Positions 1-64,000 of a stretch of DNA of 64,000 bases are shown piece after piece. The stretch covers positions 682,001-746,000 of the forward strand of contig NZ_CP083692.1 in NCBI RefSeq assembly GCF_020096995.1, written 5' to 3'. The stretch is from Leucobacter sp. Psy1. Lineage in GTDB: Bacteria > Actinomycetota > Actinomycetes > Actinomycetales > Microbacteriaceae. Within the stretch, counting starts at the first letter, position 1. Each line of letters opens with the position of its first letter. Position numbers and translations under genes: made by a program. The notes under the pieces are model-generated. The model was not told the DNA's origin. It did no database searches and worked only from the letters and a program-made list of their open reading frames with translations.

Positions 1-1227
1 CGCGTAGATGCCGAGCGCGCAGAACATCGTGATGCCCGCGTACAGGTACGGCCGGGGGATGAGCAGCAGCTTCGCCCACAGCATCGCGAACGGGAGGTTC
101 AGGATGAGGAGGATGACCATCGCGATGAAGAAGCTCGCGAGCAGAGCCCAGACGAGGTCGGGGGAGCGCTCGAAGAGCAGCGGACCCGGCTGGAGGCCGT
201 ACTGACGGAACGCGGCCAGCATGATCGCAGCCGTTGCCGAGATCGGCAGACCCAGTGCGAGCAGCGCGCCCATCGCCATACCGGTCGTCGAGTTGCCGGC
301 TGCCTCGGGAGCGGCGAGACCGCGGATCGCGCCCTTGCCGAACATCGGCTTCTTCCGTCGTCCGTCGAGCTTCTTCTCGAGTCCGTACGCGAGGAAGGTC
401 GGGATCTCGGATCCGCCGGCGGGAACCACGCCGAAGGGGAGGCCGATCGCCGTGCCGCGCGCCCAGGCCGGAGCCGCCTCACGGATTTCCTTCCGGGAAA
501 GCCACGGACGGCCGGTCGGCTTGATCATATTGCCGCCCTTGACGTGCCTTTCGAGGCAGGCCACGTATATGACCTCTCCCAGTGCGAGGATCGCGACCGT
601 CACCGTGACGAGCGAGATGCCATCGAACAGGAAGGGCGAGTCGAGCGTGAATCGCGGTGCGCCCGAAACGCCGTCGACGCCGACGACCGCGATGCCGAGG
701 CCGATGAACAGCGAGGCGAGTCCCTTCACCGCATTGTCGGTGACCACGGACGATGTTGCGGCGAAGGCGAATACCGCGAGGGCGAAGAACTCGGCCGGTC
801 CGAATCTCGTCGAGAAGTCGGCGAGGAGCGGAGCCATGAAGACCACCACGATCGAGGCGATGAAGCCGCCGATGAACGCGCCGATGGCCGCCGTCGCGAG
901 GGCTTGCGCCGCCCGCCCGTTCAACGCCATCTTGTGGCCCTCGAACGTCGACGCGATCGCCGAGGCTTGGCCAGGGGTGTTCATCAGAATGCCCATGGTC
1001 GAATCGCCGAACAACCCGCCGAAGTACACGCCCGCGAACATGATGAACGCCGCCGTCGGCTCGAGCGCGAAGGTGACGGGGAGGAGGAGGGCGACGGCCA
1101 TCGACGACCCGAGGCCGGGCATGACGCCGACAGCGGTGCCGAGCAGACAGCCGATCACGACCCACATGAGGTTTTCGAGTGTCAGTGCGCCGGCGAAACC
1201 GTCGGCGAGCAGCTGCAGAGTTTCCAT
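1..1227 (-). CDS. tctA: Tripartite tricarboxylate transporter large permease TctA (3' end outside window)
   Basis: This is the large multi-pass membrane subunit of a TTT-family solute transporter, which moves carboxylates captured by the periplasmic-type binding protein TctC. The frame is open from the ATG at 1227 to the window edge, giving 409 codons of a protein usually near 500 residues. The N-terminus reads METLQLLADG, followed by the family stretches GCLLGTAVGVMPGLG and GGLFGDSTMGILMNTPG, and later GLPFGVVPAGGSEIPTF. These glycine/proline-rich loops are characteristic of TctA. It lies 3 bp after tctB and is the last visible gene of a tctC-tctB-tctA operon. The substrate (tricarboxylate or another carboxylate) cannot be read from the sequence. 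Confidence 0.93.
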   Translation of the reverse strand, partial: METLQLLADGFAGALTLENLMWVVIGCLLGTAVGVMPGLGSSMAVALLLPVTFALEPTAAFIMFAGVYFGGLFGDSTMGILMNTPGQASAIASTFEGHKMALNGRAAQALATAAIGAFIGGFIASIVVVFMAPLLADFSTRFGPAEFFALAVFAFAATSSVVTDNAVKGLASLFIGLGIAVVGVDGVSGAPRFTLDSPFLFDGISLVTVTVAILALGEVIYVACLERHVKGGNMIKPTGRPWLSRKEIREAAPAWARGTAIGLPFGVVPAGGSEIPTFLAYGLEKKLDGRRKKPMFGKGAIRGLAAPEAAGNSTTGMAMGALLALGLPISATAAIMLAAFRQYGLQPGPLLFERSPDLVWALLASFFIAMVILLILNLPFAMLWAKLLLIPRPYLYAGITMFCALGIYA

Positions 1228-1230
1228 GGG

Positions 1231-1860
1231 TCAGAACCCCCAACCGAGCAGCCCCGAGGGCAACGAGAGCCCGAGGAGCATGTCAAACAAGATGTACGAG
1301 ATCGAACTCGCGGTGAGGCCCACGATGAGGCTTTGCACGAAGCGCTTCTCGCCGAAGCCGCGGGCGACGCACCAGAAGAGGAAAGCCGCGCCGATGATCC
1401 AGCCGAGGAAGGTCAGCAGGAGGGCGAAGCCCAGGAAGCCGCCGACCACCCAGGCGAGCGAGGCCGGATCGAGCCCTACGCGACGCTTGGGGGCGCCGGT
1501 GCCGAGATGCACTTCATCTTCCTCGACCGCGGGGAGCACAATGGCGCCGGTGCGGATCGCGGTGACGGTCTGCATCTTCTGCTTCACCGCACTGATGATG
1601 AGCAGCACGGCGAACAGGGTGAGCCCGCCCGCGATGATCGACGGGAAGAACTCCGGTCCCGGGAAGTCGGTACCCTCGGGGATCGCCATCGTGACGATCC
1701 CGTAGAAGAGGTAGCCGGCGAACGCCAGCAGCACGACCGGCATGATGAGGTTCTTCAGCAGCTCAAGCGTGCCGTTGTCACCCGGGCCGATCTCGATCTC
1801 CTCGCCGAGCGTCGCCGAGAGCGATGTCGGGTTGTTGGAGGCCATGTCAGAGAACGTCAC
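1231..1860 (-). CDS. tctB: Tripartite tricarboxylate transporter small permease TctB
   Basis: This is the small membrane subunit of the TTT transporter, 209 residues. About four hydrophobic segments follow a soluble N-terminus: one near residues 37-62, one in the region AGGLTLFAVLLIISAV, and two in the C-terminal third (LAWVVGGFLGFALLLTF and IGAAFLFWCVARGFG). The GTG at 1860 overlaps the tctC stop in a GTGA arrangement; an ATG at 1845 (MASNNPTSL) is the alternative start. Size, topology and position between tctC and tctA identify it, since TctB sequences are poorly conserved. Confidence 0.85.
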   Translation of the reverse strand: MTFSDMASNNPTSLSATLGEEIEIGPGDNGTLELLKNLIMPVVLLAFAGYLFYGIVTMAIPEGTDFPGPEFFPSIIAGGLTLFAVLLIISAVKQKMQTVTAIRTGAIVLPAVEEDEVHLGTGAPKRRVGLDPASLAWVVGGFLGFALLLTFLGWIIGAAFLFWCVARGFGEKRFVQSLIVGLTASSISYILFDMLLGLSLPSGLLGWGF

Positions 1861-2891
1861 TGTCCCATCTCCTCATACAGTCGCGCGATCCGCTCGTGCT
1901 CTTCCTCGAGGAAGGCGTCGAGCTCGTCGCCGGTCAGGAACTTCTCCGTCCAGTGGTAGCGCTCAACCGCTGCCTGCCACTCGGGCGTCTCGACACTCTC
2001 CGCGATGAGCTCGTCGAGCCCTGCGACCTCTTCATCGGAGAGGCCTGCGGGTGCCGAGAGGCTGCGCCAGTTGGACAGGGTGATGTCGTACCCCTGCTCC
2101 CGGGCAGTCGGAATGTCGATCCCGTCCACCGGCTCCTCGGCGACGAGAGCGAGCGCCCGCAGGCGACCGGACTCGATCTGGTCGATGTTGTCGGGGTAAC
2201 CGCCCGAGGCCGCAGCGGCGGTGCCGTTGAGGAGCGCCTGAATGGCTTCGCCGCCACCGTCGGATGAGATGTAGGTGGTGTTGACGGGGTCGATGCCCGC
2301 CTCAAGTGCGAGATCCGTGACCACGAGCTGATCGAACGAGCCGCCGCCGGTCCACGGAAGGGCCTTCGGATCCTCCTTCCACGCCGTGACGAGGTCGTCG
2401 AGAGTTTCGTAGGGCGAATCCGCCGGGACCACGATGACGTCGTACTCCTCGAAGAGCACTGCGAGGTTCGTGACGTCGTCGAGCGTCGCCGCCGAGCCGT
2501 ACTGGATCGTCGCGGCGAGGAGACCCGTGCCGCCGACGAGCAGGTTGTTCGCCGTCCCGTCGAGCGTCGACACGTTGCCGAGCGCGATGGTGCCGCCTGC
2601 ACCAGGCATGTTCACGACCTGCACGTTGTTGATGAGGCCGTTGGCCTTCTGCGTCTGCTGGAGCTCGCGCGCGACCGTGTCCCATCCGCCACCGGCAGCA
2701 GCCGGCGCGATGATGGTCATCGATGCGTGGATGTCCGACCCGGCAGCCGCAGAGGTGATCGAACCGAAGCTGGCGGCGCCGATCGCGGCGACCGCCACTG
2801 CGCCTCCGATGACCCTGGCCACCGTTCGCCGAGTCTTCGACCCGGTCTTCTGCGGAGCGCCGTCTCCGGCGTCCACGGATGTATCCGTCAT
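1857..2891 (-). CDS. tctC: TTT-family substrate-binding protein TctC
   Basis: This is the extracytoplasmic solute-binding protein of the TTT transporter. I start it at the ATG at 2891 (MTDTSVDAGDG), which has an AAGGAG sequence about 11 nt upstream; the frame stays open to 2936. The N-terminus carries a basic stretch (KTRRTVARVIGG), a hydrophobic segment and AAAG, consistent with a signal peptide and no lipobox. The mature part starts with SMTIIAPAAAGGGWDTVARE, the ligand-binding motif of the TctC/Bug family, and contains NMPGAGGTIALGNV. It overlaps tctB by 4 bp and heads the operon, divergent from sdhC. The ligand is unknown. Confidence 0.9.
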   Translation of the reverse strand: MTDTSVDAGDGAPQKTGSKTRRTVARVIGGAVAVAAIGAASFGSITSAAAGSDIHASMTIIAPAAAGGGWDTVARELQQTQKANGLINNVQVVNMPGAGGTIALGNVSTLDGTANNLLVGGTGLLAATIQYGSAATLDDVTNLAVLFEEYDVIVVPADSPYETLDDLVTAWKEDPKALPWTGGGSFDQLVVTDLALEAGIDPVNTTYISSDGGGEAIQALLNGTAAAASGGYPDNIDQIESGRLRALALVAEEPVDGIDIPTAREQGYDITLSNWRSLSAPAGLSDEEVAGLDELIAESVETPEWQAAVERYHWTEKFLTGDELDAFLEEEHERIARLYEEMGQ

Positions 2892-3004
2892 TACTGTCAC
2901 ACTCCTTCGTGCGGACGTCGTTGTCCTGTTCCGCACAGCGTACCCAGGATGACAAGAGACTGTGGCACATGCAGGTGCCGAGTGGAATTGCGCTCATTGA
3001 TGCT

Positions 3005-3024
3005 CACGCCCAGTGCTGGGCGTG
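3005..3024. other. Perfect 8-bp hairpin in the tctC/sdhC divergent promoter region
   Basis: CACGCCCA and TGGGCGTG flank a 4-nt loop (GTGC). The site lies in the 240-bp gap between the divergent tctC and sdhC starts, about 107 bp before sdhC. It could be an operator for either operon. A terminator is unlikely because no gene ends here. Nothing else in this gap is convincing: a CATAAT at 3095 lacks a matching -35 element. Confidence 0.4.
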
Positions 3025-3131
3025 GGAGTCGTCCTGTCGGGTGCGGGCGGGGGAGGGCGCAAGCGGCGTGGCCCGGGTCGGCGCAGAAGAGTGACATAAT
3101 GGTACGGCAGTTCGATCTGAGGAGGATGTCG

Positions 3132-3548
3132 GTGTCAGCCCAAACGGCAGAAGTCGCACCCGCGGCGCCCAAGCGGAGTCGCCTCGGCGGAACTCTGTAC
3201 CGCGGTAACGAAGGAATGTGGTCCTGGGTACTGCATCGCATCACCGGAGTGTCGATCTTCTTCTTCCTCCTGGTGCACGTGCTCGACACGGCGTTGATCC
3301 GCGTGAGCCCCGAGGCCTACAACGCGGTCATGAGCGTCTACAAGACCCCGATTATGGGACTCGGCGAGGCCGTACTGGTCGCCGCCATCGTGTTCCACGC
3401 GTTCAACGGCCTCCGCGTGATCCTCGTCGACTACTGGCGCAAGGGCGCTCAGTACCAGAAGGCGATGTTCTGGATCGTCGTCGCCGGCTGGGTCGTGGTG
3501 ATGGCGGGCTTCCTGCCCCGTCACCTGATGAACGTGTTCGGACACTAG
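3132..3548 (+). CDS. sdhC: Succinate dehydrogenase cytochrome b556 subunit SdhC
   Basis: This is a membrane anchor of complex II, binding heme b and menaquinone with SdhD. It is 138 residues from the GTG at 3132, which has GAGGAGG six nt upstream; the ATGs at 3099 and 3126 are in frame but badly placed for that ribosome binding site. Three transmembrane segments are visible: ITGVSIFFFLLVHVLDTALI, LGEAVLVAAIVFHAFNGLRV and FWIVVAGWVVVMAGFL. HRITG and the downstream H residues in the first two helices fit the SdhC heme-ligand pattern. It is the first gene of sdhCDAB. Confidence 0.93.
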   Translation: MSAQTAEVAPAAPKRSRLGGTLYRGNEGMWSWVLHRITGVSIFFFLLVHVLDTALIRVSPEAYNAVMSVYKTPIMGLGEAVLVAAIVFHAFNGLRVILVDYWRKGAQYQKAMFWIVVAGWVVVMAGFLPRHLMNVFGH

Positions 3549-3564
3549 GGAGAGGGCGACAGAC

Positions 3565-4011
3565 ATGGCTATGACAGTGGAAGCCCCCCGGTCACCGATC
3601 GCGGCGCGCAAGAGCACCAACTGGGAGAAGTGGGGCTGGATCTACATGCGTGCGTCGGGCGTAGTGCTCGTCGTGCTCATCTTCGGGCACCTCTTCTCGA
3701 ACCTCATCGCGACGCCGGGAGGCGTCCACGCGATCGACTTCGGTTTCGTCGGCGGCAAGCTCGCCAACCCGTTCTGGCAGTGGTGGGATGTCGCGATGCT
3801 GTGGCTCGCGCTCATCCACGGCGCGAACGGCATGCGGACCATCGTGAACGACTACGTGGCACGACCGGGCCTCGCCAAGGGACTGAAGATCGCACTGTTC
3901 CTATCGGCCGCGATCCTCATCATCCTGGGCACGCTCGTCGTGTTCACCTTCGACCCCTGCCCCGCCGGAGCGGACCCGTCGCTCGTCGCCAGCTTCTGCG
4001 ACGTGCAGTAG
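3565..4011 (+). CDS. sdhD: Succinate dehydrogenase hydrophobic membrane anchor SdhD
   Basis: This is the second membrane anchor of complex II, 148 residues, with three hydrophobic helices (RASGVVLVVLIFGHLFSNLI, WWDVAMLWLALIHGANGMRT and LFLSAAILIILGTLVVFTF). Histidines in helices one and two (FGHLFSN and LIHGANG) match the expected heme/quinone-site positions. It follows sdhC by 16 bp behind a GGGAGAGGG purine-rich site. An ATG two codons downstream (MTVEAP) is an alternative start. The subunit has little sequence conservation, so the call rests on length, topology and operon position. Confidence 0.92.
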   Translation: MAMTVEAPRSPIAARKSTNWEKWGWIYMRASGVVLVVLIFGHLFSNLIATPGGVHAIDFGFVGGKLANPFWQWWDVAMLWLALIHGANGMRTIVNDYVARPGLAKGLKIALFLSAAILIILGTLVVFTFDPCPAGADPSLVASFCDVQ

Positions 4012-4064
4012 CGACTGAGCGCCCGCCGAGCCGAGCAAGTTTTCCGACCTGAGATAGGACCAAC

Positions 4065-5885
4065 GTGACCACCAACACCCACGAGGGCGAGGACATCACC
4101 GTCAAGGACGGCGTCACCCACCACCAGTTCGACGTCGTGATCGTCGGTGCCGGCGGTGCCGGCATGCGCGCGGCGATCGAGGCCGGGCCGAAGGCCAAGA
4201 CGGCGGTGATCACCAAGCTCTACCCGACGCGTTCCCACACGGGTGCGGCGCAGGGCGGCATGGCTGCCGCGCTCGCCAACGTGGAGGACGACAACTGGGA
4301 ATGGCACACGTTCGACACCGTCAAGGGCGGCGACTACCTGGTCGACCAGGACGCCGCTGAGATCCTCGCCAAAGAGGCGATCGACGCCGTCATCGACCTC
4401 GAAAACATGGGGTTGCCGTTCAACCGCACGCCAGAGGGCAAGATCGATCAGCGCCGCTTCGGCGGGCACACCCGCGATCACGGCAAGGCGCCGGTCCGGC
4501 GCGCCTGCTACGCGGCGGACCGCACCGGTCACATGATCTTGCAGACGCTCTACCAAAACTGCGTGAAGCTCGGCGTGAACTTCTACAACGAGTTCTATGC
4601 ACTCGATCTCGTGATGAACAACGGCCGCCCCGCCGGCGTCGTCGCCTACGAACTCGCTACCGGCGAGCTCCACGTGTTCCAGGCCAAGTCGGTCGTCTTC
4701 GCGACCGGTGGGTTCGGCAAGATCTTCAAGACCACCTCGAACGCCCACACCCTCACGGGTGACGGCGTCGGCATCATCTGGCGCAAGGGCCTGCCCCTCG
4801 AGGACATGGAGTTCTACCAGTTCCATCCGACCGGTCTCGCCGGGCTCGGCATCCTCCTGACGGAGGGCGCGCGCGGCGAGGGAGCGATTCTCCGCAATGC
4901 GTCGGGCGAGCGGTTCATGGAGCGCTACGCCCCGACCATCAAGGACCTCGCCCCGCGCGACATCGTCGCACGATGCATGGTGCAGGAGGTGCTCGACGGC
5001 CGTGGCGCCGGCCCGCACAAGGATTACGTCTACCTCGACTGCACTCACCTGGGTGCCGAGGTGCTCGAGACGAAGCTCCCCGACATCACCGAGTTCGCGC
5101 GCACCTACCTCGGCGTCGACCCCGTGGTCGAGCCGGTGCCGGTCTTCCCGACTGCGCACTACGCGATGGGCGGGATCCCGACCAACATCAACGCGGAGGT
5201 CCTCTCCGACAACGACACCGTCGTCCCCGGTCTCTACGCGGCAGGTGAGTGCGCGTGCGTCTCGGTGCACGGGTCGAACCGCCTCGGCACGAACTCGCTG
5301 CTCGACATCAACGTGTTCGGCAAGCGCTCGGGCAACGCTGCAGCAGCCTACGCGCAGACCGCCGAGTTCGTCGATCTGCCATCGGATCCCTCGCGCGAGA
5401 TCCGCGAGCTCGTCGACCACTTCCGCAACGGAAACGGTACGGAACGGGTCGCCGACCTGCGCCGCGAGCTGCAGGAGGCCATGGACCGCGGCGCGCAGGT
5501 GTTCCGCACCGAGGAGTCGCTCACCGAGGTGCTCGGGGTGATCCACGATCTCCGCGTGCGCTACACCAACGTCGGAGTGCAGGATCGCGGCAAGCGGTAC
5601 AACACCGATCTGCTCGAAGCGATCGAGCTCGGATTCCTGCTCGACCTCGCCGAGGTGCTCGTGTTCGCCGCGCGCAACCGCAAGGAGAGCCGTGGCGGCC
5701 ACATGCGCGACGACTACCCGAATCGCGACGACGAGAACTACATGCAGCACACCATGACCTATCTCTCGGGCGACCCCCACTCGGCCGACCCTGAGGACCA
5801 CATCCGTCTCGACTGGAAGCCCGTCGTGATGGTGAAGAACGATGAGGGCGAGCTGAGATACCCGCCGATGGAGAGGAAGTACTGA
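4065..5885 (+). CDS. sdhA: Succinate dehydrogenase flavoprotein subunit SdhA
   Basis: This is the FAD-carrying catalytic subunit that oxidises succinate to fumarate at the inner face of the membrane. It has 606 residues from a GTG start behind AGGA. The Rossmann FAD site is [17 protein letters not shown], the covalent flavin histidine sits in [11 protein letters not shown], and active-site segments [20 protein letters not shown] and [12 protein letters not shown]-type residues are present, as is the C-terminal [16 protein letters not shown] region. The length is normal for the family. It lies in sdhCDAB with short gaps. A 1209-codon open frame on the opposite strand is a composition artefact. 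Confidence 0.97.
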
Positions 5886-5888
5886 GCC

Positions 5889-6662
<774 letters not shown>

Positions 6663-6686
6663 CGGGGGCCGCCGAACGGACGCCAC

Positions 6687-7703
6687 ATGACGACGCCCCG
6701 GGAGCACCGCGTACGCGCGGACACCGGGGCGTCGTCCGTTTCCGGAAGGCGGGGCGCGCTCGACGCGCGGCCGCAGCGAGACGACACCGACACCGGTCGC
6801 ACGCGCGCGCTGCTGGAGGGCGGCAAGCGTCGCTGGGAACGCGCGCGTCGCTCCCGTGCCTGGCGCACCGTCTCCCGCTTCACCCAGGTGGGTGGGGGAG
6901 TGCTCTCGGCCGGCATGAGCTACCAGGCCCTCTTCGCCGTATTCGCCGGGCTGTGGCTCGGGTTCAGCGCCATCGGCATCTGGCTGCGCGACCGTGAGGA
7001 CCTGCTCGACACCCTGGTCGATCAGATCAACACGCTCGTGCCAGGGCTCATCGGGCAGAGCAAGAACAGCCTCGTCTCGCTGCAGGATCTGCTCAACGCA
7101 CCCGCGGTGAGTGTGGGCAGCGTCATCGCCGGCGCGTCGCTCGCGTTCGTCGCCGTGCTGTGGTTCACGGGTACTCGGCGCGCGATCCGGATCACCTTCG
7201 ACCTCGAGGTGAAGGAATACCGCAACTGGTTCCTGCTGAAGTTCCGGGACCTCGTGCTCGCGCTCTGCTTCTCGCTCGCGATCATCGTGTCCTCGGCACT
7301 GACCCTCGTCAGCACGAGCGTGTTCGACACGGTGCTCGACTGGCTGGGGTGGGGGTACGACAGTTGGATCGTGGGCGGATTGGGCACCGCGGCCCGCTAC
7401 GTCGCCATGTACGCGTTCGACGTCGTCGTGCTCATGGCGATGTTCCGCTACCTCGCCGAGGTGCGCGTGCCCAGGCGCCACCTGCTCGTCGGTTGCGCGG
7501 CCGGTGCCGCTGCGACCTTCCTGCTCAAGGTCGCAGGCGCCGCGCTGCTCAACGGGGTGACGAGCAATCCGCTGCTCGCACCCTTCGCCGTCGTGATCGG
7601 GCTGCTCCTGTGGTTCAACTTCATCTGCCGCATCCTGCTGCTCACCGCCTCCTGGATCGCCACGGGTGAGGACGAGGAGCTCGGGCTGCCGGAGTCCGGC
7701 TGA
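6687..7703 (+). CDS. YihY/BrkB-family inner membrane protein
   Basis: This is a multi-pass membrane protein of the YihY/virulence factor BrkB family, whose molecular function is not established. The frame gives 338 residues from the ATG at 6687. The conserved entry motif GGGVLSAGMSYQALFAVFAGLW begins near residue 71. About five further hydrophobic segments follow, ending with LLAPFAVVIGLLLWFNFICRILLL, the typical family C-terminus. The first 60 residues are charged and poorly conserved, and their start overlaps the sdh terminator hairpin with no ribosome binding site. No other in-frame ATG exists before the conserved domain, so the start is uncertain. It converges with guaD, 9 bp away. Confidence 0.82.
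   Translation: MTTPREHRVRADTGASSVSGRRGALDARPQRDDTDTGRTRALLEGGKRRWERARRSRAWRTVSRFTQVGGGVLSAGMSYQALFAVFAGLWLGFSAIGIWLRDREDLLDTLVDQINTLVPGLIGQSKNSLVSLQDLLNAPAVSVGSVIAGASLAFVAVLWFTGTRRAIRITFDLEVKEYRNWFLLKFRDLVLALCFSLAIIVSSALTLVSTSVFDTVLDWLGWGYDSWIVGGLGTAARYVAMYAFDVVVLMAMFRYLAEVRVPRRHLLVGCAAGAAATFLLKVAGAALLNGVTSNPLLAPFAVVIGLLLWFNFICRILLLTASWIATGEDEELGLPESG
6689..6736 (+). terminator. Strong 13-bp inverted repeat after sdhB, overlapping the BrkB gene start
   Basis: GACGACGCCCCGG at 6689-6701 and CCGGGGCGTCGTC at 6724-6736 are perfectly complementary around a 22-nt loop, and an outer ACGGAC/GTCCGT pair extends the stem. The position 26 bp after the sdhB stop suggests an intrinsic terminator for sdhCDAB, although no U-tract follows, as is common in actinobacteria. 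It lies inside the first codons of the following open frame. Confidence 0.65.
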
Positions 7704-7712
7704 ACCTTCGTG

Positions 7713-9011
7713 CTACCGGTCGCGTTCGGTGACGACGCGCCCGTCGACCCACACCGTCGCCACGTCTGCTGGCGTTCCCAGGGCGAAGAGCTTCGCGAGC
7801 GCGTCCTCATCGCTCGAGGCGTGACGGAAGCCGATGTCGAGCGGTTCCCCGGCAGCAGGACGCACCCAGACGGCGTCGAACCGCTTACCGACGGAGAGGT
7901 CGCCCACCTGATCCGAGAGATCGAGCGCATCGGCACCTGCGGCAGTCACCAGGTGCAGCAGGTGGGTCGACGTCAGGTCGGCGCCGCCGTCCGGTGCGAG
8001 TTGCTGCATGAAGTAGGCCTGCACCCCCTCCTTGAAGAGAGAGAAGCCGGTACCAGCGCCGACATCTGACCCGACGGCGACCCTGACACCGTGCTCGAGG
8101 TGCCGTCCGAGCGGGAAGAAGCCGCTCGCGAGGGTCGAGTTCGAAGTCGGGCAGTGCGCAACCGCAGCGCCCGACTCGGCGAGGCGGGCGAGCTCGACGT
8201 CCGTCGGGTGCACATTATGGGCGAGCACCGCCCGTCGCTGCAGGAGACCGGCTCGGTCATAGGTGTCGAGGTAGTCGCGGGCGTCGGGGAAGAGGTCTGC
8301 GACCGCCGAGATCTCAGCGCCGTTCTCGTTGAGGTGGGAGGTGAACCATCCCTCGTCGAGCGCGGAGAGCAGGGCAGCGTCGCTCTCGAGCTGCGCCTCG
8401 CTCGCCGAATACGAGAAGCGAGGTGTCACCGCGTACCGCATGCGGTCGACTCCGTGCCAGCGAGTCGCGAGCGCGGAGCCCTCGGCATAGGAGCGCTCAG
8501 GGTTCGTGAGCAGCGGTTCGGGCAGGCCACGGTCGCTCGTGACGAGGCCAGAGGTGACCCGGATGCCGATCCGCGCAGCCTCGGTGAACAGCGCATCGAC
8601 GGCGGAGGCGAAGTGCGACCCGAAGACGAGCGCCGTGGTGGTGCCGCTCGTGACGAGGCCCGTCACGAACTCGGCAGCGACCTCGCGGGCGTAACCGAGA
8701 TCGGCGAGCCGCGTCTCCTCTGGTAGGGCGCATCGATCCAGCCACTCGAGCAGCGGTTTGCCGAGATATCCGATCGCGCGGACCTGCGGGTAGTGGACGT
8801 GGGTGTCGATCATTCCGGGGATCAGGAGCCCGTCTCGCAGGTCGACGATCTCATCGGACGGGCGGATCGCACGTGCGTCTTCGAGTGCGCCTCGGAACAC
8901 GATCGCTCCGCCCTCATCGACGGCGATGGTGCAGTCGGCTTCGCCGCGCAGGCGTCCGCCGAGGAAAGGGTTGTCCGGGGTGTCGAGCACCCGTGCGCGA
9001 TAGAGCGTCAT
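7713..9011 (-). CDS. guaD: Guanine deaminase (amidohydrolase superfamily)
   Basis: This enzyme hydrolyses guanine to xanthine and ammonia, feeding xanthine dehydrogenase encoded just upstream. It has 432 residues from the ATG at 9011 (MTLYRARVLD), which has AGGAG at good spacing and overlaps the xdhC stop by 4 bp. The metal site begins with GMIDTHVHYPQ, followed by FTSHLNENGAEI, a histidine in VLAHNVHPTD, the guanine deaminase signature HCPTSNSTLASGFFPL and the aspartate in AVGSDVGAGTGFSLF. The length is normal. It is the last gene of xdhA-xdhB-xdhC-guaD. Another purine or pterin deaminase is possible, but the context favours guanine. Confidence 0.9.
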   Translation of the reverse strand: MTLYRARVLDTPDNPFLGGRLRGEADCTIAVDEGGAIVFRGALEDARAIRPSDEIVDLRDGLLIPGMIDTHVHYPQVRAIGYLGKPLLEWLDRCALPEETRLADLGYAREVAAEFVTGLVTSGTTTALVFGSHFASAVDALFTEAARIGIRVTSGLVTSDRGLPEPLLTNPERSYAEGSALATRWHGVDRMRYAVTPRFSYSASEAQLESDAALLSALDEGWFTSHLNENGAEISAVADLFPDARDYLDTYDRAGLLQRRAVLAHNVHPTDVELARLAESGAAVAHCPTSNSTLASGFFPLGRHLEHGVRVAVGSDVGAGTGFSLFKEGVQAYFMQQLAPDGGADLTSTHLLHLVTAAGADALDLSDQVGDLSVGKRFDAVWVRPAAGEPLDIGFRHASSDEDALAKLFALGTPADVATVWVDGRVVTERDR

Positions 9012-9820
9012 GTGAGTTCTCCTGAATCTGATGTGTGGAAACTGCGGAGAAGGTCGGCGGCCACGCCGACGGCGATTGTCGCCGCGCCCTTCCCCGGCAG
9101 GTCCGGGAGCCCGATCGGGCAGGTGATGGTGTCGACGAGCTCGGGGGCGTGCCCCGCCTCGACGAGGTTCTTGCGGAAGCGCTGCCACTTGGCCGACGAG
9201 CCGATGAGGCCGACAGACGCCAGCTCGGAGCGGCGGCGCAGCGCCGCATCGCACAGGTGCAGGTCCTCCGCGTGATCGTGCGTCATGATGAGCACGTGGC
9301 TGCCCGGCGGAAGCTCCGCTACGACCTCCTCGCCGAGCACGGTGCGCCGCAGGTGCACCGTCGCCTCGCCCGATTCGAGGCCGGCCGCGGCGTCGATCTG
9401 CTCGGGGCGCGAGTCGGTGATGAACAGGTCCATGTCCTGGCGTGCGAGGATCCGCGTGAGCTCGAGACCGATGTGCCCGACACCGAAGATCGCGACGACG
9501 GGAGGAACGGGGAGCGGCTCAAATAGGATCGTCACCTCTCCGCCGCAGCACTGACGCCCGTGCTCGGCCGGCGCGCGGTCGTTCAGGCGCAGCTCGAGCG
9601 TCTCCGGTCGGTCGGCTCCCGTGGCGATCAGCTCGCGCGATCGCGCCACGGCCGTCATCTCGAGGTTCCCGCCTCCGATGCTCCCGGTCGTCTCCGAATC
9701 GGCAACGACCATCTTGGCGCCCGCTTCCCTGGGCGCGTGGCCGCGCACCCCGATCACCGTGACGAGCACGGCGGCGCGTCGCTCCGCCCTGAGGCGAGCG
9801 ACGGCATCCGTCCAGCTCAT
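9008..9820 (-). CDS. xdhC: Xanthine dehydrogenase accessory protein XdhC
   Basis: XdhC binds molybdenum cofactor, promotes its sulfuration and inserts it into xanthine dehydrogenase. The 270-residue protein has the N-terminal XdhC/CoxI part (VTVIGVRGHAPREAGAKMVV, then the glycine-rich GSIGGGNLE and the CCGGEVTILFE segment). A C-terminal Rossmann domain follows (VVAIFGVGHIGLELTRIL, VLIMTHDHAEDL and YIGLIGSS-like GLIGSSAKWQRF). It overlaps the genes on both sides by 4 bp, which implies translational coupling in the purine oxidation operon. Confidence 0.94.
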   Translation of the reverse strand: MSWTDAVARLRAERRAAVLVTVIGVRGHAPREAGAKMVVADSETTGSIGGGNLEMTAVARSRELIATGADRPETLELRLNDRAPAEHGRQCCGGEVTILFEPLPVPPVVAIFGVGHIGLELTRILARQDMDLFITDSRPEQIDAAAGLESGEATVHLRRTVLGEEVVAELPPGSHVLIMTHDHAEDLHLCDAALRRRSELASVGLIGSSAKWQRFRKNLVEAGHAPELVDTITCPIGLPDLPGKGAATIAVGVAADLLRSFHTSDSGELT

Positions 9821-12153
9821 GGCGTGCGAGGCGCGACCGACTCGATCGCCCAGAACACCGACTCGGGCGTCGCAGGCGAGGCGAGTGCGGGGCTCGCCGA
9901 GTCCGGGCCGAACGCGGCGACGGCCTGCCGAATCGCTTCGCGCACCGAGAACGCGAGCATCAGCGGCGGCTCACCGACGGCTTTCGACCCGTAGACGGCA
10001 CCCTCCTCATGGGCTTGATCGAGGAGCGACACGTTGAACTCGTCTGGCATCTCGGAGAAGCTGGGCAGCTTGTAGGTGCTCGCCGCCTGGGTCGCGAGAC
10101 GACCGCGTCGCGGACCGTCTCCGGTGTCCCAGCGCAGATCCTCGAGCGTCAACCAGCCGGCGCCCTGGACGAATCCGCCCTCGATCTGGCCGATATCGAT
10201 GAGCGGCGAGAGCGAGTCGCCGACGTCGTGGACGATATCGACGCGGAGCAGACGATAGGAGCCGTCGAAGCGGTTGACCTCGACCTCGCTCGCCGCCACA
10301 CCGTATGCGAAGTACTTGAAAGGTTCGCCCTGCATCACTGAGGCGTCCCAGTAGAGCCCCTCGGTGCGGTAGAAGCCGGAGGCCGAGAGCTGGACCCGCT
10401 GCATGTACGCGGAGCGCACGACCTCCTCCCATGTCAGCGTTTCCGTGGTCCCGAGACCGGAGACGACGCCGTCAGCGAAGCGGACGTCAGGCGCTGGCAC
10501 GCCGAGCATCGTGGCCGCCACCCCAGCGAGTCTCGCGGAGATCTGCTCGCAGGCATCCTTCACGGCTCCGCCGTTGAGGTCGCTCCCGGAACTCGCCGCC
10601 GTGGCCGAGGTGTTCGGCACCTTGTCGGTCCGTGTCGGGGCGAGCCGAACGGTGCCCAGAGAAACTCCGAGGGCGGTGGCGGCGACCTGCAGCATCTTGG
10701 TGTGGAGTCCCTGGCCCATCTCGGTTCCGCCGTGGGTGATCAGTACCGAGCCGTCCTTGTAGATCAGCACGAGCGCACCGCCCTGATTGAACGCCGTCAG
10801 GTTGAACGAGATGCCGAACTTTACAGGCGTCAGCGCGAGCGCCCGTCGCGCGTGCGTGTGCTCGCTGTTGAAGCGAGCGATCGCTGCTTCGCGGCGCTCG
10901 ACCTCTGCTGTATCGATCAGCTGGTCCCATGCCGTGTGCAGGCGGTCGGCGTGACGCACCGGCTGACCGTACGGCGTCGCCTGGCCAGGCCGGTAAAAGT
11001 TGCGGCGACGCAGCTCGCGTGCGGAGAGGCCGAACTGCGGAGCAGCCCTGCCGAGGATCTCCTCGATGACCAGCATGCCCTGCGGGCCGCCGAATCCGCG
11101 GAACGCCGTCTGCGACGTCTTGTGGCACTGCGCGATCCGACCGTGGACCGCGATGTTCGGGATCCAGTAGGCGTTGTCGACGTGGCACATGGCGCGGGCG
11201 AGCACGGGCTCGGAGAGATCGAGGCTCCACCCGCCGTCAGCGGTGAGGGTCACGTCGAGCGCCGTCAGCACGCCGTCGGTCGTGAAGCCCGCGCGCCACG
11301 ACGAGTGGAACCCGTGGCGCTTGCCCGTCATCGTCATGTCCTGCGTCCGGGTGAGACGCACCCTGACCGGCCTGCCGGTGCGCTTCGCGCCGAGGGCGGC
11401 GACAGCGGCGTAGCCGTGCGGCTGCATCTCCTTACCGCCGAACCCGCCTCCCATGCGCAGGCACTGGACCGTCACCTCGTTCGCGGAGATCCCGAGCACG
11501 TGGGAGACGATGTCCTGCGTCTCGGTCGGATGCTGCGTGCTGCACTGGATGAAGACCTGTCCGTTCTCGTCGATGTGCGCGAGAGAGGCCTGGGTCTCGA
11601 GGTAGAAGTGCTCCTGCCCGGCGAATTCGAACTCGCCCTCGACGACGCGATCAGCCCCGGCGAAACCGGCGTCGAGATCGCCGCGCCGCATCGTGGGGCG
11701 GACGCCGTGGAAGCTCTCTGCCGCGATCGCCTCGGGAACGGTGATCAGAGCGGGCAGCTCTTCGCAGTCGATCTCCACGGCCGCGGCCCCCTGGCGCGCA
11801 GCCTCGAGGGTCTCGCCGAGCACCCAGCAGACGGCCTGGCCGTAGAACATGATCTCATCGACCGGGAAGAGCGGCTCGTCGTGCTTCGCCCCGGCGTCGT
11901 TGACACCGGGAACGTCGTCCGCCGTGAGGACGAGGACGACTCCGGGAACCTCGAGTGCCGGGTCGGTGCGCAGGCCGAGGATGCGCGCGTGCGCGTGCGC
12001 CGACTGCACGGGGTACGCGTGGAGCGCTCCCGGCATCCGGTACACGAGATCGTCGGTGTAGAGCGCCTGACCCGTGACGTGCAGGGCTGCACTCTCGTGG
12101 GGCAGGGGCTCGCCGACGACGGCGACCTGGGGGCGTTGGGACAGCGAGCTCAT
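9817..12153 (-). CDS. xdhB: Xanthine dehydrogenase molybdopterin-binding subunit
   Basis: This is the molybdenum-cofactor subunit that hydroxylates hypoxanthine and xanthine to urate. It has 778 residues. The N-terminal domain opens with ALHVTGQALYTDDL. Cofactor and substrate motifs include GGGFGGKEMQPHGYAA, RGFGGPQGMLVIEEI, THGGTEMGQGLHTKMLQVAA, and AVGEPPLMLAFSV near the C-terminus with the catalytic glutamate. The whole is typical of the XDH_B split-subunit form rather than a single-chain enzyme. It is overlapped by 4 bp on both sides. A related aldehyde or nicotinate oxidase is the alternative, but the guanine deaminase and purine permease neighbours argue for xanthine. Confidence 0.94.
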   Translation of the reverse strand: MSSLSQRPQVAVVGEPLPHESAALHVTGQALYTDDLVYRMPGALHAYPVQSAHAHARILGLRTDPALEVPGVVLVLTADDVPGVNDAGAKHDEPLFPVDEIMFYGQAVCWVLGETLEAARQGAAAVEIDCEELPALITVPEAIAAESFHGVRPTMRRGDLDAGFAGADRVVEGEFEFAGQEHFYLETQASLAHIDENGQVFIQCSTQHPTETQDIVSHVLGISANEVTVQCLRMGGGFGGKEMQPHGYAAVAALGAKRTGRPVRVRLTRTQDMTMTGKRHGFHSSWRAGFTTDGVLTALDVTLTADGGWSLDLSEPVLARAMCHVDNAYWIPNIAVHGRIAQCHKTSQTAFRGFGGPQGMLVIEEILGRAAPQFGLSARELRRRNFYRPGQATPYGQPVRHADRLHTAWDQLIDTAEVERREAAIARFNSEHTHARRALALTPVKFGISFNLTAFNQGGALVLIYKDGSVLITHGGTEMGQGLHTKMLQVAATALGVSLGTVRLAPTRTDKVPNTSATAASSGSDLNGGAVKDACEQISARLAGVAATMLGVPAPDVRFADGVVSGLGTTETLTWEEVVRSAYMQRVQLSASGFYRTEGLYWDASVMQGEPFKYFAYGVAASEVEVNRFDGSYRLLRVDIVHDVGDSLSPLIDIGQIEGGFVQGAGWLTLEDLRWDTGDGPRRGRLATQAASTYKLPSFSEMPDEFNVSLLDQAHEEGAVYGSKAVGEPPLMLAFSVREAIRQAVAAFGPDSASPALASPATPESVFWAIESVAPRTP

Positions 12154-13688
12154 CGCGACACCACCTTTCGGCCGGTCGGTCGGAATCCCGGTGGGAGCAC
12201 CCGACCTCCGCGTGCGGCGTCATCGGTCTCCGCGAAGAATCGCTCGAGTGAGGTGCCGAGCATCGCCGAACGGTAGCGAGCACTCGCACGATGATCGTCC
12301 ATCGGGGTGCCCTCCGAGACGAGGATCGCCGAGGCGCTGCGTGCGGTATCCGCGTTCCACGGCTGCCCCTCGAGTGCGCGCTCCGTCTCCCGCGCGCGGA
12401 GCGGCGTCGCGGCGACTCCGCCCAGACCGATGCGCGCCCGTGAGACGGTACCGTCTTCAATGGTCAGTGCGTAGGCCACTGCAACACTCGAAATGTCGTC
12501 GAAGCGGCGCTTCGCCACTTTGTGGAAGCGGGTGAGCGGTGCGAGCGGGAGAGGGATGCGGACTGCGGTGATCAGCTCGTCTCTCCGACGGACGGTCTGG
12601 CGGTATCCCGTGAAGTACTCGTCGAGCGGCACCTCGCGCTCGCCGTCGGCCGACGCGAGGACGAGCGTGGCCTCGAGCGCGAGCAGCACGGGCGGGGCGT
12701 CGCCGATGGGCGACCCTGTCCCGATGTTGCCGCCGATGGTGGCGCTGTTCCTGATGAGGCGGGAGGCGAATTGCGGGATGAGTTCGGCGAGCAGGGGGAG
12801 ACGTCCGGTGGTCTCGCGCTCAAGCTCGGAGAGCGTCAGCGCTGCCCCGAGTTCGATCCGCTCGTCCGACCAGTCGATCCGGCGCAATTCGGGAAGACGG
12901 TCGATCGCGAGCATCGAGCTGGCCCGCTTGCCGCCGACGCCGACCTCGACGCCCCAGTCGGTGCACCCGGCCACGACCTGGGTGTCGGGAACATCGCGCA
13001 GGATCTCGAGCGCCTCGGCGAGCGAGGCTGGACGGCGGTACCGTGCGGTGCCGTCGCTCACGTCGACGGGCCGGGCATCGGGCGCCGGAGCATCGCGCCG
13101 CTCGGCGATCGCGTCGCCCTGCTCGGGGAAGCCGAGCGCGAACGCGGCGTCGCGGATCGGCCGGTAGCCCGTGCAGCGGCACAGGTTGCCGGAGAGCGCA
13201 TGCAGGTCGAATCCGTTCTCGCCTTCTTCGACCGGTGGGCCGTGCTCGGCGTGCGTGAGGCCGGACTCCGGCGGTTCCGCCTCGTCACCCGGGTCGTCGG
13301 ATGCGTCGCCAGCGGCGTGGCGGTCGGGCCGATAGAACTCCGCGGCCATGCTGCAGATGAATCCCGGTGTGCAGTAACCGCACTGCGACCCGCCGCGCTC
13401 CGCCATCTCGCGTTGCACCGGGTGGAGATCCGTCGGACTGCCGAGGCCCTCCGCTGTGAGGACCTCCTGCCCGTCCAGAGCGGGCGCAGGCAGCAGGCAC
13501 GCGTTCACCGCGGTCCAGCGCGATCCCTCGCCGTCGGGCTTCGCAACGAGCACGGCGCATGCCCCGCACTCGCCCTCGGCGCACCCCTCCTTGCAGCCGG
13601 TCAGGCCGCGGCTGCGCAGGAAGTCGAGGGCACTGGTGTGCACGTTCCCATCGATCTCGAATGACGTTCCGTTGACGGTCGATTTCAT
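12150..13688 (-). CDS. xdhA: Xanthine dehydrogenase small subunit, [2Fe-2S] plus FAD domains
   Basis: This subunit passes electrons from the molybdenum centre through two [2Fe-2S] clusters to FAD and NAD+. It has 512 residues. Residues 1-75 form a plant-type ferredoxin with CKEGCAEGECGACAV. A second cluster domain has QCGYCTPGFICSM and, after an acidic insertion of about 35 residues (roughly 127-160), GNLCRCTGYRPIRDA. The FAD domain follows (VVAGCTDWGVEVG, then TIGGNIGTGSPIGD). The ATG at 13688 sits behind GAGGTGG. It heads the xdhABC-guaD operon. The acidic insertion between the two cluster-2 cysteine pairs is longer than I would expect. Confidence 0.94.
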   Translation of the reverse strand: MKSTVNGTSFEIDGNVHTSALDFLRSRGLTGCKEGCAEGECGACAVLVAKPDGEGSRWTAVNACLLPAPALDGQEVLTAEGLGSPTDLHPVQREMAERGGSQCGYCTPGFICSMAAEFYRPDRHAAGDASDDPGDEAEPPESGLTHAEHGPPVEEGENGFDLHALSGNLCRCTGYRPIRDAAFALGFPEQGDAIAERRDAPAPDARPVDVSDGTARYRRPASLAEALEILRDVPDTQVVAGCTDWGVEVGVGGKRASSMLAIDRLPELRRIDWSDERIELGAALTLSELERETTGRLPLLAELIPQFASRLIRNSATIGGNIGTGSPIGDAPPVLLALEATLVLASADGEREVPLDEYFTGYRQTVRRRDELITAVRIPLPLAPLTRFHKVAKRRFDDISSVAVAYALTIEDGTVSRARIGLGGVAATPLRARETERALEGQPWNADTARSASAILVSEGTPMDDHRASARYRSAMLGTSLERFFAETDDAARGGRVLPPGFRPTGRKVVSR

Positions 13689-13699
13689 AGTCCACCTCT

Positions 13700-13719
13700 G
13701 TGACGCATCGCTGAGTCAC
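13700..13719. promoter_or_regulatory. 20-bp imperfect palindrome just upstream of xdhA
   Basis: GTGAC at 13700 and GTCAC ending at 13719 bound a symmetrical site with CA, CG and TG also matching in the arms (14 of 20 positions). It starts 12 bp upstream of the xdhA ATG, overlapping the likely 5' leader. It is a candidate operator for a local purine-responsive regulator such as the MarR encoded at 15423 or an XRE/GntR protein elsewhere. Confidence 0.45.
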
Positions 13720-13740
13720 GATTGGCATGGTTCGTACTGA

Positions 13741-13783
13741 AATCTCGGCGCCAGGTTATCCATGCGAACAGGCGCTTGAGATT
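13741..13783 (-). terminator. Candidate terminator hairpin after the purine permease gene
   Basis: AATCTC/GAGATT (6 bp) encloses GGCGCC/GGCGC (5 bp) around an 18-nt loop, starting 19 bp downstream of the NCS2 permease stop on the minus strand. It probably separates the permease transcript from xdhA. No T-tract follows. Confidence 0.5.
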
Positions 13784-13802
13784 GATGGTAGCTGATGCTG
13801 CC

Positions 13803-15275
13803 TCAACCGCCCAACAAAGCGGTGAGGGGGCCACGGACGAAGTACAGCAGGAAGCCGAAGGAGACCACCCACAGGAGCCAGTGCACCTGCTTCGCCCTCC
13901 CGGTCATCGCGTGGATCAGCGCCCACGAGATGAAGCCGACGCCGATGCCGTTCGCGATCGAGTAGGTCAGCGGCATCGTGACCATCGTGAGGAAGACGGG
14001 GAGCGAGACCCGGAAGTCGGTCATGTCGATCTCGCGCACCTGGGTGACCATCATCGCGCCGACGATGACGAGCGCCGCCGCACCAGCCTCCATCGGGATG
14101 ACGCCGATGAGGGGTGCGAAGAACATCGACAGCAGGAAGAGCGCTCCGGTGATGCAGGCGGCGAGGCCGGTGCGAGCGCCCTCCGCGATCCCGGCCGCCG
14201 CGTCGACGAAGACGGTGTTCGACGACGCCGAGGCACCGCCGCCCGCGACGGCGCCGATGCCCTCGACGATGAAGGCGCCGCGAATGCGGGGGAACGTTCC
14301 GTCGGGGAGGGAGAGCCCGGCATTCCGTGCGAGTCCCGTCATCGTGCCCATGGCATCGAAGAAGTTCGTGAACACCAGCGTGAAGACGAGCATCACGGCG
14401 GCCAGCATGCCGATCCGTTCGAAGGCTCCGAAGAGGTCGAAGGCGCCGACAAGCCCGAAATCGGGCAGGGCGACGATCTGACCTGGCAGCTCAGGGGCTC
14501 CCAGGTTCCACCCCTGCGGGTCCGGGTTCTCCGGATCGCCAACGGTTCCCAGGCGAGCGAAGGCCTGGATGACGATGGCGAGAAGCGTCGCGACCACCAT
14601 GCCGATCAGGATCCCGCCAGGCACGCGACGGGCGACGAGCACGCCGATGAGCACGAGCGCGAAGATGAAGACCAACGTAGGGAGTGAACTGATGGACCCG
14701 TCCTGGCCGAGTTGCACCGGCGGTCCCGCCGGCGTGCGCGTGACGAATCCGGAGTTCACGAACCCGATGAACGCGATGAAGAGCCCGATGCCGACGGTGA
14801 TCGCTACCTTGAGCTGCGCGGGGACGGCGTGGAAGATCGCCGTGCGGATCCCGGTTGCCCCGAGGACGACGATGATCACCCCGTTGATGATGACGAGTCC
14901 CATCGCCTCTGGCCAGGTCACCTCCTGCACGACGGCAACCGCGAGAAAGCTGTTCATGCCGAGACCGGCGGCCAGCGCGAACGGCAGCCGGGCGACGACC
15001 CCGAAGAGAATGGTCGTCACCCCCGCGACGAGTCCCGTGACGGCCGTGAGCTGCGCGAAGTCGAGGCTGGTCCCCTCGACATCGGTCGACCCGCCGAGGA
15101 TCAGAGGGTTCAGGACGACGATGTAGGCCATCGCCACGAAGGCGACGATGCCTCCGCGCAGTTCTTGACGCACGGAGGATCCCCGTGCGGTGATTTCGAA
15201 GAATCGGTCGAGGGCGGAGCGGCGTCCACCCGGATCTTGTCCGGTCATGTGAGCGGATTGGGAAACATCGGACAT
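13803..15275 (-). CDS. NCS2-family purine permease (AzgA/PbuG type)
   Basis: This is a proton-coupled permease for hypoxanthine, guanine or adenine. It has 490 residues and 12 or more hydrophobic segments. The N-terminal ITARGSSVRQELRGGIVAF and AMAYIVVLNPLILG are the AzgA/PbuG signature. GLGMNSFLAVAVVQ and the segment GVGASASSNTVFVDAAAGIAEG-like (here GGGASASSNTVFVDAAAG) are the substrate-site helices. The ATG at 15275 has GAGG six nt upstream. It lies upstream of the xdhABC-guaD operon in the same direction and divergent from marR, which fits import of purines for oxidation. Confidence 0.92.
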   Translation of the reverse strand: MSDVSQSAHMTGQDPGGRRSALDRFFEITARGSSVRQELRGGIVAFVAMAYIVVLNPLILGGSTDVEGTSLDFAQLTAVTGLVAGVTTILFGVVARLPFALAAGLGMNSFLAVAVVQEVTWPEAMGLVIINGVIIVVLGATGIRTAIFHAVPAQLKVAITVGIGLFIAFIGFVNSGFVTRTPAGPPVQLGQDGSISSLPTLVFIFALVLIGVLVARRVPGGILIGMVVATLLAIVIQAFARLGTVGDPENPDPQGWNLGAPELPGQIVALPDFGLVGAFDLFGAFERIGMLAAVMLVFTLVFTNFFDAMGTMTGLARNAGLSLPDGTFPRIRGAFIVEGIGAVAGGGASASSNTVFVDAAAGIAEGARTGLAACITGALFLLSMFFAPLIGVIPMEAGAAALVIVGAMMVTQVREIDMTDFRVSLPVFLTMVTMPLTYSIANGIGVGFISWALIHAMTGRAKQVHWLLWVVSFGFLLYFVRGPLTALLGG

Positions 15276-15332
15276 CAGTGGCCTCAGTTCTCTTCCATTG
15301 TGCGGAAAATATCTTCTGAATGTGCACTTCGG

Positions 15333-15361
15333 AGTGAAGCACGGGGTCGGGGAGGTGTCAA
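15333..15361 (-). promoter_or_regulatory. Sigma-70-type promoter of the purine permease
   Basis: On the minus strand a consensus TTGACA (15356-15361) is followed by a 17-bp spacer and TTCACT (15333-15338), giving a leader of about 50 nt before the ATG at 15275. The -35 box ends 9 bp from the repeated element at 15370-15411, so a regulator bound there could control this promoter. Confidence 0.6.
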
Positions 15362-15369
15362 GGAAATCA

Positions 15370-15411
15370 GATCTTTCCGATTTGTATTTAGAAAATCAAG
15401 ATATATCCGAT
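15370..15411. promoter_or_regulatory. Paired direct repeat in the marR/permease intergenic region
   Basis: GATCTTTCCGAT at 15370-15381 and GATATATCCGAT at 15400-15411 match at 10 of 12 positions and are exactly 30 bp (about three helical turns) apart. The stretch is strikingly AT-rich for this genome. The second copy abuts the marR -10 hexamer (TAGTGT at 15411-15416), as expected for MarR autoregulation. Confidence 0.55.
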
Positions 15412-15422
15412 AGTGTAGTAAT

Positions 15423-15893
15423 GTGAGTGAGACCCGCCCCGTGCTGCATGCGATCCAGGAGCTCTCTGACGCCCTCGACCAGATGTTCGCGGGCATGCGA
15501 GAGGACATGGGTATGCGCCCGACCGATCTGAGCGCACTTCGCATGCTCGCGATTCGTGAACGCCGCGGCGAAGAGGTCACTCCGCAAGCTTTGGCCCGGC
15601 ATCTCGGCATTACGACGGCGTCGTCGACGGCGCTCCTCGATCGCCTGACCGGGCAAGGCCACGTGGATCGGATCGTCCACCCGGACGATCGTCGATCCCG
15701 TCTCGTCACGCTGACCCCGCATGCTCGGGCCACCTTCTTCGAGCACTTCTGGCCCCGCATTCGCATGATGAGCGACGTGGCCGAGCGCTACGACGAGGCA
15801 GAGCTCGCCGTCATCACTGACTTCATGCACCACTTGGCCGACGCCGTCGCACGTCCGAACGATGGAGAACACTATGTCGCACCAGCGCGTTAA
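15423..15893 (+). CDS. MarR-family transcriptional regulator
   Basis: This is a 156-residue winged-helix regulator. The DNA-binding region is LSALRMLAIRERRGEEVTPQALARHLGITTASSTALLDRL, followed by the wing GHVDRIVHPDDRRSRLVTLT, which carries the conserved DDRR pattern. The GTG at 15423 has no ribosome binding site but has TAGTGT six nt upstream, suggesting a leaderless mRNA. It overlaps the exporter gene by 20 bp and diverges from the purine permease. It probably represses its own operon in response to an exported small molecule. Control of the purine permease is also possible. Confidence 0.92.
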   Translation: MSETRPVLHAIQELSDALDQMFAGMREDMGMRPTDLSALRMLAIRERRGEEVTPQALARHLGITTASSTALLDRLTGQGHVDRIVHPDDRRSRLVTLTPHARATFFEHFWPRIRMMSDVAERYDEAELAVITDFMHHLADAVARPNDGEHYVAPAR

Positions 15894-18030
15894 GCAGTCA
15901 CCCCATCGGCCGGGCCTCGGTCTGCGCGTCGTGATTCCCGCCGTTCTGGCGGTCCTCTGGCTCTCCTGGACCGCGTGGGGCGGTCAGGTGTTCGGGGTCA
16001 TCTCCGAGGTGACGACGAACGATCAGGCTACCTTCCTGCCAGCCGACGCCGAGTCGACGCGCGCACTCGATCTGAGTGAGCAGTTCACCGACTCCGATTC
16101 GGTGCCGGCAACGATCATCGCCGCGAAGGAGTCTGCGCTTTCCCCGGATGACCTCGCGGAGGCTCGGGATGTCGCTGAGCGTGCTCAAGACATCGACGGA
16201 GTGGATCAGGTGATCCCCCCGCAGCCGTCCGAAGACCAGGAGGCCGTGCAGATTTTAGTGCTCCTCGCGGAGGACTCCTCCGAGGGGGGCGCCCTCGAGG
16301 AACTGCGCACGCTGGTAGCCGACGACTTCACCGGCGACTGGACCGCTCACGTCACGGGACCCGCCGCTTTCTCGAACGATCTCACCGGCGCGTTCGCGGG
16401 GATCGACGGTCTCCTCCTGATCGTGGCGCTCGTCGCGGTGTTCGTGATTCTCGTCGTCGTCTACCGCTCGATCCTGCTGCCGATCCTCGTGCTCCTCTCG
16501 TCGATGGCCGCGCTGTGCGCCGCCATCTCCGTTATTTACCTGATGGCGCAGGCCGAATGGATTCAGCTCAACGGACAGGTCCAGGGCATCCTTTCGATCC
16601 TGGTCATCGGTGCCGCGACCGACTACTCATTGCTGCTGGTCGCCCGCTACCGAGAAGAACTGCTCGCCGAGCGCTCGAGGTTCACGGCTTTGTGGACGGC
16701 CCTGCGCCGCTCGACCCCGCCCGTCCTTGCTTCGGGAGGCACCGTCGCCATCGCCCTCCTCTGCCTGCTGTTCTCGGATCTGAACTCGAACCGGGCACTC
16801 GGGCCGGTCGCAGCGGCGGGCATCGTCTTTTCGATGGCGGCCACGTTGACGTTCCTGCCGGCGCTCCTCGCCCTCACGGGCAGGTGGGTTTTCTGGCCTC
16901 GGATCCCTCGGTCGGCAGGGGGAACCGAGACGAGCGGCGACGCCGCGCCCCACGCGAGGCACGGCGCACGTGCGGGGCTCTGGGGGCGTGTTGCCCGCGG
17001 CGTCGAGGCGCGGCCGCGAGCGATCTGGATCGTGGTCACGGTGGTGCTGCTCGCCGGAGCTGTCGGTGTGACGGATCTGAAGGCCAACGGTATCGCGCAG
17101 TCCGACGTCGTCCTCGGTGAGACCGAGACGAAAGCGGGGCAGGAGCTGCTCGAGCAGCACTTCGATGCGGGTACAGGGGCGCCGGCGAATGTCTTCGTCG
17201 AGTCCGGAGAGGCGGACGCGGCACTGACCGCCGTCGAAGGGGTTTCCGGCGTCGCGAGCGCGTACCTGGTGAGCGATTCCGGGGCTCCCGCGCGCGGAGC
17301 TGACGACGCCCGGGTGGAGTCGGGGATGGTGGAGATCTCCGCCACGCTCGCCGACCCGGGTGATTCTCTCGAGGCCGAGCAGACGATCATCGACCTGCGC
17401 GACTCACTGTCGGAAATCGACGGTGAAACGCTCGTGGGCGGCACCACGGCGACGCAGCTCGACACGAACGTGACCGCGCAGCGGGATCTCCGCGTCATCA
17501 TCCCGCTCGTCCTGCTCGTGATCGGCGTGATCCTGATCGCCCTGCTGCGGTCGCTGGTGACGCCGCTGATCCTGATCGCGACGACGGTGCTGTCCTATCT
17601 CACCGCGCTCGGCATCTCGGCATGGGTCTTCAATCACCTGTTCAAGTTCCCCGGTGCAGACCCGACGGTGCCCCTGTTCGGATTCATGTTCCTCGTCGCG
17701 CTCGGCGTCGACTACAACATTTTCCTCATGACCCGTGCGCGTGAGGAAGCCCGTGCTCACGGTGCGACCGAGGGGCTGCTCCGGTCGCTCGTCGTGACGG
17801 GAGGAGTGATCACCTCGGCGGGCATCGTGCTCGCCGCGACCTTCTCGGCACTGGCCGTGCTGCCCCTCATGTTCATGGTGCAGCTCGCATTCCTGGTGGC
17901 GCTCGGGGTCTTCATCGACACCTTCATCGTGCGCACCCTGCAGGTGCCGGCGCTCGGCGTCGACCTCGGCCGGCGCATCTGGTGGCCGTCCCGCCTCGCG
18001 CGGGCGGAGCGGGACGGCGCGATCGGCTAG
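15874..18030 (+). CDS. MMPL/RND-family transporter
   Basis: This is a large integral membrane exporter of the MMPL (HAE2-like RND) family, 718 residues. I use the ATG at 15874, with GGAG six nt upstream, rather than the ATG at 15862. It has two repeats, each with one helix, a large extracytoplasmic loop and five helices. The loops run roughly over residues 40-160 and 395-540. Family motifs include GAATDYSLLLVARYREEL in the first half and ALGVDYNIFLMTRAREEAR in the second. It is translationally coupled to marR, so it probably expels a toxic or lipid-like compound. The last four bases (CTAG) are shared with the convergent gene stop. Confidence 0.92.
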   Translation: MSHQRVKQSPHRPGLGLRVVIPAVLAVLWLSWTAWGGQVFGVISEVTTNDQATFLPADAESTRALDLSEQFTDSDSVPATIIAAKESALSPDDLAEARDVAERAQDIDGVDQVIPPQPSEDQEAVQILVLLAEDSSEGGALEELRTLVADDFTGDWTAHVTGPAAFSNDLTGAFAGIDGLLLIVALVAVFVILVVVYRSILLPILVLLSSMAALCAAISVIYLMAQAEWIQLNGQVQGILSILVIGAATDYSLLLVARYREELLAERSRFTALWTALRRSTPPVLASGGTVAIALLCLLFSDLNSNRALGPVAAAGIVFSMAATLTFLPALLALTGRWVFWPRIPRSAGGTETSGDAAPHARHGARAGLWGRVARGVEARPRAIWIVVTVVLLAGAVGVTDLKANGIAQSDVVLGETETKAGQELLEQHFDAGTGAPANVFVESGEADAALTAVEGVSGVASAYLVSDSGAPARGADDARVESGMVEISATLADPGDSLEAEQTIIDLRDSLSEIDGETLVGGTTATQLDTNVTAQRDLRVIIPLVLLVIGVILIALLRSLVTPLILIATTVLSYLTALGISAWVFNHLFKFPGADPTVPLFGFMFLVALGVDYNIFLMTRAREEARAHGATEGLLRSLVVTGGVITSAGIVLAATFSALAVLPLMFMVQLAFLVALGVFIDTFIVRTLQVPALGVDLGRRIWWPSRLARAERDGAIG

Positions 18031-18896
18031 TCCCCGTAGCGGTAGAAGCCCTCGCCGCTCTTGCGGCCGAGCTTGCCCGCGTCGACGTACGAGCGGACGA
18101 AGTCACGGGCGACGGTCGGGAGCGACGGGAACTGCGACACGTAGTGCTCCTCGATGTCGAGTACGACGTCGAGTCCGACCTGATCCATCAGTTGGAACGG
18201 GCCCGCCGCGAGCCCCATGTTCGCCCGCATGATGCCATCCACGTCCTCGGGTGTGCTCACGCCCTCGGCGACGACGGTGAGTGACTCCCGCTTGATCGCC
18301 GCCCAGATGCGGTTGAAGATGAACCCGGTGCTTTCCTTCGCCGCGATGAACGGGATGATGCCGAAGGCCCGGAGTTCACGGTCCAGGAACTCCATGATCC
18401 CGTCGGCTGTCTGCCCGTCACTCATGAGCTCGACCGCCATGCTCTGCGGCGGCATCGCGAAGTGCATGTTGAACACGCGCTCCGGATGTTCGACCTCGGT
18501 GATGACCTCACGCGAGGCGTAGGACGAGGAGTTCGTCGCGAGCAGCGCATCGGCATCGGCGACGCGATCGAGCGTGCCGAACAGTGGCCGCTTGATATCC
18601 AGTCGCTCGGGCACGGCCTCGATGATCAACCATGCGCCGGGCGCGGCCTCCTCAGGAGTGCCGTGAACCTCGAGCTCGTGCAGCTCCCCGGTGGGTGCTT
18701 CGAGCTTGCTCCGCAGTTCGGGGGCCGTCTCGGCGACGTAGGTCCGCGCCGCCGCGCGCTGCTCCTCCGAGGGGTCGACCAGCCGGACGGCGGCCCCGCC
18801 GCTCGCGAAGACGGCGGCGATGCGACGGCCCAGCGTTCCCCCTCCGATGATCACGATCGCACGGTCGGTGATATTGGCCGGCAGCCGATGGCCCAT
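18027..18896 (-). CDS. 3-hydroxyacyl-CoA dehydrogenase family protein
   Basis: This is a 289-residue NAD-dependent enzyme with the two domains of 3-hydroxyacyl-CoA dehydrogenase. The N-terminal Rossmann fold has IGGGTLGRRIAAVFASGG, and the TNSSSYASREV and FNMHFAMPPQ segments correspond to the catalytic Ser/His region. The C-terminal helical dimerisation domain begins near STGFIFNRIWAAIKRE and ends KLGRKSGEGFYRYGD. Candidate reactions include 3-hydroxybutyryl-CoA or L-gulonate oxidation, and the sequence does not choose between them. It is divergent from the TetR-propeller gene, whose product may regulate it. Confidence 0.87.
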   Translation of the reverse strand: MGHRLPANITDRAIVIIGGGTLGRRIAAVFASGGAAVRLVDPSEEQRAAARTYVAETAPELRSKLEAPTGELHELEVHGTPEEAAPGAWLIIEAVPERLDIKRPLFGTLDRVADADALLATNSSSYASREVITEVEHPERVFNMHFAMPPQSMAVELMSDGQTADGIMEFLDRELRAFGIIPFIAAKESTGFIFNRIWAAIKRESLTVVAEGVSTPEDVDGIMRANMGLAAGPFQLMDQVGLDVVLDIEEHYVSQFPSLPTVARDFVRSYVDAGKLGRKSGEGFYRYGD

Positions 18897-18922
18897 GAGT
18901 CTTCCTTTCCCTCGATACTTCG

Positions 18923-18951
18923 GTACACTATGTATTCAGTTCATTATGTAC
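18923..18951. promoter_or_regulatory. 29-bp imperfect palindrome, candidate TetR operator
   Basis: The site is bounded by GTACA at 18923 and TGTAC ending at 18951, with ATG/CAT and further symmetric positions inside and its centre at 18937. It lies between the divergent dehydrogenase (start 18896) and TetR (start 18996) genes in an AT-rich pocket, where the promoters of both must lie. TetR proteins commonly bind such sites and repress both directions. Confidence 0.55.
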
Positions 18952-18995
18952 CCGATGGTGCCGGTCGCGCCAGGGGGTGGGAGAGCGAGGAACGC

Positions 18996-20582
18996 ATGGC
19001 AGCATCCGACGTTCGGCGTCGAGCGAACACCCGGGCGCGCCTGCTCGACGCGGTCGAAACTCTGCTCCCGGAGAGCGGGACGACGGGCCTCAGGATCGAT
19101 GACATCTGCGGGCGGGCCGGGTTCACTCGCGGGGCGTTCTACTCGAATTTCGCCTCGGTCGACGACGTGCTCTTCGCGCTGTACGAGCGGAAGACGGAGC
19201 GACTGCTCAAGCGGGTTGCCGCCGCGCAGGTGTTCCCGGATGCAGAGATGGGAGCGGGCGAACTCGGAGCGGAGGCCGCGGTCGAGCGGTTCCTGCGGAT
19301 CGTTCCCGCGGACCCGCATTGGTACGCCCTGCGCGCCGCGTTCGCGCTCCGCGTCTCGGCGGATCCCGCCGTCGCCGACGCGCTGCACGTGCACGCGGAA
19401 GATCTTCGCCGCGGACTCACGCCGTTCGTCGAGGATCTCGCCGCGTTCTCCGGCCTGGAACTCGCCGTCGATCCCGCCGAAGCGACCCGCGTGATCATCG
19501 CCGCTCACGTGGGTGCCGTATTGCAGGGCGTGCTGGTGGAGGAGCCCGAGCGCCTCCGCCGGAACACCGTTCTCTCAACGCTCCGCGGACTCGCGGCACC
19601 CGCGACGACGCAACCGGCATCGATCCCGACGCCGGAAGTACCGAGCAGAGGAGGCAATGCTATGGAGTCACCCGTCATCTACGCCCTCACCGCATCGCCA
19701 GGAGGGGTGCACCGTATCGAACCGAGGACCGGTGCCGTCGAGCGGCTCGCAGCGATCAGCGGCGAGGTTCCCGACGGCATCGTGATCGATCCCGAGGCCA
19801 GGGAAGCGGTGTTCACTCTGATGGGTGCTCCTGACTCGGCGTTCGAACCGGGTATCGAGCCGCCGTTCACGCGTCCGAACGGGTCGGTCGCGGCAGTGCC
19901 ACTGGCAGGTGGGGAACCGCGGACCCTGGTCGAGCGCGGCGCCTTCACGACGGGCAAGCAGCTCGCGCGCGACCCGGGCAGCGGCCGGCTGTTCTGGTCC
20001 GATCGCGAGGGCTGCGGCGTGTACAGGAGCGAACGCGATGGGTCTGACGTGACGCTGCTCGTCCGTACCGCAGGGATGACCCCTGCTTCTGCGGAGGATC
20101 AGTGCGTCGGTGTCGCCGCCGATCCGGTGGGAGGGTTCATCTACTGGACCCAGAAGGGACCGTCGAAGGGTGGGAAAGGACGGATCCTGCGTGCCGGTCT
20201 CGAGCTTCCCTCGGGCGATTCCGCCGAGGCCCGCAGCGACATCGAGGTGCTGTGGGAAGGGCTTCCCGAACCCATCGATCTCGAACTCGACCTCGACTCG
20301 GGTGTGCTCTTCTGGACGGACCGTGGAGCCGAGCCCGACGGCAATACGCTGAACCGTGCTCCGATCCCTGCACGCGGGGAACGCGGGGCCTCGCCCGAGA
20401 TCCTCGCCCGCGGATTCCGGGAGGCGATTGGTCTCGCCGTCGACCGTCGTCGGGGAGTCGCCTACGTTTCAGACCTGGGTGGATCCATCCACGAGATCGA
20501 TATCGCATCGGGCGAGGATCGGGTCGTCGCGAAGTTCCCAGGAGGAGTCACCGGGATCGCCCTCGGCGACCGTCGCGAGTGA
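18996..20582 (+). CDS. TetR-family regulator fused in frame to a YWTD-type beta-propeller
   Basis: From the ATG at 18996 (AGGAA upstream) the frame runs 528 codons without a stop. Residues 1 to about 200 form a TetR regulator: the helix-turn-helix is RIDDICGRAGFTRGAFYSNF and the rest is helical. A Pro/Ser-rich linker (about 200-222) leads into residues 223-528, which contain propeller repeats: GRLFWSDREGCGVYRSERDG, GFIYWTQKGPSKGGKGRILR, GVLFWTDRGAEPDGNTLNRA and GVAYVSDLGGSIHEID. These resemble LDL-receptor class B/YWTD or SMP-30-like blades. GAGGAGG at 19648-19654 precedes an in-frame ATG at 19662, so the propeller may also be made alone. It may be one fused protein, two overlapping products, or two genes that lost the intervening stop. 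Confidence 0.8.
   Translation: MAASDVRRRANTRARLLDAVETLLPESGTTGLRIDDICGRAGFTRGAFYSNFASVDDVLFALYERKTERLLKRVAAAQVFPDAEMGAGELGAEAAVERFLRIVPADPHWYALRAAFALRVSADPAVADALHVHAEDLRRGLTPFVEDLAAFSGLELAVDPAEATRVIIAAHVGAVLQGVLVEEPERLRRNTVLSTLRGLAAPATTQPASIPTPEVPSRGGNAMESPVIYALTASPGGVHRIEPRTGAVERLAAISGEVPDGIVIDPEAREAVFTLMGAPDSAFEPGIEPPFTRPNGSVAAVPLAGGEPRTLVERGAFTTGKQLARDPGSGRLFWSDREGCGVYRSERDGSDVTLLVRTAGMTPASAEDQCVGVAADPVGGFIYWTQKGPSKGGKGRILRAGLELPSGDSAEARSDIEVLWEGLPEPIDLELDLDSGVLFWTDRGAEPDGNTLNRAPIPARGERGASPEILARGFREAIGLAVDRRRGVAYVSDLGGSIHEIDIASGEDRVVAKFPGGVTGIALGDRRE
19648..19664 (+). promoter_or_regulatory. Internal ribosome binding site and start for the propeller domain
   Basis: GAGGAGG (19648-19654) stands 7 nt before the ATG at 19662, which begins MESPVIYALTASPGG, exactly at the first propeller strand. 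This is one of the strongest ribosome binding sites in the window and lies within an uninterrupted reading frame. It supports independent translation of residues 223-528. Confidence 0.7.
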
Positions 20583-20602
20583 CGCGCCCTGCGAAGGACG
20601 AG

Positions 20603-21676
20603 CTACCCCGCAGACTGCTGATGGCGACGTCGTGACGTCGTCGGCCGCGTCGCGCGCACCCGCGCCACCGCCTCAGGGGCCGCAGCGATCACGTCGGTCG
20701 CCGTGATCGGAGAGCCGGCGGATGCGTGACCCGAGCTCCCGCCCGTCGTCTCGCCGATCGCACCGGCCGCCAGCCGTGCGGCGATGTCGTGCACGACCGC
20801 GGCCGAGGCGCCGATCGCTCCGAGGAGCTCGGGATCCTCACGGATCGCGTCGCTCTGCGCAGCTGCCAGCGCACCCAGCACTCCGGCAAGGACATCCCCG
20901 GTGCCCGCGGTCGCGAGCCACGGCGTGGCCGGTCCGGTCAGGAACGCCTGCCCGCCCGGAGTCGCGGTGACCGACGTTGACCCCTTGAGCAGCACCGTCG
21001 TTCCGAGACGCTCGGCGAGCTGCAGTGTCGCAGCGACCCTGGCCTCCGTCTTCACCGGCCTGGCCCGCTTGCTCCGGGTGCGGGCCGGCCACCCGTCGGG
21101 CTTCGTTCCGAGCCCCGCCGCCTGCCAGAGCCGCGTGAACTCTCCGGCGTGAGGTGTCAGGATCGCCGGCGCGACCGGGCGCTCCTCGTGCACCAAGTCG
21201 AGCGCACCCGCATCGACGACCACCGGGGAAGCGCCGGCGAGGATGGACAGGAGCGCGTCGCGCTCCGAAGCAGACCGCTGGTCCGGGTCGGTACCGGAAC
21301 CGATGATCCAGGCGTCGCAGTTCGTGAGGTCGGACGGGGGACCGAAGACGGTCTCGGGGTGCACTGCCAGCACCGCGGCTGCTGGCGAGGGCAGCCCATG
21401 CTCCGCAGCGCCGTCGTCCAGGGCGGGCACGTACCGCACCATGCCGATTCCCGTGCGCCAGGCGGCCGCGACACTCAGCACCGCCGCCCCGGGGAAGAGC
21501 GCTGACCCGGTGCGGGCACCGAGCACGCCGCGCCGGTACTTGTCATCGGCCGCGCCAGGCGCGGGCAACCACGCTCCCGCCTGCGATTCGCCCCAGGGCT
21601 CTGCCGTGACGGACTGGGATTCCGGTGCGTCCGCGGCGGCACTTCGGCGCGTTCGGCGACTGGGCGCCGGAGTCAC
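20603..21676 (-). CDS. nnrD: ADP-dependent NAD(P)H-hydrate dehydratase
   Basis: This enzyme dehydrates damaged NAD(P)H hydrates using ADP, a metabolite-repair step. The 357-residue protein has a ribokinase-like fold: KYRRGVLGARTGSALFPGAAVLS at the N-terminus, ILTPHAGEFTRLW, VLLKGSTSVTATPGG and the catalytic ATAGTGDVLAGVLGALAAAQ. The epimerase (NnrE) half found in fused homologues is absent, so epimerisation must be done elsewhere. The GTG start overlaps the upstream mutase stop (GTGA). Both ends carry low-complexity basic or serine-rich tails. Confidence 0.9.
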   Translation of the reverse strand: MTPAPSRRTRRSAAADAPESQSVTAEPWGESQAGAWLPAPGAADDKYRRGVLGARTGSALFPGAAVLSVAAAWRTGIGMVRYVPALDDGAAEHGLPSPAAAVLAVHPETVFGPPSDLTNCDAWIIGSGTDPDQRSASERDALLSILAGASPVVVDAGALDLVHEERPVAPAILTPHAGEFTRLWQAAGLGTKPDGWPARTRSKRARPVKTEARVAATLQLAERLGTTVLLKGSTSVTATPGGQAFLTGPATPWLATAGTGDVLAGVLGALAAAQSDAIREDPELLGAIGASAAVVHDIAARLAAGAIGETTGGSSGHASAGSPITATDVIAAAPEAVARVRATRPTTSRRRHQQSAG

Positions 21677-23418
21677 GATGCCACCGACTCGTCGAGGAAG
21701 GCCTGGACCGCGATCTCGAGGCCGGCGAGCGCTGCATCGGCCGCCTTCCGGCGCTCGCGGGCACTCCCCGTATCGCTGAAGGTGTCGATGTACACCTTCA
21801 GCTTCGGCTCCGTGCCGCTCGGGCGGATCATCACCCGGGAACCGTCCGCGAGATCGTACCGGAGTACGTTTGCCGGCTGGGCAGCGAGTCCCGGAGTCAG
21901 GAGATCGCTCGTCCGCTCGATCGCGACTCCTCCGAACTCCGTCGGGGGAGACGAGCGCACCACCTCGGCGAGCGCCGCGACGGCGTCCGCCGAATCGAGT
22001 CGCACCGTGAGCTGCCCGCTCGAGAAGTGCCCGAATCGCTCGGTGGCCTCATCCAGTAGGTCGGCGAGCGTGCGCCCCTCGGTGGCGAGTTCCGCGGCGA
22101 GCGCGATGACATCGGCGCTCGCCGAGATGCCATCCTTGTCGTGGACCACATCGGGATGGGTGAGGTACCCGAGCGCCTCCTCGAAACCGAAGACGAGGTG
22201 CGGGACCCTGGAGACCCACTTGAAACCGGAGAGCGTCTCCGCGTACTCGAGTCCGTAGTCATCGGCGACGACGCTGAGCGCGGGGGACGAGACGATGGTG
22301 CACGCGAGTGCGCCGGGGGCATCGCCGTGCAGGGCGCGGTGCCGTTCGGCCGCGCGCCAGCCGAGCAGGAAGCCGAGCTGGTTGCCGGTCAGCCGGCGGT
22401 AGCCCTCTGGCGCCGCGGGGTCGGGGAGCGCAATGGCGAGCCGGTCGGCATCCGGGTCGTGGGCCACGATGAGATCCGCCGCGACATCGCGAGCGGTGCG
22501 GAACGCGAGGTCGAGGGCGCCTGGTTCTTCGGGATTCGGGAAGGCCACCGTGGAAAAGGCGCCGTCCGGATGGTCCTGCTCCGGTACGACGGTCACGTCA
22601 GGGAGGCCGACCAGGTTCCAGACGCGCCGCGCGGGTGCCGATCCGACACCGTGCATCGCGGTGTAGGCGATGCGGAGCGATGCGTCCGCACGCCCCTCCA
22701 GCGGCGACCCCGCGGACACGGCCTGCGCCGTCGATTCGACGTACGCATCGAGCAGCTCCGGGCCGGCGACCCGGTAATCCTCCGCCAGCGGGAAGCTGTC
22801 GAGCGAACGTGCGGCGGCGGCGTCGATGTGCCTCGCGATCGCCGCGTCGTCCGGGGGGATAATCTGAGAGCCCTGATCGGCGTCCCCGAGGTACACCTTG
22901 TAGCCGTTGTCCCTGGGTGGATTGTGGCTCGCAGTCACCATGACGCCGGCGGACGCGTCCAGGTTGCGAACTGCGAACGCCGTCGCGGGAGTCGGGACCG
23001 GCTCAGGGAAGAGCGTCACCGAAATTCCCGCCCCTGCCATGACCTCCGCCACATCTCGAGCGAAGACATCAGAATTGACGCGACCGTCGTAGCCGATCAC
23101 GATCGAGGGCGGTGACGAGGTTTCGCCGCGCCCGGCTCGCTCGAGCAGGAACTCGGCGAAACCCGCGGTGGTCTGGATGACCACCGCGCGATTCATGCGG
23201 CGCGGACCGGGCCCGAGCGCTCCGCGCAGACCTGCTGTGCCGAAAGCGAGGCGACCGCCGAACGCATCGTCGAGTTCCAGCGTCGCCTCGTCGTCTCCGG
23301 CTTCGACCGCGGCGATCAGTCGCTCGGTCTCCCGGCGGGTCTCCGGGTCAGGATCCTGTGCGGCCCACGCGCGTGCCCGCTCGATCAGTGGGCGCTCGCT
23401 CGGATCGAATTCTGCCAT
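21673..23418 (-). CDS. Phosphohexomutase (phosphomannomutase/phosphoglucomutase family)
   Basis: This enzyme interconverts hexose 1- and 6-phosphates for cell-wall and nucleotide-sugar synthesis. It has 581 residues with the four family domains. The phosphoserine loop is GVMVTASHNPPRDNGYKVYL, the metal loop is AHDPDADRLAIALPD, the sugar-specificity loop is FGFEEALGYL and the phosphate-binding motif is MIRPSGTEPKLKVYID. The long form (over 550 residues) is typical of the actinobacterial PgmB/PMM-like group. GGAG precedes the ATG, and a TAGGCT about 27 nt upstream is a possible -10 box. It is transcribed ahead of nnrD. Confidence 0.92.
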   Translation of the reverse strand: MAEFDPSERPLIERARAWAAQDPDPETRRETERLIAAVEAGDDEATLELDDAFGGRLAFGTAGLRGALGPGPRRMNRAVVIQTTAGFAEFLLERAGRGETSSPPSIVIGYDGRVNSDVFARDVAEVMAGAGISVTLFPEPVPTPATAFAVRNLDASAGVMVTASHNPPRDNGYKVYLGDADQGSQIIPPDDAAIARHIDAAAARSLDSFPLAEDYRVAGPELLDAYVESTAQAVSAGSPLEGRADASLRIAYTAMHGVGSAPARRVWNLVGLPDVTVVPEQDHPDGAFSTVAFPNPEEPGALDLAFRTARDVAADLIVAHDPDADRLAIALPDPAAPEGYRRLTGNQLGFLLGWRAAERHRALHGDAPGALACTIVSSPALSVVADDYGLEYAETLSGFKWVSRVPHLVFGFEEALGYLTHPDVVHDKDGISASADVIALAAELATEGRTLADLLDEATERFGHFSSGQLTVRLDSADAVAALAEVVRSSPPTEFGGVAIERTSDLLTPGLAAQPANVLRYDLADGSRVMIRPSGTEPKLKVYIDTFSDTGSARERRKAADAALAGLEIAVQAFLDESVAS

Positions 23419-23497
23419 GCCGGTACTCCATCCTGAAGTGTGATGGAGCCTACGATACCGCTTCGCACCCGAGGGTTGACCGGACCGGGAGCAGCGC

Positions 23498-24859
23498 TCA
23501 ATCCTCCATATTGACCGACTTCGTCTCCTTCGTCAGGATCAGCGAGATCAGAGTCAGTACAGCGGCACCGGAGAGGTACAGGCCGACGAGGCCGGGGCTG
23601 CCCTCGGCCATCGTCCACAGCCAGACAGCGACGATCGGGGCGAGCGCTGCGCCGAGGATTGACGAGACGTTGTACGAAATCGCGGAGCCCGTGTACCGGA
23701 CGTTCGTGGGGAACATCTCGGGGAGGAACGCGCCCATCGGGCCGAACGTGAGACCCATGAGCGTGAACCCGAGCGCCAGGAAGAACATCACGACGGCGGT
23801 GTTGTCGCTGCCGAGCAGCGGGACGAACGTGAAGCCGAAGAGGATGATCGCCGACGTCACGACCATCAGCGTCCGGCGACGGCCGAAGCGATCGGCGAGC
23901 GGCCCCGAGACCAGGGTGAAGATACCGAAGAAGACCACGCCGAACACGAGCATGAGGATGAAGGAGTTGTACGTGTATCCGAGCCCCGGCACATCAGCAT
24001 CAGCGGGTCGGGTGCCGAACGTCAGCGTGTAGGAGGTCATGAGGTAGAAGAGCACGTACGTGGCGAGCATCGCGAAGGTGCCGAGAATCAGGCCCTTCCA
24101 GTGGAACTTGAACGCCTCGGCGAGCGGCATGCGCTTCACGCGCCCCTGGGTCTTCGTGCGCTCGAACGCGCTGGACTCGACGAGCTTCAGGCGGACCCAG
24201 AGGCCGACGATCACCATCACGGCAGAGAAGAGGAACGGAATGCGCCAGCCCCAGGAAAGGAAGGCCTCGGACGGCTGACCCGGGTTCGCCGGATCGGCGA
24301 GTGCGAGGTTGATTCCGTAGAACAGGAGGTTCGCGATGATGAAGCCGAGCGGAGCGCCGAGCTGCGGGAACGTGCCGTACCAGGCGCGCTTACCCTCAGG
24401 AGCGTTCTCGGTCGCGATCAGAGCGGCGCCCGACCATTCGCCTCCGATGGCGAACCCCTGCGCGAGTCGCATGAGTAGCAGGAGCATGGCGGCCCCTGCG
24501 CCGATCGACGCGTGAGTCGGCAGCAGACCGATGAGGAAGGTCGCGATGCCCATGGTCAGGAGCGAAGCGACCAGCGTCGTCTTCCGGCCGATGCGGTCAC
24601 CCAGGTGGCCGAAGAACACCGCGCCGAGGGGGCGAGCAAGCATCGCTGCGCCGAACGTGGCGAACGACGCGAGCAGTGCGGTCGTCTCGTTCTCGGACGG
24701 GAAGAAGAGGTGGGGGAAGACGAGGACGGCCGCCGTCGCGTAGACGTAGAAGTCGTAGAACTCGATCGTCGTGCCGATGAGGCTCGCGAGGATGACTCGC
24801 GATCGCGAGTTCCGGGGCGCGGCGGGCGCGACGGGCTGGGCGGGGGCGGAAGAAGTCAC
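23498..24859 (-). CDS. MFS transporter, metabolite:H+ symporter (MHS) type
   Basis: This is a 12-helix proton symporter of the MHS subfamily (ProP/KgtP/ShiA-like). I start it at the GTG at 24859 (MTSSAPAQPV), giving 453 residues; the frame remains open to 25003 but the added residues look like non-coding sequence. Signature parts include IGTTIEFYDFYVYATAAVLVF at helix 1, GHLGDRIGRKTTLV in the loop between helices 2 and 3, and GFAIGGEWSGAALIATENAP. The substrate is not deducible; candidates are a carboxylate, betaine or shikimate-like compound. It is divergent from a small coiled-coil gene and shares the repeat-bearing region at 24958-25001. Confidence 0.9.
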   Translation of the reverse strand: MTSSAPAQPVAPAAPRNSRSRVILASLIGTTIEFYDFYVYATAAVLVFPHLFFPSENETTALLASFATFGAAMLARPLGAVFFGHLGDRIGRKTTLVASLLTMGIATFLIGLLPTHASIGAGAAMLLLLMRLAQGFAIGGEWSGAALIATENAPEGKRAWYGTFPQLGAPLGFIIANLLFYGINLALADPANPGQPSEAFLSWGWRIPFLFSAVMVIVGLWVRLKLVESSAFERTKTQGRVKRMPLAEAFKFHWKGLILGTFAMLATYVLFYLMTSYTLTFGTRPADADVPGLGYTYNSFILMLVFGVVFFGIFTLVSGPLADRFGRRRTLMVVTSAIILFGFTFVPLLGSDNTAVVMFFLALGFTLMGLTFGPMGAFLPEMFPTNVRYTGSAISYNVSSILGAALAPIVAVWLWTMAEGSPGLVGLYLSGAAVLTLISLILTKETKSVNMED

Positions 24860-24957
24860 GTGAGCACTTTCACTGATTGCGGATTGGGCCGCGTGACATT
24901 GTACGCCGCGCGTGTCGCTCGCACGAATCGTCGCGCCTCCGTCTCGTGAGCGCGTTC

Positions 24958-25001
24958 GTGCACAACTTGCGTACTTGTTCGCAATGGGGCATGTTGTGCA
25001 C
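24958..25001. promoter_or_regulatory. Nested inverted repeat with two TGTGCACA-like sites
   Basis: GTGCACAAC (24958-24966) is the exact complement of GTTGTGCAC (24993-25001), and TTGCG/CGCAA (24967-24971 and 24980-24984) nest inside. Each outer arm contains its own GTGCAC palindrome, with centres 38 bp apart. It lies in the divergent region between the MHS transporter (start 24859) and the coiled-coil gene (start 25100). It looks like a paired operator. Confidence 0.5.
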
Positions 25002-25046
25002 ACCGCTTCGCCGGGAGCGGTGGCCGCGGGGGAGATTCTCGTAATC

Positions 25047-25076
25047 TTGCGGAAGACTGATACTGCGTATTATAAA
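25047..25076 (+). promoter_or_regulatory. Promoter of the small coiled-coil gene
   Basis: TTGCGG at 25047-25052 is followed after 18 bp by TATAAA at 25071-25076 in an AT-rich pocket. Transcription would start near 25083, just ahead of the ribosome binding site CTGGAG and the ATG at 25100, giving a leader of under 20 nt. Confidence 0.5.
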
Positions 25077-25099
25077 AGTGGCATACTGGAGATGTGTAT

Positions 25100-25498
25100 A
25101 TGACTCCCGAAGTGATCGCGACCATCGTCAGCGCCGCGACGTTCCTGCTCGTCATGGTCGGTGGGTTCGCCTGGTTGGTACTGCGCATGGACCGGCAATC
25201 GGAGTCGCTTGGCTCGCAACTCCGATCAGAGGTCGGCGGCCTCCGGTCCGAAATGCGCGCGGAGATCCATACTGTGCAGGGGGAGATTCGGGGCGTGCGC
25301 GCAGAGACGCGCACCGATCTCACCGCGGTGCGCGGTGAGGTCGCCAACCTGCGCGATGAGGTGACAGGCATGCGCGGCGAGGTGACGGGCCTGCGTGGTG
25401 ATGTCGTCGGACTGCGCACCGAGGTGAGCGATTTGCGTGACCACGTCACTGACGTGCGCGCCGATGTGCGCTCCGAACTGAGCAGCTCACGCGGATAG
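25100..25498 (+). CDS. Small membrane-anchored coiled-coil protein, unknown function
   Basis: I do not recognise this 132-residue protein. One transmembrane segment near the N-terminus (VIATIVSAATFLLVMVGGFA) is followed by about 95 residues of continuous heptads of the type EVxxLRx, for example EVANLRD, EVTGMRG, EVTGLRG and EVSDLRD. The second half of the gene is visibly a run of related 21-bp units. GGAG eight nt upstream favours the ATG at 25100 over a GTG at 25094. The architecture suggests an anchored rod or oligomerisation scaffold facing the cytoplasm. It stands alone, divergent from the MHS transporter and convergent with punA. Confidence 0.72.
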   Translation: MTPEVIATIVSAATFLLVMVGGFAWLVLRMDRQSESLGSQLRSEVGGLRSEMRAEIHTVQGEIRGVRAETRTDLTAVRGEVANLRDEVTGMRGEVTGLRGDVVGLRTEVSDLRDHVTDVRADVRSELSSSRG

Positions 25499-25536
25499 AC
25501 GTGCGGCGGAACACGCCGAGCTGGCGAGCGTTCAGC

Positions 25537-26352
25537 TCAGAGAGTCGTCAGCTGCGGCACGACCCGCGCGAGGAACTCGCCGAGACGGCCCTCCGCGGCC
25601 TGTCCGGCCGCCAAGACCTCGGCGTGATCGAGCGGAGGCCCGTCCTGGTTCGTCGCAGGGTTCGTCACCAGCGTGAGTCCGAGCACCTCCATCCCCGCCT
25701 CACGCGCCGCGATCGCCTCGACGGCAGTCGACATGCCGACAGCCGTTCCGCCGATCAACCGCAGGTACCGCGATTCCGCAGGAGTCTCGTAATGCGGACC
25801 GCGCACCTGAGCGTAGACGCCCTCACGGATCGACGGGTCGACAGACCGGACCACCGCGCGCAAGCGCTCCGCGTACAGGTCCGTCAGATCGATGAAGTGG
25901 GCGCCCTCGATCGGAGATTCGCCCGTGAGATTCAGATGGTCGTTGATGAGCATGGTGTCGCCCGCCCCGAACGCCGGGTCCAAGCCACCCGCACCGTTGG
26001 TGAGGACCGCGATCCCCGCCCCGGCTGCGGCGGCGGTGCGCACACCGTGGACCACTGCCCGCACGCCCCGCCCCTCGTAGAGATGGGTGCGCGCGCCGAT
26101 GATGAGGGCGTGACGCCCGTCGGGCATCCGCACCGTGCGCAGGTCGCCCCCGTGCCCGGCCACGCCAGAGGCGTGAAAGCCGGGAACCTCGGCTGCCGGA
26201 ACCGTGCTGACGACCTCACCGATGAGATCCGCCGCCCGGCGCCAACCGCTGCCCAGGGTCAGTGCGATGTCGAAGCGCTCGACGCCCGCGCGCTCGGTGA
26301 GGATGCGTGCGGCGTCTTGTGCGAGTGCGGCGGGATCGTTCTCGTGGCTCAT
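25537..26352 (-). CDS. punA: Purine nucleoside phosphorylase
   Basis: This trimeric enzyme phosphorolyses inosine and guanosine to the free base and ribose 1-phosphate. It has 271 residues from the ATG at 26352 (MSHENDPAAL), which aligns with the start of mycobacterial PunA. An upstream in-frame GTG at 26400 would overlap the decarboxylase stop as GTGA. Motifs are TLGSGWRRAADLIG (phosphate loop), GARTHLYEGRG, VLTNGAGGLDPAFGAGD, GPHYETPAESRYL and VGMSTAVEAIAAREAGMEV. It supplies bases that the purine operon at 7713-15275 could degrade. A weak hairpin (25518-25538) overlaps its stop. Confidence 0.93.
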   Translation of the reverse strand: MSHENDPAALAQDAARILTERAGVERFDIALTLGSGWRRAADLIGEVVSTVPAAEVPGFHASGVAGHGGDLRTVRMPDGRHALIIGARTHLYEGRGVRAVVHGVRTAAAAGAGIAVLTNGAGGLDPAFGAGDTMLINDHLNLTGESPIEGAHFIDLTDLYAERLRAVVRSVDPSIREGVYAQVRGPHYETPAESRYLRLIGGTAVGMSTAVEAIAAREAGMEVLGLTLVTNPATNQDGPPLDHAEVLAAGQAAEGRLGEFLARVVPQLTTL

Positions 26353-26396
26353 ACTCCCAGACTGGCCGACCCGGCCGCCTGAGGCAAGATCAGCGC

Positions 26397-29102
26397 TCAC
26401 TCGGCGTGGGCGACCTCCCCCTTCAAGACGCGGTACCCGCGGGCGGGGTCGTACCCGTGGATCTCGCGGGTGTCGAGCGCACTCATGAAGTCGAGAATCT
26501 CGGCGGTGATCACCTGACCGGGCACCAGTACGGGGAATCCCGGAGGGTACGGCGTCACGAAGCCGCCCGAGACGGGACGGAGGCCCTGCTCGACGCGTCG
26601 ACGGAGCTCCTCCGGCTGCACGTGCTCAACTGCTCCGCGCCGCTGGCCCTCGAAGAACGCCGTGCGCAGATCACCGTCCGGCAGGCCGTCGCCGGCGTCG
26701 TATCCATCTGCGAAGGCGCTGAAGTCGGGGAGCGGCGGCATATCATCGTCACGGCTCCGGGTGATCTCCGGGTCCCGCTGCGCCTGCTCGTCCTCGAAGC
26801 GCTCGGCCAGCTTGACGAGGACCTCGATCAAGTACGCGATCGCGCTCCGCGTGGTGCCGATGTTCGTCATGAACAGCACCGTGTTGCGGCTGGTCTTGTT
26901 GACCTGGATCCCGTAGCGGTCCATGAGGTGCTCGTGTTTGAAGGTGTCGCCGTCGACGCCGGTGCGGCTGATCTCGACCGTCACCCGGCTCGGGTCGACG
27001 ACGAACTCGTCGGCGTCCCACGCGCGCCACATCGTTGCGAGTCCGTCGCGCAACGGCATGGGGCGGCGGGTTTCACGGTGCTCAGGCGGAATGAGCTCAT
27101 TGGCGCTCAGGACGCGGAAGGTGCGCCTGAGGAGGGGATGACGCGCGATGGCCTGCGCCAGGCTGCTCGCGAGATCCAGCTGCCGCTGCACGAGCGCGAA
27201 TCCCTCGAGCTCGACCTGCCGTCTGCCGAGGTCGAGCGAGGCGAGGATCTGGTAGTTCGGTGACGTCGACGTGTGCGTCATGAACGCCTCGTGGAAGGAC
27301 TCCTCGGCGTCGCGCACCCAATCCTGGTCGTACACGTGGATCATCGACCCCTGGCGCAGGGCGGTCAGCGTCTTGTGCGTGGAGTGGGTGGCGTACACCC
27401 GGATCCGGGCGTCTGGACTCGGGATGAGGCGCTCACCGACCCACACGGAATCGGCGGCGGGGGCGCCGCTCTCATCGAACAGCCGGCTCTGCTGCTCACG
27501 GTAAGCGGAGGCGTGCGCCGCCGTCTTCAAGCGCTGCTCGAGTCGCTTCGCGGCAGCCATGGCCGTGCGGCGGCGCGTGACCGGGTGGAACGCGGCGAAC
27601 GCGAACCACGCTTCGTCCCACAGGAAGACGAGGTCGGGCTTGATCGCCAGGCACTCCGCCATGACCCGCTCCGGATCGTAGACAATGCCGTCGAAGGTGC
27701 AGTTCGTGAGCGTGATCATGCGCACCTCATCGAGCCTGCCCGCGGCACGGTAGTCGAGCAATAGCTGCTTGACCCGGCTCAACGGCACGGCGCCATAGAA
27801 CGCGAACTCGTCCAGCGGATACGCCTCCAGGTACGCCGTCCGGCCACCGGTGAGCATCATCGCGTGGTGGTGCGACTTGTGGCAGTTGCGGTCGACGAGT
27901 ACGACGTCGCCGGGGGAGACGAGAGCCTGATGCACGATCTTGTTCGCGGTCGACGTGCCGTTCGTCACAAAGAACGACCGCTTCGCCCCGAATGCACGCG
28001 CGGCGAGATCCTGGGCCTTCTTGATCGCTCCCGTCGGGGCGAGGAGCGAGTCGAGCCCACCCGAGGTCGCGCTCGTCTCGGCAAGCAGGAGGTTGAGTCC
28101 GTAGAAGTCGACGAGATCCTTGATCCACTTCGAGTTCACCACCGACCCACCGCGAGCGATCGGCAGCGCGTGGAACACGCCGACGGGGCGCCGTGCGTGG
28201 TACTGGATCGCCGAGAAGAACGGGGCGTCGTAGAGGTGGGAGATGCGGCGGAGGAGCGTGAGATGGAGCTCCAGCTGGTCCTCGCGCCGGAAGACGCGGC
28301 GGAAGCGCCGCGTGAGCACGCCAGCGAGATCTTCGATGTGCGCTCCGGCGACGAGGTAGAGGTCGAGTTCCGGCCGGAGCGCGGCGAGAGTGTCGGCGAG
28401 TCCGAGCACACGCTGCACGGAGGCCAGCGCGCTCTTTGAGGAGTCCGGGTGCAGTCCGGCCGTCTCCCTGGCCAGGTCGATGGTGTCGCGCAGATCGCGG
28501 CTCAGGGGCTGATGCGTCCGGTCGCTGAACCCCGGGCGGACGATGCACGCGAGAATCTTCGGGTTCGTGAGGACGGCGGCGATCGCGTCGTCGGCGGATG
28601 GGACGATGACGAAGTCGTAGATGAACGAATCGGCCGGTCCCCGGAGACGCAGCGCTTCCGAGTGCAGGGCGTCGCGGTCGGCCGCGGTGGTCTCGTCGAC
28701 GACCAGCACCTCGAAGCGCGGGCGGGGATCCCCGTCGTCCTGCCATTCGGCGCGCTCGGCGTCGTCGAGCTGATCCTCGCGCGGATCGTCGGGGACCGAA
28801 CTGCCGCGCAGGCGCTGCACGACGCGGCCGATGCGCTCGAGGGCGAGCTGATACTCGCCCTCCTCCAGAAGCTCGGCGATCGCCGCGACGTAGCGCTGGC
28901 CGAAGCCCGCCCAGTACATCTCGATGGTCTCGAGGGCGCGGAGCGAGCGGAACAGCTCGCTGTCGTGCGAAAGGGCACCCGGGTCATCCGAGTGGACCAG
29001 GCGCTTCACCGCGAAACGGAGGTACTCCCACGCGTCGCTCCGCAATCGCCAGCTGCTCGTCGGCATTCCGGGGTCTCGCTCGAGTGTCCTGCGTTCCGCC
29101 AT
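26397..29102 (-). CDS. Orn/Lys/Arg decarboxylase (fold-type I PLP enzyme)
   Basis: This is a large PLP-dependent basic amino-acid decarboxylase, 901 residues. The N-terminal third is a less conserved wing and receiver-like region (FEVLVVDETTAADRD to about 260). The PLP domain contains FFVTNGTSTANKIVHQALV, VLVDRNCHKSHHHAMML, LVFLWDEAWFAF (PLP-binding aspartate) and the Schiff-base lysine in ATHSTHKTLTALRQGSMIH. The C-terminal domain ends near GYRVLKGEVAHAE. The substrate (arginine, lysine or ornithine) is not certain, and polyamine synthesis or acid resistance are the usual roles. GAGGGG precedes the ATG. A minus-strand TATGGT about 50 bp upstream is a plausible -10 box. Confidence 0.88.
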   Translation of the reverse strand: MAERRTLERDPGMPTSSWRLRSDAWEYLRFAVKRLVHSDDPGALSHDSELFRSLRALETIEMYWAGFGQRYVAAIAELLEEGEYQLALERIGRVVQRLRGSSVPDDPREDQLDDAERAEWQDDGDPRPRFEVLVVDETTAADRDALHSEALRLRGPADSFIYDFVIVPSADDAIAAVLTNPKILACIVRPGFSDRTHQPLSRDLRDTIDLARETAGLHPDSSKSALASVQRVLGLADTLAALRPELDLYLVAGAHIEDLAGVLTRRFRRVFRREDQLELHLTLLRRISHLYDAPFFSAIQYHARRPVGVFHALPIARGGSVVNSKWIKDLVDFYGLNLLLAETSATSGGLDSLLAPTGAIKKAQDLAARAFGAKRSFFVTNGTSTANKIVHQALVSPGDVVLVDRNCHKSHHHAMMLTGGRTAYLEAYPLDEFAFYGAVPLSRVKQLLLDYRAAGRLDEVRMITLTNCTFDGIVYDPERVMAECLAIKPDLVFLWDEAWFAFAAFHPVTRRRTAMAAAKRLEQRLKTAAHASAYREQQSRLFDESGAPAADSVWVGERLIPSPDARIRVYATHSTHKTLTALRQGSMIHVYDQDWVRDAEESFHEAFMTHTSTSPNYQILASLDLGRRQVELEGFALVQRQLDLASSLAQAIARHPLLRRTFRVLSANELIPPEHRETRRPMPLRDGLATMWRAWDADEFVVDPSRVTVEISRTGVDGDTFKHEHLMDRYGIQVNKTSRNTVLFMTNIGTTRSAIAYLIEVLVKLAERFEDEQAQRDPEITRSRDDDMPPLPDFSAFADGYDAGDGLPDGDLRTAFFEGQRRGAVEHVQPEELRRRVEQGLRPVSGGFVTPYPPGFPVLVPGQVITAEILDFMSALDTREIHGYDPARGYRVLKGEVAHAE

Positions 29103-29215
29103 CTCAATCCCCTCAGCTGCGCTGCTCGGTGCCCGATGCCTGGACCATACCGTGTCTTCGACGAGTGTACGTAATCGTGCAGTCGCCCCCGCGCATGAGC
29201 GGTAAACTGACGGTC

Positions 29216-30676
29216 ATGGCGAGAGCGAGAGACCGCAAAGACAGGATCGTGGTTCTGGGCGGCGGCCCCGGCGGGTACGAGGCGGCGCTCGCCGGAGCTC
29301 AGCTCGGTGCCGATGTGACCCTCATCGAGCGCGAAGGCGTCGGCGGAGCGACCGTGCTGACCGACGTCGTTCCCTCGAAGAGTCTCATCGCGACGGCGGA
29401 TGCCGTTTCCGCCGTCCGCTCCTCCGACATCCTTGGCGTGCAGTCGTTCCTTCCGGGGAGCGGGGGCAAGCCCGTGCGGCCCGAGGTCGCCGTGAACCTC
29501 GCCGCTGTCAACAAGCGGCTTCTCGCCATGGCAGGTGCGCAGTCGGTCGACATGCTGAACGCACTGCAGGAGGCCGGTGTGCGCGTAGTGCACGGCGAGG
29601 GTCGTCTCGACGGACCGAACGCGGTCGTCGTCTCGACCGCTGCGGGCGACAGCGGCACCGACTTCGATCGGATCGAGGGCGACACCCTCGTCATCGCGAC
29701 CGGCTCGCGGCCCCGAGAGCTCGACTCGGCCAAGCCCGACGGCGAGCGGATCCTCACCTGGAAGCAGTTGTACGAGCTCCGGTCGATCCCCGAGCACCTC
29801 ATCGTCGTCGGCTCGGGCGTCACCGGTGCCGAATTCGCCAATGCCTATCGCACCCTGGGTGCAGAGGTCACGCTCGTCTCCAGCCGAGACCAGGTGCTCC
29901 CCGGCGAGGACGCCGACGCGGCAGCGGTCATCGAGTCGGCGTTCAAGCGCATCGGCATGAACGTGATGTCGAAGTCGCGCGCGGAGTCGGTGACCCGCAC
30001 CGAGGACGGCGTCCTGGTCAAGCTCGCGGACGGCCGCGAGGTGACCGGATCCCACTGCCTCATGGCGGTCGGGTCGCTGCCGAACACGCAGGGCATCGGG
30101 CTCCGAGCCGCGGGCATCGAGCTCACCGAGAGCGGGCACATCTACGTGAACAAGGTCGCCCGCACGTCGGTGCCGTCGATCTACGCGGCTGGCGACTGCA
30201 CCGCCATGCTCCCCCTGGCTTCGGTCGCCTCGATGCAGGGCCGCACGGCCATCATGCACGCGCTCGGCGACTTCGTTCGTCCACTGAATCTGCGGAACGT
30301 CGCCGCCAACGTGTTCACGAGTCCCGAGATCGCGACGGTGGGCTGGAACGAGAAATCCCTCGCCGGGGCATCCGACATGGCCAAGGCGGTCTCCCACACG
30401 ATCCCGCTCCCCGTGAATCCGCGCGCGAAGATGGTCGGGATCAAGGACGGATTCGTGAAGCTCTTCGCGTGGAAGGTCTCCGGCACCGTCATCGGAGGTG
30501 TCATCGTCGCCCCGCGCGCCTCCGAACTCGTTTTCCCGCTGGCGCTCGCCGTCGAGCACCGGCTCACGGTCGATCAGGTGGCCTCCGCCTTCGCCGTCTA
30601 CCCGTCGCTGACGGGTGCGATCACCGATGCGGCGCGCGCCATGCACATGCAGTACGGCGTCGAGGTCGTCGAGTGA
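29216..30676 (+). CDS. lpdA: LpdA-type NAD(P)H:quinone dehydrogenase (flavoprotein disulfide reductase family)
   Basis: This 486-residue flavoprotein has the pyridine nucleotide-disulfide oxidoreductase fold: FAD site VVLGGGPGGYEAALAGAQLG, NAD(P) site LIVVGSGVTGAEFANAYRTLG, second FAD site SVPSIYAAGDCTAMLPLASVA, and the C-terminal dimer interface. The place of the redox-active CxxxxC is GGATVLTDVVPSK, with no cysteines, as in Mycobacterium tuberculosis LpdA (Rv3303c), which reduces quinones. The ATG at 29216 has TAAACT seven nt upstream and no ribosome binding site, suggesting a leaderless transcript; an ATG seven codons upstream is the alternative. Its stop overlaps the next start as GTGA. 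Confidence 0.9.
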   Translation: MARARDRKDRIVVLGGGPGGYEAALAGAQLGADVTLIEREGVGGATVLTDVVPSKSLIATADAVSAVRSSDILGVQSFLPGSGGKPVRPEVAVNLAAVNKRLLAMAGAQSVDMLNALQEAGVRVVHGEGRLDGPNAVVVSTAAGDSGTDFDRIEGDTLVIATGSRPRELDSAKPDGERILTWKQLYELRSIPEHLIVVGSGVTGAEFANAYRTLGAEVTLVSSRDQVLPGEDADAAAVIESAFKRIGMNVMSKSRAESVTRTEDGVLVKLADGREVTGSHCLMAVGSLPNTQGIGLRAAGIELTESGHIYVNKVARTSVPSIYAAGDCTAMLPLASVASMQGRTAIMHALGDFVRPLNLRNVAANVFTSPEIATVGWNEKSLAGASDMAKAVSHTIPLPVNPRAKMVGIKDGFVKLFAWKVSGTVIGGVIVAPRASELVFPLALAVEHRLTVDQVASAFAVYPSLTGAITDAARAMHMQYGVEVVE

Positions 30677-31044
30677 TCGGACGCCGCGCGGTCACGGGCG
30701 GTCTCGCCGGTGTCGCGGCCCTCGCGCTGCTCGTCGGCGTCACCGGCTGCGCTCCCGCCAAGCCGGAAGCCGTGCCTTCCGACGACGGCGCGACCGCGGC
30801 CGTCACGGTGACCGTCGTCGATAACCGGTACGAGCCCGCCGATGTCGAGATTTCCGTCGGCGATGCCGTGACCTGGGAGTTCGCGGGCAGCATGGAGCAC
30901 GACGTCGTCGCGGAAGACGGCGAGTTCGTCAGCGAGCTCATGCAGTCGGGAACGTACACCCACGTCTTCGACGCGGCGGGGGAGTTCGCCTACGACTGCT
31001 CGGTGCACCCCGAGATGACCGGCGTCGTCCGCGTCGTCGCATAG
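30673..31044 (+). CDS. Cupredoxin-domain lipoprotein
   Basis: This is a 123-residue secreted copper protein. The N-terminus is a lipoprotein signal peptide (GLAGVAALALLVGVTGC), with the lipidated cysteine at residue 26. A plastocyanin/azurin-like domain follows: NRYEPADVEISVGDAVTWEF, then the copper ligands His in MEHDVVAEDGEF and Cys, His and Met in YDCSVHPEMTGVV. This is the complete type-1 copper ligand set. The GTG overlaps the lpdA stop, so the two are translationally coupled. It probably transfers electrons outside the membrane, but the partner is unknown. Confidence 0.9.
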   Translation: MIGRRAVTGGLAGVAALALLVGVTGCAPAKPEAVPSDDGATAAVTVTVVDNRYEPADVEISVGDAVTWEFAGSMEHDVVAEDGEFVSELMQSGTYTHVFDAAGEFAYDCSVHPEMTGVVRVVA

Positions 31045-31053
31045 GGCGGCCGT

Positions 31054-31071
31054 ACGCCTGGCGTCAGGCGT
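31054..31071. terminator. Bidirectional hairpin between the cupredoxin and LLM genes
   Basis: ACGCCTG and CAGGCGT pair perfectly around a GCGT loop, in the 19-bp gap between convergent genes and overlapping the LLM gene stop codon. No T-tract is seen. Confidence 0.5.
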
Positions 31072-32047
31072 CTGGTGCCGTGATCCTCACCGAAGCGAGC
31101 TGTTCCGCGCGCGTCGGGGCAATGTGAACGGTGATCAGCTCGTCGGCGCCGGCGCTCGCGGCGAACGACTCGAGTTCCCGGTGGACCCGCTCGCGACCGC
31201 CGACCGCGGTGTGCTGCATCATTCCCCGGATCTCCCGGCCGGCAGGCGTATCGATGAGCGAGGCCGCCTCGTCCTCGGTGAGGGGAATATCGCGTCCTCG
31301 TGAGAGGAACCCGCGTACGCGGCTGACCTCTGCGCGTGCGTGCAGGGCCTCGGCTGCCTCGTCCGACTCTGCGGCGACCACGTTCACCCCCGCCATCACG
31401 TACGGTTCTGGGTTGCGCTCGCTGGGCACGTAGTGGGCGCGATAGTGCTCGATCGCCGAGTGCAGCAGCTGCGGCGCGAAGTGCGACGCGAAGGAGTACG
31501 GGAGGCCGAGTTGCGCGGCGAGGCTGGCGCCGAACATGCTCGAGCCGAGGATCCAAAGCGGAACCTCCGTGCCGCGGCCCGGGTACGCATTGACCTGCGA
31601 CGGCGGGATCTCGTCGCTCAAGAACCGCTGGAGCTCGAGTACGTCGTTCGGGAAGTTGTCGGCCGACGCGTGGCTTCTCCGGAGGGCGCGGAAGGTGGCC
31701 CCATCCGTCCCCGGCGCGCGGCCGAGCCCCAGGTCGATGCGGCCGGGCGATAGCTCGGCGAGGGTGCCGAACTGCTCGGCGATGACGAGGGGCGAATGGT
31801 TGGGCAGCATCACGCCGCCCGCGCCGAGCCGGATGTTCTCGGTGCGCGCCGCGACGTGGGCGATCAAGACCGCCGTCGCGCTGGAGGCGATCGACGGCAT
31901 GTTGTGGTGCTCGGCGTACCAGACGCGCTGATACCCACTGCGTTCGGCGCTCTGAGCGACGTTCACGGAGTGCGCGAACGCGTCGCGTATGCTCCCGTCC
32001 GGTTCAACGGTGGCCAGGTCGAGAATCGAGAGCGGAGGAAGTGCCAT
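31064..32047 (-). CDS. LLM-class flavin-dependent oxidoreductase
   Basis: This is a luciferase-like monooxygenase, 327 residues from the ATG at 32047 ([10 protein letters not shown]); a TTG at 32059 is also possible. Family landmarks are [76 protein letters not shown] and the later [20 protein letters not shown]. This is the alkanal monooxygenase-like group common in actinobacteria, and no substrate can be assigned. It uses reduced FMN supplied by a separate reductase that is not in this window. Confidence 0.9.
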
Positions 32048-32084
32048 ACCGGAGTGCAACGCTCCGCCGCACCCGGTATTCCCG

Positions 32085-32564
32085 CTAGTGGTGCTGGTGG
32101 AGCGTCCCGTGCGGAACGGCGAACTCGCCTGGACCCGTGTTGGCGAGCGCCGGCGTGGTGACGGCAGAGACGACCAGCGCGGCGACCGTCATGGAGAGCG
32201 CGAACGCGCCGGGTCGGGGATGCCCAGCCGGTGCCCGCTGCTCCGAACGGCGGCTCCTGAGCACGAGAGCGGCGAGCACGGCGACGATCCAGTGCAGGCC
32301 GATCATGGCGATCGCCGGAACGAAACCGATCGTCGAGGTGAAGAGGAGACCGAAGGCGAGCAGCATCGCCGCCACGCTGCCGGTGATCGCAGCTCGCGGG
32401 GCGACAACCCGGCCGGCTCTGAGTACCGCGAGCCCGTACCCGGTCTCCGCAAGCGCCATAGCGATGAGGGGAGCGGCCAGCCACCACTCGCTCCCAGCCG
32501 CGACAGCGAAGAAGATGAGTCCGGATCCTAGCGATGCTAGAGCCGACCAGATCTGCCCGAACAT
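32085..32564 (-). CDS. Hypothetical four-helix membrane protein
   Basis: I do not recognise this 159-residue protein. It has about four hydrophobic segments: [39 protein letters not shown], a segment ending [20 protein letters not shown] and [19 protein letters not shown] basic loop and a histidine-rich C-terminus (HGTLHQHH) are also visible. The ATG at 32564 shares one base with the preceding stop (TGATG), so it is coupled to the DUF4383 gene. The terminal histidines could bind a metal, which is only a guess. Confidence 0.65.
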
Positions 32565-32977
32565 CAGCGCACGGGTCCCGAAGCGGTGACGCGCTTGTCG
32601 GCTGCGATAGCGACCCCGAGCAGAACCAGTGCGCTGCCCAGGTGAAGCACGTGGTCTGCGGTGTTCAGCGCGAGGATGTTCGCCGCGGTATCGGCGATGA
32701 AGAAGCCGACAATGCCGAGCAGCAGGTAGGCGGCACCGATCACGCCGTTGGCGCCCTTGGCGGCCGGGGTCGACGCGAGGCCTGCGATGAGCAGCACCGC
32801 GCCGATCAGCAGGTGGGCGACGTTGTGCAGCGGATTCACCTCGAAGATGCCGAGGAGCAGACCGCCGTCGGTGGCGATGAAGTCGACCCCGCCGGTCACG
32901 GTGAATCCAAGGAGGCCTACGAGCAGGTAGACGGCGCCGAAGACGACGCCGAGCAGACGGTTCGGTGAGTTCTTCAT
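32564..32977 (-). CDS. DUF4383 domain membrane protein
   Basis: This 137-residue protein has four transmembrane helices matching the DUF4383 family of actinobacterial membrane proteins with no known function. The N-terminus is MKNSPNRLLGVVFGAVYLLV, the middle has FEVNPLHNVAHLLIGAVLL and the last helices contain NTADHVLHLGSALVLLGVA. The NPLHNxxHL and DHxLHL pairs of histidines are conserved in the family. AAAGGA nine nt upstream supports the ATG at 32977. It is divergent from the SDR gene and coupled to another small membrane protein. Confidence 0.82.
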   Translation of the reverse strand: MKNSPNRLLGVVFGAVYLLVGLLGFTVTGGVDFIATDGGLLLGIFEVNPLHNVAHLLIGAVLLIAGLASTPAAKGANGVIGAAYLLLGIVGFFIADTAANILALNTADHVLHLGSALVLLGVAIAADKRVTASGPVR

Positions 32978-33108
32978 GGTGAGAGTCCTTTCTGGGATAA
33001 CAACGGTCGCCATCAGCGTGGCGTTTACCCCCTATTCGGAGCGGACTCAGAGCCGGTTTGGAAGATTCTGTGCGCCCGCACCGGGGCCCTCCATGTGTAC
33101 AGGTCGCC

Positions 33109-33122
33109 GGCGCTTGAGCGCC
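33109..33122. promoter_or_regulatory. Short palindrome in the DUF4383/SDR divergent region
   Basis: GGCGCT and AGCGCC flank two central bases, 42 bp upstream of the SDR start and 132 bp upstream of the DUF4383 start. It is a candidate operator, but short GC palindromes arise easily in this genome. The remainder of this 186-bp gap shows nothing else clear. Confidence 0.25.
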
Positions 33123-33163
33123 ACCCCTTTCCGAGAAAGTTTCCCACCTGCAACAATCACTCC

Positions 33164-34744
33164 ATGTCAAACGATAACGCGCGACACGCGGCTGCCGATC
33201 CGGGAGGTGCGCTCAGCGACCCCACGGGCCACGAATCGGCTCTTCGTGCCCCGGTAGATGCGGAGGGCGCGGTTCCCCGCGTGCTCGTGCTTGGCGCCAC
33301 CGGGTATCTCGGAGGTCGGCTCGCCCCTCGGCTGCTGAACGCCGGGTACCGGGTGCGCGTGCTCGTCCGATCGCCCGAGCGACTCGCCTCGCTCCCCTGG
33401 GCCGGCGAGGTCGAGGTCGAGACCGGTGACGCCAGCGACGTCGAGGCTCTCGTCCGCGCGATGGACGGCGTTGACACCGCCTACTTCCTCGTCCACTCGA
33501 TGTCCGGTGGCAAAGGCTTCGCATCGAAAGACCGGGAGATCGCTCAGGCGGTCGCGGTCGCAGCGGCTCGCGCGGAAGTTCGGCGAATCATCTATCTCGG
33601 TGGGCTCTTTCCGCACGACGCCGAACTGTCGGACCACTTGGCGTCGCGGAAGGAGGTCGGTGAGATTCTGCTCGGATCCGGGGTGCCGACGCTCGTGCTC
33701 CGGGCGGGAGTGGTCATCGGGTCAGGCTCTGCGTCCTTCGAAATGGTCCGGCATCTCACCGAGGTGCTGCCGTACATGCCTGCGCCGAGGTGGGTGCGCA
33801 ACTTCATCCAGCCGATCGCGGTGCGCGACGTCCTGCACTATCTCCTCGCCGCTGCCAGGGTCAGCCCCGAAGTCTCCCGCGCCCTCGATATCGGGGGACC
33901 GGACGTACTGCGGTACGGGCAGATGATGAACGGGTACGCCGTCGTGGCCGGCCTGCCGCAGCGTCGCATCGCGGCACTGCCCGTCTTCACGCCCCGGCTG
34001 GCCTCGCACTGGGTGGGCCTCGTGACGCCTATTCCGCGTCAAATCGCCGGCCCGCTCGTGGAGTCTTTGCAGAACGACTGCGTCATGCACGACCATGACG
34101 TGGACGAGATGATGCCGAGACCTGCGGGCGGACTCACGCCCTATCGTGAGGCGGTGCGACTCGCGATGGGACGCATCGCGTTCGATCGCGTCGAGACGAG
34201 CTGGGTCGATGCGCCGGTGCAGAGCGCTCCGAGCGAACCGCTCCCCAGCGATCCGGACTGGGCGGGGCACCTGGTCTTCACCGACACCCGCTCCCGGGCC
34301 ACCGTGGCGTCTCGCGCGGCGCTGTGGTCCGTGATCCAGGGCATCGGCGGAGCGAACGGGTGGTACTCGCCCCCGCTGCTGTGGGCGATCCGCGGGTGGA
34401 TGGATCGGGTTGTCGGCGGTGTCGGACTGCAGCGCGGTCGGCGGAGCCGCTCCGCTGCGCGGGTGGGCGACGTTATCGATTTCTGGCGGGTCGAAGCGAG
34501 CGAACCGGAGCAGCTCTTGCGTCTGCGCGCCGAGATGCGGGTGCCCGGTCAGGCCTGGCTGGAACTCGGGATCGCCGAAGGGGACGATGGACTCGAGTAC
34601 CGGCAGCGCGCCGTGTTCTTCCCCAGGGGCCTCAGCGGCAGGCTCTACTGGCTCGCGGTGCTCCCGTTCCACGGCTTGATCTTCGCGGGCATGTCGCGAC
34701 GGATCGTTGACCTGGCCGAGGCGGACGCCGGAGCAGCGCAGTGA
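33164..34744 (+). CDS. SDR-family NAD(P)-binding protein with C-terminal DUF2867 domain
   Basis: This 526-residue protein has an NmrA-like atypical short-chain dehydrogenase domain after a 40-residue leader: RVLVLGATGYLGGRLAPRLL is the nucleotide-binding loop, and VDTAYFLVHSMSGGKGF and RIIYLGGLFPH follow. From about residue 330 it has the DUF2867 domain, which resembles a lipid-binding fold (SRAALWSVIQGIGGANGWYS and the ending YWLAVLPFHGLIFAGMSRRI). The reaction is unknown. I start it at the ATG at 33164 (MSNDNARHAA). Its stop overlaps the topoisomerase start as GTGA. Confidence 0.86.
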   Translation: MSNDNARHAAADPGGALSDPTGHESALRAPVDAEGAVPRVLVLGATGYLGGRLAPRLLNAGYRVRVLVRSPERLASLPWAGEVEVETGDASDVEALVRAMDGVDTAYFLVHSMSGGKGFASKDREIAQAVAVAAARAEVRRIIYLGGLFPHDAELSDHLASRKEVGEILLGSGVPTLVLRAGVVIGSGSASFEMVRHLTEVLPYMPAPRWVRNFIQPIAVRDVLHYLLAAARVSPEVSRALDIGGPDVLRYGQMMNGYAVVAGLPQRRIAALPVFTPRLASHWVGLVTPIPRQIAGPLVESLQNDCVMHDHDVDEMMPRPAGGLTPYREAVRLAMGRIAFDRVETSWVDAPVQSAPSEPLPSDPDWAGHLVFTDTRSRATVASRAALWSVIQGIGGANGWYSPPLLWAIRGWMDRVVGGVGLQRGRRSRSAARVGDVIDFWRVEASEPEQLLRLRAEMRVPGQAWLELGIAEGDDGLEYRQRAVFFPRGLSGRLYWLAVLPFHGLIFAGMSRRIVDLAEADAGAAQ

Positions 34745-35757
34745 CACGGTTGCGCCGCACTTCGCCAGACCGGCCGGGGTGGACGCGGAAACGGCATGGG
34801 CGAGGCTTTACCTACCTCGACGAGCACGGCGAACGCCTGGGCTCGGAGGACATCTCGCGCATCCGAGCGCTCGCGATCCCGCCTGCCTGGACCGACGTGT
34901 GGATCACCCCCGACCCACTCGGCCACCTCCAGGCGGTGGGTACCGACGATGCGGGCCGACGGCAGTACCGGTATCACGACGAGTGGCGCAGGCGGAGGGA
35001 CGATGAGAAGTTCGAGCGGGTCACCCGGGCGGCCACGCTGCTGCCGACGGCGCGCGAGGCGATGCTCGCCGATCTCGGACGGGACGGCATGAGTCTCGAG
35101 CGAGCGGCCGCCGCGGCAGTGCGGCTTCTGGATCTCGGATACTTCAGGATCGGATCAGACGCATACGCGGAGAACGACTCCTTCGGGCTGACAACGCTGC
35201 TCAGGCGACACGTGCGGAAGCGCGGCGATGTGCTCGTGTTCTCGTTCGTCGGGAAGTCGCAGGTCGAGCACAGGATCGAGATCGATGATCGGGCCGCCAT
35301 CACCGCCGTGGACATCATGCGTCGGCGACGCGGAGGGAGCGATCGCCTCCTGGCCTACAAGCGTGTGAACCGCTGGACCGATCTCGGAGCCGAAGCGGTC
35401 AACGAGTATCTTCGCGATCAGCTGGGGGAGGAGCTCACGGCCAAGGACTTCCGCACCTGGCACGCCACGGTCCTCGCCGCAGCGGCGCTCGCGCGGACCG
35501 AGGAGCACGGCGAGTCCGCCGCTTCGCGCAAGCGCGCCGTCGCGGCCGCCATGAGAGAAGTCTCCGGATACCTCGGCAACACGCCAGCGGTGGCGCGAAG
35601 TTCGTACGTGGATCCGAGGATCGTGGAGCAGTACGAGCACGGAGTGACTGTGGCCCCGGCGCTCGCGGCCGCGGGAGTCGAAGAGGGGCAGGACGTGTAC
35701 CAGGCCGCCCTGGAGCGGGCAACGCTCGAACTTCTCGGTATCCGCGCCGAGAAGTGA
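34741..35757 (+). CDS. DNA topoisomerase IB
   Basis: This is a poxvirus-like type IB topoisomerase that relaxes supercoils through a 3'-phosphotyrosyl intermediate. It has 338 residues. The N-terminal domain has GRGFTYLDEHGERL and IRALAIPPAWTDVWITPDPLGHL. The catalytic domain has LDLGYFRIGSDAYAENDSFG (catalytic arginine), FVGKSQVEHRIEIDD (lysine), KDFRTWHATVLAA (Arg/His) and the nucleophilic tyrosine in NTPAVARSSYVDPRIVEQY. The length is normal for bacterial TopIB. The GTG start overlaps the SDR stop. Confidence 0.94.
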   Translation: MTRLRRTSPDRPGWTRKRHGRGFTYLDEHGERLGSEDISRIRALAIPPAWTDVWITPDPLGHLQAVGTDDAGRRQYRYHDEWRRRRDDEKFERVTRAATLLPTAREAMLADLGRDGMSLERAAAAAVRLLDLGYFRIGSDAYAENDSFGLTTLLRRHVRKRGDVLVFSFVGKSQVEHRIEIDDRAAITAVDIMRRRRGGSDRLLAYKRVNRWTDLGAEAVNEYLRDQLGEELTAKDFRTWHATVLAAAALARTEEHGESAASRKRAVAAAMREVSGYLGNTPAVARSSYVDPRIVEQYEHGVTVAPALAAAGVEEGQDVYQAALERATLELLGIRAEK

Positions 35758-35784
35758 TCTGCGAATGCTCGAGTTCAGCAGATC
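35756..35784 (+). terminator. Hairpin overlapping the topoisomerase stop
   Basis: GATCTGC (35756-35762) and GCAGATC (35778-35784) pair perfectly around a 15-nt loop and begin inside the TGA stop. This probably terminates the SDR-topoisomerase transcript. Confidence 0.45.
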
Positions 35785-35837
35785 CACGGCTGACACAGTG
35801 CCCGTTCCAGCGACGGACCAGTATCCTGAGAAATCCG

Positions 35838-35870
35838 GGGATGCGATCACATCGTGCACGATGGCATCCC
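35838..35870 (+). promoter_or_regulatory. Bulged hairpin in the leader of the 35897 gene
   Basis: GGGATGC and GCATCCC enclose CATCG/CGATG around a TGCA loop, with a 5-nt bulge (GATCA) on the 5' side only, giving a 12-bp interrupted stem. A TATCCT at 35822 could serve as a -10 box, which would place the hairpin at the very 5' end of the transcript, 12 nt before the ribosome binding site. Confidence 0.4.
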
Positions 35871-35896
35871 ACAGCGAATCAGTGAGGAGCTCAACG

Positions 35897-36247
35897 GTGA
35901 GCGAATTTCTTGCGGAGCACATCGAGAGAAGTCTGCGCGTCTACCCGGAGGTCGCCGATGCGACCGTGACGGTCTCCGACCGCCCGGACGAGTGGGAGCT
36001 TGCGATCGACATCACGGTCGGCAACGAGGCGGTGATCGAGCGGGTCATCCAGTCCGTCACCCACGAGCTGCTGCCGAATGTCGAGCATCTCGCGGGTCGC
36101 GTGGCCTCGTCGCGCCGCGTCGACTTCCATCTCCCGACGGGGGAGATCGCCCATTCCGAGGTGCTCTCCAGCCGCGGCCTCGAGACCGGGAACATTCCGA
36201 TCCCGCTGACGCCCGCTCGGGAGCCCCACGAGACTACGGCCGCGTAA
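35897..36247 (+). CDS. Hypothetical protein
   Basis: I do not recognise this 116-residue protein. GAGGAG seven nt upstream fixes the GTG at 35897, although the frame is open back to 35765. It is acidic and soluble, with no signal peptide. The pattern (YPEVADATVTVSDRPDEWELAID, then alternating hydrophobic residues in ERVIQSVTHELLPNVEHL and RRVDFHLPTGEI) suggests a small alpha/beta domain with several strands and one long helix. The C-terminal 25 residues look disordered. It precedes the ICL/PEP-mutase gene by 42 bp and may be cotranscribed with it. Confidence 0.65.
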   Translation: MSEFLAEHIERSLRVYPEVADATVTVSDRPDEWELAIDITVGNEAVIERVIQSVTHELLPNVEHLAGRVASSRRVDFHLPTGEIAHSEVLSSRGLETGNIPIPLTPAREPHETTAA

Positions 36248-36289
36248 CCGCGACCGACCGCACCAAGACACCTGAAACTGGAGCTCCAC

Positions 36290-37057
36290 ATGATCGATCT
36301 CTCGACCGCTGCAGCGGCCTTCGCCGCCGACCACGCTTCCGGGCGCACCCTCGTCCTGCCGACCAGCTGGGACGTCTGGTCGGCTTCACTCGTCGAACAG
36401 GCCGGGTTCCCCGGTGCCACCATCGGCAGCCACCCCGTCGCGAACAGCCTCGGCTACGAGGACGGCGAACAGATCGACGTCGACACGTACTTCGGGCTGG
36501 TGAAGTGCATCACGGCGGCCGTCGGGATCCCGGTCAGCGTGGACGTGGAGTCGGGGTACGGTCTCGACGCCCGCGAGCTCGCGAGTCGCGTGATGGAGGC
36601 CGGGGCAGTCGGGATGAACGTCGAGGACACCGTGCACTCGCAAGGCGGAAGGATCCGCGATCGCGACGAGCACGCCGACTACATCGCCGCAATCCGTCAA
36701 GCCTGCGACGAGGCCGGGGTCGAGGTGGTCATCAACGGCCGTACCGACGCGCTCATCCACGGCACTGATGCGTTCGAGGATCCTCTCGCCGAGGCGGTCG
36801 CGCGGGTCGTCGCACTCGAGGCGGCCGGGGCGCGGTCGGTGTACCCCGTGAAGCTGCCAGACGCGGCAGCGGTGTCCAGGCTCGTCGCCGCCGTGTCGGT
36901 GCCCGTGAACGTCACGGCGGACCCGCGTACGGGGTCGCCAGCGGGCGGCCTCGCGGAACTCACCGAACTCGGCGTGCGCCGCATCTCGTTCGGCCCGCTC
37001 TGGCAGGCCGCGCTCGGCGACACCAGCTCGGACTGGCTCGGCGGCTGGAAGGGCTGA
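36290..37057 (+). CDS. Isocitrate lyase/PEP mutase family enzyme
   Basis: This 255-residue TIM-barrel enzyme cleaves or forms a C-C or P-C bond of a 2-oxo or 2-hydroxy acid. Family landmarks are LPTSWDVWSASLVEQAGFPG, VSVDVESGYGLDARELASRV, GAVGMNVEDTV, and VVINGRTDALIHG, with Mg-binding acids in DVESG and NVEDT. The KKCGH loop of true isocitrate lyase is missing, so it belongs to the short oxaloacetate decarboxylase, methylisocitrate lyase or phosphonopyruvate hydrolase-like group. GGAG precedes the ATG. It converges on accBC with one base between the stops. Confidence 0.85.
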   Translation: MIDLSTAAAAFAADHASGRTLVLPTSWDVWSASLVEQAGFPGATIGSHPVANSLGYEDGEQIDVDTYFGLVKCITAAVGIPVSVDVESGYGLDARELASRVMEAGAVGMNVEDTVHSQGGRIRDRDEHADYIAAIRQACDEAGVEVVINGRTDALIHGTDAFEDPLAEAVARVVALEAAGARSVYPVKLPDAAAVSRLVAAVSVPVNVTADPRTGSPAGGLAELTELGVRRISFGPLWQAALGDTSSDWLGGWKG

Positions 37058-37058
37058 C

Positions 37059-38825
37059 CTACTCCGGGTCGACGATCGAGAGCAGCAGGTGTCCGTTGGA
37101 CACCGTCTGCCCGATCGGCGCATCGATGCCGGTGACGACACCGTCGCGGTGGGCATAGATGGACTGCTCCATCTTCATCGCCTCGAGCACCGCGACGAGT
37201 TCGCCGTTCTCCACGCTCTGCCCCTCTTCAACCGCGACCTTGACGACGGTCGCCTGCATCGGAGCGGTGACAGAATCGCCGCCCTTGCCCGCGACCGCGG
37301 CGGTCTGGGCGCGGCGGGGGGCAGGGCCCCGCGTGATGTCCTGATCCGCGATCGGCACGAGGGTGGCGGGCATGACGACCTCGAGACGTCGGCCGGCGAC
37401 CTCGACGACCACGGAGCGGACCTTCTGGTCCTGCGTGGGCTGGGCGATCTGCCCTTCCCACGGCTCGATATCGTTCACGAATTCGTTCTCGATCCAGAGC
37501 GTGTACACGCCGAACGCGCCGTCCTCCGCGGTGAACGCGGGATCCCGCACGATCTTGCGGTGGAACGGGAGAACGGTCGGGAGACCCTGAATCTCGAACT
37601 CGTCGAGGGCACGACGCGAGCGCTCCAGCGCTTCTTCGCGGGTCCTGCCGGTCACGATGAGCTTGCCGAGCATCGAGTCGAAGGCGCCGGAGACGACGTC
37701 TCCAGAGGCGACACCCGTGTCGACGCGCACCCCGGGGCCAGAGGCCGGTTTGAAGAGCGCGACCGGACCGGGGGCCGGGAGGAATCCGTTGCCCGGATCC
37801 TCACCGTTGAGACGGAACTCGAAGGAGTGCCCGTGCGCTTCGGGATCTTCGTAGTCGATCGTCCCGCCCGCAGCGATGCGGAACTGCTCGCGGACCAGAT
37901 CGAGCCCCGTGACCTCCTCGGAGACGGGGTGCTCGACCTGCAGTCGCGTGTTCACCTCCAGGAAGGACACCGTGCCGTCCTGGGCCACGAGGAACTCGCA
38001 GGTGCCCGCGCCGACGTATCCGACCTCGCGCAGGATCGCCTTGGACGCGCGGTAGAGCTCGGTGCGCTGCTCGTCGGTCAGGAACGGCGCCGGGGCCTCC
38101 TCGACGAGCTTCTGGTGGCGCCGCTGAAGGGAGCAGTCGCGGGTCGATACGACCACCACGTTGCCGTGCTGGTCGGCGAGGCACTGCGTCTCGACGTGAC
38201 GCGGCTTCTCGAGGTACTTCTCGACGAAGCACTCACCGCGCCCGAATGCTGCGACGGCCTCGCGAGTGGCCGATTCGAAGAGTTCGGCGATCTCGTCTCG
38301 CTCGTACGCGACCTTGAGGCCGCGGCCGCCGCCCCCGAATGCCGCCTTGATCGCGACGGGCAGGCCGTACTCGTCGGCGAACGCGATGACCTCGTCGGCG
38401 CCGGAGACCGGGTCGCTCGTTCCCGCTGCGAGCGGGGCGTCGACCTTCTCGGCGACGTGCCGTGCCGACACCTTGTCGCCCAGTCGCTCGATGGCGTCGG
38501 GTCCCGGTCCGATCCAGGTCATGCCCGCGGCGATGACCGCGCGCGCGAAGTCGGCGTTCTCGGCCAAGAAGCCGTAACCGGGGTGCACCGCGTCGGCGCC
38601 CGAGCGCCGAGCGGCCCCCAGCACTTTCTCGATGGAGAGGTAGGTCTCGGCGCTCGTCGTGCCGTTCAGGGAGTAGGCCTCGTCGGCGAGCTGGGAGTGG
38701 AGCGCATCGCGATCCTGATCGGCGTAGATCGCGACCGACGCGATGCCGTTGTCTTTCGCGGCTCGGATGATGCGGACGGCGATCTCGCCTCGGTTGGCGA
38801 TGAGCACTTTACGGATGCGCGACAT
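37059..38825 (-). CDS. accBC: Acyl-CoA carboxylase alpha subunit (biotin carboxylase plus biotin carboxyl carrier)
   Basis: This subunit carboxylates biotin with ATP and bicarbonate and carries the carboxylated biotin to the beta subunit. It has 588 residues: the biotin carboxylase N-terminus ([20 protein letters not shown]), the ATP-grasp glycine loop [17 protein letters not shown], catalytic [20 protein letters not shown], and a C-terminal carrier domain with the biotinylated lysine in [16 protein letters not shown]. The ATG at 38825 has no ribosome binding site but has TATGCT seven nt upstream, indicating a leaderless mRNA. It is divergent from maoC, and its partner accD lies at 51178-52794. 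Confidence 0.95.
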
Positions 38826-38832
38826 GACCACC

Positions 38833-38838
38833 AGCATA
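38833..38838 (-). promoter_or_regulatory. -10 hexamer of leaderless accBC
   Basis: TATGCT lies seven nt upstream of the accBC ATG, so transcription would begin at the start codon. No -35 consensus is present at the expected position (38856-38861), but the element at 38863-38889 lies immediately upstream and may replace it. Confidence 0.55.
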
Positions 38839-38862
38839 TGGGAGGGAGTGGGCGGAATCTTG

Positions 38863-38889
38863 GAGGAGACGTACAAACCTCGGCGGGAA
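38863..38889. promoter_or_regulatory. 27-nt element shared with the accD/birA region (copy 1)
   Basis: The sequence begins GAGGAGAC, continues with TnCAAA and ends CGGGAA. It is identical at 20 of 27 ungapped positions to 52832-52858. In both places it begins exactly 38 bp from the start codon of the leaderless carboxylase gene, just beyond the -35 position. This suggests a binding site for a regulator coordinating the carboxylase subunits. Confidence 0.65.
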
Positions 38890-38951
38890 TCGTTGCCGGA
38901 GTCCACATATGGGGGTGCTCGGCGATGCGTCGCGTCGCGTGCGTCGAAGAC

Positions 38952-38957
38952 TAGACT
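38952..38957 (+). promoter_or_regulatory. -10 hexamer of the leaderless maoC-like gene
   Basis: TAGACT stands six nt before the tandem GTG codons at 38964, and no ribosome binding site is present. Confidence 0.5.
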
Positions 38958-38963
38958 GGCCCC

Positions 38964-39428
38964 GTGGTGAATCCAGATATTCAAGGCCGGACGTACCCGC
39001 CGACCGCTCCCTATCTCGTGGGGCGCGAGAAAGTGCGCGAGTTCGCGCGGGCCGTGCTGAGCTCTGCTTCCGTCAATCTCGACCCCGAAGCCGCTCGCGC
39101 GGCGGGCTACTCGGACGTCGTCGCGCCGCCGACCTTCCCGGTCGTTGTCCAGGAGGCGACGCTCGCCCAGCTGCTCGCCGACGACGACGCGGGAGTCGAC
39201 TTCTCTCGGGTGGTCCACGGAGACCAGCGGTTCACCTACTCGCGACCCGTCGTCGCCGGAGACGAGCTCACCGCGACGCTGACGATCACCGCGGTGAAGC
39301 AGCTCGGGGGCCATTCCATGGTCACCGCATCGAGCGAGATCGTGGACGCCGCTGGTGACCACGTGGTCACGGCCGTGTCGACGCTCGTCGTGCGCGCGGC
39401 GGAGGATGAGCAGGGAGGCGCCGCATGA
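38964..39428 (+). CDS. FAS1-type/MaoC N-terminal dehydratase subunit
   Basis: This 154-residue hotdog-fold protein resembles the FAS1-like dehydratase subunits HadA/HadC of actinobacteria, which pair with a catalytic MaoC subunit to dehydrate 3-hydroxyacyl intermediates. The start region ([20 protein letters not shown]), [18 protein letters not shown] and [20 protein letters not shown] are family features. The catalytic Asp/His pair is supplied by the next gene, which it overlaps by 4 bp. It begins GTG-GTG behind a TAGACT hexamer, so it appears leaderless. It is divergent from accBC. Confidence 0.87.
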
Positions 39429-39850
39429 TCGCTCCGAACATTTCCGAGCTCGCCGTCGGCGACGTCGTCGCCGAGCGGACCGCTGTGCTCCAGCGCGACG
39501 AGCTCGTGCGCTATGCGGGTGCTTCCGGCGACTTCAACCCGATCCACTACCGCGACGATGTCGCGCGGTCCGTCGGGCTTCCCGGAGTCCTCGCGCACGG
39601 CATGCTGACGATGGGTGTCGCCAGCACGCCCGTCGTGGAGTGGCTCGGCTCAGCCGGATGGGTGCAGGACACGCAGGCGCGTTTCACGCGTCCCGTGCCC
39701 GTCGACCCCGAGACGGGGGCCGAGCTGACCGTGACGGCGACCGTGGGCGCCGTCGACGTCGAGGCCCGCACCGCGCGCATCGACGTCAAGGTGGTGTTCG
39801 GCGGGCAGACGGTGCTTGGCAAGTCGCAGGTGCGGGTGGCGTTCGCGTGA
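39425..39850 (+). CDS. MaoC-family (R)-hydratase/dehydratase, catalytic subunit
   Basis: This is a 141-residue hotdog enzyme with the hydratase 2 motif [20 protein letters not shown], providing the catalytic Asp and His, followed by [13 protein letters not shown]. It is the HadB-like partner of the preceding gene, and together they would dehydrate 3-hydroxyacyl thioesters in fatty-acid synthesis or act in degradation. It overlaps the previous gene (ATGA) and the murB start (GTGA), so the run is tightly coupled. Confidence 0.9.
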
Positions 39851-40992
39851 CGGGAGTCGCTGACGGCACCCTCGCCGAGCTCACGACGATGCGGGTCGGC
39901 GGGGCCGCCGACGAAGTGATCCTGGCGGAGACGTCGGATGAGCTTGTCAGGCACGCGTCCCGGCTCTGGTCGGACGACGAGCCGTGGATGCTGCTCGGGG
40001 GCGGATCGAACACGGTCGTCTCCGACGAGGGCTTTCCCGGGACGGTGCTGCTCGTGAGGAACACCGGCATCGAGGTCGTGGAGAGCGATTCCACGCCCGA
40101 GAGCCGCGTGCGCCTGCGCGTGCAGGCCGGGCACGACTGGGATCAGCTGGTGGAGGCCTCGGTGGAGCGCGGCTGGTCGGGCATCGAAGCTCTCTCGGGC
40201 ATCCCCGGTCGCGCCGGGGCCGCGCCAGTGCAGAACATCGGCGCGTACGGGCAGGAACTGTCTGACGTGCTGCACTCCATTACCTTCCTGGACTTCGAAG
40301 CCGACGAGGTGCGCCGCATTCCCGCCGCCGAACTCGCGCTGGGATACCGCACCTCGGCGATCAAGGAGGGCCTGGCTGGCGTTGTCCTCTCGATCGACCT
40401 GCTGCTGTGGGCGAACGAGGACCGGAACAACCCGCTCAGCGGCCCCGTGGCATACGGTCAGCTCGCGGACGCTCTCGGCGTCACCGTCGGTGATCGCGTG
40501 TCGATCCGGGAGCTTCGACGCACCGTGCTGCGGCTTCGGGCATCGAAGGGCATGGTTCTGGACCCCGAGGATCACGACACCTGGAGCTCGGGTTCGTTCT
40601 TCACGAACCCCATCGTGACCGAGCACTTCGCTCGCACACTGCCGATGGAGGCGCCGCGGTTCCCGGTGCCGGGCGCGGAGCCGGCACCGGCAGTGACCTC
40701 GCTCGAGGAGCTCGCAGCGGGGGCACCGCTGCGGATCCCGGATGCTGCGCCCGAGCGCATGATCAAGCTGTCGGCCGCGTGGCTCATCGAGAATTCGGGC
40801 ATCACCCGCGGTTTTCATCTTCCGGGCTCCGGGGCGGCGGTCTCGTCGAAGCACACCCTCGCGATCACCAATCGCGGCGGAGCGACCGCCGGCGATGTGG
40901 CGGAACTCGCGCGCTTCGTCGTGCAGCGGGTGCAGCAGGAGTTCGGTGTCGTCCTCGCGCCAGAGCCGAACCTGTACGGCCTCGAAGCGTAG
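39847..40992 (+). CDS. murB: UDP-N-acetylmuramate dehydrogenase MurB
   Basis: This enzyme reduces UDP-GlcNAc-enolpyruvate to UDP-MurNAc with NADPH and FAD, an essential peptidoglycan step. It has 381 residues. The FAD domain has LAELTTMRVGGAADEVI and MLLGGGSNTVVSDEGFPG, then GIEALSGIPGRAGAAPVQNIGAYGQE. The proton-donor serine is in SSGSFFTNPIV and the C-terminal glutamate in LAPEPNLYG. This is the long type I form. An insertion of about 25 residues rich in Ala/Pro follows the serine motif. The GTG overlaps the maoC stop. Confidence 0.94.
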   Translation: MTGVADGTLAELTTMRVGGAADEVILAETSDELVRHASRLWSDDEPWMLLGGGSNTVVSDEGFPGTVLLVRNTGIEVVESDSTPESRVRLRVQAGHDWDQLVEASVERGWSGIEALSGIPGRAGAAPVQNIGAYGQELSDVLHSITFLDFEADEVRRIPAAELALGYRTSAIKEGLAGVVLSIDLLLWANEDRNNPLSGPVAYGQLADALGVTVGDRVSIRELRRTVLRLRASKGMVLDPEDHDTWSSGSFFTNPIVTEHFARTLPMEAPRFPVPGAEPAPAVTSLEELAAGAPLRIPDAAPERMIKLSAAWLIENSGITRGFHLPGSGAAVSSKHTLAITNRGGATAGDVAELARFVVQRVQQEFGVVLAPEPNLYGLEA

Positions 40993-41002
40993 CGGTCAGC
41001 AC

Positions 41003-41767
41003 GTGCGTATCCAGATCGTGGGGCGCGGTCGCATGGGGCGATCGCTGACCGCAGCACTTTTCGCCGCGGGGGCGGACGTCGCGGCGGAGCCGTCGGGGCA
41101 CGGGAGCGACGGGTCGGACGCCGACGTCGTGATCCTGGCGGTGCCCGACGGCGCCATCGCGGACGCCGCCGGTGTCATCGCCCCCGGTCGCATCGTCGGC
41201 CACATGTCAGGGGCGACGACGCTCGCCCCACTCGCTCCGCACGAGGCGTTCAGCCTTCACCCCCTGATTACGGTGACGGGAGCTGATCTCGACGACGTCA
41301 GCTCCGGGGGACCGCACCCCTTCTCTGGGGTGCCCGCCGCGGTCGCAGCGACGACCCCTCGAGCGCTCGGGGTCGGTGAAGCGCTGGCTGCACATCTCGG
41401 CATGCGGGCGTTCACGGTCGCCGACGAGGATCGCGCCGCCTACCACGCAGCGGCGTCGATCGCCTCGAACTTCCTCGTCACGGTCGAGGGTGTTGCGGAG
41501 ACGCTCGCCGCGACCGCGGGAGTGCCGCGTGATGCCCTCGTGCCGCTCGTGCGCGCCGCGGCGTCGAACTGGGCCGAGCACGGTGCCGCCGGGGCCCTGA
41601 CCGGTCCGGTGGTGCGCGGCGACGACGAGACCGTCGAGCGGCAGCGTCGCGCCGTCTCCGAGCGCATGCCTGGCGAACTCGCACTGTTCGATGCGCTGGT
41701 CTCGTCGACCCGCTCGCTCGCCGCACGCGTACGCGGCACCGAACTCCATGAGGAGGATCGCTCATGA
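41003..41767 (+). CDS. Rossmann-like protein with DUF2520 domain
   Basis: This 254-residue protein has an N-terminal NAD(P)-binding loop (IQIVGRGRMGRSLTAALFAAG) and DADVVILAVPDGAI, then GHMSGATTLAPL and FSLHPLITVTG, typical of the Rossmann/DUF2520 family. The C-terminal helical half resembles that of 6-phosphogluconate dehydrogenase-like reductases (AAYHAAASIASNFLVTVEGV). The start is a GTG at 41003, 10 bp after murB. It overlaps panC by 4 bp. Because panB and panC flank it and no recognisable panE is present here, ketopantoate reduction is a reasonable guess. Confidence 0.85.
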   Translation: MRIQIVGRGRMGRSLTAALFAAGADVAAEPSGHGSDGSDADVVILAVPDGAIADAAGVIAPGRIVGHMSGATTLAPLAPHEAFSLHPLITVTGADLDDVSSGGPHPFSGVPAAVAATTPRALGVGEALAAHLGMRAFTVADEDRAAYHAAASIASNFLVTVEGVAETLAATAGVPRDALVPLVRAAASNWAEHGAAGALTGPVVRGDDETVERQRRAVSERMPGELALFDALVSSTRSLAARVRGTELHEEDRS

Positions 41768-42639
41768 GGATCGCGCGCACCGTCGGCGAGCTGCGGGCGA
41801 TGCTCGCCGGAGCGGGCGATGTCGGTCTCGTACCCACGATGGGTGCCCTCCATGAGGGGCACCTCTCGCTCATCCGTCGCGCTCGAGACGCACATGGGAC
41901 GGTCGTCGTATCAATCTTCGTGAACCCGACGCAGTTCGGCGACGCGGCCGACCTCGAGGCCTACCCCCGCGACGAGAAGCGAGATCTCGACCTCACCCGT
42001 GAGGCGGGCGTCGACATCGTGTTCGCTCCTTCCGCGCGTGAAATGTACCCCGAGGGCTTCGCGACCACCGTCCGCGTGACCGGACCCCTGACGGAATCGC
42101 TCGAGGGGGCCGGCCGTGGCAGCGCGCACTTCGACGGCGTCGCCACGGTCGTCGCCAAGCTACTCATCGCCGTCGGCCCGCGCGCCGCGTACTTCGGGCA
42201 GAAGGACGCGCAGCAGCTGCTCGTCGTCCGACGCATGGTCGCCGACCTCGGGCTCGCCGTCGACATCGTCGCCTGCCCGACCTCGCGGGAGCGCGGAGGG
42301 CTCGCTCGTTCGAGTCGCAATGTGCGGCTGAGCCCGAGCGACCGTGAGCGGGCGCTCGCGGTCCCGAGGGCGCTCGAAGTCGTTGCGACCGCAGTGGCCC
42401 AGGGCGAGCGCGACGTCGCCGACCTGCGGGCCAGGGCGCTCGAAGTCCTCCTCGCCGCGGGCGTGGAACCGGAGTACCTGGCGTTCGTCGAACCGGATAC
42501 GCTGGAGCCGGTGCGCGAGGTGGCAGGGCCCACGCTCTGCGCGCTGGCGGCGGGCGTCGGAGGCGTCCGCCTCATCGACAACACGGTGCTCAGTCCCGGC
42601 CCGCAGGCTGAGGAGCGCCACACGATCGAGGAGTACTGA
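41764..42639 (+). CDS. panC: Pantoate-beta-alanine ligase
   Basis: This enzyme joins pantoate and beta-alanine with ATP to form pantothenate. It has 291 residues with the nucleotidyltransferase motifs VGLVPTMGALHEGHLSLIRRA, VSIFVNPTQFGDAADLEAYPR, GRGSAHFDGVATVVAKLL, YFGQKDAQQLLVVRRMVADL and GGLARSSRNVRLS. It overlaps the DUF2520 gene (ATGA) and is followed by panB after one base. Confidence 0.96.
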   Translation: MRIARTVGELRAMLAGAGDVGLVPTMGALHEGHLSLIRRARDAHGTVVVSIFVNPTQFGDAADLEAYPRDEKRDLDLTREAGVDIVFAPSAREMYPEGFATTVRVTGPLTESLEGAGRGSAHFDGVATVVAKLLIAVGPRAAYFGQKDAQQLLVVRRMVADLGLAVDIVACPTSRERGGLARSSRNVRLSPSDRERALAVPRALEVVATAVAQGERDVADLRARALEVLLAAGVEPEYLAFVEPDTLEPVREVAGPTLCALAAGVGGVRLIDNTVLSPGPQAEERHTIEEY

Positions 42640-42640
42640 A

Positions 42641-43513
42641 ATGCCCCGCATGACTCTCACCCGGTTGACCGAGATGCGTGCTCAGGGAGAGCAGATCGTC
42701 ATGGTCACCGCCTACGACTATCCCGGAGCTCGGGCCGCTGAGCGGGCGGGCGTCGACATGGTCCTCGTCGGTGATTCCGGTGCGCAGACGGTCCTCGGTC
42801 ACGAGAGCACCGTCGGAGTGACCGTCGATGAGATGCTCGTACTCGCTCAGGCGGTGCGCCGCGGCACTGAGACCGCGCTGGTCGTCTGCGATGTGCCATT
42901 CGGGTCGACCGAGGTCTCCGACGCGCAGGCGGTGGAGACGGCGATCCGGTTCGCGAAGGAGGCGGGTGCCGACGCCGTGAAGATCGAGGGTGGCGGTCAA
43001 GCACGACTGAGCCGGGTGCGTGCCATCGTGGCCGCGGGGATTCCCGTCGTCGGGCACATCGGGCTCACCCCGCAGACGGCGACGGCGCTCGGCGGCATGC
43101 GCGCGCAGGGGCGCAGCGTGGCGAGCGCCGAGCGACTCGTCGATGAGGCGCTCGCGGTGCAGGATGCGGGCGCGTTCTGCATCGTCATCGAAGCGGTTCC
43201 GGCCGAGATCACCGCGGTACTGCGGTCGGTGCTGGACGTGCCGCTCATCGGCATCGGTGCAGGCCCCGCGGACGGACAGGTGCTCGTGCTGCACGATCTG
43301 CTCGGGGTCACCGAGGGGAAGACTGCGAAGTTCGTGAAGCAGTACGGCACCATCGGCGACGACACCGTCGCCGCGATCACGGCCTACGCGTCTGAGGTGC
43401 GTTCCGCTGCGTTTCCCGGAGGCGAGCACCGCTATGCGGCGCGCGCGGACGCGGTCGACGCCGCCAGAGACCGGGCGGGCGTGCTGGCAGCGCACCGCGA
43501 CAACGCGCGCTGA
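42641..43513 (+). CDS. panB: 3-methyl-2-oxobutanoate hydroxymethyltransferase
   Basis: This enzyme transfers a hydroxymethyl group from methylene-tetrahydrofolate to ketoisovalerate, giving ketopantoate. It has 290 residues from an ATG one base after panC. Motifs include VMVTAYDYPGARAAERAGVD, LVGDSGAQTVLGHESTVGV (Mg-binding Asp), VKIEGGGQARLSRVRAIVA, VVGHIGLTPQTATALGG, FCIVIEAVPAEI (catalytic Glu) and LIGIGAGPADGQVLVLHDLLG. It depends on folate one-carbon units made by glyA and folD at 58794-60962. A weak CTGAC/GTCAG hairpin spans its stop and the metY stop. Confidence 0.96.
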   Translation: MPRMTLTRLTEMRAQGEQIVMVTAYDYPGARAAERAGVDMVLVGDSGAQTVLGHESTVGVTVDEMLVLAQAVRRGTETALVVCDVPFGSTEVSDAQAVETAIRFAKEAGADAVKIEGGGQARLSRVRAIVAAGIPVVGHIGLTPQTATALGGMRAQGRSVASAERLVDEALAVQDAGAFCIVIEAVPAEITAVLRSVLDVPLIGIGAGPADGQVLVLHDLLGVTEGKTAKFVKQYGTIGDDTVAAITAYASEVRSAAFPGGEHRYAARADAVDAARDRAGVLAAHRDNAR

Positions 43514-43524
43514 CGCCAGACCCG

Positions 43525-44874
43525 TCAGGCGGGGGCCAGGGGAACGGCGTCGAGCCCTCGTCGGAGATCGGCGATCAGGTCGTCTGCCGTTTCGAGTCCG
43601 ACCGAGAGACGGAGCAGGCCGGGGGTGATCCCCAGACGCTCGGTGACCTCGGGGGCGAACGTGGCGTGCGTGGAGGTCAGGGGATGGATCACCATCGAGC
43701 GGGTATCGCCGATACCCGTCATGCGCGAGAACACGCTGAGGTGATTCACGAAGGCGCGTGCCCCGTCGATCCCGCCTCTCACGGTGAGGGCGAACACGGA
43801 ACCGGTGCCCGCGGGGTAGTCCCGCTGGGCGATGGACTGCAGCGGACTCGAGGGCAGGCCAGCGTAGTCCACGGACACGACCTCTGGCTGCTGCTCCAGC
43901 CAGGCGGCGATACGCGCTGAAGAGGCGACGTGGCGCTCCATGCGCAGCGACAGCGTCTCCATGCCCTGGTGCAGCAGGAAGCCGTTGATGGGGGAGAGAG
44001 ACGGACCGATGTCGTTCACCACCTGCTCCCTGACGGTGCGGGCGTAGGCGCAGGTTCCGAAGCGCTCGAGCAGTGAGCCGAGGCCCGGCCTCGGGGACGC
44101 GGTGATGAGCGGGTAGGACCGGCCGGCCCGCTCTGCGGCCTCCCAGTCGAATCGCCCGCCGTCGACGACGGCACCGCCGACGGCGGCACCGTGCCCGGTC
44201 AGGAACTTGGTCGTGGAATGGACGACGATGTCGGCACCGTGCTCGAACGGGCGGATCAGCGCCGGGGTGCCCACCGTATTGTCGACGACGAGGGGGAGGC
44301 GGTGCCGGGCCGCGACCGCGGCGATCCGGCGCAGGTCGGTGATGTCGTTGCGGGGGTTCGGGATCGTCTCCGTGTAGATCGCCTTCGTGTTCGGCCGGAT
44401 CGCCCGATCCCACTCCGCGTCGTCGTCAGCGTTCCACACGTAGTCGACGTCGATGCCGAAGCGCTGGAAGCTCCTGCCAAAGAGGATGCGGGTGCCGCCG
44501 TAGATCGATGCCGTGGAGACGATGTGGTCACCCTGCTGCGCGATCGCGAAGAGCGCCGAAGAGATGGCGGCCTGTCCGCTCGACACCGTCACAGCCGCCG
44601 ATCCGCCTTCGAGCGAGGCGAGCCGATCCTCGGCGACAGCATTGGTGGGGTTGCCCTGGCGGGAATAGATGGGATCGACCGATCGTCCGGCGAACCGGTC
44701 GACCTGGTCGTCGAACTCGTCGAAGACATACCCTGCCGAGAGCGCGATCGGGGGGACGCGCAGTCCGGTATTGCGGTCCGGATACTCTCCTGCGTGCACC
44801 TGTCTGGTGTCGAACCCGTAGCCCGCCCAGTCGAAGTTCGGGGGGACGACGCGGGGATCGGTGTGTGCGGTCAT
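43525..44874 (-). CDS. metY: O-acetylhomoserine sulfhydrylase (aminocarboxypropyltransferase)
   Basis: This PLP enzyme makes homocysteine from O-acetylhomoserine and sulfide. It has 449 residues of the Cys/Met metabolism family. The N-terminus is GYGFDTRQVHAGEYPDRNTG, followed by RQGNPTNAVAEDRLASLEGG, VSSGQAAISSALFAIAQ, LVVDNTVGTPALIRPFEHGA (PLP aspartate) and the Schiff-base lysine in VVHSTTKFLTGHGAAVGG. FVNHLSVFSRMTGIGDTRSM near the end is typical of MetY rather than MetB. It is overlapped by 4 bp by the upstream PatB-like gene. Confidence 0.93.
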   Translation of the reverse strand: MTAHTDPRVVPPNFDWAGYGFDTRQVHAGEYPDRNTGLRVPPIALSAGYVFDEFDDQVDRFAGRSVDPIYSRQGNPTNAVAEDRLASLEGGSAAVTVSSGQAAISSALFAIAQQGDHIVSTASIYGGTRILFGRSFQRFGIDVDYVWNADDDAEWDRAIRPNTKAIYTETIPNPRNDITDLRRIAAVAARHRLPLVVDNTVGTPALIRPFEHGADIVVHSTTKFLTGHGAAVGGAVVDGGRFDWEAAERAGRSYPLITASPRPGLGSLLERFGTCAYARTVREQVVNDIGPSLSPINGFLLHQGMETLSLRMERHVASSARIAAWLEQQPEVVSVDYAGLPSSPLQSIAQRDYPAGTGSVFALTVRGGIDGARAFVNHLSVFSRMTGIGDTRSMVIHPLTSTHATFAPEVTERLGITPGLLRLSVGLETADDLIADLRRGLDAVPLAPA

Positions 44875-46079
44875 CGGATGCGGCTTTCGTCGGGACGGTC
44901 GGAGACGGGGGCGAGCGCGGCGATGCGCGCCACCGCCTCACGGAGGGTGTCGGGTGCGCAGGCGAGGTTCACGCGGACGTGGCCGGTGCCGCCGTTGCCG
45001 AACGATGCCCCGTTGCTGAAGGCGACGCGCGCCTCGGTCAGGATCCGCGTGTACGGGGCGTCTCCGAGACCCGCGTCGCGCAGATCGAGCCACGCGAGGT
45101 ACCCGGCACGGGGCCGGAAGTGCCGTGCCCCCGGCAGGTGCTCGGCGAGCAGTTCGGCGAGCAGATCGTCGTTCCGCTCGACGGCGGCGACGGTGGCATC
45201 GAGCCAGGGGCGGCCCTCGGTGAACGCTGCGACGTTCGCGTGGAGGCCGATGATGCTCGCCCGGCACGCCACCTCAGGAGGAAGGCGCTCGAGGAGGTCG
45301 GCCGATCGGTCGTCTGCAGCGACGACCACCGAGCACTTCACGCCGGCGAGGTTCCAGCCCTTGCTGGCGGAGGTCGCGACCACGGCGAGCGCCCCCGCTT
45401 CCGCCGCGAGCGGGGCGAAGGGCACGAACGTCTCCCCGCGGTGCGTCAACGGCGCATGGATCTCGTCCGAGACGACGAAGACGTCGTGCGCGGCGGCGAG
45501 TCTGGCGATGGCGGTGAGATCTTCGTGCGCGTGCAGCAGACCGTGCGGGTTGTGCGGATTGCACAGCAGGAAGGCGTCGATCCCCGCCTCGCTCGCGAAC
45601 TCCCGCTCGATGGCGTCGAGGTCGAGTCGAGCGGTCGGTGCTGCACCCGCTTCATCGGAGATGAGCAGCGGCACCTGCACGATCTCGACGGGGAGCTCCT
45701 CGAGCATCTCGAAGAACGACGGATAGACCGGCGTGGTGATGAGCACTCTGCCGGGGCCCGGGCGGGCGAGGCGCAGCGACTCGACGATGCCCGCGCTCAC
45801 GTCGGTGGCGAGGAAGACGTGGCTCTCCGGCACCTCCCAGCCCCAGCGGTCAGCGGCAAACGCGCTGAACGCCGTCGCCAGTGGCCCAGCCTGGTCGAGG
45901 TACCCGAAGTCGGATGCCTCGACCCGCTCGATGATCGCCTTCCGGATCTCCGGCGCGACCGCGAAGTCCATCTCCGCAACGAAGAGCGGGAGCACGTCGT
46001 CGGGGAAGCGCGTCCACTTGATGCTCGTGCGCTCGCCGCGCAGGTGCTCAGGGCTCGGACAGTCGGGGAAGTCGGACAT
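44871..46079 (-). CDS. MalY/PatB-family PLP aminotransferase or cystathionine beta-lyase
   Basis: This 402-residue fold-type I PLP enzyme cleaves C-S bonds in the MalY/PatB group. Motifs are SIKWTRFPDDVLPLFVAEMD (group signature), LLCNPHNPHGLLHAHEDL, VFVVSDEIHAPLTH (PLP aspartate) and the lysine in VVATSASKGWNLAGVKC. I use the ATG at 46079 (MSDFPDCPSP), which fits homologue length; an in-frame ATG at 46139 is the alternative, and neither has a clear ribosome binding site. Coupling with metY suggests methionine and cysteine metabolism: cystathionine to homocysteine. Confidence 0.88.
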   Translation of the reverse strand: MSDFPDCPSPEHLRGERTSIKWTRFPDDVLPLFVAEMDFAVAPEIRKAIIERVEASDFGYLDQAGPLATAFSAFAADRWGWEVPESHVFLATDVSAGIVESLRLARPGPGRVLITTPVYPSFFEMLEELPVEIVQVPLLISDEAGAAPTARLDLDAIEREFASEAGIDAFLLCNPHNPHGLLHAHEDLTAIARLAAAHDVFVVSDEIHAPLTHRGETFVPFAPLAAEAGALAVVATSASKGWNLAGVKCSVVVAADDRSADLLERLPPEVACRASIIGLHANVAAFTEGRPWLDATVAAVERNDDLLAELLAEHLPGARHFRPRAGYLAWLDLRDAGLGDAPYTRILTEARVAFSNGASFGNGGTGHVRVNLACAPDTLREAVARIAALAPVSDRPDESRIR

Positions 46080-46166
46080 GGGTCCATGGTCGCGCACGAC
46101 CGCGACGACGCGCGAACCGGTGCCGTAAACCGACGTCATCTGCCCGTCGCATGCTTGAATGGGCCT

Positions 46167-47783
46167 ATGACTGTGCGGGCCACGACCGATCGCGAATCCC
46201 GGCGCTACACCGAGCGGGAGACCTCGCAGCACCGCTCAGCCGACCCAGCAGTGGCAGCGCACGAGACCGACTCCGAATCACGCGCTTGGGGTCCGGAACC
46301 CGAAGAGTATCGCGTCGATCTCGAGCGCATCAGGTTCTCGCCCTACTTCGCGCGGCTCTCCGCGGTCACCCAGGTGATCCCGCAGTCGGGGGTCGGGCCC
46401 GTCATGCACAACCGTCTGACGCACTCCCTCAAGGTGAGCGCTGTCGCCCGCGTCATCGCGGCGAACCTTGCGGGCCGCCAGGCGCAGCACGAAGCCTACG
46501 AGCGGGGCGAGGCCGAGTACGACGATCGCACCGGGGCGATCGTGTCGCGTCTCGGCGGGTGCGACACCATCGTCGCGCAGGCGGCGGGGCACGCGCACGA
46601 CCTCGGACACCCGCCATTCGGCCACCTCGGCGAGCAGGCGCTGGATCGCATCGCGCGTCACCGCCTCGGGCTCGCCGAAGGCTTCGAGGGGAATGCGCAG
46701 ACCATGCGGATCCTCACGAGTCTCGACACGCTCGGCCGGGACTTCCCCGGCCTCAACCTCACGGCGGCAGTGCGCGCGGCGGTGCTGAAGTACCCGTGGA
46801 CGCGCGGTGACTGGCGCGGAACGTTACTCGAGTCGGTTCCCGCGAACGAGCGCCCGCGCGGCGTCGGCATCGATGTCGCCGGCGGTGCCGAGAAGTTCTC
46901 GGTCTACGCGTGGGAGCTCACCGAGTTCGCCGAAGCCCGCGCGGCGTTCCCGAACATCGAGGAGGGTAGGCAGACGGTCGAGTGCGCTGTCATGGATCTC
47001 GCCGATGACATCGCGTACGCGATCCACGATCTCGACGACTTCGCCAGAGCAGGGGTGCTGCAGCGAGCGCAGGTCGAACGCGAGCTCGGGACGTGGCTGG
47101 GCGATGACGCGCGCCTGGCCGCTGCCGCACTGCCCGAATTGGAGCGCAACTGGCGGGATCCGGGGGCATCGCTCGAACTGCTCTGGCGCGGTCTCGCGAT
47201 GAAGGACGGGTGGATGGCTGACCGCGATGTCTTCCGCGCCGCAGTCGAGCGCGTGCACCAGTCGCTCAGCGAGGAGCTTCTCGCAGCGCCGTACGATGGC
47301 GGGATCGCGAGCGAGCGGGCCGTGTCGGGCTTCACGCGCCGATGGATCGATCACCTGCGAACCTCGATCGTCGTCGACGAGCACCCCGCGGTGCGCGGCG
47401 GGCACGTGCGGCTCGGGGAACAGGCCTGGCACGAGGTGGCCGTACTGAAGTTCGTGCACGCCCACTTCGTCCTCCAGCGCCCGGAGCACGCGCAGGCGCA
47501 GCGTGGCATGGCGCAGGTGATCGAGGGGCTCGCGCTCGGGTTCGAGGCCTGGCTCACGGATCCCGACGACCGGGGGCGGGCTCCGCGCGCGCTGCTCGAG
47601 TGGGCCGAGGGGGCTACGGAGGCCGCCTTCGCGCTCGAGCGGGACCGGCCGGGCGTGCTCGGCGGAGACACCAGCGAGGCGGGACTGCGCAGACAGGGTC
47701 GCGCCCGCGCAATCCTCGACTACGTCGCCACGTTCACGGACCAGCAGGCATACGCGACCCACGCCGCGCTGACCGGGCGCTGA
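46167..47783 (+). CDS. dgt: Deoxyguanosinetriphosphate triphosphohydrolase-like protein
   Basis: This HD-domain hydrolase converts dNTPs to deoxynucleosides and triphosphate, limiting dNTP pools. It has 538 residues. The N-terminus has RRYTERETSQHRS and DLERIRFSPYFARLSAVTQV, MHNRLTHSLKVSAVARVIA provides the first metal histidine, and AAGHAHDLGHPPFGHLGEQA holds the HD pair. EGNAQTMRILTSLD and VMDLADDIAYAIHDLDDFAR (final Asp) follow. No ribosome binding site is seen; TTGAAT six nt upstream is a weak -10 candidate. It is divergent from the PatB-like gene. Confidence 0.93.
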   Translation: MTVRATTDRESRRYTERETSQHRSADPAVAAHETDSESRAWGPEPEEYRVDLERIRFSPYFARLSAVTQVIPQSGVGPVMHNRLTHSLKVSAVARVIAANLAGRQAQHEAYERGEAEYDDRTGAIVSRLGGCDTIVAQAAGHAHDLGHPPFGHLGEQALDRIARHRLGLAEGFEGNAQTMRILTSLDTLGRDFPGLNLTAAVRAAVLKYPWTRGDWRGTLLESVPANERPRGVGIDVAGGAEKFSVYAWELTEFAEARAAFPNIEEGRQTVECAVMDLADDIAYAIHDLDDFARAGVLQRAQVERELGTWLGDDARLAAAALPELERNWRDPGASLELLWRGLAMKDGWMADRDVFRAAVERVHQSLSEELLAAPYDGGIASERAVSGFTRRWIDHLRTSIVVDEHPAVRGGHVRLGEQAWHEVAVLKFVHAHFVLQRPEHAQAQRGMAQVIEGLALGFEAWLTDPDDRGRAPRALLEWAEGATEAAFALERDRPGVLGGDTSEAGLRRQGRARAILDYVATFTDQQAYATHAALTGR

Positions 47784-47808
47784 TTCCCGGGACGACCCGA
47801 GTCAGCGC
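47777..47808 (+). terminator. Hairpin overlapping the dgt stop codon
   Basis: GCGCTGA (47777-47783, including the TGA stop) pairs with TCAGCGC (47802-47808), and a CGGG/CCCG pair nests within. It lies in the 48-bp gap between convergent dgt and the lipid kinase gene. Confidence 0.5.
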
Positions 47809-47831
47809 GCCTTGAGTCGGTGCGCAGCGGG

Positions 47832-48797
47832 TCAGCGGATGCGCAGCGCCCCCGGGTGGATCGTCACCTCGAACTCGGTGACGCTGCCGATCTGATCGCC
47901 GTCGATCTCGAACGGTGTCGCCTCGGGAAGCTCGCACTGCACTTTGCGGCCCCGCAGATGCGCCGTCGAATCGGAGCTCTCCGCGGCGCGCCCCGTGCCG
48001 ACCGCTCCCGTGATGAGCCGCTTCAACCCGTTATCCCACACCATGTTGCCCATGGCGTTGAACCACGAGGCGGCGTTGTCCGCTCGCAGCAGGAGAAGGT
48101 CGAGTTCGCCGTCGTCCGGCTGCGCGGCAGGGAGCAGCGTGATGCCGCCCTGGATCGTGCCGCAGTTGCCGACGAGCATGGTGTGTGCGCGCTCCTCGAC
48201 GGTCTCACCGTCGTCGATGGTGAGCGAGAACGGCACGACCTCGGTGGTGTTCGCGACCCGGCCGAACGACTCGACGTAGGCCAGCCACCCTGCGCGCGCC
48301 TTCAGCTCCTCGTCCGTCTCGGCGATCATGTGGGCGTCGATGCCGAAGCCCACCATCACCACGAACCCGTGCCTCACCTGTTCGCCCGACTCCAGCGTGG
48401 CCGTCACCTCGCCCAGGTCGAGCGCCTTCGAGGTTCCCTTCAGCGCGCGGCTGAACGCGGCAGCCGGGCGCACCAGCGGGACCCCGAGGTTGCGGGCGAG
48501 CAGATTACCAGTGCCCAGCGGGAGGATCGCGAGGTCGGCCGTGCCGCCCTCGTCGCCGAGCCGTTCGGCGACCGCACGTACCGTGCCGTCGCCGCCTGCC
48601 GCGATGATGAGGTCGCACCCGGCCTCGAGCGCCTGCGAGGTCATGCCCTGACCCGGGTCGTCCGGGGTCGTCTCGAACCACATCGTCCGCGGGACGTAGT
48701 CCAGACGAGCGGTGCGCAAGGCCGATCGGAATGCGTTCTTCAAACGCTCCCCATCCGTCTTCGACGGGTTCCACACGATGCCGATTCTCTCTGTCAC
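47832..48797 (-). CDS. Diacylglycerol kinase family lipid kinase
   Basis: This 321-residue kinase phosphorylates a lipid alcohol such as diacylglycerol. The N-terminal DAGK catalytic domain has the start IGIVWNPSKTDGERL, the nucleotide loop LIIAAGGDGTVRAVAERL and ILPLGTGNLLARNLGVP. The C-terminal beta-rich domain has VVMVGFGIDAHMIAET, LVGNCGTIQGGITLLP and PDDGELDLLLL. GTG is the start. A TATAGG lies close upstream. It is preceded on its own strand by a structured, extremely GC-rich gap (48798-48985). Confidence 0.92.
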   Translation of the reverse strand: MTERIGIVWNPSKTDGERLKNAFRSALRTARLDYVPRTMWFETTPDDPGQGMTSQALEAGCDLIIAAGGDGTVRAVAERLGDEGGTADLAILPLGTGNLLARNLGVPLVRPAAAFSRALKGTSKALDLGEVTATLESGEQVRHGFVVMVGFGIDAHMIAETDEELKARAGWLAYVESFGRVANTTEVVPFSLTIDDGETVEERAHTMLVGNCGTIQGGITLLPAAQPDDGELDLLLLRADNAASWFNAMGNMVWDNGLKRLITGAVGTGRAAESSDSTAHLRGRKVQCELPEATPFEIDGDQIGSVTEFEVTIHPGALRIR

Positions 48798-48852
48798 AGC
48801 CCTATACTCTCAGAGCGCGGCCTCCGCACCCACTCTGACTCCCGCCGAGATC

Positions 48853-48895
48853 GCGAAAAGTGCCGTTTCGAGGCGGCCGAAAGGGAACTTTTCGC
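48853..48895. other. Nested 9+5-bp hairpin upstream of the lipid kinase gene
   Basis: GCGAAAAGT (48853-48861) and ACTTTTCGC (48887-48895) pair perfectly, with TTTCG/CGAAA nested inside. On the minus strand it lies after the hydrolase stop (48986) and before the kinase start, so it could be a terminator of the hydrolase operon or an operator of the kinase promoter. Confidence 0.5.
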
Positions 48896-48912
48896 AGTCT
48901 CGACGGGCGGCC

Positions 48913-48964
48913 TGGGCCCGGGCGGCCCGGGCCCGGGCCCGGGCCTGGGCGGGCGGGCGGGCGG
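48913..48964. repeat. GGGCCC/CCCGGG low-complexity tract
   Basis: About 52 bp of nearly pure G+C contain overlapping CCCGGG palindromes followed by repeated GGGC units. It lies between the hydrolase stop and the hairpin at 48853-48895. It is non-coding by position and self-complementary, so it may slip during replication or help terminate transcription. Confidence 0.75.
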
Positions 48965-48985
48965 AGCGTGATGCGTGAGAGGTAG

Positions 48986-50179
48986 CTATCTCTGTCGCCA
49001 GGGGCCGTCCGGGTCTTCCAAGAGGCGCCGGTCGTCGCCCGGGCTGGCGGGGGAGCGGAGGAGGTAGAGCTCCGCCGCCTGCTCGATGCTGCCGCGGACG
49101 CGCTCGCTGACATCGGCGAGGGTCTCCTCGTACTCGTCGAGGGTGCGCTCCGGAGCCGTGTGGACGGCCCCCGGCACCTTTCTGATGGTGCACTGCATGG
49201 CGTTCCGCGCGGCGTAGCCGCAGATGTTCGCCGATGAGACGGCGTCGTCGACCATGTAGTCCCTGCCTGGCGCGCCCGTGCCGAGGTAGAGCACGGAGGG
49301 GCGGGGTCCCTTCGGGGACGTGCGCTCGGAGATGGTCTGCAGCTCGCCCTCCAGGTCGGCCGAACCGATCGCGAACGCCTGGTCGACGAGCAACCAGGTG
49401 CCGGGGAACGTCGGCCCGCTGAGGTTGACTCGCGCCTGCTTGATGGCACCGAAGAAGCGCTCGATGCGCTGCACCGGGTTGCCGCTCGTGTACCGGTCGC
49501 GCATGAAGTACATCTCGCCGACGAACCGGAGCGGAGTCGAGTACTGGGCGCCGGGAATCTGAGAGACGAGCTCGGCGGCGTCCATCTCCTGCCGCTGGAG
49601 CGGGCGGAGCCCCTCGATACCGTCGGGGGAGGAGATGAGCGTGATGCTCCGCACCGTGACCTCGGGGGAGGCGGAGAGGTACGCCGCGACCTCGAGATTG
49701 ATGATGCCGCCCATGCTGTAGCCGACGAGGTCGAGTTCGCGCTTGCCGCTGTCCTGCGCGAGAGCGAGCACGCGCTCCGCGATCGTGTCGGAGGCGAGCG
49801 GAGCGTTGCCGTAGCTCACAGACCAGGTCTCGCCGCCGTACAGCTCCTGGACCCCGGGCCCCAGCGTGCGGGCCAGGTGGTCGGAGTTGTAGGTGCCGAA
49901 GCCGTCGAAGAAGACGGCGGCGCTGCGATCGTCATCGGGGTTCTCGGGGTGTCCGGCCTCCTCCTGCACCGCGACGCTGACTTCCGCGTTGGCCTGTGCC
50001 AGCTGGTTCTTCGCCACGTCGGACTGATAGCCCGCGATCAGGGCGACGAGGAGCACGAGGACGAGCTGCGCCGTCCCCACGCGCCGTCGCCTACGCCTGG
50101 CGAGCCTGCGGAGCTCCCGGGGAGAAAGCTGGTGCGGATCCCCGTCTGGGTGCTCGACGGGTTCCGGCGCTCCGGTCAT
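48986..50179 (-). CDS. Membrane-anchored alpha/beta hydrolase
   Basis: This 397-residue protein has a basic cytoplasmic N-terminus (ARRRRRRVGTAQ), one transmembrane segment (LVLVLLVALIAGY) and a large extracytoplasmic domain. The nucleophile elbow is LVGYSMGGIINLEVAAYL, with the serine in GYSMG. FFDGFGTYNSDHLA and the late PGAVHTAPERTL, with a candidate catalytic histidine, complete an alpha/beta hydrolase pattern. It may be a lipase, esterase or acyltransferase facing the cell envelope; the substrate is unknown. The ATG overlaps the NUDIX stop by 4 bp, so it is last in the accD-accE-nudix operon. Confidence 0.82.
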   Translation of the reverse strand: MTGAPEPVEHPDGDPHQLSPRELRRLARRRRRRVGTAQLVLVLLVALIAGYQSDVAKNQLAQANAEVSVAVQEEAGHPENPDDDRSAAVFFDGFGTYNSDHLARTLGPGVQELYGGETWSVSYGNAPLASDTIAERVLALAQDSGKRELDLVGYSMGGIINLEVAAYLSASPEVTVRSITLISSPDGIEGLRPLQRQEMDAAELVSQIPGAQYSTPLRFVGEMYFMRDRYTSGNPVQRIERFFGAIKQARVNLSGPTFPGTWLLVDQAFAIGSADLEGELQTISERTSPKGPRPSVLYLGTGAPGRDYMVDDAVSSANICGYAARNAMQCTIRKVPGAVHTAPERTLDEYEETLADVSERVRGSIEQAAELYLLRSPASPGDDRRLLEDPDGPWRQR

Positions 50180-50856
50180 CCGTGCACCGTTGCCTCACGA
50201 GTCGGATCCCACGGCATCGCCCAGCCGAGCTGGTCGAAGAGCGAGGCGAGTACGATTCCCGTGAAGCCCCAGACGATGCGGCCGCCGAAGCGGTCGCTCA
50301 GCACGAAGGCAGGGCCGCGGTGGTGGTGTCCATCGCGGTCGAGTACCGACGTGACGCGACGGTCGGGATCAAGCAGCTCGGCCACCGGCACCCGGAAGAC
50401 ATCGACCGATTCGCTCTCGTCCGCGGCGACGTCGCTGGGCCGACGCCACCACCCGATCACGGGGGTCACCAGGTTGTTGCTCACCGGGATGTGGAGGTCG
50501 GGGAGCGTGCCGATGACCTCGACGCCCGACGGTTCGAGCCCCGTCTCCTCCGCCGCCTCGCGCAGAGCCGTCGCGGCAGCGTCGGCGTCGGCGGGCTCGA
50601 CACGGCCGCCGGGAAAGGCGATCTGGCCGGCATGGTGGCGGAGCGCGTCGGACCGGCGCAGCAGCAGGACATCGAGTTCGCGGGGGACCGGAGCGGTGCT
50701 GTCGGCGTCGATCCGATCGAGCTCCCCGAACAGGATGAGCACCGACGAGCGGCGCACGCTCGACGTCTCCGGGCGCACCTGCGGCAGGCCCTCGATCAAC
50801 GTCCCCTGCTCGACCAGAGCTTGCAGGTCGGCGCGGGGATGCATGCTCCCCGTCAT
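50176..50856 (-). CDS. NUDIX hydrolase, CoA pyrophosphatase-like
   Basis: This 226-residue enzyme has the NUDIX box within FPGGRVEPADADAAATALRE followed by AAEETGL, and the preceding LLLRRSDALRHHAGQIAFPG, which matches the NuDiX/UPF0035 motif of CoA diphosphatases (CoAse/NudL group). It would split CoA or acyl-CoA to 4'-phosphopantetheine and 3',5'-ADP, which fits its position behind acyl-CoA carboxylase genes. The start is the ATG at 50856, with another ATG four codons downstream. It lies seven bases after accE. Confidence 0.88.
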   Translation of the reverse strand: MTGSMHPRADLQALVEQGTLIEGLPQVRPETSSVRRSSVLILFGELDRIDADSTAPVPRELDVLLLRRSDALRHHAGQIAFPGGRVEPADADAAATALREAAEETGLEPSGVEVIGTLPDLHIPVSNNLVTPVIGWWRRPSDVAADESESVDVFRVPVAELLDPDRRVTSVLDRDGHHHRGPAFVLSDRFGGRIVWGFTGIVLASLFDQLGWAMPWDPTREATVHG

Positions 50857-50863
50857 CGGTCCA

Positions 50864-51181
50864 TCAACTGTCGAGGAGATCGTCGATGCCCTCGGGTACG
50901 CGCTGGGAGCGCGCCCACGGCTCGCGGTCGCGTCGCGCGACCCACTTCACCTGGCGGGTCTCGTCGGATCGGGCGGCGGTGAGCACCGCGATCACGGCGG
51001 CGCGCTCCTCGTCGCTGACGTTCCGCGTCACGAAGCGGATGTCGTCGCCGTGGAGCGCGTCGTCGACGTCACCCAGGCTCTCGCGCTTCGCGGCGTCGCG
51101 CGCCGCGGCGTCCGGCGGCAGCTCGGATTCGGCGAGGGCGTCGCCCTCGCGCGGATCCTCATCGACGCGTGCGTGCTTCAC
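50864..51181 (-). CDS. accE: Acyl-CoA carboxylase epsilon subunit
   Basis: This is a small accessory subunit (105 residues) that stimulates actinobacterial acyl-CoA carboxylases. The N-terminal half is acidic and probably disordered. The C-terminal half has the epsilon pattern [20 protein letters not shown], then a short tail with [10 protein letters not shown]. The GTG overlaps the accD stop as GTGA, the standard gene order for this subunit. Sequence conservation in the family is low, so position carries much of the weight. Confidence 0.82.
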
Positions 51182-52794
51182 AGCGGGATGTTCCCGTGCT
51201 TCTTCGCGGGCTGCTCGGTGCGCTTGCCGCGGAGACCGCGAAGCGCCTTGATGACTGCCAGGCGGCTGCCCGCCGGCTCGAGCACGTTGTCGAGTTCGCC
51301 GCGCTCGGCAGCGAGGAACGGGCTCGTCACGTCAGCGGTGTACTTCGCGGTGAGTTCGGCGCGCAGCGCCTCCACGTCCTCACCACGCTCGGCCGCGGCA
51401 GCGAGTTCTTTGCGGTACAGAATGTTGACGGCACCCGCGCCGCCCATGACGGCGATCTCCGCGGTGGGCCACGCGATGTTGAAGTCGGCGCCCATCTGCT
51501 TCGACCCCATGACGATGTATGCGCCGCCGTAGGCCTTGCGTGTGATGATCGTCACGAGCGGGACCGTCGCCTCGGCGTAGGCGTACAGCAGTTTCGCGCC
51601 TCGGCGGATGACGCCCTGGAACTCCTGGTCGGTGCCCGGCAGGTAGCCCGGCACGTCGACGAGCGTGAGGATCGGGATTGAGAACGAGTCGCAGAACCGT
51701 ACGAAGCGCGCGGCCTTCTCGCTCGCGTCGATGTTGAGCGTGCCCGCCATCTGCGCCGGCTGGTTCGCGACGATGCCGACGGTGCGGCCCTCGACGCGGC
51801 CGAAGCCGATCACCATGTTGGGGGCGAAGAGGGGCTGCACCTCGAGGAACTCGCCCGAGTCGAGGATGCCCTCGATGACGGCCTTCATGTCGTAGGGCTG
51901 ATTCGGGCTGTCTGGGATGACCGAGTTGAGCTTGCGGTCGGCATCGGTAATCTCGAGGGCCGTGTCGCTGTCGTAGACCGGCAGCTCCGCGAGATTGTTG
52001 TCGGGGAGGTAGCTGATGAGTGCGCGCGCGTAGTCGAGGGCATCGTGCTCATCGCTCGCGAGGTAGTGGGAGACGCCGCTCGTCTGGTTGTGGGTGAGCG
52101 CGCCACCGAGCTCCTCGAACCCGACCTCCTCGCCCGTGACGGTCTTGATGACGTCGGGGCCGGTGACGAACATGTGGCTCGTCTTGTCGACCATGATGAC
52201 GAAGTCGGTGAGTGCGGGGGAGTAGACCGCACCACCGGCAGAGGGGCCCATGACGATTGAGATCTGCGGGATGACGCCGGAGCACATGGTGTTGAGCCGG
52301 AAGATCTTGGCGTAGTTGCTGAGCGCGACGACGCCCTCCTGGATGCGGGCGCCGCCCGAATCGAGGATGCCGAGGAGGGGAGCGCCGGTCTTCAGCGCGA
52401 ACTCCATCGCCTTCACGATCTTCTCGCCGGCGACCTCGCCGAGCGACCCGCCGAACGTCGTGAAGTCTTGGGAGTAGACGACGACCTGGCGGCCGTGGAT
52501 CGTGCCGGCACCGGTGACGACCGAGTCGCCGAACGGCCGGCTCGCGTCCATGCCGAACGACTGCGTGCGGTGCTTCACGTACTTGTCGAACTCGACGAAG
52601 GAGCCGGGGTCGAGCAGCTCGGCGAGGCGCTCACGTGCGGTCATCTTGCCGCGCGGATGCTGCTTCGCGGCTGCCGCGGTGTCACGGTCGCCGACGGCCT
52701 CCTGATACTTGCGGCGGTGGTCGGCGATTCGGCCGGCCGTGGTCGCGAGAGCGTCGGGGCTGGGGGCGTGCGTGGTCGCTTCTTCTGCAGTCAC
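51178..52794 (-). CDS. accD: Acyl-CoA carboxylase beta subunit (carboxyltransferase)
   Basis: This subunit transfers the carboxyl group from biotin to acetyl- or propionyl-CoA. It has 538 residues from the GTG at 52794 ([10 protein letters not shown]). Carboxyltransferase motifs are [98 protein letters not shown] and [18 protein letters not shown]. The acyl chain preference is not certain. TAGGCT seven nt before the GTG and the lack of a ribosome binding site suggest a leaderless transcript. It is divergent from birA, whose product biotinylates AccBC. Confidence 0.95.
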
Positions 52795-52801
52795 AGAGGC
52801 C

Positions 52802-52807
52802 AGCCTA
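52802..52807 (-). promoter_or_regulatory. -10 hexamer of leaderless accD
   Basis: TAGGCT seven nt upstream of the GTG start at 52794. There is no consensus -35 at 52825-52830, but the shared 27-nt element begins at 52832. Confidence 0.55.
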
Positions 52808-52831
52808 CCGCGGGGTGGGACGCTCGCGTGT

Positions 52832-52858
52832 GAGGAGACCTCCAAAGGTTCCCGGGAA
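52832..52858. promoter_or_regulatory. 27-nt element shared with the accBC/maoC region (copy 2), within a palindromic site
   Basis: Matches 38863-38889 at 20 of 27 positions at the same 38-bp distance from the carboxylase start. Here the element is part of a larger symmetric site (52835-52874): TTCCCGGGAA is a perfect centre and GAGACCTCC/GGAGGTTCTC form outer arms with one extra base. It lies between the divergent accD and birA starts. Confidence 0.65.
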
Positions 52859-52894
52859 ACTCTCGGAGGTTCTCTACTGTCTGCGCCGACTCGT

Positions 52895-52900
52895 TAGGCT
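52895..52900 (+). promoter_or_regulatory. -10 hexamer of leaderless birA
   Basis: TAGGCT six nt upstream of the birA ATG, the same hexamer as the divergent accD promoter; no ribosome binding site is present. Confidence 0.5.
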
Positions 52901-52906
52901 CGAGCC

Positions 52907-53761
52907 ATGGATCTTCCACGTACGCGTGCTCTGCTTCCGGTCGTCGAGTGGCGCGACAGCGTCGGCAGCACGAACGCGGTACTGCGCGAGCGCGTCGCCG
53001 CGGAGCCCGCCCTGCCCCACGGCACGCTCATCGCGACCGCCGAGCAGACGGCGGGGCGCGGGCGCGCGGGGCGGGGGTGGGAACTTCCGCCCGGAAAAGC
53101 CGTCGCGGCGTCGATCCTGCTGAGGAACGTTTCCGCCTTCCCACTCGGCCCAGGCTGGCTTCCGCTTATCGCCGGTTCTGCGGTGACCGCGGCGCTGCAG
53201 TCGTACTTCACCGTCGCCGACGACGATTCCGGCCGTGAACCGCGGCGCGTGGTCGTGAAGTGGCCGAACGACGTGCACGTGCGCACCGCAGCGGACGCCC
53301 AGGCCGACCGGCCGGGGCTGAAGCTATGCGGGATTCTGTGCGAGCTGCTGCCCGACGGTTCGGTGATCGTCGGCACGGGGATCAATCTGCTGCTCGAGCC
53401 GGACGAGCTCCCGACCGAGCGCGCCACGTCTCTGCTCGCCGCGGGCGCCGCGGTGGACGGTGCGCAGTTGATCGCGGATGACGATGCCGCGGGAGCAGCG
53501 CTCGTCGACGATGTGCTCGCCGACACGGAGGAGGAGCTGCTGCGTCTGGTCCAGCTCGCCGTCGAGGATCCGGCCGCGGTGCGTGCGCGGATCCTGCGCG
53601 ATTCGGCGACCGTCGGTGCAGAGGTCCGCGTGCACCTCCCCGGGGATCGCATCGTCGACGGGCGGGCGCGCACCCTCGCCGACGACGGTGCGCTCGTCGT
53701 CGATCTGCCGACCGGCGGCGAGCTCACCGTGAACGCCGGAGACGTCGAGCACCTGCGCTGA
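52907..53761 (+). CDS. birA: Biotin-[acetyl-CoA-carboxylase] ligase
   Basis: This enzyme activates biotin to biotinyl-AMP and attaches it to the carrier lysine of AccBC. It has 284 residues. The catalytic domain has VEWRDSVGSTNAVLRERVA, the biotin loop QTAGRGRAGRGWELPPGKA, VVKWPNDVHV with the catalytic lysine, and GILCELLPDGSVIVGTGINL. The N-terminal DNA-binding helix-turn-helix of E. coli BirA is absent, so it is a group I ligase and cannot itself bind the nearby palindrome in that way. A C-terminal SH3-like domain follows (GDRIVDGRARTLADDGALVV). Confidence 0.94.
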   Translation: MDLPRTRALLPVVEWRDSVGSTNAVLRERVAAEPALPHGTLIATAEQTAGRGRAGRGWELPPGKAVAASILLRNVSAFPLGPGWLPLIAGSAVTAALQSYFTVADDDSGREPRRVVVKWPNDVHVRTAADAQADRPGLKLCGILCELLPDGSVIVGTGINLLLEPDELPTERATSLLAAGAAVDGAQLIADDDAAGAALVDDVLADTEEELLRLVQLAVEDPAAVRARILRDSATVGAEVRVHLPGDRIVDGRARTLADDGALVVDLPTGGELTVNAGDVEHLR

Positions 53762-53786
53762 CACGCCGGCTCGGCGGGTGCGCCGG

Positions 53787-55442
53787 TCAGGCGGCGCGGT
53801 GGCTCTCCTCGCCGAGGACGAAGGTCTGCTGGACCTTGGCCTCGAGGAGTGCGCTCGGGTCGGCCGTGAGCGGATCGATGTCGAGCACGATGAAGTTGGC
53901 GTGGAGTCCGGCGCGGATGCGGCCGCTGGTCTGATCCATCTCACCCGCGTAGGCGCCGCCGGCGGTGAGGGCGGTCAAGGCCTCCTCCGCGGTAAACACC
54001 CGCTCCGGGTGGTAGGCGGGGAGCGACGGTGTGATCGCCGAGCCGCCGGTCAGGGCGATGAACAGATTGGGCAGTGCCTCGTGCGGCGCCGTCGGCGCAT
54101 CGGTTCCGAGCGTGATGGGCACACCCGCCTCCCGGAACTTCTGCCACGGGAAACCCTGCTCCTGGCGGTCGTCGCCGAGCATCGCCTTCCAGTTGGCGAG
54201 GACGGCTGGATCGCAGTGCACCGGCTGCATCGACGCAGTGACGCCGAGCTCTCCCATGCGCTCGATCGTGGCATCGGTGACCGATTCGAGGTGCTCGATG
54301 CGGTGCCGACGGGGGCGGAGCGCACCGACTCGGATGCAGTGCTCGATCGCGTCGAGAGCGATCTCGCTGGTCCGGTCGCCGATCGCGTGCATGGCGATCT
54401 GCAGGCCTGCGGCATCGGCAGCGGCGGCGACGGGCATGATGCGCTCCGCGCTCCAGATCGGGTCGCAGTTGCTGCCGTCGGCGTACGGTGCGCGCATGGT
54501 GGCGGTGCACGCGTCAATGACCCCGTCCATGATGAACTTCACCCCGGCGATGCGGAACCACCGGGAATCCTCGCTCGCGGCCAGGAGGTCGCGAAGGGCA
54601 GCGACGCGGGCGACGCCCGCGAGATCCTGCTCGGTGTCACCAGACGGCTCGAGGATCCAGTGCGCCGTGATCGGGAACGGCAGGCGTCCGTCCCGAGCGA
54701 TGAGGGCGCGGATCGCGTCGACGTCGGACTCGTTCAGCGCCATGTCGGTCGCACCCGTCACGCCTGACTCGAGGTAGGCGGCGAACGCGTTCTCGAGGAA
54801 CCCGACCTTGTCTTCTTGCGTCGTCGCGCGGCTCAGGAAGTCCCAGGCGAACTGCGTGCCAGCGGTCTCGTACAGCATGCCGGTGGCGTCGCCGTTCCCG
54901 TCGCGCGCGATCTCGCCGCCGATCGGGTTGGGAGTGTCGCGATCGATACCGAGCTCGGCGAGGCCCGCCGTGTTCGTCCACACCGAGTGGAGATCGTTCG
55001 CATCGAGGTAGACGGGGATATCGGGGAGCACTTCGTCGAGCATCGCCGCGGTCGGCCGCCCACCCTCGATGGCGTCGAACATCCAGCTGACGCCGAGCAC
55101 CCGGGGGGCATCGGGGTGCGAGCGTCGCCACTCGAGCAGACGCTCCTGGATCTCGGCGAGGGAACCGCAGTCGCGCAGCTGAGCCTTGCCGAGTGCTTCG
55201 CCGAACATGGTGAGGTGGGTGTGCGAGTCGATAATGCCGGGCGCCACGAACGCGCCGTCGAGATCGATCTCGGCAACGCCGTTGGTCGCGGGGTCTCCGG
55301 TCACGGCACCCACAGCGGCCCGGACATCGGAGAGGGAGCCGACGGCGGCGAAGAGACCGTCGGTGACAGCGAACGCTTCTGCGGGAGATGACCCGGTCTC
55401 GGCCGTGAACACGGTGCCGTTCCGGTAAATCGTGGTCGACAT
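53787..55442 (-). CDS. YtcJ-type amidohydrolase
   Basis: This is a 551-residue amidohydrolase of the YtcJ/exoenzyme-regulatory family, acting on an amide or cyclic substrate not identifiable here. The metal motif is APGIIDSHTHLTMFGEALGK, with later RIAGVKFIMDGVIDACTATM (lysine position), QIAMHAIGDRTSEIALDAIE, RRHRIEHLESVTD and TLGTDAPTAPHEALPNL. I start it at the ATG at 55442 (MSTTIYRNGT), with AGGAG about 11 nt upstream. It is divergent from cstA and convergent with birA. Confidence 0.88.
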   Translation of the reverse strand: MSTTIYRNGTVFTAETGSSPAEAFAVTDGLFAAVGSLSDVRAAVGAVTGDPATNGVAEIDLDGAFVAPGIIDSHTHLTMFGEALGKAQLRDCGSLAEIQERLLEWRRSHPDAPRVLGVSWMFDAIEGGRPTAAMLDEVLPDIPVYLDANDLHSVWTNTAGLAELGIDRDTPNPIGGEIARDGNGDATGMLYETAGTQFAWDFLSRATTQEDKVGFLENAFAAYLESGVTGATDMALNESDVDAIRALIARDGRLPFPITAHWILEPSGDTEQDLAGVARVAALRDLLAASEDSRWFRIAGVKFIMDGVIDACTATMRAPYADGSNCDPIWSAERIMPVAAAADAAGLQIAMHAIGDRTSEIALDAIEHCIRVGALRPRRHRIEHLESVTDATIERMGELGVTASMQPVHCDPAVLANWKAMLGDDRQEQGFPWQKFREAGVPITLGTDAPTAPHEALPNLFIALTGGSAITPSLPAYHPERVFTAEEALTALTAGGAYAGEMDQTSGRIRAGLHANFIVLDIDPLTADPSALLEAKVQQTFVLGEESHRAA

Positions 55443-55734
55443 CGGACTGGTATCTCCTTGGAGTGACTGCTGGGGAGCGGGTCTGTTCCTCAGCCGACCT
55501 CGTTTGGCAGCAGGTGCTGCTGAGCGATACACGACGTGGAGAAATGACCGAGATCAGAGTAGTACGAGTTTCACGAATCTGCGAACCGTCAGGTGCCCCT
55601 TGACGGCACGGTACCTGCGATCACAGATGGGTCTCGATGCTCCACATGGAGTTGCGCTCGATGAGAAAAGCACCGCTACCCTGGATGCAGCTGTCCGGCA
55701 CCTGCAACGACGCAGAAGCGAGAGGAACCACCGC
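55443..55734. promoter_or_regulatory. Divergent regulatory region between the amidohydrolase and cstA
   Basis: About 290 bp without a gene. The plus strand has a possible promoter for cstA: TTGCGC, a 19-bp spacer, then TACCCT ending near 55681, and a second TTGACG near 55598. A short GCAGCA/TGCTGC palindrome lies near 55509-55522. The cstA leader ends with AGAGGA at proper spacing. No CRP-like or other recognised operator was found. Confidence 0.35.
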
Positions 55735-57462
55735 ATGAGTCCTGTCATCTTGATGTTCATCGGACTCGCGATCTTCGCCCTGGGGTACTTCGTGTACTCG
55801 AAGTACCTGGCGCGGCGCGTGTACCAACTGGATGAGAAGTTCGTGACCCCATCGCACGAGTTGCGGGATGGCGTCGACTACGTTCCAACGAACAAGTTCA
55901 TCCTGTGGGGGCATCATTTCACCTCGGTAGCTGGTGCTGCCCCCATCGTCGGGCCGGCCATCGCGGTGATCTGGGGGTGGTTGCCTGCGTTCCTCTGGGT
56001 CACCATCGGCACGGTGTTCTTCGCCGGCATGCATGATTTCGGCGCACTTTGGGCATCAGTGCGCAACAAGGGGCGCTCGATCGGGGCGCTCTCGGGCCGA
56101 TACATCGGCAAACGCGGGGCGAACTTGTTCCTCGTGGTCATCTTCCTGCTCCTGCTGATGGTGATCGCGGCGTTTGCCGTCGTCATCAAGGACCTGCTCA
56201 TCAGCACACCGACTGCCGTGATTCCGACGTGGGGGGCCATCGTGGTCGCTTTGCTCGTCGGTGTCGCCGTCTATCGCATGCGCTGGCCCCTGATCCCCGT
56301 CACCATCGTGGGCGTGGTCGCGCTGTATTCGCTGATCGTGCTCGGTGACAGCGTTCCGGTCGTGCTGCCCGAATCGTTCCTCGGCATGAGCCCTGCGACG
56401 GTCTGGATCCTCGCTCTCTTCATCTACGGTGCGATCGCATCGCTGCTACCGGTGTGGGTACTGCTCCAGCCGCGCGACTACATCAACGGCGTGCAGCTGT
56501 TCGTGGGCCTCGCGCTGCTCTACGGTGCGGTCCTGGTAGGCGCGCTCTTCGCCGAGACGGAACACAATGTCGTAGCCCCGATGATCAACGACGCCGTCCC
56601 TGCAGGGACTCCGAGCCTGGTGCCGCTGCTGTTCGTCACGATCGCCTGCGGAGCGATCTCCGGCTTTCACGGTATGGTCTCCTCCGGCACCAGTTCGAAG
56701 CAGCTCGACCGGGAGACCGATGCCCGGTTCGTCGGTTACTTCGGTGCAGTGGGGGAGGGTCTCCTCTCCCTGGGGACGATCCTCGCGGTGATCGCCGGAT
56801 TCCGGACGGTGGCTGAGTGGGAAGCGGTCTACAGTGAGTTCGGCGCCGGCGGGGTCAACGCGTTCGTTCAGGGTGGCGGCATGCTCATGGAGGACGGCAT
56901 CGGTCTGCCTGCCTCGCTCAGCGCAACCGTGCTGGCCACGATGGCGGTGCTGTTCGCCGCAACCACGATGGATACCGGGATGCGTCTGCTGCGCTTCGTC
57001 GTCCAGGAGATCGGGGAGGCCGCGAGAGTCAGAATCACGAAGGTGCCCGCGACTCTGGTCGTTGTGGTCGTCGGTCTGGGACTGACGTTCTCCCAGGGGC
57101 TGGGGGGTGAGGGCGGTCTCAGGATCTGGCCGCTGTTCGGGACCACGAATCAGCTACTCGCCTCTCTGACGCTCTCGATCATTGCGGTCATCCTGATCAG
57201 AAAGCGCCGGAGCCCCTGGCCTGCGCTGGTGCCGTTGGTGTTCGTGTTTGTGATGTCGTTCTGGGCGGCGATCGATCAGCTCTCGGGGTTCGCAGATCCG
57301 GAGAATGCGGACTGGCTGCTCTTCGGCCTCGACGTCGTGATCATCGTGGCGAGCATCTGGGTCGCCGTCGAAGCGATCATCGCGATGCGGAGAGCGGTGA
57401 ACGATCCCCCCGAGGCACTCGACGCCGATGCTCGGCTCGAAGCCGTGCGCGAAGAAGTCTGA
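55735..57462 (+). CDS. cstA: Carbon starvation protein CstA (pyruvate/peptide transporter family)
   Basis: This is a large membrane transporter of the CstA/BtsT family, 575 residues, with about 15 hydrophobic segments. In E. coli, members import pyruvate and have been linked to peptide uptake. Signatures are YVPTNKFILWGHHFTSVAGA, GPAIAVIWGWLPAFLWVTIG, FFAGMHDFGALWASVRNKGR, IACGAISGFHGMVSSGTSSK and LFGTTNQLLASLTL. This is the short form lacking the extended C-terminus. AGAGGA eight nt upstream supports the ATG at 55735. The stop shares a base with the next start (TGATG). Confidence 0.93.
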   Translation: MSPVILMFIGLAIFALGYFVYSKYLARRVYQLDEKFVTPSHELRDGVDYVPTNKFILWGHHFTSVAGAAPIVGPAIAVIWGWLPAFLWVTIGTVFFAGMHDFGALWASVRNKGRSIGALSGRYIGKRGANLFLVVIFLLLLMVIAAFAVVIKDLLISTPTAVIPTWGAIVVALLVGVAVYRMRWPLIPVTIVGVVALYSLIVLGDSVPVVLPESFLGMSPATVWILALFIYGAIASLLPVWVLLQPRDYINGVQLFVGLALLYGAVLVGALFAETEHNVVAPMINDAVPAGTPSLVPLLFVTIACGAISGFHGMVSSGTSSKQLDRETDARFVGYFGAVGEGLLSLGTILAVIAGFRTVAEWEAVYSEFGAGGVNAFVQGGGMLMEDGIGLPASLSATVLATMAVLFAATTMDTGMRLLRFVVQEIGEAARVRITKVPATLVVVVVGLGLTFSQGLGGEGGLRIWPLFGTTNQLLASLTLSIIAVILIRKRRSPWPALVPLVFVFVMSFWAAIDQLSGFADPENADWLLFGLDVVIIVASIWVAVEAIIAMRRAVNDPPEALDADARLEAVREEV

Positions 57463-57716
57463 TGGGGAGGTGGGCCGACTTCCGTAACGGTGTGTACGAA
57501 TACTATGCGGGCCCATACCGCAGTGCACTCGCTCGTGAGAAACGCACCGAGGACGACTATTTCACGCTGGTAGTGCTGGGTGAAGCGCTCGGCGTGCCGG
57601 ATCCGGCCGCCTACTACAGCGCCGAGTTCTTGCCGACGCTCTATCCGGAGTTCCACGCGTGGCACCGCCGAATGGGCATGCCGCAGTCACCGCTGGACAG
57701 TGTCTCGTGCTGCTGA
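57462..57716 (+). CDS. YbdD/YjiX-family (DUF466) small protein
   Basis: This 84-residue soluble protein of the DUF466 family nearly always accompanies CstA/BtsT transporters. Family features are YYAGPYRSALAREKRTEDDY, LVVLGEALGVPDPAAYYSAE and the FHAWHRRMGM segment. The extra C-terminal tail ends SVSCC with two cysteines. It is coupled to cstA (TGATG) and overlaps the following ATPase gene by 10 nt. In E. coli related proteins are needed for full transporter activity, but the mechanism is unknown. Confidence 0.9.
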   Translation: MGRWADFRNGVYEYYAGPYRSALAREKRTEDDYFTLVVLGEALGVPDPAAYYSAEFLPTLYPEFHAWHRRMGMPQSPLDSVSCC

Positions 57717-58684
57717 CCCCGACGGCCGGAAAGCGAGTCCTGTTCGTCGGCGGCAAGGGTGGCGTGGGGAAGACGACGGTCGCATCGGCAATCGCCGTCG
57801 CTCATGCAGGGGCGGGCTCACGCGTGCTCGTCGTCTCCACCGATCCGGCGCATAATCTGGGTCACCTCTGGGACCTCGCTGTCGCCGACAGTCCGACGCG
57901 TCTTCGGACGGAGCCCGGCGCTGGGTGGGTCGACGGGATGGAGATCGATCCCGCTGCGACGCTCGACCGCCACCTCGCGGCAGTCGAGAAGACGCTCAGA
58001 CGACTGCTTCCGGAGCGGATGCACGCCCAGGCCCGTGAGCACCTGCAGCTCGCTCGTGAGGCGCCGGGGAGCTTCGAAGCCGCGGTGCTCGAGCGGGTCG
58101 CTGAAGCGGTTGAGCTGGGCCTGAACGAGTACGATCTCGTGGTCTTCGATACTGCTCCCTCAGGGCATACGCTCCGTCTGCTCGCGCTCCCGGAGCGGCT
58201 GTCCGCCTGGACCGACCGGCTGCTGGCGAGTCGCGATCGATCGGAACGGTTCGCTTCGGCCATGCGCGGATTGGCGAGCGGCCGGGATCAGTCGACGGAA
58301 GACCCGGATGCCGAGCTCCGCAGGACGCTCATCCGGAGGCGCGAGCGGTTCTCTCGGATGCAGAGCGTCATCACTGATGCGGCGCTGACGGGGTTCGTGC
58401 TCGTCTTCACACCAGAGCGTCTGCCGGTCGCTGAAACGCTCGGCATCGCGGAATCGCTCGGGGAACTCTCCGTGCCGCTGCTGCTGCTGGTGGCTAATCG
58501 TCGATCTCCGATCGATGGCGGTGAGCTCCTGCGGGCGCGACATCTTCGCGAATCGGAACAGGTGCGGCGGGTGCGCGAGTCCCTCCCTGAAACTCCAGTA
58601 ATCGACCTCCCGTTGGCAGCCGAAGAAGTGGTCGGAGGGGATGTTCTCGCGGCATTCGCCGCTGGTAGGATCGTTGCGTCGTGA
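57707..58684 (+). CDS. ArsA/GET3-like P-loop ATPase
   Basis: This 325-residue cytoplasmic ATPase of the ArsA/Get3 (SIMIBI) class has a single domain. The deviant Walker A is [20 protein letters not shown], switch [17 protein letters not shown] and switch [21 protein letters not shown]; the A-loop region is near [11 protein letters not shown]. Arsenite-binding cysteines are absent. I use the GTG at 57707, but a GTG at 57659 is also open, and neither has a strong ribosome binding site. It follows cstA and the DUF466 gene, the place held in E. coli btsT-yjiX-yjiA by a G3E GTPase. Its stop codon lies inside the downstream riboswitch. Confidence 0.87.
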
Positions 58685-58748
58685 CTGGCGTGCAGATGGT
58701 TACCATCGGGAAGCGACAGCTGAATCTATGGCCGCTCGCCTGGGCCGC
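58676..58748 (+). ncRNA. ZTP riboswitch (pfl motif) controlling glyA-folD
   Basis: The aptamer senses ZTP (AICAR triphosphate), a signal of 10-formyl-tetrahydrofolate shortage. The 5' domain has GTCGTGACTGGCG (58678-58690), the hairpin GATGG/CCATC (58695-58707) and CGGGAAGCGAC (58707-58717), with P1 formed by GTCG and CGAC. The 3' domain has the conserved CCGCTCGCCTGGGC (58732-58745), whose loop forms the pseudoknot. These match the published pfl consensus from actinobacteria as I recall it. The downstream part (58749-58793) has GTGCG/CGCAC and GCAC/GTGC alternatives but no T-tract, so translational control is likelier than termination. Confidence 0.9.
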
Positions 58749-58793
58749 ACTGTCCCTTGTACCGTGCGCGTGCGCACTGAAATGGAGCAAGCA

Positions 58794-60077
58794 TTGTCTC
58801 ATCAGCCTGACTTTCTCACCGATCCGCTCGAGGTCGTCGACCCCGAGATCGCCCAGGTGCTGGCCGACGAACTCGGACGCCAGCGCGGCACCCTCGAGAT
58901 GATCGCGAGCGAGAACTTCGTTCCGCGCGCCGTTCTCGAGGCCCAGGGCTCGGTGCTCACGAACAAGTACGCCGAGGGTTACCCGGGTCGCCGCTACTAC
59001 GGCGGCTGCGAGTTCGTCGACGTGGCCGAGGAGCTGGCCCGCGAGCGGGCCAAGAGCCTGTTCGGTGCAGCGTTCGCGAATGTGCAGCCCCACTCCGGCG
59101 CTTCGGCGAACGCCGCCGTGCTCTCCGCGATCGCGGAGCCCGGTGACACGATTCTCGGTCTCGAACTCGCTCACGGCGGCCACCTCACGCACGGCATGCA
59201 CTTGAACTTCTCGGGCAAGCTCTACAACGTCGTCTCGTACGGCGTCGACCCTGAAACGATGCTCGTCGACATGGACGTGGTCCGCGAGAAGGCCAGGGAG
59301 CACCGCCCCAAGGTCATCATCGCCGGGTGGTCGGCGTACCCCAGGCAGCTCGACTTCGCCGCGTTCCGCGAGATCGCCGACGAGGTTGGCGCGACCCTGT
59401 GGGTCGACATGGCTCACTTCGCCGGCCTGGTCGCTGCCGGGCTGCACCCCAGCCCGGTGCCGCACGCGCACGTTGTCTCGTCGACGGTGCACAAGACCAT
59501 CGGCGGTCCGCGCTCCGGCTTCATCCTGTCGAACGACAAGGAGCTCGGCAAGAAGCTGAACTCCAACGTCTTCCCCGGCCAGCAGGGCGGCCCGCTCATG
59601 CACGTCATCGCCGCGAAGGCGACCGCGTTCAAGCTCGCCGCGAGCGACGCGTTCGCCGAGCGCCAGCAGCGCACCCTGTCGGGCGCTCGACTGCTCGCCG
59701 ACGCGCTGACGACGGACGCCTCGCGCGCCGCGGGCGTCGACGTGCTCACGGGCGGCACAGATGTGCACCTCGTGCTTGCCGATCTGCGCAACTCGCAGCT
59801 CGACGGCCAGCAGGCGGAGGATGCGCTCCACGCGGTCGGCATCACGGTGAACCGTAACTCGGTACCGTTCGATCCGCGCCCTCCGATGGTGACCAGCGGA
59901 CTCCGGATCGGCACGCCAGCGCTCGCCACCCGAGGCTTCGGCGATGCCGAGTTCGCCGAGGTATCGGAGATCATCGCGCAGGTGCTGCAGCAGACCGGCG
60001 ACACGGACGAGCAGCGCTCACGCGTCACCGCGCTCGCCGAGCGCTTCCCGCTGTACGCCGGCTTGGAAGAGTGGTAA
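58794..60077 (+). CDS. glyA: Serine hydroxymethyltransferase
   Basis: This PLP enzyme converts serine and tetrahydrofolate to glycine and methylene-tetrahydrofolate. It has 427 residues. I favour the TTG at 58794 ([10 protein letters not shown]), with GGAG six nt upstream; the ATG at 58782 is in frame. Motifs include [55 protein letters not shown]-like [20 protein letters not shown] and the Schiff-base lysine in [19 protein letters not shown]. It lies under the ZTP riboswitch and ahead of folD, so both folate one-carbon genes are controlled together. Confidence 0.95.
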
Positions 60078-60080
60078 CGG

Positions 60081-60962
60081 ATGAGTGCGCAGACGCTCGA
60101 CGGGAAGGCCGCTGCGGCTGAGATCAAGCAGGAGCTGACTGAACGGGTCGCTGCCCTCGCCGAGCGCGGCGTCGTGCCTGGACTCGCGACGGTGCTCGTC
60201 GGGGAAGATCCCGGCTCCCAGTGGTACGTGGCGGGCAAGCATCGCGACTGCGCCGAGGTCGGTATCGCATCGATCAAGCGCGAGTTGCCTGAGACCGTCA
60301 CCCAGGAGGAGCTCGAGACCGTCATCGACGAGCTCAACGAGAATCCGGAGTGCACGGGCTACATCGTGCAGCTGCCGCTGCCGAAGCACATCGACACGCA
60401 CCGGATCCTCGAGCGCGTCTCGCCCGACAAGGATGCCGACGGGCTGCACCCGATGAACCTCGGCAGGCTCGTACTCAACGCCAACTCCGAGATCTCCTCG
60501 CCGCTGCCGTGCACGCCTCGCGGCGTCATCGAGCTCGTGGAGCGGAACGGCCTGTCGTGGGCCGGGAAGCACGTCGTGGTGATCGGCCGCGGGGTGACGG
60601 TGGGGCGGCCGATGGGGCCGCTGCTCACCCGGCGCGAGTACAACGCGACGGTCACGCTCACCCACACCGGCACGCGCGATCTCGGGGCCGTGCTCCGCAC
60701 CGCCGACGTGATCGTCGGCGCTGCCGGCGTCGAAGGCATCGTGCAGGCCGAGCACGTGCAGCCCGGTGCCATCGTGCTCGACGTGGGGGTCTCGCGCAAG
60801 ACCGACCCGGAGACGGGGAAGAGCCGCGTCGTCGGTGACATCGACCCAGGTGTTGCCGAGGTCGCCGGGTGGATGTCGCCAAATCCTGGCGGCGTCGGGC
60901 CCATGACGCGCGCGCTGCTGCTCAAGAACGTCGTCGAGATGGCCGAGCGCGCGGCCGGCTGA
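60081..60962 (+). CDS. folD: Methylenetetrahydrofolate dehydrogenase/methenyltetrahydrofolate cyclohydrolase
   Basis: This bifunctional enzyme oxidises methylene-THF with NADP+ and hydrolyses methenyl-THF to 10-formyl-THF. It has 293 residues. Motifs are [20 protein letters not shown] (the catalytic lysine site is in YVAGKHRDC), [72 protein letters not shown] and [20 protein letters not shown]. The NADP loop has RGVTVGRP, where many homologues have RSxxVGxP. It starts three bases after the glyA stop. Confidence 0.96.
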
Positions 60963-60976
60963 GCGATCAGCCGGCC
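60953..60976. terminator. Perfect 10-bp hairpin with GNRA loop at the folD stop
   Basis: GGCCGGCTGA (ending in the folD TGA) pairs perfectly with TCAGCCGGCC around GCGA, a GNRA-type tetraloop. It lies between convergent folD and the DUF6907-like gene and can serve both directions. No T-tract follows. Confidence 0.7.
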
Positions 60977-60984
60977 GACGCAGG

Positions 60985-61344
60985 CTATTCCGCGCTCTGC
61001 AGGGCCTCTTGAGCTTCGGCCAGGAGGCCCTGCAGCGTCTGCACGACGCGGGAGAGACTCTCGGTGCTCACCTCAAGTTCGACGTCGCCGTCGATGCCGA
61101 GGTGCCACCACACGTGGCGATCACCATCGCGCTGCCACCTGCCGACGAGGAGCGACGCCTCGACGGCGTGATCGACCAACTCGTCGTCGACGATCGCCCG
61201 CTTGCGCATCACGATCGGAATCGGGGCCCCATCGTCGCGATGGGATCGATCCTCCGGGTGGTCGTGATCAGTGTGTACGACGCTGCACCACGGCGGGCAC
61301 AGCTGCTGCTGCCATTCTGCGGTCTCCAAGACACCCTCTCTCAT
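60985..61344 (-). CDS. DUF6907-like small protein
   Basis: This 119-residue soluble protein has CPPWCSVVHTDHDHPEDRSH near residues 16-35, a cysteine/histidine-rich motif (CPxWC followed by H residues) characteristic of the actinobacterial DUF6907 family, often found beside XRE regulators and in conjugative or integrative elements. The Cys/His set could bind zinc. The rest (HVWWHLGIDGDVELEVSTES) looks like a small beta-sheet domain with a C-terminal helix. It follows the two XRE genes on the same strand behind a possible TAGTGT promoter. The function is unknown. Confidence 0.72.
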   Translation of the reverse strand: MREGVLETAEWQQQLCPPWCSVVHTDHDHPEDRSHRDDGAPIPIVMRKRAIVDDELVDHAVEASLLVGRWQRDGDRHVWWHLGIDGDVELEVSTESLSRVVQTLQGLLAEAQEALQSAE

Positions 61345-61357
61345 CGGTTGGGGTGGC

Positions 61358-61374
61358 GTGGCACTGCCACACTA
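61358..61374 (-). promoter_or_regulatory. Candidate promoter with 13-bp palindrome ahead of the DUF6907-like gene
   Basis: On the minus strand TAGTGT (61369-61374) is followed immediately by a palindrome GTGGCA-G-TGCCAC (61358-61370) sitting where RNA polymerase would initiate, 14 bp before the ATG at 61344. This is a classical repressor position, and the XRE proteins encoded upstream are candidates. Confidence 0.45.
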
Positions 61375-61390
61375 TCTTGGAGGTCTGACA

Positions 61391-61669
61391 TCACCGTCCG
61401 CGGAGGTCGGGCCAGGGCTGGGGAAGCAGGCTGTCGAGTGTGACGTCGAGCTGCTGGGCGATGGCCATGAGATTGCGCAGCGTCGGGTTCGCCGGAGTGC
61501 CCGGGGCGGATTCGCCCTTCTCGAGCTTCTGATAGGTGTACCGGGTGATTCCCGCGGAGTAGGCGAGGCGCTCCTGGCTGAGACCGTGCTCGATGCGCAG
61601 GCGGTGCAATCGCGATCCGAGCTCTCGGGTGTAGGTGGTCCAGTCGGGGCTGGAGGGCTGCTGAGTCAC
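61391..61669 (-). CDS. XRE-family transcriptional regulator (copy 1)
   Basis: This 92-residue protein is almost entirely a Cro/CI helix-turn-helix domain: LGSRLHRLRIEHGLSQERLA, then the recognition helix ITRYTYQKLEKGESAPGTPA, and the end LDVTLDSLLPQPWPDLRGR. The GTG at 61669 has no ribosome binding site but has CATACT six nt upstream, suggesting a leaderless transcript. It is one of two tandem paralogues 412 bp apart. The conserved short C-terminus has no peptidase or ligand domain. Confidence 0.9.
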   Translation of the reverse strand: MTQQPSSPDWTTYTRELGSRLHRLRIEHGLSQERLAYSAGITRYTYQKLEKGESAPGTPANPTLRNLMAIAQQLDVTLDSLLPQPWPDLRGR

Positions 61670-61802
61670 CGGTCAAGTATGCCGAGGCTCGACGACCGAT
61701 GTGGCCTAACCCATGTGCTATTCGGCGAATCATTCATGCATCCTATACAAGTCATCTGATGCAAGAAGTTGACGCGCCGTGGGCTCAGGTTTCCGGGGTG
61801 GC

Positions 61803-62081
61803 CTAGTGGCCGCTCAGGTCTGGCCAGGGTTGAGGGAGCAGGGTGTCGAGCGTGACGTCGAGCTGCTGGGCGATGGCCATGAGGTTGCGCAGCGTCGGGT
61901 TTGCCGGAGTGCCCGGGGCGGATTCGCCTTTCTCGAGTTTCTGGTAGGTGTACCGGGTGATGCCGGCCGAGTAGGCGAGGCGCTCCTGGCTGAACCCGTG
62001 CTCGATGCGCAGTCGGTGCAGGCGGGCGCCCAGCGCCTGTGCGTAGCCCACCCAGTCCGGTGCGTCGCTGTCAGGTGTCAC
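61803..62081 (-). CDS. XRE-family transcriptional regulator (copy 2)
   Basis: This is a 92-residue paralogue of the downstream regulator. From LHRLRIEHGFSQERLAYSAG to QQLDVTLDTLLPQPWPDL the two proteins differ at only a few positions. I place the start at the GTG at 62081, aligned with copy 1 and with the same CATACT six nt upstream; the frame is open to 62141, which would add 20 residues. It is divergent from a near-consensus plus-strand promoter, the arrangement of a phage-type repressor. Confidence 0.88.
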   Translation of the reverse strand: MTPDSDAPDWVGYAQALGARLHRLRIEHGFSQERLAYSAGITRYTYQKLEKGESAPGTPANPTLRNLMAIAQQLDVTLDTLLPQPWPDLSGH

Positions 62082-62126
62082 TGCATCAGTATGCGGACCC
62101 TCGGTTCGTGCGGCGGCCTTTTCCAT

Positions 62127-62156
62127 TTGCCAATCGTCCAATCAGTAATGCATAAT
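62127..62156 (+). promoter_or_regulatory. Near-consensus plus-strand promoter divergent from XRE copy 2
   Basis: TTGCCA (62127-62132), an 18-bp spacer and CATAAT (62151-62156) make this the best -35/-10 pair I found in the window. ATGCAT (62148-62153) overlaps the -10 box and is conserved in the copy-1 upstream region, so it may be an XRE operator. The matching position in copy 1 has decayed to GTGCTA and CATCCT. Confidence 0.65.
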
Positions 62157-62162
62157 GTAAGT

Positions 62163-62467
62163 GTCATACTCGGTGGTCGGATCGCTCGCCCTCCGACGCG
62201 ACACGTTCGAGACACAAGTGAATACAGTCACCATCACCCAGCCGCGAGAAGGGTTCCCGTGGCACCCGACCGGTTTCCCGCTGTTCCTGAGTGTGTTCAT
62301 CTCCCCCTCATCGCACTCGGCGCACCGGCCCGTTCGGGCGGCGTGATGGTCGTGGCCGAACACCCTGGGTGCGATGGTGGGTGTTCGGCTCCGGCGGACT
62401 CGCGCATGCGGGTCCGAGCGGTGGTCGTGCGGTTTCCAGTGCCCGCACGGCCACCGTGCCGCCGGAG
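62163..62467 (+). ncRNA. Candidate structured RNA or small-ORF transcript
   Basis: The region downstream of the promoter at 62127 holds no convincing gene but three strong stems: GCCGAACACCC/GGGTGTTCGGC (62355-62389), an 11-bp perfect pair; CTCCGGCGG/CCGCCGGAG (62389-62397 with 62459-62467); and inside it a 12-bp stem with one G-T pair (62421-62432 with 62443-62454). A GTG-started 42-codon frame (62218-62346) ends 8 bp before the first hairpin, so a small protein with a terminator is the alternative reading. Nothing recognisable lies in 62468-62522. Confidence 0.45.
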
Positions 62468-62522
62468 CGGCGCGGCAATGCACCCGCGCTACTGTACCCG
62501 AGGTCTTGTTCGGAAGCCGAAC

Positions 62523-63494
62523 TCAGCGGAGGCGCTGGCGTCGACTCAGCCTGGCATCGACTACGGCGAGGATCGCGACGACCGCGAACCCAATCACGGC
62601 GAGCGCTAGAGCGAGAGGCCAGTTCGCGGCCGGTGCCGCGAGCTCGCGGCTCTCAGACTGCCAGGGCCACAGGGTGCGCATCGCTCCGACCATGACGCCT
62701 GTCAGGACGACGAGGGTGATCCGGCGGCGATGGTGCAGCAGCCACTCGAGGCCCTTCACGATCGAGACGACGCCGACCATCAGCCCGAGGGCGAAGACGC
62801 CGAGGTAGGCGAGGTCGCGTTCGTCGACCGCTCGCAGCGTGGGTTCGTAGAGCCCGAAGGTCAGTAGGAGGAACGATCCGGAGAGTCCGGGGAGCAGCAG
62901 CGCGCTCACCGCTATCGCTGCGGCGATGATCAAGACGAGCGGTGAGGGTTCCAGCGTTGTCGGGGGGATGGAGACGAGCCAGAACGCTAGTGCGCCTGCC
63001 GCGATCCCGGCGAGCGCATGGTGCCAGCGGATTCCGGCGATACCCGCCATGCGGAGGGGGATCGAGATCGAGGCGAGCACCATTCCGAAGAATGCGGCGC
63101 GGGTGAGTTCCGGGTAGGTCTCGACCAGGTCGGCGACCGGCCCGGCCGCGGTGAAGAGGGCGAGCGCCATGCCGATGAGCACGGGCACGACGAGCTTCCA
63201 GTCGACCTGCTTCAGGTGAGTGGCGATGCTCGCTCCGCGGTCAGGGCCCGTGACCGCGCGGCGTCCCGCCGAGACGACGTGCGAGGCGGAGTCGATCAGG
63301 CGGGTGTAGATCCCGACCACGAGCGCGACGGTGCCGCCTGAGACTCCCGGTACTGTCTCGACCACGCCGATCATGGCTCCGCGAACGAGGTTGCCCACGA
63401 TCGAGGTGCGGCGCTCACCTGCGCTCTCCGCGTGCACCCATTCGACGGGGTGCTCTGCCGTGCTCATCGCGGGGGTCTTCTGCGCGTCATCCAT
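62523..63494 (-). CDS. DUF368 membrane protein (undecaprenyl-phosphate translocase family)
   Basis: This 323-residue multi-pass membrane protein belongs to the DUF368 family, members of which (PopT) have been implicated in recycling undecaprenyl phosphate across the membrane for cell-wall synthesis. The signature is LVRGAMIGVVETVPGVSGGT near the N-terminus and its echo ALLLPGLSGSFLLLTFGLY in the second half, showing the inverted-repeat architecture. The ATG at 63494 (MDDAQKTPAM) has TACACT seven nt upstream, suggesting a leaderless mRNA. It is divergent from the dedA-like gene, another lipid-carrier scramblase or flippase family (DedA/UptA). Confidence 0.9.
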   Translation of the reverse strand: MDDAQKTPAMSTAEHPVEWVHAESAGERRTSIVGNLVRGAMIGVVETVPGVSGGTVALVVGIYTRLIDSASHVVSAGRRAVTGPDRGASIATHLKQVDWKLVVPVLIGMALALFTAAGPVADLVETYPELTRAAFFGMVLASISIPLRMAGIAGIRWHHALAGIAAGALAFWLVSIPPTTLEPSPLVLIIAAAIAVSALLLPGLSGSFLLLTFGLYEPTLRAVDERDLAYLGVFALGLMVGVVSIVKGLEWLLHHRRRITLVVLTGVMVGAMRTLWPWQSESRELAAPAANWPLALALAVIGFAVVAILAVVDARLSRRQRLR

Positions 63495-63501
63495 CGCTTT
63501 C

Positions 63502-63507
63502 AGTGTA
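63502..63507 (-). promoter_or_regulatory. -10 hexamer of the leaderless DUF368 gene
   Basis: TACACT lies seven nt upstream of the ATG at 63494. GAAAG in the spacer is a poor ribosome binding site at best. Confidence 0.4.
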
Positions 63508-63573
63508 GAGGGGCGAACCTTCACAGGTGATCCGGGGTGGTGCGCCCGACAATGGACACATGGAGATCGCCGC

Positions 63574-64000
63574 ATGACCGCCCTCGCGGGCGTCGTACCC
63601 GTCGTCCGCGTCGCTCAGGTGGCGGGAGGCGGAGAGTACGAGGGTTTCATCGGCTGGGTGCTGAGCCTCATGGAGACCATCGGCGAGGTAGGCGTTGGGC
63701 TCGCGGTGCTGCTCGAGACCTTCATCCCGCCGATCCCTTCGGAAGCTGTGCTTCCCGGTGCGGGGTTCCTCGCCTACGACGGACGCATGAACTTCTGGTG
63801 GGCGTGGGCGCTCGCGACGCTCGGCGCCCTCGTCGGAGCGTGGGCCTGGTACGGCATCGGGGCGCTCATCGGGCGCGACCGCACCCGTCGTCTGGTCGGC
63901 AAGGTGCCGCTCATGGACACCGACGATTTCGACAAGGCAGAAGCTTTCTTCGCCAGGTGGGGCGGCGCCGCCGTCTTCTTCGGCCGATGCGTGCCGCTCG
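63574..64000 (+). CDS. DedA-family membrane protein (3' end outside window)
   Basis: This gene is cut by the window end after 142 codons of about 200. The ATG at 63574 has TGGAG eight nt upstream. The DedA/SNARE-associated family motif is in the segment VLLETFIPPIPSEAVLPGAG, with the reentrant-loop glutamate, and FFARWGGAAVFFGRCVPL begins the second conserved R/P region (FxRFxPxxR in the family). DedA proteins are lipid-carrier translocases, including undecaprenyl phosphate (UptA) in some bacteria, which matches the adjacent DUF368 gene. Confidence 0.92.
   Translation, partial: MTALAGVVPVVRVAQVAGGGEYEGFIGWVLSLMETIGEVGVGLAVLLETFIPPIPSEAVLPGAGFLAYDGRMNFWWAWALATLGALVGAWAWYGIGALIGRDRTRRLVGKVPLMDTDDFDKAEAFFARWGGAAVFFGRCVPL

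Follow-up and report, generated by a model that had tools for sequence, protein, structure and literature searches.

Acetyl-CoA carboxylase carries out the committed step of fatty-acid synthesis. FasR of Streptomyces coelicolor reportedly belongs to the PucR family of regulators, as described by Arabolaza et al. 2010. This protein, an orthologue of the mycobacterial regulator MabR (Rv2242), induces the fasII genes via repeats located at about -67 that are highly similar to the MabR recognition sequence TTTTGT-N9-ACAAAA (PMC5541348). Binding of MabR was assayed on the 23-mer GTTTTGTTGGTTATATACAAAAA, and its N-terminal domain, seen in the structure 9fb1, is described as globin-like (PMC11617747). 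The mycobacterial fasII operon under MabR includes accD6, so a link between such a regulator and a carboxylase subunit is not new (PMC11617747).

Joint control of both carboxylase subunits is also already known, by an unrelated protein in Corynebacterium glutamicum: its FasR is one regulator for accBC and accD1, as we propose here for accBC and accD, but it is a repressor of the TetR family (PMC6460773). AccR of Shewanella oneidensis is alike in being a dedicated activator of an acetyl-CoA carboxylase gene, and differs in being a LysR-family protein whose target is one multidomain gene, accS (PMC11602165). The same paper, from 2024, describes regulators dedicated to the transcription of acetyl-CoA carboxylase genes as still elusive, the confirmed regulators at some acc operons being TetR-family proteins, two of them in actinobacteria (PMC11602165).

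We analysed a 64-kb stretch of DNA, hereafter the window, corresponding to G000:C1:682001-746000 of the 3.25-Mb genome of Leucobacter sp. Psy1 (labelled G000). A first-pass annotation had described a 27-nt element shared by the accBC/maoC and accD/birA divergent promoters and had proposed a common regulator. The genes and elements concerned are as follows.

37059..38825, minus strand: accBC, biotin carboxylase/biotin carrier subunit, 588 aa (from the translation; Pfam biotin carboxylase and Biotin_lipoyl)
38833..38838, minus strand: -10 hexamer TATGCT of accBC, 7 nt before the ATG, with similar hexamers in relatives; presumed leaderless start
38858..38878, minus strand: proximal predicted operator of accBC, GTTTGTACGTCTCCTCCAAGA, at -53 to -33 before the ATG
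38863..38889, no strand assigned: 27-mer at accBC, GAGGAGACGTACAAACCTCGGCGGGAA, overlapping the operator without its CAAGA end
38891..38911, minus strand: possible distal accBC site, CATATGTGGACTCCGGCAACG, 33 bp upstream of the proximal one, with only the CAACG half good
38964..39428, plus strand: maoC-like dehydratase gene, divergent from accBC (from the translation; Pfam FAS1_DH_region), with its own TAGACT 6 nt before the GTG
51178..52794, minus strand: accD, carboxyltransferase subunit, 538 aa (from the translation; Pfam Carboxyl_trans)
52802..52807, minus strand: -10 hexamer TAGGCT of accD, 7 nt before the GTG; presumed leaderless start
52827..52847, minus strand: proximal, degenerate predicted operator of accD, CTTTGGAGGTCTCCTCACACG, at -53 to -33 before the GTG
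52832..52858, no strand assigned: 27-mer at accD, GAGGAGACCTCCAAAGGTTCCCGGGAA, overlapping the operator without its outer end
52907..53761, plus strand: birA, biotin-protein ligase, divergent from accD, with its own TAGGCT 6 nt before the ATG

As had been noted, both carboxylase genes combine a TANNNT hexamer at a 7-nt gap (TATGCT at accBC, TAGGCT at accD) with the lack of a -35 box. A TANNNT hexamer lies 5-8 nt before a candidate start in 78 of the 80 accD loci that we compared. The starts of maoC (38964) and birA (52907) are likewise preceded by TANNNT at 6 nt, so that all four genes of both regions look leaderless.

The two 27-mers agree at 20 of 27 ungapped positions (38863-38889 against 52832-52858), and each begins 38 bp from a start codon, at 38825 for accBC (ATG) and 52794 for accD (GTG), exactly as first reported. 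The probability of at least 20 identities in one pair of 27-mers at the base composition of the window is 1.0e-6. By arithmetic, equally good matches are expected somewhere among all pairs of 27-mers in the 64-kb window; for two linked promoters compared in a single fixed register, a 20/27 match is not chance. A pattern derived from the two 27-mers, with at most 3 mismatches, has 2 matches in the window versus 0 in shuffles and 2 in the 3.25-Mb genome versus 0 for the reversed control, a test that is partly circular because the pattern was built from those two sites.

The literal 27-mer had to be rejected as what is conserved. When accBC and accD are compared at the same register within each of five other Leucobacter species, they agree at only 6-10 of 27 positions, and across 330 cross comparisons the mean is 8.7 and the maximum 14. 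The 27-mer as such is, by these comparisons, particular to Leucobacter sp. Psy1. Its boundaries were drawn wrongly too, as it overlaps a 21-bp dyad but cuts off half of it, leaving out the CAA half-site.

The conserved unit is this 21-bp dyad, which resembles TTTTGT-N9-ACAAAA. Most of the Microbacteriaceae examined have it at both accBC and accD, 53-56 nt ahead of the gene; in the window both sites lie in the same register. One Leucobacter accBC example reads GTTTGT-GCCTTATAT-CCAAGG, and outside Leucobacter the consensus is TTTTTGT-N9-CCAAA at accBC and TTGTAGG-N-A-N-CC-N2-CAACG at accD. The half-site spacing is the same as that of the MabR operator in the mycobacterial fasII promoter, whose TTATAT spacer also occurs in several Leucobacter accBC sites. 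The accBC site of the window agrees with the published motif in 9 of 12 letters, a level attained by 6 of the window's 127,960 21-mers, and ranks first among 127,956 positions with matrices from other genera, be they trained on accBC, on accD or on both. The accD site is a poor copy, with only 5 of the 12 letters; its rank is 4 by the accD matrix, 16 by the combined matrix and 133 by the accBC matrix (again among 127,956 positions and with training on other genera). It is possible that accD depends less on the dyad in Leucobacter sp. Psy1.

To survey the family we used the upstream regions of accBC in 30 Leucobacter loci and 57 family genomes (mostly one per genus), of 80 accD loci, and of fabD in 30 Leucobacter and 30 family loci. 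The published 12-letter motif was taken from Mycobacterium and is independent of the present data. When it is placed along the 135 nt upstream of accBC, its best position falls at 51-55 nt in 44 of the 53 genomes that carry the regulator gene described below, with 9-11 of the 12 letters present in 37 of those 44; four of the nine exceptions have an uncertain accBC start codon. The raw motif is weak at many accD loci, so trained matrices were needed. These were built outside Leucobacter from 45 accBC sites in 51 regulator-bearing genomes and from 56 accD sites out of 67, leaving out sites that were cut or below the letter threshold; 2 of the 80 accD loci were dropped for want of a recognised start. 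Because the published motif served to pick the training 23-mers at the register where they were expected, training was not done blind, but the cross-gene test was.

Counting as a hit a score above 5 in the register 50-57 nt before the start, and comparing it with seven control bins, we found that the accD-trained matrix recovers 47 of 53 accBC promoters of regulator-bearing genomes against 0-2 in the control bins, as well as 29 of 30 Leucobacter accBC loci. In the reverse direction, with the accBC-trained matrix, 43 of the 67 non-Leucobacter accD promoters are hits, and each of the seven control bins has 0. The 6 regulator-bearing genomes (of 53) in which no accBC site was found in register include four with an uncertain start codon. 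That the two promoters resemble each other by chance in one species, with no regulatory role, is barely credible: the poor agreement of the literal 27-mer in the five other Leucobacter species would fit such a coincidence, but across the family the dyad keeps its register, and the sites of one gene predict those of the other. Chance is refuted for accBC, and is a possible reading for the accD copy of Leucobacter sp. Psy1 taken alone.

Given its fixed place relative to the -10 box, the dyad might also be a general promoter element of leaderless Microbacteriaceae genes, such as an unusual -35 or upstream element. We give this reading an almost negligible probability. The 80 accD loci contain 78 further starts of the leaderless type, of which only 4 score; identified by their place, these belong to two birA genes, one accBC and one accD, the last having a different start. 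Of 5 other leaderless-type starts within the window, 0 score. As detailed below, the element is also absent at accBC in all four genomes that could be scored among those without the regulator.

The first-pass annotation had named two findings that would refute its element: lack of conservation in related genomes, or equally many matches at random places. By this test the dyad stands, while the literal 27-mer fails for lack of conservation. The outcome of pattern searches depends on the pattern and the genome. With at most 1 mismatch, TTTGT-N5-ATATCCAA-N-G has 32 matches in 31 Leucobacter genomes, 28 of them at the accBC promoter, versus 2 for the reversed control; our own genome is absent from these 28 because its spacer has diverged. 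The looser TTTGT-N10-CAA-N-G with 2 mismatches was discarded, with 24 matches in the window versus a shuffle mean of 37; its two matches in L121 both lie outside the fabD promoter. The strict pattern TTTTTGT-N9-CCAAA is specific in GC-rich genomes, where accBC is the sole match in G057, G050, G064 and G034; in small AT-rich genomes it occurs no more often than when reversed. The accD-type pattern, allowing 2 mismatches, was rejected as not specific (42 matches in 60 genomes versus about 40 for the reversed control); several of these matches are at accD and one stands before fabD.

At the level of the order, accBC was found in 42 of 59 genomes, and 29 loci besides our own were scored with the 12-letter motif. 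In the three Microbacteriaceae loci among them the site lies at 52-53 nt. For the 26 accBC loci of other families, with starts set automatically, the best match never falls at 50-57 nt; five of them reach at least 8 of 12 letters elsewhere, at 58 nt (overlapping a TAGACT hexamer), at 111 nt and, in three loci of one family, at 113-114 nt. From these comparisons the wiring looks like a family trait of the Microbacteriaceae. The three loci of one other family (L259, L260 and L264) carry dyads such as CGTTGTGGGGATCCCACAAAC 113-114 nt before accBC, possibly an independent gain.

In our genome five genes lie above the HTH_30 cut-off. The best of them, P0005, encodes a protein of 400 aa and is located outside the window.

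G000:C1:1616897-1618096, minus strand: P0005, PucR-family regulator, directly upstream of fabD-fabH-acpP-fabF

P0005 matches the crystal structures of MabR, 9fb1 at residues 9-136 and 9f80 at residues 136-386, and has the Pfam domains PF13556 and PF17853. It shows the MabR architecture of an N-terminal domain, a GGDEF-like domain and a PucR C-terminal HTH, in which HPNTVRYRLK is identical to MabR. Like MabR, it is a PucR-type regulator encoded upstream of fabD. Judged by sequence and architecture, P0005 is a full-length orthologue of Mycobacterium MabR and S. coelicolor FasR; operator and regulator are both of a known kind. Of 30 family fabD loci, 26 have the regulator gene upstream of fabD within 1.5 kb; in one of these it is matched only in part, at the locus edge. 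At G045:C1:39609-40856 the match to the regulator is in two pieces, which may reflect an insertion or a frameshift.

A FasR-like TetR protein had been suggested as the regulator, and the TetR-type FasR of C. glutamicum does act on accBC and accD1 through fasO motifs (PMC6460773). We consider a regulator of the C. glutamicum or M. tuberculosis TetR type extremely unlikely here. The sites have the operator sequence and spacing of MabR and S. coelicolor FasR, they are predicted by the published PucR operator, and the accBC site goes with a PucR gene that stands upstream of fabD. By eye, the 25-mer TACCCGTACGTAGAACTCGCCAGTA, given in PMC7382501 as bound by the TetR-type FasR of M. tuberculosis, has no TTTTGT-N9-ACAAAA dyad.

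Five of 60 family genomes lack P0005 at a threshold of E 1e-20 (G035, G042, G044, G067 and G075). These genomes measure 0.9-2.0 Mb; two of the five are in many contigs, and absence is less sure in G042 (82 % complete) and G067 (about 420 contigs). An accBC site scoring above 5 in register is present in 0 of the 4 regulator-less genomes that could be scored versus 47 of 53 regulator-bearing ones (P = 4e-4, or P = 0.003 with G042 left out), and the best accBC score anywhere in the 135 nt differs likewise between the two groups (P = 1e-5); the sample is small and the losses may not be independent. The regulator-less G035 keeps a weak accBC trace of 3.1 at 53 nt. At accD, two of three readable regulator-less genomes have no site and G035 has an AT-rich match at 58 nt, with 4 of 9 regulator-bearing genomes scoring proximally. 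By eye, the gene end found upstream of fabD in G075 and G067 looks like that of a pyruvate dehydrogenase E1 gene. The pyruvate dehydrogenase E1 gene of our own genome lies just beyond the regulator.

It is conceivable that a different protein with a similar recognition sequence occupies the site, for instance one of the four other HTH_30 proteins that pass the cut-off in G000. We regard this as very unlikely, considering that P0005 is the full-length MabR orthologue beside fabD and that the accBC site is missing where P0005 is missing.

BirA itself had been set aside as the regulator on the grounds that it lacks a DNA-binding domain, and Pfam indeed shows only the catalytic and C-terminal biotin-ligase domains. 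Taken together, the sequence comparisons support control of accBC and accD by one common trans-acting protein distinct from BirA, at a site just upstream of the -35-less promoters. They do not support the birA gene as a necessary part of the arrangement. In a search reaching up to 3 kb upstream of accD (less at L083 and L104), birA was found in 63 of 80 loci, divergent or near and mostly close by, and was not found in 17, which include 3 Leucobacter and 8 Microbacterium; all 8 Microbacterium keep the dyad at 53 nt. In relatives maoC is often further from accBC. The divergent genes were rejected as the reason for the site. In L090 and L067, where accD and birA stand close together, birA too has a similar dyad 50-57 nt ahead of its start, and one site could serve both directions. 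Such sequences suggest that birA may be co-regulated in some species.

Many promoters of the family have a second site 33 bp further upstream. At the corresponding distance of 83-90 nt before accBC, 16 of 53 family promoters score above 5 versus 0-2 in the control bins, while only 2 of 30 Leucobacter promoters do so. The distal accBC site of the window has a low score, with rank 483 by the combined matrix; by eye, many Leucobacter accBC promoters show a CAACG half 17 nt upstream of GTTTGT. Among Leucobacter accD promoters 6 of 11 score above 5 distally versus 2 of 11 proximally. The closest AccD relatives of our protein come from 11 loci with 88-94 % identity, Leucobacter apart from one MAG.

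At fabD, the classical target, 13 of 30 family loci score above 5 at the proximal place and 17 of 30 at the distal one (controls 0-1); in Leucobacter the figures are 0 of 30 and 10 of 30. The fabD promoter of our own genome is weak: its best site comes 8th of 23,958 by the accD matrix, 23rd by the combined one and 59th by the accBC one. By these scores the predicted operator at fabD is present for the family as a whole and weak in our own genome.

From these observations we hypothesize that the element described in the first-pass annotation is part of an operator through which an activator, the PucR-family orthologue of MabR and FasR, adds acetyl-CoA carboxylase to the FAS II regulon; on the sequence evidence this is likely. 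A dimer of the regulator would bind the 21-bp dyad, whose centre lies about 43 nt before the start codon. Transcription would start at the start codon itself, as the TANNNT hexamer 7 nt before the codon suggests, and with this start the dyad would overlap the -35 region missing from both promoters, the position of a class II activator. In the many promoters with a second site, that site lies about three helical turns upstream. Binding at accBC, accD and fabD would match the supply of malonyl-CoA to FAS II, and the signal is probably acyl-CoAs, by analogy with reports on MabR.

We infer activation from the position of the site and from what has been reported on how MabR and FasR act; binding, ligand and transcription start are likewise predicted. 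The same regulator and site could instead repress accBC and accD, or switch between repression and activation depending on acyl-CoA. MabR was first described as a repressor (PMC11617747, PMC5541348), a site overlapping the -35 region can block RNA polymerase, and the unrelated TetR-type FasR of C. glutamicum represses accBC and accD1 (PMC6460773). We think this unlikely: MabR has since been interpreted as an activator, activation is also the action of S. coelicolor FasR (PMC5541348), and promoters with no recognisable -35 box and a fixed adjacent site suggest dependence on an activator.

Activation of accBC and accD by this PucR-type protein would differ from the described systems in its targets and in its geometry. 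MabR acts at the fasII promoter at -87/-147, whereas here the sites belong to separate accBC and accD promoters and are centred about 43 nt before the presumed leaderless start. Our literature searches found no report of S. coelicolor FasR acting on acetyl-CoA carboxylase genes. Among the open-licence papers that our searches brought up, no title or abstract beginning names a PucR-type regulator of accBC or accD in Microbacteriaceae, and in those searches we did not meet separate accBC and accD targets, a fixed leaderless class II place or wiring across a whole family.

We think it probable that in an ancestor of the Microbacteriaceae a PucR-type regulator of FAS II came, by rewiring, to activate acetyl-CoA carboxylase directly. 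Its operators would hold fixed positions before the leaderless promoters of accBC and accD, often as tandem pairs spaced 33 bp apart, and a single acyl-CoA sensor would then set both the supply and the use of malonyl-CoA. For a large bacterial family, comparative evidence thus names a regulator, a site and a register. The close resemblance of this site to the one used by a known fatty-acid regulator of Mycobacterium and Streptomyces suggests that a single protein turns on the first step and the rest of the fatty-acid pathway. If true, the reach of the MabR/FasR family would extend beyond the fasII operon to the provision of that operon's substrate.
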